33,468 bases of DNA from Prochlorococcus sp. AG-363-J23 (GTDB taxonomy: Bacteria > Cyanobacteriota > Cyanobacteriia > PCC-6307 > Cyanobiaceae): NCBI GenBank assembly GCA_003280245.1, contig QCFN01000014.1, positions 1 to 33,468 of the forward strand. Direction: 5' to 3'. The position numbers and the translations under genes were made by a program. This document shows, one piece after another, positions 1 through 33,468 of the stretch. A model generated the notes under the pieces. It saw nothing but the letters and a program-made list of their open reading frames with translations. It was not told the origin of the DNA and did not search any database. Every line of letters starts with the position of its first letter. The stretch's first letter is position 1.

Positions 1-1068
1 GAAGAAATACGAACGCTCTTAAACAAAATTGCGCAGGCCAATGAGGCTCCTTTAAAGCTGGATGATCTTGAAGAACTAACCCATGCCTGCAGTGGCCTAA
101 GTGAAATAAGAGTTAGGCAAGTTGCTGCAAGAGCTCTTGCCCAGCGAGGGTGCCTCAGTCGTGATGATTTACAAGAGGTCTTAGAAGAAAAACGTCAAAC
201 CATAGCTCGTAGTGAAGTACTCGAATACTGTGCCACGACTGCAAACCCTTCAGATATTGGAGGGTTAAATGCCCTTAAAAACTGGCTGCATCAAAGGCAT
301 CAAGCCTTCTCTGATGAGGCACGCCAATTTGGACTACCCCTTCCAAAAGGGGTTTTACTCGTTGGCCCGCAAGGGACGGGAAAATCCTTAACAGCAAAAG
401 CTATAGCTCATAGTTGGTCCATGCCATTGCTTCGACTAGATGTAGGGAGGCTATTCGCCGGATTAGTTGGGGCGAGCGAAGAACGCACTAGAGAAACTAT
501 CCAAAGAGCGGAATCAATGGCCCCATGCGTTCTTTGGATAGATGAAATAGACAAGGGCTTTGGGGGTGATGCTCGTAGTGATGGAGGTACAAGTCAAAGA
601 GTATTAGCAAACATCCTTACTTGGATGGCAGAAAAAAAATCAGCTGTTTTCGTTGTCGCTACAGCCAATGAAGTTGAACGACTTCCTGGAGAACTTCTTC
701 GCAAAGGGCGATTTGACGAAATCTTCTTACTTGACTTACCAAGTATTGAAGAGAGGGTAAGCATTCTCAAACTTCACATTGAACAAAGACGCCCAAAACT
801 CAATCTTCCTATAAATGCTGTTGCTGACAGAACAGAAGGATTTTCAGGGGCTGAGCTTGAACAAACTGTTATAGAAGGCATGCATCTTGCTTACGCAGAA
901 AGAAGAGAGCTTGAAGAAAGTGACTTAATTCTTGCTGCGACTCAATTAGTCCCTTTATCAAGAACTGCACGTGAGCAGTTAGACGCTCTTAAGCAATGGG
1001 CCTCTACAGGACGTGCAAGACCTGCATCAGCATTACTAAGTCAATTTTTAAAACCTGACTCCAAATAA
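1..1068 (+). CDS. AAA+ ATPase, Ycf46-like (5' end outside window)
   Basis: The reading frame is open from base 1, so about 355 C-terminal codons are seen and the start lies upstream. A single AAA+ module is clear: Walker A GPQGTGKS at visible residues 122-129, Walker B with VLWIDEID near residue 178, and the sensor/arginine-finger region RKGRFDEIF near residue 234, followed by a helical lid (FSGAELEQ). The stretch before Walker A is helical and of the kind found in the cyanobacterial and plastid Ycf46 family, which sits near FtsH-like AAA proteins but has no protease domain here. In Ycf46 relatives the ATPase is thought to act in regulation of inorganic carbon or photosynthesis, but no substrate is established. 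The first in-frame ATG, at 421, is after Walker A and cannot be the true start. serS follows after 141 bp. Confidence 0.85.
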
Positions 1069-1082
1069 CTTCAAAAGATCCG

Positions 1083-1129
1083 GCTCGATCAAAGTAAATC
1101 TTCAAAATTCTATAAAGCTTTGATCAAGC
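1083..1129 (+). repeat. Inverted repeat in the serS leader
   Basis: Twelve-base arms (1083-1094 and 1118-1129) pair with one C/A mismatch; the inner eight bases GATCAAAG/CTTTGATC are perfect. The loop is 23 bases and AT-rich. No T-run follows the right arm, so it is not a classical intrinsic terminator. It lies between the AAA+ gene and serS, 80 bases before the serS GTG, and could be a weak terminator, an RNA-processing stem or a leader structure. Confidence 0.5.
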
Positions 1130-1209
1130 AAGAAATGTCCTAGCTACAAATCATTCCTTGAGAATATGCTAACCAAACATTAGGCTCACTTAAGGATATT
1201 TCAGACAAA

Positions 1210-2490
1210 GTGCTTAATCAGCGCCTAGTGCGTGAAAACCCAAACCTTATTGCTCGGGAACTTAGCCGCAGAGGAATGAGATTGGACCTTAAAGGTCTTC
1301 AGGTTATCGCCCAAAAACAAAAAGATCTCGAAAAGAGAAGAAATCTCCTTCAAGCAGAAGGAAACCTGATTGGCAAAAAAGTCGGTCAATCAATAAAACA
1401 AGGACTAGATCCCACGTCCAAAGAAATAAATTCTCTACGACAAGAAGGCAACTTGATAAAACAAAAAGTTAACGAATTAGATATTGAAGAAAAAAAAGCA
1501 GCAGAGATTTTACGTAACAAATTACTTTCTTTACCAAACTTACCTTCTCCAAAATGTCCAAATGGTCAAAATGAAACTGAAAACAAAGAGATTCGCCAGT
1601 GGGGAGATCCTCCAATAGGAAAACATTTTAAAAATCATTGGGAAATAGCCGAAAGCCTAAACCTCTTTGAAAGCGAAAGGTCTGCAAGAATTGCCCAGAG
1701 TCGGTTTGTGACCCTGCTAGGAAATGGTGCGCGGTTAGAACGAGCTTTAATTAATTTTATGCTGGACCTACATTCAAAAAAAGGATATAAAGAAATTCTG
1801 CCTCCTGTTCTCGTTAACACAAAAAGTCTTACGAGTTCTGGTCAACTTCCTAAATTTGCCGAAGAAAGTTTCCGGTGTGCTGATGATGACTTGTGGCTTA
1901 CGCCCACTGCCGAAGTTCCAGTGACTTCAATGCACCGAAATGAAATCATCCCTAGTGAGCAATTACCTCTCAAATACGTTGCGTATAGCCCTTGTTTTAG
2001 GAGAGAAGCCGGAACCTATGGCAAAGATACTCGTGGCTTGATAAGGCTTCATCAATTCAATAAAGTCGAGCTTTATTGGTTTGCACATCCAGAAAAATCT
2101 GAAGAAGCACATGATCAAATAACCACTGATGCAGAATCAGTTTTAAGGGAACTAGAGTTACCCTATCGAGTAATAGAACTCTGTACTGGAGACCTAGGTT
2201 TCTCAGCCTCAAGAACGTTTGACCTTGAAGTATGGCTTCCTGGAGCAGGAGTTTATAGGGAGATCTCAAGTTGCAGCAATTGTGATGAGTTTCAAGCACG
2301 AAGGTCTTCTATTAGAACCAAAGAAGACAAAAAGACTCGAGTCCTTCATACACTTAATGGAAGCGGACTTGCCGTGGGGCGAACGATGGCAGCTTTACTA
2401 GAAAATGGCCAACAACCTGATGGAAGTGTCGTACTACCAAAAGCTTTAGTTCCTTATTTTGGCGCGAAGCAAATCGAGTTAAATCAATGA
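1210..2490 (+). CDS. serS: Seryl-tRNA synthetase
   Basis: Charges tRNA-Ser (and tRNA-Sec where present) with serine in the cytoplasm. The 426-residue length is normal for the bacterial enzyme. The N-terminal tRNA-binding coiled coil covers roughly residues 30-105. The class II catalytic domain shows motif 2 as FRREAGTYGKDTRGLIRLHQ and motif 3 as GSGLAVGRTMAALLEN, with the serine-site TAEVPVT in front. The start is GTG, preceded by AAGGA about 13 bases upstream; the first residues MLNQRLVRENP match the usual SerRS opening. The last codons overlap the ribosome binding site of rseP, eight bases downstream, so the two genes are probably co-transcribed and coupled. Confidence 0.97.
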   Translation: MLNQRLVRENPNLIARELSRRGMRLDLKGLQVIAQKQKDLEKRRNLLQAEGNLIGKKVGQSIKQGLDPTSKEINSLRQEGNLIKQKVNELDIEEKKAAEILRNKLLSLPNLPSPKCPNGQNETENKEIRQWGDPPIGKHFKNHWEIAESLNLFESERSARIAQSRFVTLLGNGARLERALINFMLDLHSKKGYKEILPPVLVNTKSLTSSGQLPKFAEESFRCADDDLWLTPTAEVPVTSMHRNEIIPSEQLPLKYVAYSPCFRREAGTYGKDTRGLIRLHQFNKVELYWFAHPEKSEEAHDQITTDAESVLRELELPYRVIELCTGDLGFSASRTFDLEVWLPGAGVYREISSCSNCDEFQARRSSIRTKEDKKTRVLHTLNGSGLAVGRTMAALLENGQQPDGSVVLPKALVPYFGAKQIELNQ

Positions 2491-2497
2491 GGATCTA

Positions 2498-3580
2498 ATG
2501 AACGTTCTTTTAGCCCTAGGGGTACTCGGCCTGCTGATTTTGGTTCACGAGTCTGGCCACTTCCTTGCTGCAACATCTCAAGGAATTCGCGTCAATGGTT
2601 TCTCCATAGGCTTTGGTCCTGCAATATTCAAAAAAGAACTAAAAGGCGTCACGTATGCCCTAAGAGCACTTCCCCTAGGTGGGTTTGTCTCATTTCCAGA
2701 CGATGACGAAAAATCTAATATTCCTTCAGACGACCCAGATCTTTTAAAAAATCGTCCCCTAGCCCAAAGGGCCTTGGTTATATCAGCTGGAGTATTAGCA
2801 AATCTCCTTTTGGCATGGGTTGTCCTTGTAAGTCAAGCAGCTTTTTTTGGCCTCCCTGATGAGCCTGAGCAAGGAGTTATGGTAGTTGCTGTTCAGAAGA
2901 ATGAAGCTGCCGATATTGCCGGAATTACAGCAGGTGATCAAATCCTCAAAGTAAATGGGATTTCACTTGGGAAAGGAGCGGAAGCCGTTCAAGCACTAGT
3001 AGAAAAAATCAAAACAGCCCCTGGCATTCCTCTTAAAATTGAAAAAATTCAAGGAGAGAAAGAAATTTCTTTAACGCTTATTCCTAATGACAATGGAGGA
3101 ACTGGAAAAGTTGGAGCTCAACTACAAGCAAACATCTCAGGGACCTTTCGATCCGCAAACAATTTTTCAGAAATCATTAACCATGCTGATAAACAATTCT
3201 TTGATTTATTAACAAAAACAATTCAAGGCTATAAAGGATTAATTACTGATTTTGGGGCTACTGCTAAGCAAGTTAGTGGTCCTGTCAAAATAGTAGAAAT
3301 GGGAGCTCAACTAACTGAACAAGGAAGTGCTGGGATAATACTTTTTATGGCTTTAATATCAATAAACTTAGCGGTTTTAAATTCATTGCCAATGCCTCTT
3401 TTAGATGGAGGTCAAATGATGCTTCTCTTTTTAGAAGGAATCCGTGGCAAACCAATTCCAGAAAAGTTCCAACTTATTTTCATGCAATCTGGTTTTCTAC
3501 TACTTCTAGGACTCAGTCTATTATTGATAATTCGTGATACCAGTCAATTGTCAATGGTTCAAGAGTTAATGGGTCATTGA
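2498..3580 (+). CDS. rseP: RseP-type site-2 membrane metalloprotease
   Basis: Intramembrane zinc protease of family M50B that cuts single-span membrane proteins, typically anti-sigma factors, and clears signal-peptide remnants. The zinc motif HESGH is at residues 17-21 in the first membrane segment, and the third zinc ligand is in LLDGG (Asp303) in a late membrane segment. A single PDZ domain lies between them, at about residues 120-200, against two in the E. coli protein; one is usual in cyanobacteria and Gram-positives. There are four predicted membrane segments and 360 residues, a normal length. A strong site GAGGA sits six bases before the ATG and overlaps the serS stop codon, so it is translated from the serS message. 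Confidence 0.95.
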   Translation: MNVLLALGVLGLLILVHESGHFLAATSQGIRVNGFSIGFGPAIFKKELKGVTYALRALPLGGFVSFPDDDEKSNIPSDDPDLLKNRPLAQRALVISAGVLANLLLAWVVLVSQAAFFGLPDEPEQGVMVVAVQKNEAADIAGITAGDQILKVNGISLGKGAEAVQALVEKIKTAPGIPLKIEKIQGEKEISLTLIPNDNGGTGKVGAQLQANISGTFRSANNFSEIINHADKQFFDLLTKTIQGYKGLITDFGATAKQVSGPVKIVEMGAQLTEQGSAGIILFMALISINLAVLNSLPMPLLDGGQMMLLFLEGIRGKPIPEKFQLIFMQSGFLLLLGLSLLLIIRDTSQLSMVQELMGH

Positions 3581-3639
3581 GTTAGTGCGCACGAAAATAT
3601 CCCGGTCAACTCATAAAGACTTCTGAATTCATCCTTTTA

Positions 3640-3663
3640 GTCAGATCGCTGCGGAACTCTGAC
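3640..3663 (+). repeat. Short hairpin upstream of rpsN
   Basis: Perfect six-base arms GTCAGA and TCTGAC enclose a 12-base GC-richer loop, in an otherwise AT-rich spacer between rseP and rpsN. No T-run follows. It lies about 20 bases before the candidate -10 box of rpsN, so it would belong to the rseP transcript tail rather than to the rpsN leader if that promoter is real. Confidence 0.35.
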
Positions 3664-3684
3664 ATTGAGAAATTATCAAAGAGG

Positions 3685-3690
3685 TATTAT
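3685..3690 (+). promoter_or_regulatory. Candidate -10 box for rpsN
   Basis: TATTAT lies 32 bases before the rpsN ATG. I see no convincing -35 element at the normal distance (TTGAGA at 3665 is three bases too close). Many picocyanobacterial promoters keep only a -10 box, so this is a plausible but weak call. Confidence 0.3.
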
Positions 3691-3722
3691 TAAGTTCTCT
3701 ATTTAACTCTCAAACGTTCCTC

Positions 3723-4025
3723 ATGGCTAAAAAGTCAATGATTGCAAGGGATGTTAAGCGCAAGAAGCTTGTTGAGCGCTATGCAGCCAAAAGAAATGCA
3801 CTTTTAAAAGCCTTCAATTCAGCAAAAGATCCAATGGAACGGTTAGAAATTCATAGAAAGATTCAAGAACTACCGCGAAACAGCGCTCCCAGCAGAATGA
3901 GAAACCGTTGCTGGGCTACGGGTAAACCTAGAGGCGTTTATCGAGATTTCGGACTCTGCAGAAACCAATTACGTGAACGTGCTCATAAAGGAGAACTTCC
4001 TGGAGTTGTTAAGTCCAGCTGGTAG
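3723..4025 (+). CDS. rpsN: 30S ribosomal protein S14
   Basis: Small-subunit protein of the 30S head, contacting 16S rRNA helix 3' domain. It has 100 residues and is the long, zinc-free form: there are no paired CxxC motifs. The C-terminal signature [19 protein letters not shown] is plain. It stands alone here, outside the main ribosomal operon, as in other cyanobacteria. It is followed after about 30 bases by a strong intrinsic terminator, so it is probably a single-gene transcript with its own promoter. Confidence 0.97.
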
Positions 4026-4056
4026 CAAACCGAAAATTCAATTTAGGTTCCAAAAC

Positions 4057-4096
4057 AAAAAAAGGGGGATAGCCCAAAGCTATAGCCCCCTTTTTT
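4057..4096 (+). terminator. Intrinsic terminator after rpsN
   Basis: Stem GGGGG plus ATAGC pairs with GCTAT and CCCCC, with a two-base AG bulge on the right arm and a five-base loop. It has seven A on the left and six T on the right, so it could act in both directions. It separates rpsN from pnp and is the clearest terminator in the window. Confidence 0.9.
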
Positions 4097-4195
4097 GTAT
4101 CCAATTGAACAATTTAAAAGTTTTAAATCATATTTCCTGTTTTGTGGTTCCTGCAAAATGCAAGAATATAGGCAGACAAAAAGACATAAGAGCTC

Positions 4196-6361
4196 GTGCA
4201 AGGTCAGACAAAGTCGATCTCCTTTGATGGTCGGGAGATTCGACTGACTACTGGGCGTTATGCCCCTCAGGCCGGTGGTTCAGTAATGGTGGAATGCGGA
4301 GATACCGCAGTCCTAGTTACTGCTACTAAAGCTCCAGGCAGAGAAGGAATCGACTTCCTTCCGCTAGTTTGCGATTTCGAGGAAAGGCTATATGCCGCTG
4401 GCCGTATCCCAGGGAGTTTTATGAGAAGAGAAGGTCGCCCTCCAGAGAGAGCGACACTTATCTCTAGACTCATAGATCGTCCAATGCGTCCTCTTTTCCC
4501 GAGCTGGATGAGAGACGATATTCAAATAGTCGCCACTTGCCTATCTCTAGATGAAAGAGTCCCTGCTGATGTTCTAGCTGTTACAGGGGCTTCAATGGCC
4601 ACACTTCTGGCTGAAATTCCATTCCAAGGCCCAATGGCCTCTGTAAGAGTTGGATTATTAGGGGATGATTTCGTTCTCAATCCTAGTTATAGAGAGATTG
4701 AGAGAGGTGATCTTGACCTTGTTGTTGCAGGCACACCAGATGGTGTAGTCATGGTTGAAGCAGGTGCCAATCAACTTTCAGAACAAGATGTAATAGAAGC
4801 AATTGATTTCGGTTATGAGGCAGTTTGCGAGCTAATCAAAGCTCAACAATCCATCCTCAAAGATCTAGATATTAAAGAAATCAAACCAGTTGAACCTGAA
4901 AAAGACGACACACTTCCCAATTATCTTGAAAAGAATTACAGCAAGGCAATTGATCTAGTCTTAAAAGAATTTGATCAAACAAAAGCCGCTAGAGATGAAA
5001 AACTAGATTCAATCAAAGCTGAAGCCTCAGAAACTATTGAAGCTCTAAAGGAAGATAATGCAGTTCGGAAAGTTGTAACTGCAAGCAACAAAGCATTAGG
5101 AAACTCCTTCAAAGCTCTTACAAAGAAACTAATGCGTCAGCAGATTTTAAAAGATGGCAAAAGAGTCGATGGAAGGAATCTTGATGAGGTCAGAAAAATT
5201 GATGCCGCAGCAGGTGTTCTCCCAAATCGAGTTCATGGTTCGGCTTTATTTCAACGAGGGCTCACTCAAGTCTTATCAACAGCAACATTAGGGACACCAA
5301 GTGATGCCCAAGAGATGGATGATCTAAATCCAAATACTGAAAAAACCTACCTTCATCACTATAATTTTCCTCCATTTTCGGTAGGGGAAACACGTCCAAT
5401 GAGATCTCCTGGACGTAGAGAAATTGGGCATGGTGCACTAGCAGAAAGAGCAATTATTCCTGTTTTACCTGCCAAAGACACATTCCCTTATGTCTTAAGA
5501 GTTGTTAGTGAAGTACTTAGCTCAAATGGATCTACTTCCATGGGATCAGTTTGCGGCAGCACCTTAGCCCTTATGGATGCAGGCGTTCCGCTAAAAGCGC
5601 CTGTAAGTGGAGCTGCAATGGGTCTAATTAAAGAAGGTAAAGAGGTGAAAATTCTTACAGACATCCAAGGCATAGAAGATTTCCTTGGTGATATGGACTT
5701 CAAAGTCGCTGGAACTGAAAAGGGGATAACTGCTCTCCAAATGGATATGAAAATAACTGGTCTATCAGTAGCGACTGTCACTGAAGCAATTAATCAAGCC
5801 AGACCAGCAAGAATGCATATCTTAGAAAAAATGATGGAAGCTATTAATACACCTAGAGAGAACCTTTCCCCTCACGCTCCAAGACTACTCAGCTTCAGAA
5901 TTGATCCAGAGTTAATTGGAACAGTTATAGGGCCAGGAGGGCGCACTATTAAAGGGATTACTGAACGTACTAATACAAAGATTGATATTGAAGATGGAGG
6001 TATTGTCACAATTGCTTCTCATGACGGTGCTGCTGCAGAGGAAGCTCAAAGGATTATTGAAGGTTTAACAAGAAAAGTTAATGAAGGCGAGATTTTCACA
6101 GGTCCAATTACAAGAATCATCCCAATTGGTGCTTTTGTTGAAATTCTCCCTGGGAAAGAGGGCATGATTCATATCTCACAACTTTCCGAAGCACGAGTAG
6201 AGAAAGTAGAAGATGTAGTGAAAGTTGGCGATGAAGTAACAGTAAGAGTTCGCGAAATTGATAATCGTGGACGTATCAACCTCACACTAAGAGGCGTTCC
6301 TCAAAATGGCGAAGGATTTCAACCCCAACCATCACCAACACCAGTGGCACCCCTTACTTAA
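4196..6361 (+). CDS. pnp: Polyribonucleotide nucleotidyltransferase (PNPase)
   Basis: Phosphorolytic 3'-5' exoribonuclease and RNA-tailing enzyme; forms a trimeric ring and is central to mRNA decay in cyanobacteria, which lack poly(A) polymerase I. The 721 residues contain two RNase PH domains (about 5-230 and 330-540) joined by an alpha-helical linker, then a KH domain with the GPGG loop near residue 580, and an S1 domain (about 635-705: [19 protein letters not shown]). The start is GTG, giving [15 protein letters not shown], the expected opening. It has its own 100-base upstream spacer after the rpsN terminator. The stop is 12 bases from the convergent cysQ stop. Confidence 0.97.
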
Positions 6362-6373
6362 TCGTTACTCAAA

Positions 6374-7285
6374 CTAAGAAGAAGAATCTATAGAATCCAA
6401 TACTTTTAAAGCTTGATTGCATATTTCTTTATGGCTAAACCCATGGCTTGCAATCAAGCAACCTTTTTGCCGAATATCACCAGTGTTGTATTGAAGTGAT
6501 AAACCGTTGGCGTGACTAAAAGTTCCTCCAGAAGCTTTAAGTACCGCTTCTGGAGCAGCCATATCCCAATCTTTTGGAGCAGTTTTACCGGAGAGAGAAA
6601 TATAAAGGTCTGTCTCTCCTCTAAGAATAGTTGCCACCTTGCAACCGACACTTCCAACGGATTTCATGCTTCCCAAACTCATACCCCCTAGAAGTTGCTC
6701 CAACCTTCTATCACGATGATTTCTACTAGCCACCAAAATCAATTGATTCAAATCCCTGCGATTACTAAAAACAACTGGAGACTTTTCTCCTGTTCGATTC
6801 TCACACCATGCACCTAAACCTTGAGCACCAATCCACAACTCATCTCTCTCTGGGAGTAAAACCACTCCGAGAACTGAGGAATGACCATTAACCAGAGCAA
6901 GATGTACAGCATATTCACCTGTTCCTTGAAGAAAATCTTTTGTACCATCTAGTGGATCGAGAATCCACAACCATTCTGCCGCTAATGGCTTTCCGTCCTC
7001 TAATTGCGTCTTGGCAGTCTCTTCACTTAGCAAACACCAATCTGCCATTGGGAAATACTTAGTTAGGCCATCCAATAGCCATTCGTTGACTGCAAGATCA
7101 GCCGCTGTAACAGGTCCTTCTCCTCCATCCTCAACACTTAAAGCTTTAGGGAATCCATAAGGAGGCTCATCACCTCTTGCATAAGCAAGAAGAATATCTG
7201 CAGCTCCCCAACAAAGAGGCCTAAGGTGGTCAAAAAGAACCTCGATCTCAAGGCCTTGAGGAAGGAGCAATGGGCTTATCGACAT
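6374..7285 (-). CDS. cysQ: 3'(2'),5'-bisphosphate nucleotidase, CysQ-like
   Basis: Member of the inositol monophosphatase-fold, lithium-sensitive phosphatases; the CysQ branch removes 3'-phosphate from PAP, the by-product of sulfate activation. Metal-binding motifs are complete: EE in LLSEETAK, LDPLDGTKDF (about residue 130) and DWDMAAPEAVL near residue 240. Length 303 is slightly over the usual 250-280. It is divergent from rsmI with only 26 bases between the likely start codons, so the two share one promoter region. Confusion with inositol monophosphatase or fructose-1,6-bisphosphatase paralogues is possible; the context gives no sulfur genes to settle substrate. Confidence 0.85.
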   Translation of the reverse strand: MSISPLLLPQGLEIEVLFDHLRPLCWGAADILLAYARGDEPPYGFPKALSVEDGGEGPVTAADLAVNEWLLDGLTKYFPMADWCLLSEETAKTQLEDGKPLAAEWLWILDPLDGTKDFLQGTGEYAVHLALVNGHSSVLGVVLLPERDELWIGAQGLGAWCENRTGEKSPVVFSNRRDLNQLILVASRNHRDRRLEQLLGGMSLGSMKSVGSVGCKVATILRGETDLYISLSGKTAPKDWDMAAPEAVLKASGGTFSHANGLSLQYNTGDIRQKGCLIASHGFSHKEICNQALKVLDSIDSSS

Positions 7286-7311
7286 GATTGAAGACTGCCT
7301 GCCATGACATT

Positions 7312-8196
7312 GTGAGCCAGAGACTTGAGCCTTCGCCAGGCGTCCTTTACCTAGTAGGCACTCCTATAGGAAACCTTGGAGATTTTTCACCAAGAGCAAG
7401 GACACTTCTAAAAAAAGTTTCAGTGATAGCTTGCGAAGACACAAGACATAGTGGTCTTTTATTGAAAAAGCTTGATATCAACACAAAGTTAGTAAGTTTT
7501 CACAAAAACAATCAAAAAAGTCGAATTCCTACACTAATCAAATACTTAGAAAGAGAAGAAAGCTTAGCCTTGATAAGTGATGCAGGACTGCCAGGAATTA
7601 GTGATCCTGGAGAAAGCCTTGTAAATGCGACACTTTCAATAGGACATGAAGTCATATGCATCCCTGGACCATGTGCCGCAACCACTGCTTTAATAACTAG
7701 TGGATTGCCATGTCAAAGATTCTGCTTTGAAGGGTTTTTACCCTCTACAGGCAAAGACAGAAAATTAAGACTGCAAGAAATCGTCAATGAAACTCGTACA
7801 ACAGTCATATATGAATCCCCCCATCGATTACTAAAACTTTTAGAAGAGCTTTCAAAGCTTTGCGACATTAATCGTCCATTAAAAGTTTCTCGAGAGCTAA
7901 CAAAGCTTCATGAACAACAAATCGGTCCAAACATCAAATCCGTCCATGAATATTTTTTAAAAAACAAGCCATTAGGAGAGTTCACACTTGTTTTAGGAGG
8001 AGCAAAGAAGCGCTCACTAATTCAAGACGAGAAAAACTTGCTCTCAGAAATGAATTCTCTTTTAGAAGAAGGACTAACCAATAGCGCAGCCGCTCGTGAA
8101 GTAGCCCAAAAAACAGGTCTATCTAGACGTAAACTCTATGAACTCATTCATAAGGGAAATTCTAAAATGCAAAATATTCTTAATACATCAGAATAA
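7312..8196 (+). CDS. rsmI: 16S rRNA 2'-O-ribose C1402 methyltransferase
   Basis: Methylates C1402 of 16S rRNA in the decoding centre using S-adenosylmethionine. It carries the tetrapyrrole-methylase fold with GTPIGNLGDFSPRA near the N-terminus, EDTRHSG, and SDAGLPGISDPG, all diagnostic of RsmI, plus a C-terminal helical region ending TGLSRRKLYELI. The frame is open back to a TTG at 7288, two bases from the cysQ start codon; I prefer the GTG at 7312 (MSQRLEPSPGVLYLVG, 294 residues), because it leaves room for a promoter and removes eight residues with no family match. That choice is inference. Confidence 0.92.
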   Translation: MSQRLEPSPGVLYLVGTPIGNLGDFSPRARTLLKKVSVIACEDTRHSGLLLKKLDINTKLVSFHKNNQKSRIPTLIKYLEREESLALISDAGLPGISDPGESLVNATLSIGHEVICIPGPCAATTALITSGLPCQRFCFEGFLPSTGKDRKLRLQEIVNETRTTVIYESPHRLLKLLEELSKLCDINRPLKVSRELTKLHEQQIGPNIKSVHEYFLKNKPLGEFTLVLGGAKKRSLIQDEKNLLSEMNSLLEEGLTNSAAAREVAQKTGLSRRKLYELIHKGNSKMQNILNTSE

Positions 8197-8214
8197 GTCA
8201 AACTCTAAATCAAT

Positions 8215-8481
8215 ATGTTTCTAAGACTTCGATTTTTCTCAACAACTATTGCTAGTTCTGTTCTTTTATTTCTGGTTTTGTGTCTAGGTTCTCAAAACAA
8301 CAAAAATCCAGAGGACTTTTTTATACTTAATTTAATTGTCGATAAAAGTGTCTCTCTCCCTTCAGGCTATTGGGTAGGGGGAGCAATAGTTTTTGGTGTA
8401 CTCACTGGGGGCAGCACTGCTGCTCTTATATTTCCTGTAAAAGACCCCAAACAAACTGATAAATCCCAAGCTAATTCTTAG
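8215..8481 (+). CDS. Small two-span membrane protein, function unknown
   Basis: 88 residues. Two hydrophobic segments, about residues 9-25 and 51-73 (WVGGAIVFGVLTGGSTAALI), separated by a polar loop, with a short charged C-tail. The glycine-rich second segment recalls small cyanobacterial membrane proteins of the LapA/DUF1049 kind, but I cannot assign it. It begins 18 bases after rsmI, so it may be co-transcribed with it. Its last 11 bases overlap the 3' end of the convergent helix-turn-helix gene. I do not recognise the family. Confidence 0.7.
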   Translation: MFLRLRFFSTTIASSVLLFLVLCLGSQNNKNPEDFFILNLIVDKSVSLPSGYWVGGAIVFGVLTGGSTAALIFPVKDPKQTDKSQANS

Positions 8482-9304
8482 AAGCATCTAAACAAATCAC
8501 TGATCCCTCAACAACTAATCGTGTAATTCCTTTAGCTAATAAATATGGAATAGATAATTTTAAAATAGATGAGTCTGGGATCTTAATTACTCTTTGGCTT
8601 CTTCCAAATTGGCGTCTTGCAGAGCGTGGTGATTCAAATAAACAAATAGCTTTTAAATCCTCTTCAGGAGTTCCAACAATTCCTAATTCAGGGAAATCTT
8701 TTAGTGAGCGAATTTCAAGCTCATCAGTCTTATCAACAAGCATATAGACACTAGGAGGCAACAATCCAGAAGCCAGAGAATCAGAAACTAGATGTTTTTC
8801 TAACGGAATTGATAAAGGGACATCTAAAGGAGGGATTTCATGGAAGACATTTACATTCTCTTCATCTCTAGAATCATTCAAAGAATCTATAGAAGAACTC
8901 TTCTCTTGATTATCATCTAATAAAGCTAATGAATTAGCAGTAGAACTCGTATCAAAACTAGAAATAGCCTGGGAGTCTTCCATAAACTTAGTTGTATTAG
9001 CCGAAGCAGAAAAATCAACCTCGCTTACCTCTATCGAATGAACTTCATTGATTTCTTGTTTCCCTAATGAAATTAAAGATCTATGCCCTTCTTTCTCACA
9101 ATCAGCTGTAACTCCAGCCCCCCCACGACCACGTGAGGCCTTTAAAGCCTCATACTCATGCTTTGATAAATATGTTTTAACCGTTCGACTCACGGTATTA
9201 GGACTACAGCCGTACAGTTCTGCTAAAACAGAAGTCGCAATTCCATTGCGATACCGCTCAACCAGCTCCTTCTTCTTGCTCTCAGTCAGCCTCTTAGCCA
9301 CCAT
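8471..9304 (-). CDS. Helix-turn-helix DNA-binding protein, unknown target
   Basis: 277 residues in three parts. Residues about 7-50 form a Hin/Psq-like helix-turn-helix (KKKELVERYRNGIATSVLAE, then YGCSPNTVSRTVKTYL). Residues 60-170 are polar, Ser- and acid-rich and look disordered. The C-terminal part, about 185-277, is ordered, with an Arg-rich patch (SPRSARRQFGRSQRVIKIP) and a closing beta-like strand. The HTH resembles resolvase C-terminal domains, but there is no recombinase catalytic domain, so it is more likely a regulator. The start ATG is 67 bases from tRNA-Arg, which runs the other way. Target unknown. Confidence 0.8.
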   Translation of the reverse strand: MVAKRLTESKKKELVERYRNGIATSVLAELYGCSPNTVSRTVKTYLSKHEYEALKASRGRGGAGVTADCEKEGHRSLISLGKQEINEVHSIEVSEVDFSASANTTKFMEDSQAISSFDTSSTANSLALLDDNQEKSSSIDSLNDSRDEENVNVFHEIPPLDVPLSIPLEKHLVSDSLASGLLPPSVYMLVDKTDELEIRSLKDFPELGIVGTPEEDLKAICLFESPRSARRQFGRSQRVIKIPDSSILKLSIPYLLAKGITRLVVEGSVICLDASKN

Positions 9305-9371
9305 CTCAGAAAGTCTTCAGCAACTAACCATACGCTGACTAGTTACATATCCAATGTCAAAATTGAAACAA

Positions 9372-9445
9372 GCTCCCTTAGCTCAGCTGGACAGAGCATC
9401 TGCCTTCTAAGCAGCCGGTCGTTGGTTCGAATCCAACAGGGGGCG
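9372..9445 (+). tRNA. tRNA-Arg (anticodon UCU)
   Basis: A full cloverleaf can be folded: acceptor GCTCCCT/AGGGGGC with one T-G wobble, D stem GCTC/GAGC, anticodon loop CTTCTAA giving anticodon TCT, and T arm GTTGG-TTCGAAT-CCAAC; discriminator G. The first anticodon-stem pair is T/C and does not form. CCA is not encoded. It reads AGA (and AGG by wobble), codons that are common in AT-rich genomes. No duplicated 3' end or integrase is seen beside it. Confidence 0.95.
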
Positions 9446-9724
9446 TTTAAAAAGTTGAAACTCTTCAATAACTACTATTGAACTCACAACAAATAACTTC
9501 ATTCAAATCCCTAATTTAACGACCTAGCTTCTTTAACTTCTTAAAAAATGAAAAAAGCCAACCATGCTCTAAAGATTTTATTGATCAACCCTAAAGCAAA
9601 GCAAAATAACCCTTCTTAACAGTAATTCAGGAATTGCAATAGTTATTTTTACTTCACTAAAGCAAAAATTATGGTTTTCAACTTATTTATACGTTTAACT
9701 GCGAATCGAACCTCAAATAGCTGA
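9446..9724. other. Gene-poor spacer after tRNA-Arg
   Basis: 279 AT-rich bases with no convincing gene. A perfect seven-base inverted repeat TTCAATA/TATTGAA (9464-9482, loop of five) lies 18 bases after the tRNA; no T-run follows. A 24-codon ATG frame at 9548-9619 has no ribosome binding site I would trust and no recognisable product. The remainder should hold the promoter of the gene at 9725. Confidence 0.5.
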
Positions 9725-10243
9725 ATGGCCTACTCCGAAGCCGAAGTTCTTGCAGGTGGACTCGCTCACATACCCGTCCTCATAGGAGTATTGCTGTTCT
9801 GCAACAACCTCACAAAAAGTCAATACCACAAAGTCGCCAAAGAAAAATCCACAAATCAACACAAAGACTCAGGCCCAGGAGAAGCTCAGCAGGCATCCCA
9901 AACCAATCCCGTCGTTGCACCCAGGCAGGCATCAGCCAATTACAAAGCCAAGGTCATTGAAGAGAAAGAAGATACTCAACCCCAACTAGAGCAAAGGCTT
10001 CAAGCTGAGGCAAACAGACTAGAAGCAGAAACAGAGGCCAAGGAAAAAGAAGATGCAGAAAAGAAAGCAAGAACTTCTCACGATCTATACAAAACCTCTC
10101 AAGGTTTTAATCCTTGGCAGTTAGCGGCAATAGCATTACTTACAATAGGAGGAGGAAGCATTTTTCTTATAGAGTCTTCCAAAGATGTTCCTCTTAAAAT
10201 AGAGCAATTTACCCCTATAAAAATTGAGAAATCTGATAACTAA
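9725..10243 (+). CDS. Membrane-tethered, charged-linker protein, unknown function
   Basis: 172 residues. A hydrophobic stretch at residues 11-26 (GLAHIPVLIGVLLFCN) is followed by about 100 polar residues with a Glu/Lys/Ala-rich, probably coiled-coil portion (about 75-118), and then a second hydrophobic segment at about 136-150 (WQLAAIALLTIGGGSIFLIE) and a short tail. The layout suggests two membrane anchors joined by a long helical spacer on one face. I recognise no domain. Codon choice looks less AT-rich at the 5' end than in neighbours. It has no close partner gene; it converges with the gene at 10392. Confidence 0.6.
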   Translation: MAYSEAEVLAGGLAHIPVLIGVLLFCNNLTKSQYHKVAKEKSTNQHKDSGPGEAQQASQTNPVVAPRQASANYKAKVIEEKEDTQPQLEQRLQAEANRLEAETEAKEKEDAEKKARTSHDLYKTSQGFNPWQLAAIALLTIGGGSIFLIESSKDVPLKIEQFTPIKIEKSDN

Positions 10244-10364
10244 AATAAAATTGGTTAATTATTAAAGCCTGCGAATCACAAACCACCTAAAAACTCCTCA
10301 ATTTTCCTCAAGCAGAAGCATAATATCTAGGCAAGACATAAGACATTACCATTGCAGAAAGACT

Positions 10365-10389
10365 TAGATATATTTATCTATAATTTTTT
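10365..10389 (+). terminator. Possible weak terminator
   Basis: A six-base AT-rich stem TAGATA/TATCTA with a four-base loop is followed, three bases on, by six T. It lies between the convergent genes ending at 10243 and 10392. The stem has only two G-C pairs, so terminator strength is doubtful. Confidence 0.35.
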
Positions 10390-10391
10390 CA

Positions 10392-10736
10392 CTATCCCCG
10401 GCCAACACTATAAATGAACTGGTGGAATGCAGGGTTATAAAAATAAAGCAAGGCGGCGACCAAAAGCAAAATATTCAGTGCAATGACTACGGATGCGACA
10501 ATAATTCTTTGTCTTTTACCAGGGAGCTTATACTTTAAACCTGCGACAGAATATTCATCAATTCCTGGCTCCTGAGATTGAAATTTTCTTTTCTTAGAGT
10601 TTTTAGAACTCCCTTTCTTTGCTTTTGTAGAAGATCCAAATGATTTACCCCCTTCTTCCTTAAGAACTTTAGCCTCAGGCTGCAAATTCTTACTTTGATC
10701 ATAAGATTTCGCGCTTTGACTCTCAGAGTCTTCCAT
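10392..10736 (-). CDS. Lys/Ser-rich tail-anchored protein, unknown function
   Basis: 114 residues. The first 60 are polar and low in complexity (Ser, Lys, Gln, Glu; KAKKGSSKNSKKRKF at about 39-53) and should be disordered and strongly basic. A short ordered piece (DEYSVAGLKYKLPGKRQR) leads into one membrane span at about 81-103 near the C-terminus, with an aromatic end. The topology is that of a membrane protein with a basic cytoplasmic arm. No family recognised. The same strand in another frame also gives a 68-codon frame, which has no membrane segment and looks artefactual. Confidence 0.6.
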   Translation of the reverse strand: MEDSESQSAKSYDQSKNLQPEAKVLKEEGGKSFGSSTKAKKGSSKNSKKRKFQSQEPGIDEYSVAGLKYKLPGKRQRIIVASVVIALNILLLVAALLYFYNPAFHQFIYSVGRG

Positions 10737-10851
10737 TGCATTAAATGTGTGGATATTTAATGATAGAACAATTCACCATTAAGTTAATAATCTCTTTATA
10801 GTCAGGTCGAAAATGAACTTTTGAAAAGCCCATTTAAAGAAAATTCTGAGA

Positions 10852-11190
10852 TCAAAAATCACGGCAAAACTTATTGACCTGTTCAAGCATTTCAAGAACG
10901 CGTTGATTTGTAATTTCATTTTCTGAATACAAAATTAAGTCACTACCTAAGCCTAATGTCCTTGTCTGACAAGCATACATCTTATGCCTTGCGGCAATTT
11001 CCTGTAAGTTTTCTGTCTGCATTAAAGCCTTTTGACAGGAAGTTAATTTATTAAAATTAATGCATTCAAGTGTCAAACGATTAACTGTCACCAGATAGGA
11101 GTTTTCCATCCTCGCTGGTAATTCGCGTTGCCATGCAAAAAATACAGCCGTGCAAAGAACCAAACATTCAAAAAACTTCTCAAACCTCAT
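10852..11190 (-). CDS. Small cysteine-containing exported or anchored protein, unknown
   Basis: 112 residues. An N-terminal hydrophobic segment at about 7-20 (FECLVLCTAVFFAW) could be a signal anchor or signal peptide. The remaining part is soluble and helical, with four cysteines (in LECINF, TSCQKAL, YACQTR and KFCRDF) that could form two disulfides outside the cytoplasm. No family recognised. It is 115 bases downstream of nothing on its strand and may be transcribed alone. Confidence 0.55.
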   Translation of the reverse strand: MRFEKFFECLVLCTAVFFAWQRELPARMENSYLVTVNRLTLECINFNKLTSCQKALMQTENLQEIAARHKMYACQTRTLGLGSDLILYSENEITNQRVLEMLEQVNKFCRDF

Positions 11191-11434
11191 CGAATCCCTT
11201 AAAACCCAATCTGCTAAAGAAATTTTTCAAAACCAACATTAGCTGACTTTAAAAAAAACCCATATTTATAGGGATTTGAGGCCTAAAAAACAGCTTTAGA
11301 TAAGTCCCGGTTCTATTGCTAGATCATGAGTCTTGTAACAATGACATTAAACAAGCTCAAGCAATCACTATCTAAATCCCTATTGCTACAGATTTACTGA
11401 GATACTCTATGGGTATTGAAAATCAAACTTACGG
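11191..11434. other. Leader region with nested inverted repeats
   Basis: 244 AT-rich bases upstream of the gene at 11435, divergent to the gene at 10852. A perfect ten-base pair ATAGGGATTT (11268-11277) and AAATCCCTAT (11374-11383) is spaced by about 96 bases; TTAGATA and TATCTAA next to the arms can pair as well, so the two arms can form one 16-base stem with a bulge. No open frame of note. It may hold a structured RNA or a long 5' leader. Confidence 0.4.
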
Positions 11435-11626
11435 ATGACATTCGATTACCACGCAGTCGCTGCCCTTTTGCACACTGCAATCCCTCTTGCAGCTGGAGCA
11501 GCCGGTGTTGGCTATTACGTCATGAGACAAAGAGGAGTTGGCTTTGGCACCGCTCACTTACTAGTTGGAGTTCCAATGTTTGCAGTAGGAGCAGCCGCTG
11601 CAGCCTTGTTTTACGCCACCAAATAG
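11435..11626 (+). CDS. 63-residue two-span membrane protein, unknown
   Basis: Almost the whole protein is hydrophobic: a first span at about residues 7-29 (VAALLHTAIPLAAGAAGVGY) and a second at about 40-60 (HLLVGVPMFAVGAAAAALFY), joined by a short basic turn MRQRGVGF. The Ala/Gly-rich spans suggest tight helix packing. The ATG at 11435 follows TACGG with no good ribosome binding site. Codon use fits neighbours better in this frame than in the overlapping one starting at 11416, which reads as Ser/Cys/Arg noise. It is bracketed by inverted repeats on both sides. No family recognised. Confidence 0.65.
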   Translation: MTFDYHAVAALLHTAIPLAAGAAGVGYYVMRQRGVGFGTAHLLVGVPMFAVGAAAAALFYATK

Positions 11627-11635
11627 CGACAAAGA

Positions 11636-11688
11636 CAATCCAAAGTCTGCCTACCTACGCAAAGTTCTAGTAGGGAGACTTTGGATTG
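11636..11688 (+). repeat. Long hairpin downstream of the 63-residue gene
   Basis: Arms of 13 perfect bases (CAATCCAAAGTCT at 11636-11648; AGACTTTGGATTG at 11676-11688), then a G/G mismatch, then five more pairs CCTAC/GTAGG, with a 15-base loop. It starts ten bases after the stop codon. No T-run follows directly (the nearest is TTTTTT at 11704), so it is an atypical terminator, an RNA stabiliser or an RNase III-type stem. It also faces the 3' end of the convergent gluQRS. Confidence 0.7.
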
Positions 11689-11755
11689 CAATATTAAGAC
11701 TTCATTTTTTGGAGTCATACTTAATCCTTTCTAATTATTAAAATAAAAGAAAATC

Positions 11756-12676
11756 CTAGAGGAGAACACCATTTAGGGTTTTCTTATTCTTCTTTAGATG
11801 AGTCAACAGTTCATTTGAACTAAGTTTTGAGCCAAACGGAACTAAATTCAATGAAGCTGCTAAGAAGCCAATAATTTCAGAGCTGTTAATACCATTTAGC
11901 CTAAAGGATGAAATACCACTATCTAAATTCCGCTTTGCTAATTTTTTGCCATTAACATCCCTCATAATTGGAACATGGGCATAAATAATCTCAGCTTTGT
12001 ACACTGAGTCAATAATAGCGAGTTGAGAACAAAGCTCTGCTTTAAGATCATTGCCACGAATAACTTCTGAAATTCCTAGAGTGAGTTCGTCAATTACTGT
12101 CGCCAAGTGATAAGCAATTAAGCCATCAGAACGCCTTAAAACAATATCTCCACTTGTATTAACAAACTCTTTATTCACTCTAAGCCTCCAGCTAGGTAAT
12201 CTTCGATTTTCTATTCCCCAGTAAGTCTTTAAATCACGACAGGTTCCTGGATAAATCCTTGATTTAATAGATTTATTAGACCACCTAGAAAGGACCTTCC
12301 TACTACAACGACACGGGTACAACCTCCCTTGCCGCTTTAAAGCTGAAAGGACTGAATAATAAAGACCAAGTCTATTACTTTGAACTATTGGTGATTGGTC
12401 CCAATGCAGACCAAGCCAAAGCAAATCAGATTGAAGCCTCTCTATAGAGCCTGGTTTATTTCTAAAAGTATCTAAATCATCTAAACGAAGAAGCCACATC
12501 CCTGAATAAAGCCGAGCTCGCAACCAAGAAACCAAAGCAGTGCGAATATTTCCTAAATGCATATCGCCCGAAGGGGTTGGGGCAAAACGTCCTATATACC
12601 CCTTAATCCTTAAGCGACTACCCTCTTCAAACTGCTTTAAAACATGATCAGGCAGCTCAAGCTGACAGAACGTCAT
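11756..12676 (-). CDS. gluQ: Glutamyl-Q tRNA(Asp) synthetase
   Basis: Also called YadB or GluQRS: a truncated GluRS paralogue without the anticodon-binding domain, which attaches glutamate to queuosine in tRNA-Asp. The class I nucleotide site appears as RFAPTPSGDMHLGNIRTAL at about residues 30-48, and the second signature as KKLAKRN near residue 248. The zinc site typical of GluQRS is whole: CRC near residue 103 and YPGTC about 20 residues later. Length 306 is normal; the 25 residues before the nucleotide site are slightly long. It lies 80 bases after the HU gene on the same strand, with a hairpin between. Confidence 0.93.
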   Translation of the reverse strand: MTFCQLELPDHVLKQFEEGSRLRIKGYIGRFAPTPSGDMHLGNIRTALVSWLRARLYSGMWLLRLDDLDTFRNKPGSIERLQSDLLWLGLHWDQSPIVQSNRLGLYYSVLSALKRQGRLYPCRCSRKVLSRWSNKSIKSRIYPGTCRDLKTYWGIENRRLPSWRLRVNKEFVNTSGDIVLRRSDGLIAYHLATVIDELTLGISEVIRGNDLKAELCSQLAIIDSVYKAEIIYAHVPIMRDVNGKKLAKRNLDSGISSFRLNGINSSEIIGFLAASLNLVPFGSKLSSNELLTHLKKNKKTLNGVLL

Positions 12677-12701
12677 TAGTTACCCAAAGGTTCTCTTGAT
12701 C

Positions 12702-12749
12702 AGTTCCAGCCTGCAATAAATGGGAGTCCCTTTAACTACAGGCTGGACT
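12702..12749 (-). repeat. Hairpin between HU gene and gluQRS
   Basis: Arms AGT-CCAGCCTG (12702-12713, one bulged T) and CAGGCTGGACT (12739-12749) give 11 pairs, and GGGAGTCCC inside the loop can form a small second stem. It starts ten bases after the HU stop on that strand. No T-run follows on either strand, so it may be a factor-dependent terminator, a processing site or an mRNA-stabilising stem. Confidence 0.5.
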
Positions 12750-12758
12750 ACTAACTCA

Positions 12759-13034
12759 TCAGCCTTGAACGCGATCCTTAAACATTTTCCCCGCAGTAAA
12801 AGCAGGAACACGCTTTGCAGGGATTTTGATTTTTTCCCCAGTCTTGGGATTTAAACCTTGACGAGCAGAACGATCACGAGGCTCAAAAGAACCGAAGCCA
12901 AGAATCGAGACCTTCTTGCCCTCGACAACTGAATCGATAATGGTATCGATGGCGGCATCAACCACCAGGGAGACATCAGTCTTTGTGAGCTCAGTGCGAG
13001 CTGCAACAAGATTGACCAAATCAGCTTTGTTCAT
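12759..13034 (-). CDS. hup: HU-family DNA-binding protein
   Basis: Nucleoid protein that bends and packs DNA as a dimer. 91 residues, normal for HU. Shown by the opening MNKADLVNLVAARTELTKTD, the core GFGSFEPRDRSARQGLNPKT with the beta-arm and its intercalating proline region (NPKTGEKIKIPAK), and the C-terminal helix AGKMFKD. Cyanobacteria usually have one HU and no IHF pair, so this is probably the main bacterial histone-like protein of the cell. It is followed by a hairpin and then gluQRS. Confidence 0.95.
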   Translation of the reverse strand: MNKADLVNLVAARTELTKTDVSLVVDAAIDTIIDSVVEGKKVSILGFGSFEPRDRSARQGLNPKTGEKIKIPAKRVPAFTAGKMFKDRVQG

Positions 13035-13185
13035 TGAAAAGATGGGTTGGAGCGGAGAATGTTAGGCATCGAATCTGAAAAGAGTCGTCACCAAAAACAA
13101 GAATCTCGCTAATGGTATGGAGCTTTAGTCAAAGCGGCAACCGAAAGAGCCTGTGGCGCAACGCTTTATACGAAGCCTTAGTCCT

Positions 13186-13848
13186 CTAATGATTTCTCTT
13201 AAAAGCTGATTTTGAAGCTTCCCAACCCACAAGTTTTGCCCCCATAAGCTTTGAGAGAGGGGCGCCAGATGCCAGTAATGGAGATGATTCTGGAGGAATC
13301 CACTCTTGTAATTTTTGCAAACTTTTTTGCAGACGCCCCCAATGAAATGTCCTTCGATTTCTTACAGGAGCCAACGAATCTGTTGATACAGGAATTAGCA
13401 AACGTCCGCAGAACAGCACATTCCAAGGGTGAGGAGCGTGCATGACACAACTTCCAGGTGAAGGACCTGGAGTCCAAAGCAACTTCAATCCGGCAAGAGT
13501 GATGCTTTCCTCCGAGAAAGTATCCAATTTTGTAATTCCTGGTAATAAATACGCTTCTTGCTCTTGAACAAGCACTGGCCATCTAAAAATCGCCTGCAAT
13601 GAAGCAATCTGGCCGTGTCCTTCCCTATTAGTTAGAACAATTTTTGGTTTTTTCCCCTCCGATAGCTTTTCCAAAGCTTTAATTGTCTGGTTTGTCAAAG
13701 GAGGACAATCAACTAAAACAGGTTCAGGAGAACAACTTAACCACCAGGCTGTACCACCATTACAAAACTGATTTGGAGGGAAAACCCAAAGATCATCATT
13801 CACTTGCTCTGGAGTATTGCCTGATTGCCTTTCAGAGGTGATAGTCAT
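13186..13848 (-). CDS. Metallo-beta-lactamase-fold protein lacking metal ligands
   Basis: 220 residues with the outline of the MBL fold: an early strand pair (WWLSCSPEPVLVDCPP), a helix, then the strand where HxHxDH should be, and the later GHTPGS-type loop. The family motif reads TNREGHG at residues 73-79, so only His78 stays; the second ligand region reads TPGPSPGSCV at 125-134 with Pro in place of His; and the usual F-x-GD is FCGR at 145-148, with Arg for the bridging Asp. It should therefore not bind two zincs. It is divergent from the glgX-type gene; the start ATG at 13848 leaves 36 bases between the two likely starts. Function unknown. Confidence 0.75.
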   Translation of the reverse strand: MTITSERQSGNTPEQVNDDLWVFPPNQFCNGGTAWWLSCSPEPVLVDCPPLTNQTIKALEKLSEGKKPKIVLTNREGHGQIASLQAIFRWPVLVQEQEAYLLPGITKLDTFSEESITLAGLKLLWTPGPSPGSCVMHAPHPWNVLFCGRLLIPVSTDSLAPVRNRRTFHWGRLQKSLQKLQEWIPPESSPLLASGAPLSKLMGAKLVGWEASKSAFKRNH

Positions 13849-13884
13849 GACACAGTGATAGTCATAAGGAGTTGGTTCCCCAAG

Positions 13885-15990
13885 ATGTCTGGTGCTTCGC
13901 CAATATCATCAAAGTCGATGACAGTTCATTTAGGAAGTCCATGGCCTCTAGGCAGCAAAGTCACAGAGAGGGGAGTGAATTTTTCCGTTGCTGCGCCGAA
14001 AGCAAAACGAGTGGAACTTCTGATCTTTAACCAGGATCGTGAAAAAACACTTCAACAAGTTTTTAAATGCAATCAATCTGGCGACTACTGGCACATCGAA
14101 ATTGAACAACTTAACGTTGGGACTGCCTATTCATATCGTGTATTTGGGGAGAAAAATGATAGTAGTAATACTTTTGATTCTTCAAAAGTATTACTAGACC
14201 CATGTTCAAGAAGTATTGGAGGCTGGAACTTATATAAAAGGAAATCATCAATAAGAAATAATTGCAATATTCAAACTTCTCTTAAATCAATAGTTTGTGA
14301 AAGGGAAAATTTTAACTTTGCCAAACATCCTAGACCAAGACATCGCTGGGAGGATAGTGTAATTTATGAACTTCATGTTGGTGCTTTTACCAATGGGCTG
14401 GATTCCAACATCAACAAAGAAAGGAAGGGAACTTTTCTAGGCCTAATCGAAAAAATTCCATATTTAAAAGAACTAGGAGTTACAACCATTGAACTCCTTC
14501 CAATTTATTCTTTTGATCCCAATGATGCACCCCCAGGGAAAGAAAATTTCTGGGGCTATAGCCCAATCAATTGGTTCACCCCTCATCAAAACTATGTTGT
14601 CGGCTCAGACCCTTTAAATGCTCGTCTACAAGTTCGCGAAATGGTCGCAGCTTGCCACGACCAAGGAATCGAGGTTCTCCTAGATGTGGTTTATAACCAC
14701 ACAACAGAAGGTGATGAGAATGGTCCAATTATCAGCTGGAAAGGATTTGGCAGCGATTTGTATTATCATCTTGATGAAAATGGTAAGTATCTCGATGTAA
14801 CTGGCTGCGGAAATAGCATTGCAAGCAATCGTCCTCTTGTAAGAAAATTAATTTTAGAGTCCATGCGATGCTGGGCAAGTGAACTTGGAATTGATGGATT
14901 TCGGTTCGACCTAGGAATTGCTCTTAGCAGAGGGGAAAATCTGATACCTCTTGAGAATCCACCTCTTTTCGAAGAAATAGAAGCTGACCCAATTCTAAGT
15001 GATTTGAAGCTAATAAGTGAGCCATGGGATTGTGGTGGACTCTATAAACTTAGGGATTTTCCGGCCAAGAGAATTTACACCTGGAACGGGAAATTTAGAG
15101 ACAATGTAAGGCAATTTTGGAAAGGATCTGATAACAGCACTTGGCCACTTAAAAATCATCTCTTAGGAAGCAATAATCTCGAAGGAATAAACATGAACTT
15201 GACAAATAAAACTGTAAATTTCATTACTGCTCATGATGGATTTACATTAAAAGATCTTGTAAGTTTCAATACAAAACACAACTTTGCCAATGGAGAAAAT
15301 AACTGCGACGGAGAAAATCATAACAACAGTTGGAACCATGGAATTGAAGGGCCAAGTTCAAATCATTCATTAGCCAAAATGCGCCAGCGCCAACAACGTA
15401 ATTTAATGGCAACCTTGCTTCTTTCTCCTGGGGTCCCAATGCTACTCATGGGAGATGAAGTAGGCAGAAGTCAAGGCGGGAACAATAATTCTTGGTGTCA
15501 AAATAGTCCTCTAAGTTGGATGATCTGGTCAACAAGAAATTGCGACATTAACCTCAAGCTATTTACTCGGAAATTACTAATAATCAGGAAACAGTTGTCT
15601 GAATTATTCGCTAAGAATTATTCACAATATTCTCTTTCTAAAAAAACCAATAAGAATATAGACAATGACTCTCTTTCAATCCAATGGCATGGAATTGAGA
15701 TAAATAAACCAGACTGGAGCCATTGGTCACACACAATAAGTTATAGCCTCCATAAAAGGATGAAGCCTCCTTTGCTGTGGTCAGGACTAAATGCGTACCA
15801 CAAACCTATGAAATTTAATCTTCCATCAACATCTTCGAAATGGCATCAAATCCTCAACACAGGAAGTTCTATCGAGGATGTTATTCCTAATAAGCCAATA
15901 CCTTGGTCCGAAGACTTCTTAGAACTTAGCGATAGGAGTATGGCTGTAATGGTTACAGATGAATATGCCTCAAAACTAGATTTTGGATAA
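13885..15990 (+). CDS. glgX: Glycogen debranching enzyme / isoamylase
   Basis: Hydrolyses alpha-1,6 branch links of glycogen; GH13 family. An N-terminal CBM48-type domain (LGSPWPLGSKVTERGVNFSV) leads into the (beta/alpha)8 barrel: DVVYNHT, nucleophile Asp342 in GFRFDLG, acid/base Glu379 in ISEPWDCGG, and Asp451 in TAHDGFTL (numbers from the ATG at 13885). 701 residues is normal for GlgX or plant-type isoamylase. The open frame runs back to TTG at 13825 inside the divergent MBL gene; I prefer ATG 13885, with AAGGAG about 13 bases upstream; ATG 13918 is another option. It is followed by a tRNA-Gly on the other strand and then a sugar-type transporter. Confidence 0.92.
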   Translation: MSGASPISSKSMTVHLGSPWPLGSKVTERGVNFSVAAPKAKRVELLIFNQDREKTLQQVFKCNQSGDYWHIEIEQLNVGTAYSYRVFGEKNDSSNTFDSSKVLLDPCSRSIGGWNLYKRKSSIRNNCNIQTSLKSIVCERENFNFAKHPRPRHRWEDSVIYELHVGAFTNGLDSNINKERKGTFLGLIEKIPYLKELGVTTIELLPIYSFDPNDAPPGKENFWGYSPINWFTPHQNYVVGSDPLNARLQVREMVAACHDQGIEVLLDVVYNHTTEGDENGPIISWKGFGSDLYYHLDENGKYLDVTGCGNSIASNRPLVRKLILESMRCWASELGIDGFRFDLGIALSRGENLIPLENPPLFEEIEADPILSDLKLISEPWDCGGLYKLRDFPAKRIYTWNGKFRDNVRQFWKGSDNSTWPLKNHLLGSNNLEGINMNLTNKTVNFITAHDGFTLKDLVSFNTKHNFANGENNCDGENHNNSWNHGIEGPSSNHSLAKMRQRQQRNLMATLLLSPGVPMLLMGDEVGRSQGGNNNSWCQNSPLSWMIWSTRNCDINLKLFTRKLLIIRKQLSELFAKNYSQYSLSKKTNKNIDNDSLSIQWHGIEINKPDWSHWSHTISYSLHKRMKPPLLWSGLNAYHKPMKFNLPSTSSKWHQILNTGSSIEDVIPNKPIPWSEDFLELSDRSMAVMVTDEYASKLDFG

Positions 15991-16001
15991 TTTCCTTATG
16001 A

Positions 16002-16072
<71 letters not shown>

Positions 16073-16131
16073 AGGGTACAAAGCCGGTCCATCCAAACTT
16101 TATTGGACTTCTGGTTAAGTACTCAACCATT

Positions 16132-17565
16132 ATGGCGTTTCGCCTTCCCTTTCAAAAGAGATTGACAAATTCGATAGCAACCAAAGGGAACAGTCCTATA
16201 AGAATGTTCGTTTCCTATGGATTAGGTGATGCAGGGACTGGACTTGCTGCTTCCCAGTTAGGGTTTTATCTTTTTGCGTTTTTTACCTGTACCGCAGGCT
16301 TACCAGCATTTATCGCTGGATCTCTTCTAATGGTCATAAAGGTTTGGGATGGAATAAACGACCCATTGATCGGATGGCTCAGTGACCATACGCAATCTCG
16401 CTGGGGTCCTCGCCTACCTTGGATGATTGGGGCTTCCGCACCCCTTGGAATAACACTTGCAGCTATTTGGTGGGTTCCACCGGGGAGTATCACTTCAAAA
16501 ACCATTTATTTCATTCTTATCGCGGTTCTATTAATGACCGCTTACACAAGTGTCAATCTTCCCTATTCAGCTTTATCCGTCGAATTAACCAAAAGCACAT
16601 CAATTCGCACACGTCTAAACGCATCGCGTTTCACAGGCTCAATCCTGGCAAGTCTTACCGGTCTAATAGTTGCCTCATTACTTACAAATCAAGGTGAAAC
16701 TGGTTTTATTGCAATGGGTCGCATTGCCGGAACACTTGCGACATTAGCAACTCTTTTATGTTGCTGGGGTCTTGCACCGTTTGCCAAAAAAGCTCAACGA
16801 CCTAAGAGGCATAAAGAACCCTTTCGGTTACAGATTTATCGAATACTTCAAAACCCCCTTTTCCTGAAAGTTCTAAGTCTTTATCTAGTTTTATGGTGTG
16901 CGCTCCAACTAATGCAACCAGTAGCACTGATATATCTAGTGCAAGCAATGCACGTCCCGACAGAACAATCAACCTGGTTGCTCGTGGTTTTTCAAGTAAG
17001 TGCACTTGTCGGTTTACAAATTTGGACAATTTACTCAAATCATTACGGAAGAATAAAAGCCTTGTTCCTTGGTGGTGGTTTATGGATAGGAGGATGCACA
17101 ATTGCAATGTTCTTGAAACCACTTACGCATTCAGAATTATCATTAAATGGTCTTAATTCCTTGGCTGAGAATAACTCATATGAAATAGTTCCCCTATTAT
17201 TAACAATAATTCTTGTTGGCTTTGGTGCTTCAACTGCTTACTTAATTCCATGGTCTCTTCTTCCAGATGCAGTTGATTGGGATCCCGAAAAGCCATCAGG
17301 AATGTATACAGCTTGGATGGTACTAATACAGAAAATTGGGATCGGACTAAGTATTCAAATTCTAGGACTCCTTTTATCTTTTTCAGGATATAAATCAGCA
17401 GAAAATTGCTCAGGTGCAATGTCTTTTATCACCCAGCCTGAATCAGCTTTAGTAAGCATTAGGTTGTGCATGGGATTAATACCTGCTTTCCTAGTAATTG
17501 TTGGTTTGCTTTTAATGAGAAATTGGCCAGAAAAGCAACCCACTCTTAAGAAAGAAATTCCATGA
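16132..17565 (+). CDS. GPH-family (MelB-like) sugar:cation symporter
   Basis: Major facilitator superfamily protein of 477 residues with about 12 membrane segments. The GPH (glycoside-pentoside-hexuronide) signature is present in the second segment and loop: KVWDGINDPLIGWLSDHTQS, followed by RWGPRLPWM; its Asp residues are cation/sugar ligands in MelB. A second loop motif, LLPDAVDWDPEKPSGMYTAW, is also typical. Substrate unknown; the nearby glgX suggests but does not prove a carbohydrate. An internal ATG at 16204 (MFVSYGLGDAG) could be the real start. The stop overlaps the next gene by four bases (ATGA), so translation is coupled to the MlaE-like permease. Confidence 0.85.
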   Translation: MAFRLPFQKRLTNSIATKGNSPIRMFVSYGLGDAGTGLAASQLGFYLFAFFTCTAGLPAFIAGSLLMVIKVWDGINDPLIGWLSDHTQSRWGPRLPWMIGASAPLGITLAAIWWVPPGSITSKTIYFILIAVLLMTAYTSVNLPYSALSVELTKSTSIRTRLNASRFTGSILASLTGLIVASLLTNQGETGFIAMGRIAGTLATLATLLCCWGLAPFAKKAQRPKRHKEPFRLQIYRILQNPLFLKVLSLYLVLWCALQLMQPVALIYLVQAMHVPTEQSTWLLVVFQVSALVGLQIWTIYSNHYGRIKALFLGGGLWIGGCTIAMFLKPLTHSELSLNGLNSLAENNSYEIVPLLLTIILVGFGASTAYLIPWSLLPDAVDWDPEKPSGMYTAWMVLIQKIGIGLSIQILGLLLSFSGYKSAENCSGAMSFITQPESALVSIRLCMGLIPAFLVIVGLLLMRNWPEKQPTLKKEIP

Positions 17566-18308
17566 GAACTCCACGCTGGCTTAGAAGATTAGGAGCCAGT
17601 CTCCTTATTGGTGGTCAAGCAGTTTCTTCTGCTGCTAAAGGAAAAATTAACTTTTTAGATTTATCTGATCAGCTAATGGAGGCGGGGCCAGGAAGTTTCT
17701 TGATTGTTTTAATAACAGGAATAGCTGCTGGGACTGTATTTAATATTCAAGTGGCTGCAGAACTGAGCAGACAAGGTGCTGGTTCAACCGTTGGAGGAAT
17801 CCTTGCCATAGGTTTAGCTCGCGAAATTGCGCCATTATTAACAGCCACACTCCTTACAGGAAAAGTCGCAACCGCTTATGCAGCACAGCTGGGGACAATG
17901 AAAGTTACAGAGCAAATTGATGCCATAACAATGCTTAGCACTGACCCTGTTGAGTATCTAGTAGTCCCAAGATTAATAGCAATGGTAATAATGGCTCCTG
18001 TGCAATGCTTACTATTTTTAATAGTTGCTCTTTGGAGTGGACAAGTCAGTAGCACCAATCTTTATCAAATCCCTCCTGATGTCTTTTGGACTTCAGTTCG
18101 AACTTGGCTTAGCACTGACGATCTACCTTTCATGCTTATTAAAGCCCTCGTCTTTGGAGTTCTTATTGCCGTTCTAGCCTGCGGATGGGGGCTCACCACT
18201 AAAGGCGGCCCCAAAGAAGTCGGTACAAGTACAACAGGGGCAGTCGTAATGACACTTTTAACAGTCTCTGTTATGGATGTTCTCCTCACCCAAATTCTTT
18301 TCGGCTAA
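17562..18308 (+). CDS. MlaE/Ycf63-type ABC lipid transporter permease
   Basis: 248 residues; the permease of the MCE-type lipid ABC importers or exporters (MlaE in Gram-negatives, TGD1 in plastids, Ycf63 in algae), moving phospholipids or other glycerolipids between membranes. Five to six membrane segments. Family marks: GTVFNIQVAAELSRQGAG, the GLAREIAPLLTATLLTGKVA stretch that contacts the ATPase, and the MKVTEQIDAI segment after it. No ATPase or MCE substrate-binding gene is in the window, so partners must be elsewhere. It overlaps the upstream transporter (ATGA) and the next gene (TAATG), a plain operon. Confidence 0.9.
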   Translation: MRTPRWLRRLGASLLIGGQAVSSAAKGKINFLDLSDQLMEAGPGSFLIVLITGIAAGTVFNIQVAAELSRQGAGSTVGGILAIGLAREIAPLLTATLLTGKVATAYAAQLGTMKVTEQIDAITMLSTDPVEYLVVPRLIAMVIMAPVQCLLFLIVALWSGQVSSTNLYQIPPDVFWTSVRTWLSTDDLPFMLIKALVFGVLIAVLACGWGLTTKGGPKEVGTSTTGAVVMTLLTVSVMDVLLTQILFG

Positions 18309-18742
18309 TGGCAAAAAATTCAAAAGACATATCAAAAAAAGGAGAGGGAGTGATTCTCACCCCAGCACCACGTCTGCCTTTGACAATTGTTCTACTTGGC
18401 TTATTTCTCCTTCCATTGCCCTTAAGCCCATGGCCAACCGTAGTAATTAGTGGCTTTGGCTTGGCTCTTCTATTTCAAGCCTTCACCCTGCGCCTTGAAT
18501 TCACTAAAACCGACATGATTGTTTGGCAGCTAGATCGTGAATTGCGCCGTTTCCCTTTCAAAGACTGGCTAGCTTGGAGGATTTTTCTGCCATGGCTTCC
18601 AGGGATTCTTTATTTTAGAGAAATACAAAGTCCTCATCTTTTACCAATCCTTTTTGATCTTGAGCAATTAAGAGAGCAATTAAAATTAAAAGTCGGAAAC
18701 CTAGAAAAACCCAAAAAAGCTATTTTATCTAATAAAAACTAA
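18308..18742 (+). CDS. DUF3119-like cyanobacterial membrane protein
   Basis: 144 residues. A hydrophobic hairpin at about residues 22-58 (LPLTIVLLGLFLLPLPLSPW, then VVISGFGLALLFQAF) precedes a compact soluble domain with FTKTDMIVWQLDRELRRFPF and WLPGILYFREIQSPHLLP, which resembles a PH-like beta domain. The layout and neighbours fit the cyanobacterial DUF3119 family; the name is from memory of the family and is the weaker part of the call. The start ATG shares one base with the MlaE-like stop. Role unknown; position argues for lipid transport or membrane assembly. Confidence 0.7.
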   Translation: MAKNSKDISKKGEGVILTPAPRLPLTIVLLGLFLLPLPLSPWPTVVISGFGLALLFQAFTLRLEFTKTDMIVWQLDRELRRFPFKDWLAWRIFLPWLPGILYFREIQSPHLLPILFDLEQLREQLKLKVGNLEKPKKAILSNKN

Positions 18743-18756
18743 GTATTCGCAATTCC

Positions 18757-19749
18757 ATGCAAGAAGAAGACCTACTAAAATTAGATCTAGTTCCCGAAGG
18801 AGAAATTTCATCTATGGACGAATCTTTCCCCTCGGGAAATGCTATAGATCCAGAGAAAGAGAATCATTCAGAATCTGACAAAACAGCATTAGAGGAGCTA
18901 ATAACTTTGGCTTCGAAAGAGCTTTCACAACGTAAAGAACAACTAAATAATGAAATAATAGATTTAAACAATAGGAAGTTAAAAATAGAGAATGAATTCA
19001 AAGCAAATTTTTCAGGTCAATCTGATGAAATCGCAAGAAAGGTCAAAGGTTTTCAAGATTACTTAACAGGCGCCTTGCAAGACCTTGCGCAATCAGCTGA
19101 ACAACTTGAACTAGTTGTTCAGCCAATGATTGTAAAACCATCACCTCTTGACAAAGAAGAAACAATAATTTCTGAAAATACTCAAACCAGTCCTATCCCT
19201 ATTGCTGAGACCTTTAAACCAGATGAAGAACTTATCAAGGAATGTCTTGATCAATTTCTAAGCCAACCAGACTTTTACGCAGAACCTTGGAAGTTTCGCA
19301 GAAGTCTTAATCAAAAAGATATAAATATTTTATCGGATTGGTTCTTTAATCAAGGAGGAAGAGGCGCTCAACCAAGTATGGGTACTCGATCAAAAAATAT
19401 CATTTTATCAGCCGGATTAATTTCAATTCTCGGAGAACTTTATGGAGATCGCTTTCAGACCCTAGTTTTAGCAAGCCAACCGGAGAGGCTAGGAGAGTGG
19501 AGAAGAGGACTTCAGGATGCTCTAGGGCTAAATCGTGAAGACTTTGGCCCAAATAGTGGAATAGTGCTCTTCGAACGAAGTGACGCACTAGTTGAAAGGG
19601 CCGACAGGCTCGAATCTCACAATGAAGTCCCTATGATTCTTATAGATTCAGGTGAAGGTAATGTGGGGATACCTGTACTGCAATTCCCTCTGTGGCTTGC
19701 ATTTGCAGCAACTCCTGAGGAAATTTATGAGGATGAACAATTACTGTGA
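18757..19749 (+). CDS. DUF3086-like cyanobacterial protein, unknown role
   Basis: 330 residues without membrane segment. Acidic N-terminus (1-45), a coiled coil at about 42-120 (SKELSQRKEQLNNEIIDLNN), a proline-rich link, and a conserved-looking C-terminal domain from about 170 to 330 that contains FYAEPWKFRRSL, DWFFNQGGRGAQPSMGTR and a closing strand region LQFPLWLAFAATPEE. This fits the cyanobacterial DUF3086 family. It could act as a scaffold that joins to membrane partners through its coiled coil; that is inference. The last four bases overlap the plsY start (GTGA). Confidence 0.75.
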   Translation: MQEEDLLKLDLVPEGEISSMDESFPSGNAIDPEKENHSESDKTALEELITLASKELSQRKEQLNNEIIDLNNRKLKIENEFKANFSGQSDEIARKVKGFQDYLTGALQDLAQSAEQLELVVQPMIVKPSPLDKEETIISENTQTSPIPIAETFKPDEELIKECLDQFLSQPDFYAEPWKFRRSLNQKDINILSDWFFNQGGRGAQPSMGTRSKNIILSAGLISILGELYGDRFQTLVLASQPERLGEWRRGLQDALGLNREDFGPNSGIVLFERSDALVERADRLESHNEVPMILIDSGEGNVGIPVLQFPLWLAFAATPEEIYEDEQLL

Positions 19750-20372
19750 GTTTTGAAGATTTCCTATCAGATTTTTTAGTTCTCTGTATTGGGTACTTAA
19801 TTGGATCTCTACCAAGCGGTTACTTGGCAGGCAAATGGATAGCAGGAATTGATTTGCGAAAATTTGGATCCGGTTCTACTGGCGCCACTAATGTTCTACG
19901 TCAAGTAGGGAAAGGACCAGCATTAATTGTTTTTATTTTAGATGTATCTAAAGGAGCTTTTGCTATCTATCTAGCTAAATCATTAGGCCTAAATGAATAC
20001 TTGGAAATAGCATCAGGTATTTCAGCTTTAGCAGGACACATATGGCCAATTTGGCTTGGATGGAAAGGAGGGAAAGCTGTCGCAACAGGGCTTGGTGTAC
20101 TTTTAGGTATCTCCTGGATAGTAGGACTTGCTAGCTTTGGGATCTTTTTAGCTGTCTTAAGCTTAAGCAAGATTGTTTCTCTCTCAAGTATCGTTTCAGC
20201 GATTAGTCTTCCGATTCTAATGTTGCTTCAATTCCAAGGAGATAATTTTAGTCCTGCTTATTTAATTATTTCCTTATTAGCAGCAGGAATGGTTCTTTGG
20301 CGACATCGAAGCAACTGGAAAAGGCTAAAGGAAGGGAAAGAACCTCGAATAGGTCAAATTCAAAATCGCTAA
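19746..20372 (+). CDS. plsY: Acyl-phosphate:glycerol-3-phosphate acyltransferase
   Basis: Integral membrane enzyme that makes lysophosphatidic acid from acyl-phosphate and glycerol-3-phosphate, the first step of glycerolipid synthesis. 208 residues, about five to seven membrane segments. Conserved active-site loops: [11 protein letters not shown] at 20-30, [16 protein letters not shown] at 41-56 and [14 protein letters not shown] at about 114-127. The start is GTG, overlapping the DUF3086-like stop. Its stop overlaps the convergent pyrF stop by four bases. Confidence 0.95.
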
Positions 20373-21112
20373 ATTTTTTTTAACTCTGTACAACAAAGAT
20401 TAAAAGCCTCTAACGGGTCATTAGCGAGAGTTATAGATCTCCCAATAACAATTCGCGAAGAGCCTTCTATTAAGGCCTGCAATGGGCTCATAACCCTTGC
20501 CTGATCAGACAAATCATCCCCAGGCAATCTAATCCCAGGAGTAATCAATTCAAACGGCAATGGATGCTTAATTCGCAGTGTTTTAACTTCCAAAGGCGAG
20601 CAGACACAACCACTTAAACCAGATACTTTGGCAAGAAAAGCCAAGTCATTTACTCGGTCCAAAATAGGCTGACTAATTTTCAATTCTTTTTCCATAAGTC
20701 TTGAATCCCAGCTAGTGAGAACTGTTACTCCCAACAACTTTGGAGCAGGCAATCCAACATCTGAAGATCCTTTTACAGCAGCCGATTGAGCCTCTAACAA
20801 TGCTTTTGATCCTGCGCATGCATGAACAGAAATCATCTCTACACCAAGACTTCCAGCGCGATAACAAACGCCTCTCATAGTTGCAGGGATATCATGAAAC
20901 TTAAGGTCCAAGAAAATATTCAATCCATATTCTTTAAGGCGAAAAATAATTTCAGGTCCACCTTCAACAAAAAGTTCTAATCCCACTTTCACCCATTTTA
21001 ATCCTTTTAAACCCGAAGCAAATGAAATAGCTTCTTCGGACGTCATACCATCTAAAGCAAGGATTATTCTCTCTTCGGGACTTAAATAAAAACTCCTTAG
21101 ATTATTCTTCAT
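20369..21112 (-). CDS. pyrF: Orotidine 5'-phosphate decarboxylase
   Basis: Makes UMP from OMP, last step of pyrimidine synthesis. TIM barrel of 247 residues, normal for the bacterial group I type. The catalytic Asp-Lys-Asp set is seen in [12 protein letters not shown] (Asp69, Lys71, Asp74), with ALDG at 19-22 and the phosphate-binding end [20 protein letters not shown]. It lies seven bases downstream of tyrS on the same strand, so the two are likely one transcript. The 3' end overlaps plsY by four bases. Confidence 0.95.
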
Positions 21113-21119
21113 TGATTAA

Positions 21120-22367
21120 TTAAAAAGTGATTCTTCGAAATGTTTTCTTTCCCAATTGAAGCATCTTCCCAACCAACAAACTTCTATCATCAAATTCAAT
21201 ATTTGGATCAAGGATCTTATCTCCATCCAACCTCACAGCCCCACCTTTGATTTGCCGTCTTGCCTCACTAGTACTTACACACAAGCCAATAGAACTAAGC
21301 AAGTAGAAAGCTTTTACTGGAAATTTCACTTCAGACAAAGAAACTTCAGGGATCTCTCCAATTGCATTTAATCTTCCAGAAACAAGTTTTTCCGCATCAA
21401 GTTGAGCTGTAGAAGCAGCACGCAATCCATGAAGACTTGCGGTAACAGCCATAGCCATGGCCTGCTGGCGCTTACGCGGATCAGATGGAAGCGTTAGCGG
21501 GTCAAGATCTGTCAAAGAAATCACATAATTCATGACCAAATCATCTGGAACCTTCTCTAGCTTGGAATACATGGAAAGAGGGTCCTCCGTAAGTCCAACA
21601 GTATTCCCCAAGCTCTTACTCATTTTCTGCTCACCATCGAGACCCACAAGAATTGGCAAAAGCAATCCAAACTGAGGTCGTTGCTGAAAATGGCGCTGAA
21701 GATCTCGACCTATTGCAACATTAAACTTTTGATCTGTACCACCAAGTTCAACATCAGCACGAACTGCTACTGAATCAAACCCTTGAAGGAGTGGATAAAG
21801 AAATTCATGCAAAGAAATTGGTGCACCTGAACCATATCTTTTACCAAAGTCATCTTTTGCCAACATCTGTCCAACAGTGAATTGGCTTAGAAGTTTTATT
21901 ACATCTGCCAATTCCAACTTCTCTAACCATTCACTATTACGACGCACCTCCAAGCGACCAGGTGTTTGAAAATCAAGCAAAGCTGAATCCAAAGATTTGC
22001 CTTGTCCCAACTGTGCAAGATAGGTAGCAGCATTTAAGTCTATTTCTTCAGGAGATAGCTGCACTCTGGTATTACTTTTTCCTGTTGGATCACCAATCCG
22101 AGCTGTGAAATCTCCAATTATCAGAACTGCCGTATGCCCCGCATCTTGAAAAGCCCTTAGCTTCCTAAACAAAATACTATGTCCTAAATGAATATCAGTT
22201 CCTGTCGGATCTATTCCTAACTTTATGCGTAAGGGTTTTTTTTTCTTCAATGCTTCATCAAACCTTGCCTGTAAGGAATCTGAAGGGTCATCGCCAAACG
22301 AGCGTGGGAACAAATCGGCTATGCCCCTCTCCAGCCATTGCGGAAGTGGGTTGGCCTCTATAGACAT
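21120..22367 (-). CDS. tyrS: Tyrosyl-tRNA synthetase
   Basis: Class I synthetase for tRNA-Tyr. The HIGH motif appears as HLGHS at 60-64 and KMSKSLGN near residue 253. A C-terminal S4-like RNA-binding domain is present ([17 protein letters not shown], then [13 protein letters not shown]). 415 residues fits the TyrZ-type. The start ATG is followed by [12 protein letters not shown], and there is a 44-base gap from the upstream DUF1825 gene. Confidence 0.96.
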
Positions 22368-22411
22368 ACGACAAATTTATCTAAGAAGATCGTAGAAGAA
22401 TTAAAGCAACA

Positions 22412-22735
22412 TTATTTAGAAGCATCTAGTTCTCTTTTCATCCTTTCAAGAGTCATATTCATCTGCTCAAACATCTGATCAGGAGTAATTCCAAACTGCC
22501 CTAGCTGAGTTCGTAATTGTTCAACAGTCATTTTTGCTTGAAAATCCTCTGAAAGCTCAAAACGCTTCATGAAAATCTTGTAACGACCCATTAACTCCTC
22601 CATGGTTCCAATAAAACATTTCTTCCCTTCTCGATCAAATTTTCCATAGTCAGCACCCAGTTTCATCAACTCCTGATAGTCGAGAAACAAACGTTTAGCC
22701 TCCTCCTGAACAATCTCGGATTCAAAGAAAGCCAT
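22412..22735 (-). CDS. DUF1825-family cyanobacterial protein
   Basis: 107 residues from the ATG at 22735 (MAFFESEIVQEEAKRLFLDY), the standard opening and length of this cyanobacteria-specific family. The frame extends upstream to 22798, but those 21 residues do not fit the family. All-helical, charged, no membrane segment: KLGADYGKFDREGKKCFIGT then a C-terminal helical pair. Function unknown. It is first in a likely unit with tyrS and pyrF, and is divergent from the helix-hairpin-helix gene across a 224-base spacer. Confidence 0.88.
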   Translation of the reverse strand: MAFFESEIVQEEAKRLFLDYQELMKLGADYGKFDREGKKCFIGTMEELMGRYKIFMKRFELSEDFQAKMTVEQLRTQLGQFGITPDQMFEQMNMTLERMKRELDASK

Positions 22736-22959
22736 AAAACTCTCATTCAACGTTATGGATTCTGCAAAAGCAGAAAGAAAGTGAACAGTGCGGATCAACG
22801 TAATTCATTTTTCAACATAGCTCAAATGGTTTAAAGATCTGTTGAGTTGATGAAGTGGTTTGATTAGAGGGCAAAACAAAGTCTCTCTTCCCATATCAGC
22901 AATCTAGGTGGCGAATAAATAGAGGCTAGGTATTCTTTTTGTTAGTTATTTATGTCGCT
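22736..22959. other. Divergent promoter region, DUF1825 / HhH genes
   Basis: 224 bases between the preferred starts. A perfect small hairpin TTCTGC-AAAA-GCAGAA is at 22760-22775, in the leader of the DUF1825 message. TATTCT at about 22931 could be a -10 box for the plus-strand gene, though no -35 box is evident. No gene seen. Confidence 0.4.
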
Positions 22960-23622
22960 ATGGCCAGAGGCCATTGGTTGGATCCTCTGGCTCGTCAGAT
23001 TCTTCGGGCCACAGAGCAATTAGCCAACCCAAGACGAATCCTCTTCCAAAAGCAGGTCCCCAAATCTCACGAGATCGAAAAGGAGCTTCACGCACTCAAA
23101 CAAAAACAAAAAACTACTCCTTTAATTAATCGCTGGACGGTAGATGTAAATCGAGCAAAGCCAGAAGAATGGAGAAAGTTAACGGGTTGTTCAGATGACA
23201 TGGTGGATCTTCTGATAAGGCTTCAAAAGGGTGGAGTACAACTAAGTGGCATGGATGATTTAGTACAACTCCTTGAGCTGCCAAAAGAAATCGCTGACAA
23301 ATGGTCACCTCATCTTATTTTTAGATGGTATGGAACCGCTCCAGAACTTGAAAGCAATGCATCAGTGAACTTAAACTCTGCAAGTCTTTCAATACTAAAA
23401 AAAACTCTTAAATGGCCAGAATGGCGCCTAGAAAGATTAACTCAAGAAAGAAAAAAACGCGGATTTGATAATTTAGCGGACTTTCAAGAGAGGATGATTC
23501 TTCCCGCTTCAGTAATTGAAAGTTTAATAGGGAAAGTTCACTTTGGCTCCAAACTAAAAGGCTCCAAACTAAAAGGCTCCAAACTAAAAGGCCCCAAGCT
23601 ACCCCCTAAACCTAAGCAATAA
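22960..23622 (+). CDS. Helix-hairpin-helix protein with Lys-rich repeat tail
   Basis: 220 residues from the ATG at 22960 (MARGHWLDPLARQILR); the seven-residue longer frame from TTG 22939 looks unneeded. The middle and C-terminal parts carry two ComEA-like helix-hairpin-helix stretches: WTVDVNRAKPEEWRKLTGCS at about 61-80 and SVNLNSASLSILKKTLKWPE at about 136-155, each followed by helices. Such modules bind DNA backbone without sequence preference. The C-terminus is a tandem repeat of GSKLK (three perfect copies) and then GPKLPPKPKQ, strongly basic. No signal peptide, so it is not a standard competence ComEA. The next gene starts three bases downstream. Confidence 0.75.
   Translation: MARGHWLDPLARQILRATEQLANPRRILFQKQVPKSHEIEKELHALKQKQKTTPLINRWTVDVNRAKPEEWRKLTGCSDDMVDLLIRLQKGGVQLSGMDDLVQLLELPKEIADKWSPHLIFRWYGTAPELESNASVNLNSASLSILKKTLKWPEWRLERLTQERKKRGFDNLADFQERMILPASVIESLIGKVHFGSKLKGSKLKGSKLKGPKLPPKPKQ
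23545..23604 (+). repeat. 15-bp tandem repeat inside the HhH gene
   Basis: Three exact copies of GGCTCCAAACTAAAA (23545-23559, 23560-23574, 23575-23589) and a fourth, diverged copy to 23604. The unit is five codons, so copy changes keep the frame. It encodes the GSKLK tail. Identical DNA copies point to recent slippage. Confidence 0.95.
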
Positions 23623-23625
23623 AAG

Positions 23626-24213
23626 ATGGAAGCACCCAACAAACAATACAAGCTTTTCCAAAGTCACAGTTTTACAGATAAGACTAATCTGGAAAAACTT
23701 ACCCTTAGTAAAGAAACGATTCTAAATTGGCAAAAACGTATCAGTAATTACCAAGCTAAATTATTTTTCAGGAGTGAATCCGAAGCCAAGCAATTTTCAT
23801 TGTTTTCCACATCAAATCAAACCAAAGAAAATAATATAAACCCATTAAATCTAACCCCCTTACCTCTAAGTTTCTGGCGCTGGCCTAATAGTGCGCATAA
23901 AGGTCCAGCCATCTATCTAGTAATGGATAAGCCTAAAGAGCTTCCGGCCCCTTTGCTTCTATACGTAGGAGAAACAATTGCCGCAGATCGGCGCTGGAAA
24001 GGTGTTCATGATTGCAAAAATTATCTATCAGCCTATTTAGAGGCCCTTTCCTATGTAGGTCTTGAGAGCCAACTAAGCATTAGATTCTGGATGGATGTCC
24101 CAAAGAACACAAAAGAGCGAAGGCAAATTGAACAAACAATGATCCAGAAATGGTTGCCACCCTTCAACAAAGAAACAAGATCAAGATGGGCAACGCCTTT
24201 TACAACGTTTTAA
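23626..24213 (+). CDS. GIY-YIG nuclease-like protein
   Basis: 195 residues. The C-terminal part, about 88-185, has the GIY-YIG order: AIYLVM (Tyr of the first strand), LLYVGET, an Arg-rich turn (ADRRWKGVHD), and RRQIEQTMIQKWLPPFNKET with the catalytic-type Glu and the closing Asn. The N-terminal 85 residues are helical and polar, with no family I recognise. Such nucleases cut DNA in repair or mobile elements; nothing here marks a homing endonuclease, and a similar single gene occurs in other cyanobacteria. The neighbour upstream binds DNA non-specifically, so a joint nucleic-acid role is possible. It starts three bases after that gene. Confidence 0.7.
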   Translation: MEAPNKQYKLFQSHSFTDKTNLEKLTLSKETILNWQKRISNYQAKLFFRSESEAKQFSLFSTSNQTKENNINPLNLTPLPLSFWRWPNSAHKGPAIYLVMDKPKELPAPLLLYVGETIAADRRWKGVHDCKNYLSAYLEALSYVGLESQLSIRFWMDVPKNTKERRQIEQTMIQKWLPPFNKETRSRWATPFTTF

Positions 24214-24256
24214 ACGCAAAAGGATCGCTAATATCAGAATAACCAATAATCAGCTA

Positions 24257-25735
24257 ATGCAAATTTCAATTACAACTAAAAGTTTGCAAGAGTGGTCTGG
24301 AGCTGTCCTTCTAGTTGGGGTCTTAGAAGAAGAGCTACAGAATCAGCTTAAGCAAATAGGACTAGATTGTGATCATGAGATCGAGCAGAAACTAAAAATA
24401 AATAACTTCAATGCCAAACGTGAAGAGACTACAACCCTTCAGCTATTTAGCGAAAAAAATGAGAAGCTAATTCTAGTAGGCCTAGGAACAAAAAAAGATT
24501 TAAGCCTAAATTATCTTCGCAAGGCGATAGCAAATGCAATTCGTGGATGTATATCTTTTAATGGATCTTTAGGAATCTTTATACCTTGGGAAGAACTTAA
24601 TTCAGCAGTCACAGCAGAGGAAATAGCAATAGCAGCAAGGCTCTCTCTTTATAAAGATGAAACTTACAGAAGCAAGCCTGAACCAAGAAGCCTGCCAACA
24701 AAGATTCAATTAATTGGCATATCTAAAGAGACAAATTATTCGGAAATAAATGTTAGCTCCGTTTGTGAAGGTGTTGAATTAGCGAGAGAACTTGTAAATG
24801 CACCAGCCAATCACTTAACACCTTCTAAGCTGGCAGATATTGCGACAAATATTACGCAGGGAAGCAAACTAGACTTGAAAATCCTTGACAAAGAAGCGTG
24901 TATAGAACTTGGCATGGGAGCGTATATAGCTGTATCGCAAGGTTCAGATCTAGACCCCAAGTTCATTCACCTAACTTTTCGCCCCCAAGGAGAAATCAAA
25001 AAACGAATTGCCATAATAGGGAAAGGGTTAACTTTTGACTCTGGTGGTTACAACTTAAAAGTTGGTGCAGCACAAATAGATCTAATGAAATTTGACATGG
25101 GAGGGAGTGCTGCCGTACTAGGAGCTGCAAAAGCAATATCAAAAATTGAACCCAATAGTATTGAAGTTCATTTCATTGTGGCCTCTTGCGAAAATATGAT
25201 AAATGGGTCTGCTATTCATCCCGGAGACATAGTCAAAGCATCTAACGGAATGACTATTGAGATAAATAACACCGATGCTGAAGGGCGACTAACTTTGGCT
25301 GATGCACTGGTTTATGCATGCAAACTAAAGCCTGATGCTCTTGTAGACCTAGCAACATTAACTGGAGCTTGCGTAATTGCACTTGGCGACGAAATGGCAG
25401 GACTTTGGTCAAACAACGATCAACTTGCGAAAAAGCTAAAAAATTCTGCGGATACCGTTGGAGAAGGACTCTGGAGAATGCCTCTTCAAAAGACATACCG
25501 AGAAGGACTTAAATCCTTACTCGCAGACATAAAAAATACAGGGCCACGAGCTGGAGGCTCAATCACGGCTGCACTTTTTCTAGAAGAATTTATAGATAAA
25601 TCTATTCCTTGGGCACACATAGATATCGCCGGTACAGTTTGGAGCGAAAAGGACAAAGGTCTTAATGCCGCTGGGGCGACTGGCTACGGAGTTAGATCTC
25701 TAGTCAATTGGATATGCAAATTGAACGAAGAATAA
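24257..25735 (+). CDS. pepA: Cytosol aminopeptidase (leucyl aminopeptidase)
   Basis: Family M17 hexameric aminopeptidase with two metal ions; removes N-terminal residues from peptides and may double as a DNA-binding factor in some bacteria. The signature NTDAEGRL is at about residue 337, metal-site loops GKGLTFDSGGYNLK and FDMGGSAAVLGA come before it, and GPRAGGSITAALFLEEF after. 492 residues is normal. The N-terminal domain (1-170) is the usual variable, macro-like one. It starts 43 bases after the GIY-YIG-like gene; no clear ribosome binding site precedes the ATG. Confidence 0.96.
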   Translation: MQISITTKSLQEWSGAVLLVGVLEEELQNQLKQIGLDCDHEIEQKLKINNFNAKREETTTLQLFSEKNEKLILVGLGTKKDLSLNYLRKAIANAIRGCISFNGSLGIFIPWEELNSAVTAEEIAIAARLSLYKDETYRSKPEPRSLPTKIQLIGISKETNYSEINVSSVCEGVELARELVNAPANHLTPSKLADIATNITQGSKLDLKILDKEACIELGMGAYIAVSQGSDLDPKFIHLTFRPQGEIKKRIAIIGKGLTFDSGGYNLKVGAAQIDLMKFDMGGSAAVLGAAKAISKIEPNSIEVHFIVASCENMINGSAIHPGDIVKASNGMTIEINNTDAEGRLTLADALVYACKLKPDALVDLATLTGACVIALGDEMAGLWSNNDQLAKKLKNSADTVGEGLWRMPLQKTYREGLKSLLADIKNTGPRAGGSITAALFLEEFIDKSIPWAHIDIAGTVWSEKDKGLNAAGATGYGVRSLVNWICKLNEE

Positions 25736-25819
25736 TTAGTTATTAGTCTATAGAACATCATTCAAGATATAAGATAAAATCAAATTTATAAAAAATACTT
25801 TTAGTTATCTAGAACTTCT

Positions 25820-26026
25820 TCAAGAGGCAAATACAACCTGATCCCTGCTCTTGATTCGTTCTGAGAAAGAAAGGCACTCAGGTTGCTCAAGGGCATGGAT
25901 CTGCCATCTCGCTCGATCGGAGCATGAAGACAACACTCTCTCTAAATCCTGGGAAGCCAACGCTGGAGTCGAGTAAGGCCCTACATAACGAGTAACCAAT
26001 CCATCTTTAACAGTCAGGAGATACAT
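25820..26026 (-). CDS. Small soluble protein, conserved-looking, unknown
   Basis: 68 residues from the ATG at 26026 (MYLLTVKDGLVTRYVGPYST). That start is set by a strong GGAGG exactly six bases upstream; the frame extends five codons more to 26041 through the binding site, so the shorter form is preferred. Predicted mixed alpha/beta with YVGPYSTPALASQDLERVLS, and two cysteines. No membrane segment. No family recognised. It follows msrA on the same strand after the likely terminator at 26117-26146, so it may have its own promoter. Confidence 0.65.
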   Translation of the reverse strand: MYLLTVKDGLVTRYVGPYSTPALASQDLERVLSSCSDRARWQIHALEQPECLSFSERIKSRDQVVFAS

Positions 26027-26116
26027 ACACACCCTCCACAAATCTCCATGGAATGGTAGTCAATTCCTTAGGATATCGGGATGGGTGAAAACCCGCATTT
26101 TTAAAGAGCTCTACAG

Positions 26117-26146
26117 AAAAGAAGGCTAAATACGGCTTTCTTTTTT
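26117..26146 (-). terminator. Intrinsic terminator after msrA
   Basis: Stem AAAAGAAGGC/GCTTTCTTTT (ten pairs, one wobble), eight-base loop, six T on the plus side and a run of A on the left that gives four U on the minus strand. It lies 13 bases beyond the msrA stop and most likely ends the bamA-to-msrA transcript. It could also work on the plus strand. Confidence 0.65.
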
Positions 26147-26158
26147 ATTTACATTTGC

Positions 26159-26815
26159 TTAATCTTCGGCCAAGCCTTTCCAAGGCTTATTTGTTCTCGA
26201 CTGCTCGCCCCAAACTTGATCAAGTCGAGCATCTCTCCCGCAGCTAAACCTATAAAAATTATATTTAAGGCTATTATATTCAGCAAAATCTTGATGGTAA
26301 TCCTCAGCAACCCAAAAATCAGAAGCATCTTCTACGACAACTTTGATGCGATCAATTGGCTCATCAATTTCTTTTGAAGCAAATTCGATACTTTTAATTG
26401 CTTCATTTTTCTGATCCAAATCATTTGTAAAAATAAATGGTTTATAAGAGTCTCCTCTGTCACAAAACTGTCCATTTCCATCAAGCGGATCAATATTCCT
26501 CCAATAACTAAGGAGCAATTCCTGGTAACTAACTCTTAAAGGATCAAAAGTTACCTTGATTGCTTCTTTGTGGCCTGTATTTTCAGAACTAACTTGACGA
26601 TATGAAGGGTTAGGAATCTTTCCTCCTGTATATCCACTTTCAACTGACAAAACTCCTTTCAACTCTTGAAAGTCATGTTCTAGGCACCAAAAACAGCCCC
26701 CTGCAAAAATAGCATGTTGTTCCAGGGCAACTCCTTCATAAGGCTTTAGTAAAACAATTGCAATTAAACATATCAAAGAAAGAAAAATGGAATTTAATAG
26801 CTTGGTAAAATTCAT
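26159..26815 (-). CDS. msrA: Peptide methionine sulfoxide reductase A, exported-looking
   Basis: Reduces S-methionine sulfoxide in proteins. The active-site motif [11 protein letters not shown] puts the catalytic Cys at residue 41, with another Cys at 44; further cysteines near 118 and 192 could resolve the disulfide. Later family motifs: [29 protein letters not shown] and AEDYHQDF. The 30 residues in front, with hydrophobic [15 protein letters not shown], look like a signal peptide or anchor, so it probably works in the periplasm or thylakoid lumen. 218 residues. The start overlaps the lpxB stop by three bases of ATGA, so it is coupled to lipid A genes. Confidence 0.93.
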
Positions 26816-27993
26816 GTCTTGATTGAATCTAAAATTACTTTAGCCGCCCTTTGAGTAACCCCTTTAGTCCCAAGTATTTTCCGGAGGCGCTTATAACCTA
26901 AAAGCATGGACAAGCGAGTTTCTGACTTTTCTAGCAATGGTATTGCTAAATCAAGAATTGCTGAAGGGGTGAATTCTTCTTGAATCAACTCAGGTACTAA
27001 TCTTTCATTTAAAAGTAAATTGACAGGAGAAATATGATCAACATTAAATTTTAGAATATTACGTGCAATAAATGCAGTAATTCGACTAACTCGATAACCA
27101 ACAATCTGGGGAACTTCATGCAGAGCTAGTTCCATATTTACAGTCCCTGATTTCCCCAAAGCAAGATTAGTAACTGCAAGTACAGTTGATTTTATTGATG
27201 CCCATTCTTTTGCAGAAATTACTCTTCCACGCACCTCTGCTTCTTTCAAAGACCTGCGTAAAGGCTCTTCAAAACTTTTCAACCCAGCAGGTATAATCAC
27301 CTCTATAGATTGATCGCGCTTTTGAAGCAAAGAAGCTGCCTGAATCAAAGTAGGCATTACGTACCTAAGTTCTTGAGTTCGAGAAGCAGGGAGAAGTAAT
27401 AAGAGCTTCTGCCAAGATTCTAGTCCTAGTTTTTGACGAGCTTGTTTGAGATCTGGGAGTGTAGTTAATGTATCGACCAATGGGTGTCCTACCCAACTAA
27501 CCTTTGCGCCCTTTTGAGAATAAAATTCAGCCTCTGCGGGGAAGATTGCTAAAATCCGATCAGTAAAAGTAATAAGTTCTGTTGTGCCTCCATCTCCTAA
27601 GCGCCAAGCCCATTCTTGAGGAGCTATGTAGTAATGAATCGGAATCAATGGAAGCATCTGTTTGACTTTTTTGCCTAAACGAATATTTGGCCCCATGTAA
27701 TCAATAAGGACTACCGCATCTGGTTTTCTTTGTCTAAGGATTTGATCAACTTTTGCTTGAAGTCTCAAAGTTGGAAGTACATAAGGGAGAGCTTCCCAAA
27801 GTCCTATCGCCCCCATTGGAGCAGTATCAGCTATTAACTCTGCTCCTGCATGAGCCATTCGAGATCCTCCTAAAGCTATAACTTCAAGAGAAACTCCTCT
27901 AGCAGAGGCTTCTTCATTTAAAGCTTGAATCAAAAGACTACCTTGCAAGTCACCAGAGACTTCTCCAGTACTAATCAAAATTCGAACACTCAA
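26812..27993 (-). CDS. lpxB: Lipid-A-disaccharide synthase
   Basis: Glycosyltransferase family 19; joins UDP-2,3-diacylglucosamine and lipid X to the lipid A disaccharide at the inner membrane. 393 residues. Shown by the N-terminal [31 protein letters not shown], the PQEWAWR stretch, [10 protein letters not shown] and the C-terminal sugar-nucleotide region with [15 protein letters not shown]. The start codon overlaps the lpxA stop by four bases, and the stop overlaps msrA by four. Confidence 0.96.
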
Positions 27994-28853
27994 TTTAAAT
28001 CAACCCTTTTAGGCATAGGACCTCTTCGAGAGGTCTTAATGGACTCATTTAAAAACATGCAAAGATGCTTAGCTGCAGGCAAAAGCTCCTCGCTAAATGC
28101 AACCTCAAGAGCTTCAGCAAGTACATAATCTGATCGAAATAACAACGTCCATATCTTTTGCAATTGTCTAAATTCCCCTCCTTCTTTCTTATCCAAACCA
28201 CTTCTCCTTAGACCAACCAAGTTAAGTCCCCTTAAGCGTCCAGGGTGTCCCTCTGCCAAACAATAAGGTGGAACATCTCTATCAACTCTTGTCATTCCTC
28301 CAACCATGGCAAGGCGACCAATATGTACAAATTGATGCACACCTAGACAACCCCCAATTACCGCCCGATCTTCTATAAAAACGTGACCTGCAACTTGAAT
28401 TCCATTAGACATAACAATTCGATTGCCGAGTATGCAGTTATGACCAAGATGGCAATAAGCCATCAAAAGATTTTCATCACCAATTAGCGTTTGATCGCCT
28501 TCTTCAGTTGCTCGATTAATTGTTACGCATTCCCTAATTGTATTTCGATCCCCTATTACAACCTCCGTTGATGCACCTCTGTACTTAAGGTCTTGAGGCT
28601 CCAAACCCAAACAAGCTCCGGGGAAAACCCGATTACTTTCTCCCAGAGTTAAGCGTCCATCCAAAACAACATTTGGGCCAATCCATGTGTTCGAGCCTAT
28701 TTTCACCTCTGGACCAACAACAGCTCCTGGGCCAACTCTTACACCCGATCCCAATTCCGCTCTGGGATCAACCACTGCCAAAGAGTGAACCTGAACGGAA
28801 GAACTCTCTGATATTTCAACAAAAGGATGACTTAAGTCACTCATAGTCATCAA
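27990..28853 (-). CDS. lpxA: UDP-N-acetylglucosamine acyltransferase
   Basis: First step of lipid A synthesis: moves a 3-hydroxyacyl chain from ACP to UDP-GlcNAc. Left-handed beta-helix with hexapeptide repeats ([20 protein letters not shown]), catalytic His in [12 protein letters not shown] (His135/His138 region), and a C-terminal helical part. 287 residues against about 262 in E. coli; the extra length is at the N-terminus, where MMT, M4 and later positions offer alternative starts. It overlaps fabZ and lpxB by four bases each. Confidence 0.96.
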
Positions 28854-29305
28854 TCAACCAAAGAAAATAACAGTTCTCCTGAACAAACAATTCCGTCTTC
28901 CACCTTTGCTTCTGCTCGAACCTTGCCAAACCTTTTTCGTTTTAGGCTTACTAACTCGCAAGAGATGACAAGCTGATCTCCAGGAACCACTGGTCGCTTA
29001 AATCGCACACCATCTATACCGGCAAATACAAATAGACCCTTGGGAAGGTCTGGCATCTGAGAAACAATCAATCCTCCGACCTGAGCCATAGCCTCAACAA
29101 TTAATACACCAGGCATCAAAGGTCGCTCAGGAAAATGTCCCTGAAATTGAGGTTCATTGAGCGTTACATTCTTGATAGCGACTGCACTTTTACCTGGATC
29201 ATGAGAAACAACACGGTCAACCAAAGCAAAAGGATATCTATGTGGCAGAAGCCCCATAATTTGCTCTGCGTTAAGAATTGGAGAAGTAGGAATTGAATCG
29301 GTCAA
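28850..29305 (-). CDS. fabZ: 3-hydroxyacyl-ACP dehydratase
   Basis: Dehydrates 3-hydroxyacyl-ACP in fatty acid elongation and so competes with LpxA for the same hydroxyacyl pool. Hot-dog fold, 151 residues. Catalytic His57 in [13 protein letters not shown] and Glu71 in EAMAQVGG, with [13 protein letters not shown] near residue 20. Sits between lpxC and lpxA, which fits the balance of the two pathways. Six bases follow lpxC. Confidence 0.96.
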
Positions 29306-29311
29306 TTGAAA

Positions 29312-30178
29312 TCAGCAGTAAGAAGAAGAGGCTTTGAAAAGTGCACAAGCAAAATCATTATGAAGCCCATGAGAACCTTTATAGACAAGAACTTGGGCTC
29401 GAGGAAATCCAACAAGTGCCAAATCACCTATTAAGTCCAACATTTTATGGCGCACAGGCTCGTCTTTAAATCGCAAAGGAGGGTTAATCCATTTATCTCC
29501 GTCACAAACAAGCGCATTTTCCAAGGCTCCTCCCTTAATAAGACCAGCTTTTCTTAATTGATCAACCTGATCGCGAAAACCAAAAGTTCGAGCAGGAGCT
29601 ATCTCATTTACAAACTTCTCAGGAGTGAGATCAACCGCCAAAAACTGCTTCCCAATTGCGTCCTGAGGGAAATCAATCAAACCCACAAGTCCAAAATTGT
29701 CGGCAGGAGTTGCTGCGATCACACTCTTTCCACGATTCAAGACTAAAGGGGCATCTAAAGACAATCTTGCGGCAGCCTCTGTGGCAGCAGGACGAATACC
29801 AACTTCAGCAATAGCTTCTACCCAATTAATTGCCGAACCATCTAAAAGGGGGACTTCTGTACCTTCAACCTGTATTTCAATATGGGTAAGACCACACCCT
29901 GCAATTGCAGCCAACATATGTTCAACTGTTGCCAAACGACGAGAACCTAATTCAAGGGTTGTGCAGAGTGGGCTATCTCTAACTTGATGTGGATTCAGGG
30001 TTATTGGAGGATCATTGCAATCAAGCCAAGACAGTTGAATCCCTTTTTTTTCAGACGGAAGTAATCGAATGCGATTAATTTCCCCGCTGTGCAATCCAAC
30101 TCCTCTCAACGAAAAGCTATCAGCAAGCGTCCATGCGCCTTCGTAATTATCAGGCCAGTTGGCCACTAGAATTTCCAA
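29312..30178 (-). CDS. lpxC: UDP-3-O-acyl-GlcNAc deacetylase
   Basis: Zinc enzyme for the first committed step of lipid A synthesis. Zinc ligands are visible: His87 in TVEHMLAAIAG, and His/Asp in RHKMLDLIGDLALVG near residue 240; the general-base His is in SHGLHNDFACALF near the C-terminus. GVGLHSGE is at 26-33. 288 residues. The TTG at 30178 follows GGAG closely; a GTG at 30166 shares one base with the bamA stop (TAGTG) and would cut four residues. Either way it is translationally tied to bamA. Confidence 0.95.
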   Translation of the reverse strand: MEILVANWPDNYEGAWTLADSFSLRGVGLHSGEINRIRLLPSEKKGIQLSWLDCNDPPITLNPHQVRDSPLCTTLELGSRRLATVEHMLAAIAGCGLTHIEIQVEGTEVPLLDGSAINWVEAIAEVGIRPAATEAAARLSLDAPLVLNRGKSVIAATPADNFGLVGLIDFPQDAIGKQFLAVDLTPEKFVNEIAPARTFGFRDQVDQLRKAGLIKGGALENALVCDGDKWINPPLRFKDEPVRHKMLDLIGDLALVGFPRAQVLVYKGSHGLHNDFACALFKASSSYC

Positions 30179-32436
30179 CCCACTCCAAGATTAAAACGCC
30201 ACTCACCATCTAATCCTTGACTAGCGGCCTCTACACGCAGGGGTCCTACTGGGGTATTAACTATCAATCCCGTGCCAACAGAAAATCCTGAGCCTGGTTT
30301 ATCTAAAAGTTTTCCTGGCTTACCAGGAACCTTAGATTGAGAACCTAAATCTGTTCCTCCATCAACAAATACCTGTCCAGAAACAATATTCCAAATTGGA
30401 AATCGATATTCAACAGAAGCCTCAGCAAAACTCCTCCCAACAGATAAACCACATGAATTCCATCCACGTACAGAACTTGATCCGCCCATGCAAAAGGCCT
30501 CGTATGGAGGCAATTCACCAACGATCGTTCCTGCTTTCGCTTGAACTCCAATTGTCTGAGGACAATTATATTTTTCCCCAGGTTTTGGTCTACAACCTTT
30601 AGAAATTTTTATCCAGTTTACTGGAATGAAATATGTGTAGCTTGTTCTCGCTCTGTTAAAAGTTGGAGAATTTTCTCCAACTGAGAAAAACTGTTCAGTT
30701 CCAAAGCTTGCGAAGCTTCCAGAAGTTGGCGTTCGAGCATTATTTAAATTATTGTAAGATACCCCTGTTCTAATTCCCAAAAGATTATTCTCTTCGGCGC
30801 AACCATAGGCTATACAAATTATCTCTTCGTTAGGAACAGATCCGTCTTTAATTTTATTTGTTGCCACTCCATAAGGCTGACTCAAACCTGCAAAATTTAT
30901 AGGCCTTACACTTTGTAGGTTTAAACCTGCAAGTATTCTCCAAGGCGATTTTCTATAAGGATTTCCTCTATTAAGTGGTCTTGAAAAAACAAATCTTGCT
31001 CCCGTTCGCTGTAAAGCAACTGCATCACCTTCGTAGTCAAACCAACTAGTCGATGAATCACTATCTTTTGCAGCAGCAACTGAATCAAATTTCCCTTTAA
31101 CATGTGCGTCTGAGTTAATATCATAAGCTCGTACAGAAGTTCCTTCGTGATAATCAGATATTCCTCTAATAGTTCCTGAATCTTGACTTTGAAAAGCCTG
31201 AGGCACCTCTCTACTTAAAAATAAAGATGTACGGAATGATGTGCGATAACGATCTCCTTTAATCCAGGGGTCATAGAAGCTCAAATCAGCCAATCCTCCA
31301 AACTGGCCATAAGTTAAATTCAGAGAAGCGTTCCAGGCACGACCGAATAGATTGCTATCTTGGATTCCTACTTGACCAAAAACTCCCTGACTTTGACTAT
31401 ATCCAATTCCTCCTGACAATGATCCTGTTGACTGCTCAATAATACCAAGAACAATAATAACATTACCAGGCTCTCCTGGCACAGGCTTTAATGTAACTTT
31501 GACATCACTAAAAAGAGAGGTGGCATATAATCTTTTTATATCTTCTTCAAGCTGATTTCTATTAAATGATTGACCAGGTCTTATAGAAATTTCTCTTTTA
31601 ATTACCCAAGGCTTGGTTTTTCCCTTTAGTAACTTTGTCTTATCCTCATCAGAATCACTTTCTTTATTAAGAAACCGCACTTCTACTCCTGAAACCATTC
31701 CCTCAATAACCCTTAAACTGACTACCCCGTCTGGAGTAATTCGACTCGGTCCACTAATTCTTGCCAGAGAATATCCTTCATTGAGATACCAATTCTTTAA
31801 TTCTTTAATTCGAACTTGAAGATTATTCAAATCCAAAGTTTTCCCATAATCATCTGCAAAGATTTGATCAAGAGTCTTCTGAGAAACTTTTGCCCCTACA
31901 GGCTCCAATTTGACCTGATATAGCGGAGGGTTTGGCTGAACCTTAACAACAAGCTGAACGCCTAGAGGGGCATCATTAGGTTCTATACGAACTCCTGCGA
32001 ATAGTCCTGTTGAGTAAATAGCATTTAAATCTAGTTTTACCTGGTCCCTTGTCACGCGACTTCCAGGTCTAACGCTCATCGCGTCATATGCAGCAAGTTC
32101 TAAACGCTCCTTTTCTGGATGACCTTCAGTACCTTCGATAATGACCTCTGTTATTAATACTCGAGTCTCATCAGATTCATCCCTCTCTGAACCACCAAAT
32201 TGATTGGTTTCAGAAGCTTGGCCTTCAGTACTGTTTTCAAGCTGTGAATTACCCTCTGAGATTTTCTCTTGACCAATTAGAGATTCAGATGGATAAATTT
32301 CAATAGCCTCAAGCCCTTTATCTTGTACAAACGGGTTATAACCGGCAGGAACTGCCACAAGAGGCACTGCTACAGCCAAGCCATAGGCTCCTTTCCAAAA
32401 AGACTCCGAGGATCCATAAGAAGGTGAACTGACCAT
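30166..32436 (-). CDS. bamA: BamA/Omp85 outer-membrane assembly protein
   Basis: Inserts beta-barrels into the outer membrane. 756 residues: a signal-like hydrophobic stretch at about 14-35, an acidic low-complexity linker to about 90, POTRA domains to about 335 (three are usual in cyanobacteria; TRVLITEVIIEG starts the first), then a 16-strand barrel from GSLSGGIGYSQSQGVFGQVG to the end. The lid-loop motif is SSVRGWNSCG, against the usual VRGF or VRGY. The last strand ends in Phe, the outer-membrane targeting signal. First of the envelope operon, 44 bases after purC. Confidence 0.95.
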   Translation of the reverse strand: MVSSPSYGSSESFWKGAYGLAVAVPLVAVPAGYNPFVQDKGLEAIEIYPSESLIGQEKISEGNSQLENSTEGQASETNQFGGSERDESDETRVLITEVIIEGTEGHPEKERLELAAYDAMSVRPGSRVTRDQVKLDLNAIYSTGLFAGVRIEPNDAPLGVQLVVKVQPNPPLYQVKLEPVGAKVSQKTLDQIFADDYGKTLDLNNLQVRIKELKNWYLNEGYSLARISGPSRITPDGVVSLRVIEGMVSGVEVRFLNKESDSDEDKTKLLKGKTKPWVIKREISIRPGQSFNRNQLEEDIKRLYATSLFSDVKVTLKPVPGEPGNVIIVLGIIEQSTGSLSGGIGYSQSQGVFGQVGIQDSNLFGRAWNASLNLTYGQFGGLADLSFYDPWIKGDRYRTSFRTSLFLSREVPQAFQSQDSGTIRGISDYHEGTSVRAYDINSDAHVKGKFDSVAAAKDSDSSTSWFDYEGDAVALQRTGARFVFSRPLNRGNPYRKSPWRILAGLNLQSVRPINFAGLSQPYGVATNKIKDGSVPNEEIICIAYGCAEENNLLGIRTGVSYNNLNNARTPTSGSFASFGTEQFFSVGENSPTFNRARTSYTYFIPVNWIKISKGCRPKPGEKYNCPQTIGVQAKAGTIVGELPPYEAFCMGGSSSVRGWNSCGLSVGRSFAEASVEYRFPIWNIVSGQVFVDGGTDLGSQSKVPGKPGKLLDKPGSGFSVGTGLIVNTPVGPLRVEAASQGLDGEWRFNLGVGWKF

Positions 32437-32445
32437 GAAAAGAAA

Positions 32446-32457
32446 TTAGCCGGCTAA
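32446..32457. promoter_or_regulatory. Perfect 12-bp palindrome before bamA
   Basis: TTAGCCGGCTAA lies between purC and bamA, ending nine bases before the bamA start codon. It has no loop, so it would suit a dimeric DNA-binding protein rather than an RNA hairpin. No such site is seen elsewhere in the window. Function is inference. Confidence 0.35.
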
Positions 32458-32480
32458 ATCTACGTGAAACCAGGCCGACC

Positions 32481-33236
32481 TTACTTGTAATTGCGTGGAA
32501 CTGGGCAGATGCTTTTGATTCGTCTCAATATCTCCTCGTAGGCCTCAACGACACCACCCAAGTCCTGCCGAAACCGATCTTTATCAAGTATACGGTCTTT
32601 CAAGTCACTGTTTCTCTTGTCCCAAAGTCTACATGTGTCTGGGCTGATTTCATCAGCAACCATTATTTCTCCGGTTACATTATTAATCCCTATCTCAATT
32701 TTAAAATCAACCAACAACAAATCAAGCTTTTCGAAAAAAGATTTCAAAACACTATTAACTTGAAGAGATAGTCTCTCAATTTCATCACGTTGTTGAACAT
32801 TAATTATCTCAAAAAGCATTATCCTTGCATCAGTCATTAAAGGATCTTTTAGGCTATCATCCTTATAGTAAAAATCTAACAACGGCTTTGATAAAATCTC
32901 ACCAAAAGCCACTGGAGCCTCCTTGCAGAGTGAGCCTGCTGCTATATTTCTAACTACAACTTCCAAGGGAATTATCTTCACATGTTTAGCAATCATCAAG
33001 TCCTCTCCAAATAGGCCAAGATAGTGAGTCCGAATGCCATCTCGTTCAAGTAACTCAAAAAGGTGTGCAGATATCTGGCAATTTACCCTTCCTTTGTTTG
33101 CTAACTCAGCACGTTTAACAGCATTAAAAGCTGTAGCATCATTCTTAAATTGAACAATGACTTCTTGAGCCTCATTAGTCTCAAAAACGCGCTTTGCCTT
33201 TCCTTCATAAAGAAGAGTCCCAAGATCTTGTTTCAT
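32481..33236 (-). CDS. purC: SAICAR synthetase
   Basis: Purine pathway step eight: joins aspartate to CAIR with ATP. 251 residues, normal. Family marks: [13 protein letters not shown] at 9-21, [39 protein letters not shown] and the closing [13 protein letters not shown]. It is divergent from purD across about 127 bases, so the two purine genes probably share a control region. bamA follows on the same strand after 44 bases. Confidence 0.96.
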
Positions 33237-33310
33237 GTTTTTGTTTTTCTAGCGAGGTGCATCAATGGAATCAAAATTAAATTGATGCCAGGACTATTTT
33301 CAGACAAACT

Positions 33311-33316
33311 CTTATA
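33311..33316 (-). promoter_or_regulatory. Candidate -10 box for purC
   Basis: TATAAG on the minus strand, about 75 bases before the purC ATG, within the purC/purD divergent spacer. No good -35 element is seen at the right distance. Low-confidence call. Confidence 0.3.
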
Positions 33317-33363
33317 GACCCAAAACAATCATTCTCTCCACCATCAAAGGATTTTTCAAGGAT

Positions 33364-33468
33364 ATGGACAACAGTATGCACAAGGAATCCCTTTCAAATC
33401 CAGAAAATGTTCTTGTAGTTGGTAGTGGAGGAAGGGAGAATTCCTTGGCCTGGGCGCTCAAGAAGAGC
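33364..33468 (+). CDS. purD: Phosphoribosylamine-glycine ligase (3' end outside window)
   Basis: Only 35 codons are seen before the window ends. VLVVGSGGRENSLAWALKKS at residues 16-35 is the N-terminal nucleotide-binding loop of GAR synthetase; the family usually has GGREH, so Asn replaces His here. Makes GAR from phosphoribosylamine and glycine in purine synthesis. The ATG at 33364 is the furthest upstream in-frame one; M5 is an alternative. Confidence 0.85.
   Translation, partial: MDNSMHKESLSNPENVLVVGSGGRENSLAWALKKS

What the first reader, a model, noticed from the sequence alone, without database searches (positions are those of the whole stretch)
17562..20372. Lipid operon with two uncharacterised cyanobacterial proteins
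MlaE-like permease, DUF3119-like, DUF3086-like and plsY are joined by overlaps or a 14-base gap (TAATG, GTGA). The two end genes both act on glycerolipids, so the two in the middle are good candidates for lipid transport or acyltransfer partners. The permease has no ATPase or MCE partner here.
Basis: partly seen in the sequence, partly recalled or inferred. Interest (0 to 1): 0.5.

Follow-up and report, generated by a model that had tools for sequence, protein, structure and literature searches.

The report
Cyanobacterial lipid operon, two mystery genes
A gene cluster kept together across much of the cyanobacteria joins a lipid transporter and a lipid-making enzyme to two uncharacterised proteins, one of which is lost when photosynthesis is lost, so they are good candidates for helpers in building photosynthetic membranes.

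Summary
In detail: MlaE permease, DUF3119, DUF3086 and plsY form one tight run in a Prochlorococcus-type genome. The permease's MCE and ATPase partners exist on another contig. The order is old: the two DUF genes adjoin in 76 of 82 genomes, DUF3086 and plsY in 59 of 84, all four in 35 of 95 (9 of 32 families); the permease link is looser (44 of 93). DUF3119 models as two membrane helices with a PH-like domain; its first Foldseek match is the NOX2-EROS entry (weak, E 0.029). DUF3086 models as a coiled coil plus a RecA-like domain without the Walker A lysine (0 of 162). DUF3119 follows photosynthesis: over cut-off in 90 of 92 Cyanobacteriia and in none of 102 other-class genomes, and a pseudogene in both non-photosynthetic spheroid bodies, which keep DUF3086, plsY, MlaE and MCE. 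So the operon probably serves lipid supply, with DUF3119 as a photosynthesis-linked membrane adaptor or assembly factor, not an obligate transporter subunit. Function is inferred, not shown.

The parts
16132..17565 (+). MFS_2 transporter, first gene of the run; closest solved relatives are MFSD2A lysophosphatidylcholine symporters; ATGA overlap with MlaE
   Evidence: PF13347, 236 bits; profile 130 bits to 7mjs MFSD2A, 63 bits to MelB 4m64; found before MlaE in 13 of 13 fetched genomes of the window's GTDB family and in no other family
17562..18308 (+). MlaE/TGD1-type lipid ABC transporter permease
   Evidence: TIGR00056 over cut-off; PDB MlaE 7ch8 E 2.8e-27
18308..18742 (+). DUF3119: predicted two-helix membrane hairpin plus PH-like domain
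   Evidence: pLDDT 88.4; bacterial PH 3dcx Z 9.7
18757..19749 (+). DUF3086: predicted long coiled-coil helix plus degenerate RecA-like alpha/beta domain, no membrane segment
19746..20372 (+). plsY, acyl-phosphate:glycerol-3-phosphate acyltransferase
   Evidence: TIGR00023 189 bits, cut-off 137
20369..21112 (-). pyrF, convergent neighbour that ends the run (not part of it)
16002..16072 (-). tRNA-Gly(tcc) that separates the run from the isoamylase-type gene upstream (not part of it)

Best explanation
It is an ancient cyanobacterial glycerolipid operon that serves growth of photosynthetic membranes. Shown: gene order, families, predicted folds, distribution. Inferred: function. PlsY makes lysophosphatidic acid, the entry step to glycerolipids. 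MlaE is the membrane subunit of a TGD1/2/3-like lipid ABC transporter whose MCE and ATPase are encoded elsewhere. In picocyanobacteria an MFSD2A-like symporter probably adds lysolipid uptake or flipping. DUF3119 is an integral membrane PH protein, similar in build to EROS; most likely it binds lipid or a membrane enzyme at the cytoplasmic face and helps pass lipid, or assemble a lipid-dependent complex, in photosynthetic cells. DUF3086 is a cytoplasmic coiled-coil protein with a degenerate RecA-like domain, most likely an oligomeric scaffold or regulator acting with DUF3119 and PlsY, not a working ATPase.
For: DUF3119-DUF3086 adjacency in 76 of 82 genomes, DUF3086-plsY in 59 of 84, all four in 35 of 95. 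Five of five fetched Gloeobacter-like (f44) genomes, which lack DUF3086, have DUF3119 directly before plsY, so that link predates DUF3086. Apart from overlapping-frame shadows no other gene family recurs beside them in more than 11 of 32 families. Stand-alone permeases nest inside operon permeases in the tree, so the permease left the operon secondarily. PH fold of DUF3119. MFSD2A-like first gene. One permease in each of 23 genomes of the window's family and one MCE in each of the four tested, so the operon permease must serve the distant MCE/ATPase. DUF3119 over cut-off in 90 of 92 Cyanobacteriia and 0 of 102 other-class genomes, broken in place in both non-photosynthetic spheroid bodies.
Against: No experiment. 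The permease is next to DUF3119 in only 44 of 93 genomes. Loss of DUF3119 without loss of MlaE, MCE or plsY in the spheroid bodies says it is not needed for basal lipid synthesis or transport. PH folds often bind proteins, not lipids. Operon membership can reflect shared expression only. Structures are predictions; the best Foldseek E-value for DUF3119 is 0.029.
Confidence: 0.4

Rival explanations
1. DUF3119 is a protein-assembly chaperone for photosynthetic complexes, of the EROS/Ycf4 kind (two membrane helices with a PH-like domain), placed beside plsY because lipid supply and photosynthetic membrane growth are co-expressed; it does not handle lipid.
For: DUF3119 tracks oxygenic photosynthesis: 90 of 92 Cyanobacteriia over cut-off, 0 of 102 other-class genomes, 15 of 16 deep-branching genomes (f44, f51, f25, f49), pseudogene in both non-photosynthetic spheroid bodies while lipid genes stay. 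Its first Foldseek match, over 146 columns, is a 164-residue chain of the NOX2-p22phox-EROS entry 8kei (that this chain is EROS is my inference from size and fold). EROS is described as a PH domain with two membrane helices inserted between its strands (passage of PMC9767466) and as an ortholog of the photosystem I assembly factor Ycf4 (abstract and passages of PMC5379978). DUF3119's model likewise has short strand segments before the hairpin.
Against: The 8kei match is weak (E 0.029, TM-score 0.34, rmsd 7.0). No sequence signal to Ycf4 (hhalign probability 0.1, below several null families; only two Ycf4 sequences). The genomes already have a Ycf4. Persistent adjacency to plsY, not to photosystem genes. 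The same paper says PIGH, a subunit of a lipid-modifying enzyme, is predicted to have this build too. The spheroid bodies carry 225-286 pseudogenes, and two sister lineages may be one loss.
Confidence: 0.32
2. DUF3119 and DUF3086 are regular subunits of the MlaE-MCE-ATPase transporter.
For: MlaE precedes DUF3119 in 44 of 93 genomes and 14 of 32 families; permease and DUF3119 genes overlap by one base in the window.
Against: Half the genomes have the permease elsewhere. DUF3086 is absent from all 16 deep-branching genomes tested, yet all 16 gave a permease match and the five checked have MCE. DUF3119 is dead in spheroid bodies that keep MlaE and MCE.
Confidence: 0.1
3. Old but functionally neutral synteny: housekeeping genes that share a promoter without a shared pathway.
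For: In the window's own family the neighbourhood runs on into pyrF, tyrS and DUF1825 with no obvious shared pathway.
Against: Those neighbours are confined to one or two families, while the DUF3119-DUF3086-plsY core recurs in 19 families with other surroundings.
Confidence: 0.15

Closest known systems
TGD1/2/3 (chloroplast) and Slr1045 (Synechocystis) lipid ABC transporters
   Same: MlaE-type permease with MCE and ABC ATPase encoded in the same genome. TGD1-3 as a chloroplast lipid importer: passages of PMC6828968. The 2012 slr1045 lipid-transport paper was seen only as a reference entry in PMC10781874.
   Different: Permease gene sits in an operon with DUF3119, DUF3086 and plsY, away from its MCE and ATPase.
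MlaFEDB of proteobacteria
   Same: Same permease family (PDB 7ch8, 6xbd).
   Different: No mlaF/mlaD/mlaB beside it; plsY and two cyanobacterial families instead.
EROS/Ycf4-type integral membrane PH proteins
   Same: Two membrane helices with a PH-like domain; tied to photosynthesis as Ycf4 is.
   Different: No sequence relation to Ycf4 found; weak structural match only; sits in a lipid operon.
MFSD2A lysophosphatidylcholine symporter
   Same: First gene of the picocyanobacterial run is nearest to it among solved structures.
   Different: Bacterial, 477 aa, substrate untested; MFS_2 also holds sugar carriers.
LplT-Aas lysolipid salvage pair of E. coli (recalled, no call)
   Same: MFS carrier plus acyltransferase for glycerolipids.
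   Different: PlsY is an unrelated enzyme; permease and DUFs added.

Membership tests
MlaE permease (PF02405 / TIGR00056) | Profile match over curated cut-off | tested here: met
   229.2 vs 22.5 bits; 225.9 vs 212.2 bits
MlaE/TGD lipid ABC transporter | MCE and ABC ATPase partners in the genome | tested here: met
   MCE (PF02470) and adjacent ABC_tran gene on contig C35; MCE in 26 of 26 relatives searched
MlaE/TGD lipid ABC transporter | Assembled permease-ATPase-MCE complex that moves lipid | not testable with these tools
   No multimer prediction or assay
PlsY | TIGR00023 equivalog over cut-off | tested here: met
   188.8 vs 137.2 bits
PH superfold (DUF3119) | PH-type beta sandwich with C-terminal helix | tested here: met
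   AF2 pLDDT 88.4; VIA list is mostly PH, PTB, FERM-F3 and GLUE-type domains, best 3dcx Z 9.7, 2.8 A, 85 residues; Foldseek E only 0.029 at best
PH superfold (DUF3119) | Lipid or phospho-ligand binding | not testable with these tools
   -
EROS-type build (DUF3119) | Membrane helix hairpin inserted inside a PH domain | tested here: inconclusive
   First Foldseek match is the NOX2-p22phox-EROS entry 8kei chain D, E 0.029, TM-score 0.34; short strand segments at 15-19 precede helices 22-60
Ycf4 (DUF3119 considered) | PF02392 match or profile similarity | tested here: not met
   Only PF11317 hits; hhalign probability 0.1
RecA-like P-loop fold (DUF3086 C-domain) | RecA-like alpha/beta core | tested here: met
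   XPB 2fz4 Z 12.4, 2.7 A, 131 residues; hhalign score 31.4 to XPB-like SF2 and 29.0 to Rho against a maximum of 19.9 in 29 null families
Active P-loop NTPase / helicase (DUF3086) | Walker A GK[ST] | tested here: not met
   0 of 162 sequences; R211 and N214 invariant instead, D297 (Walker-B-like) invariant in 162 of 162
Active helicase (DUF3086) | Second RecA domain | tested here: not met
   Model holds one such domain and ends there
GPH sugar symporter (first gene) | TIGR00792 over cut-off | tested here: not met
   168.2 vs 231.35 bits
MFSD2A-like lysolipid symporter (first gene) | Closer to MFSD2A than to MelB over full length | tested here: met
   130 vs 63 bits, two stretches covering profile positions 8-462
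MFSD2A-like lysolipid symporter (first gene) | Sodium-coupled lysolipid transport | not testable with these tools
   -

The most novel reading that the evidence does not exclude
A cyanobacteria-specific machine that couples glycerolipid supply to the building of photosynthetic membranes: PlsY makes the precursor, MlaE (and in picocyanobacteria an MFSD2A-like symporter) moves lipid, DUF3119 is a new EROS/Ycf4-like membrane PH protein needed only in photosynthetic cells, and DUF3086 is a helicase-type RecA domain that lost its ATP site and became a coiled-coil scaffold.
Probability: 0.17. Interest if true: 0.75.

Novelty: new variant of a known kind. Interest (0 to 1): 0.53.

Why it matters
How lipids reach the thylakoid, and how that is tied to assembly of the photosynthetic apparatus, is an open question (recalled). 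Two near-universal cyanobacterial families with almost no literature are tied by gene order to plsY and a TGD-type permease, and one of them follows photosynthesis itself. S. elongatus gives hits for both families in the control sets, so the idea can be tested by plain knock-outs in a laboratory strain.

Tried and rejected
Ycf4 homology of DUF3119 by sequence: Ycf4 was found next to psbD in two Prochlorococcus-type genomes, but hhalign gave no signal and Ycf4 finds no solved relative. DUF3086 as a true helicase or Rho relative: profile comparisons place it near both SF2 and Rho, single SF2 subfamilies give weak scores, a sequence search against the PDB gives only Rho at E 0.5, and the Walker A lysine is gone; so only the fold is claimed. 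Plasmid-borne copies: none found by tblastn. Solved sequence relatives of DUF3119: none. Full-length DUF3086 hits in Pfam and the PDB look like coiled-coil noise. Whole-operon loss in G046 and G058: these two class members lack DUF3119, DUF3086 and the canonical plsY, and G046 also any MlaE; beside the syntenic SppA-type gene G046 has unrelated genes. Real loss and assembly fault could not be told apart. No paper in the library holds cyanobacteria + MlaE + lipid transport + thylakoid. Promoter and terminator scans gave no more than shuffled sequence.

Rows dropped: of the 90 class genomes with DUF3119 over cut-off, 80 were used for gene order (10 near relatives left out; in all ten the coordinates put DUF3119 and DUF3086 side by side); 15 deep-branching or odd genomes were added, making 95. 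ORFs under 50 aa were not considered. Genome counts are weighted towards Nostocaceae-type (f7) and picocyanobacterial (f1) genomes, hence the family counts beside them.
Full report
Check of the observation. The four ORFs, their coordinates and junctions are as described and the family calls are over curated cut-offs. The run is longer than stated: an MFS_2 transporter at 16132-17565 overlaps the permease by ATGA. A minus-strand tRNA-Gly lies upstream and pyrF is convergent downstream. The window lies in a 1.31 Mb, 69% complete genome in 55 contigs whose nearest named relatives are Prochlorococcus single-cell genomes.

Gene order elsewhere. I fetched regions around DUF3119/DUF3086 from 94 further genomes and scored them with profiles grown from the window proteins. 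Counting the window's genome there are 95 genomes from 32 GTDB families: DUF3119-DUF3086 adjacent in 76 of the 82 that show both; DUF3086-plsY in 59 of 84; MlaE-DUF3119 in 44 of 93; all four in a row in 35 of 95 (9 families); the DUF3119-DUF3086-plsY core in 53 of 95 (19 families). Of the 80 named picocyanobacterial loci, 71 show all four (my reading); 7 of the other 9 are cut by contig ends, L219 lacks DUF3119 at that spot and L245 lacks a plsY ORF. Apart from shadows in overlapping frames, no other gene family recurs nearby in more than 11 of 32 families. A FastTree of permeases (support values not inspected) puts eight stand-alone copies inside the operon copies, so the permease moved out of the operon in some lineages.

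Distribution. In 194 genomes drawn across the phylum, DUF3119 is over cut-off in 90, all in the photosynthetic class. The class holds 92 of the 194 if the unlisted misses are all outside it, as the sort order suggests; the other 102 have none over cut-off (one weak, stop-containing match below it). DUF3086 is in 89. In 16 deep-branching genomes (f44, f51, f25, f49; sizes fit Gloeobacter, Anthocerotibacter and Thermostichus-type genomes, recalled) DUF3119 is in 15 and DUF3086 in none. Five of five fetched f44 genomes have DUF3119 directly before plsY. So DUF3119-plsY is the older link and DUF3086 joined later.

A natural knock-out. Genomes G141 and G177 have exactly the lengths of the Epithemia turgida and Rhopalodia gibberula spheroid bodies (2,794,318 and 3,020,309 bp; table passage in PMC5638926), which cannot photosynthesise. 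Both keep DUF3086 and plsY, MlaE and MCE, but DUF3119 is a stop-ridden remnant in its usual place. The photosynthetic relative whose main contig has the length of Cyanothece PCC 8801 (G137) keeps it intact. The two symbionts are sisters and carry hundreds of pseudogenes, so this is one or two events, not proof.

The transporter is complete but split. The window's genome has one MlaD/MCE gene with an ABC ATPase beside it on another contig. Each of 23 genomes of the family has one MlaE, and the four checked have one MCE. The operon permease is therefore the partner of that pair (inference).

DUF3119. AlphaFold2 with 63 picocyanobacterial sequences gives pLDDT 88.4: helices 22-33 and 41-60, six strands and a C-terminal helix, with short strand segments before the helices. 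The helices are hydrophobic. Foldseek's list (best E 0.029) starts with a 164-residue chain of the NOX2-p22phox-EROS structure 8kei, aligned over 146 columns but with TM-score only 0.34, and goes on mostly with PH-type domains. VIA's list is mostly PH, PTB, FERM-F3 and GLUE domains, first a bacterial PH domain (3dcx, Z 9.7). That the 8kei chain is EROS is my inference from size and fold. EROS is described as a PH domain with two membrane helices inserted, a build also predicted for PIGH, a subunit of a lipid-modifying enzyme (passage of PMC9767466), and as an ortholog of the photosystem I assembly factor Ycf4 (passages of PMC5379978). Together with the loss in spheroid bodies this makes an assembly-factor role a serious rival. 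A direct profile comparison with Ycf4 gave nothing, and no solved sequence relative exists.

DUF3086. AlphaFold2 with 62 sequences gives pLDDT 83.2: one helix 38-116, a low-confidence linker, then a confident alpha/beta domain. Its best matches are RecA-like domains: XPB, UvsW, SNF2 and Rho. Profile comparison with 29 unrelated neighbour families as null (maximum 19.9) gives 31.4 to XPB-like SF2, 29.4 to all SF2, 29.0 to Rho, and only 16.6 to a second SF2 group. None of 162 sequences has GK[ST] in the P-loop, while R211, N214 and D297 never vary. So it is a degenerate RecA-like domain; an active helicase or ATPase is not supported.

MFS_2 gene. Its profile scores 130 bits against MFSD2A and 63 against melibiose carrier, and it fails the GPH sugar-symporter cut-off. 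It is part of the operon only in the window's GTDB family (13 of 13 fetched).

Literature seen. DUF3119: two papers, one apparently a false match to the gene name DUF31196 (abstract in the listing), the other naming it once, paired with MinC_C (passage of PMC3597751). DUF3086: one paper, named once in UCYN-A (passage of PMC11637426). I read passages only. Nothing on their function was found by these searches; most subscription papers are not in the library.

Verdict. A real, widely conserved operon. Lipid involvement of the two DUFs is likely but inferred. DUF3119 is probably tied to photosynthetic membranes and is not an obligate transporter subunit. Whether it handles lipid or assembles proteins is the open point.

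Noticed in passing
window 26815-32436 (-): Lipid A cluster lpxC, fabZ, lpxA, lpxB next to an Omp85 gene in the same window.
   Followed up: no
window 16132-17565: MFSD2A-like MFS_2 transporter heads the operon in picocyanobacteria only.
   Followed up: partly
L188 and L189, upstream of DUF3086: DUF3119 pseudogene in place in both non-photosynthetic spheroid-body genomes.
   Followed up: yes
L332 (G046) and genome G058: Two Nostocaceae-type genomes lack DUF3119, DUF3086 and canonical plsY; G046 also lacks any MlaE but keeps MCE.
   Followed up: partly
genomes such as G002, G011, G046, G058: A second, roughly 950-aa protein with a weak plsY-type domain is in most of the 15 genomes checked; it is the only plsY-type match in G046 and G058.
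   Followed up: no
L219 and L174 (G135): Picocyanobacteria with a 163-base gap where DUF3119 should be; in G135 DUF3119 lies on another contig.
   Followed up: no
L143 6118-7346: In a Thermostichaceae-type genome (f25) DUF3119 overlaps a Cu-oxidase_4 gene instead of plsY.
   Followed up: no
L245: plsY ORF not found between DUF3086 and pyrF (618-base gap); possibly a frameshift.
   Followed up: no
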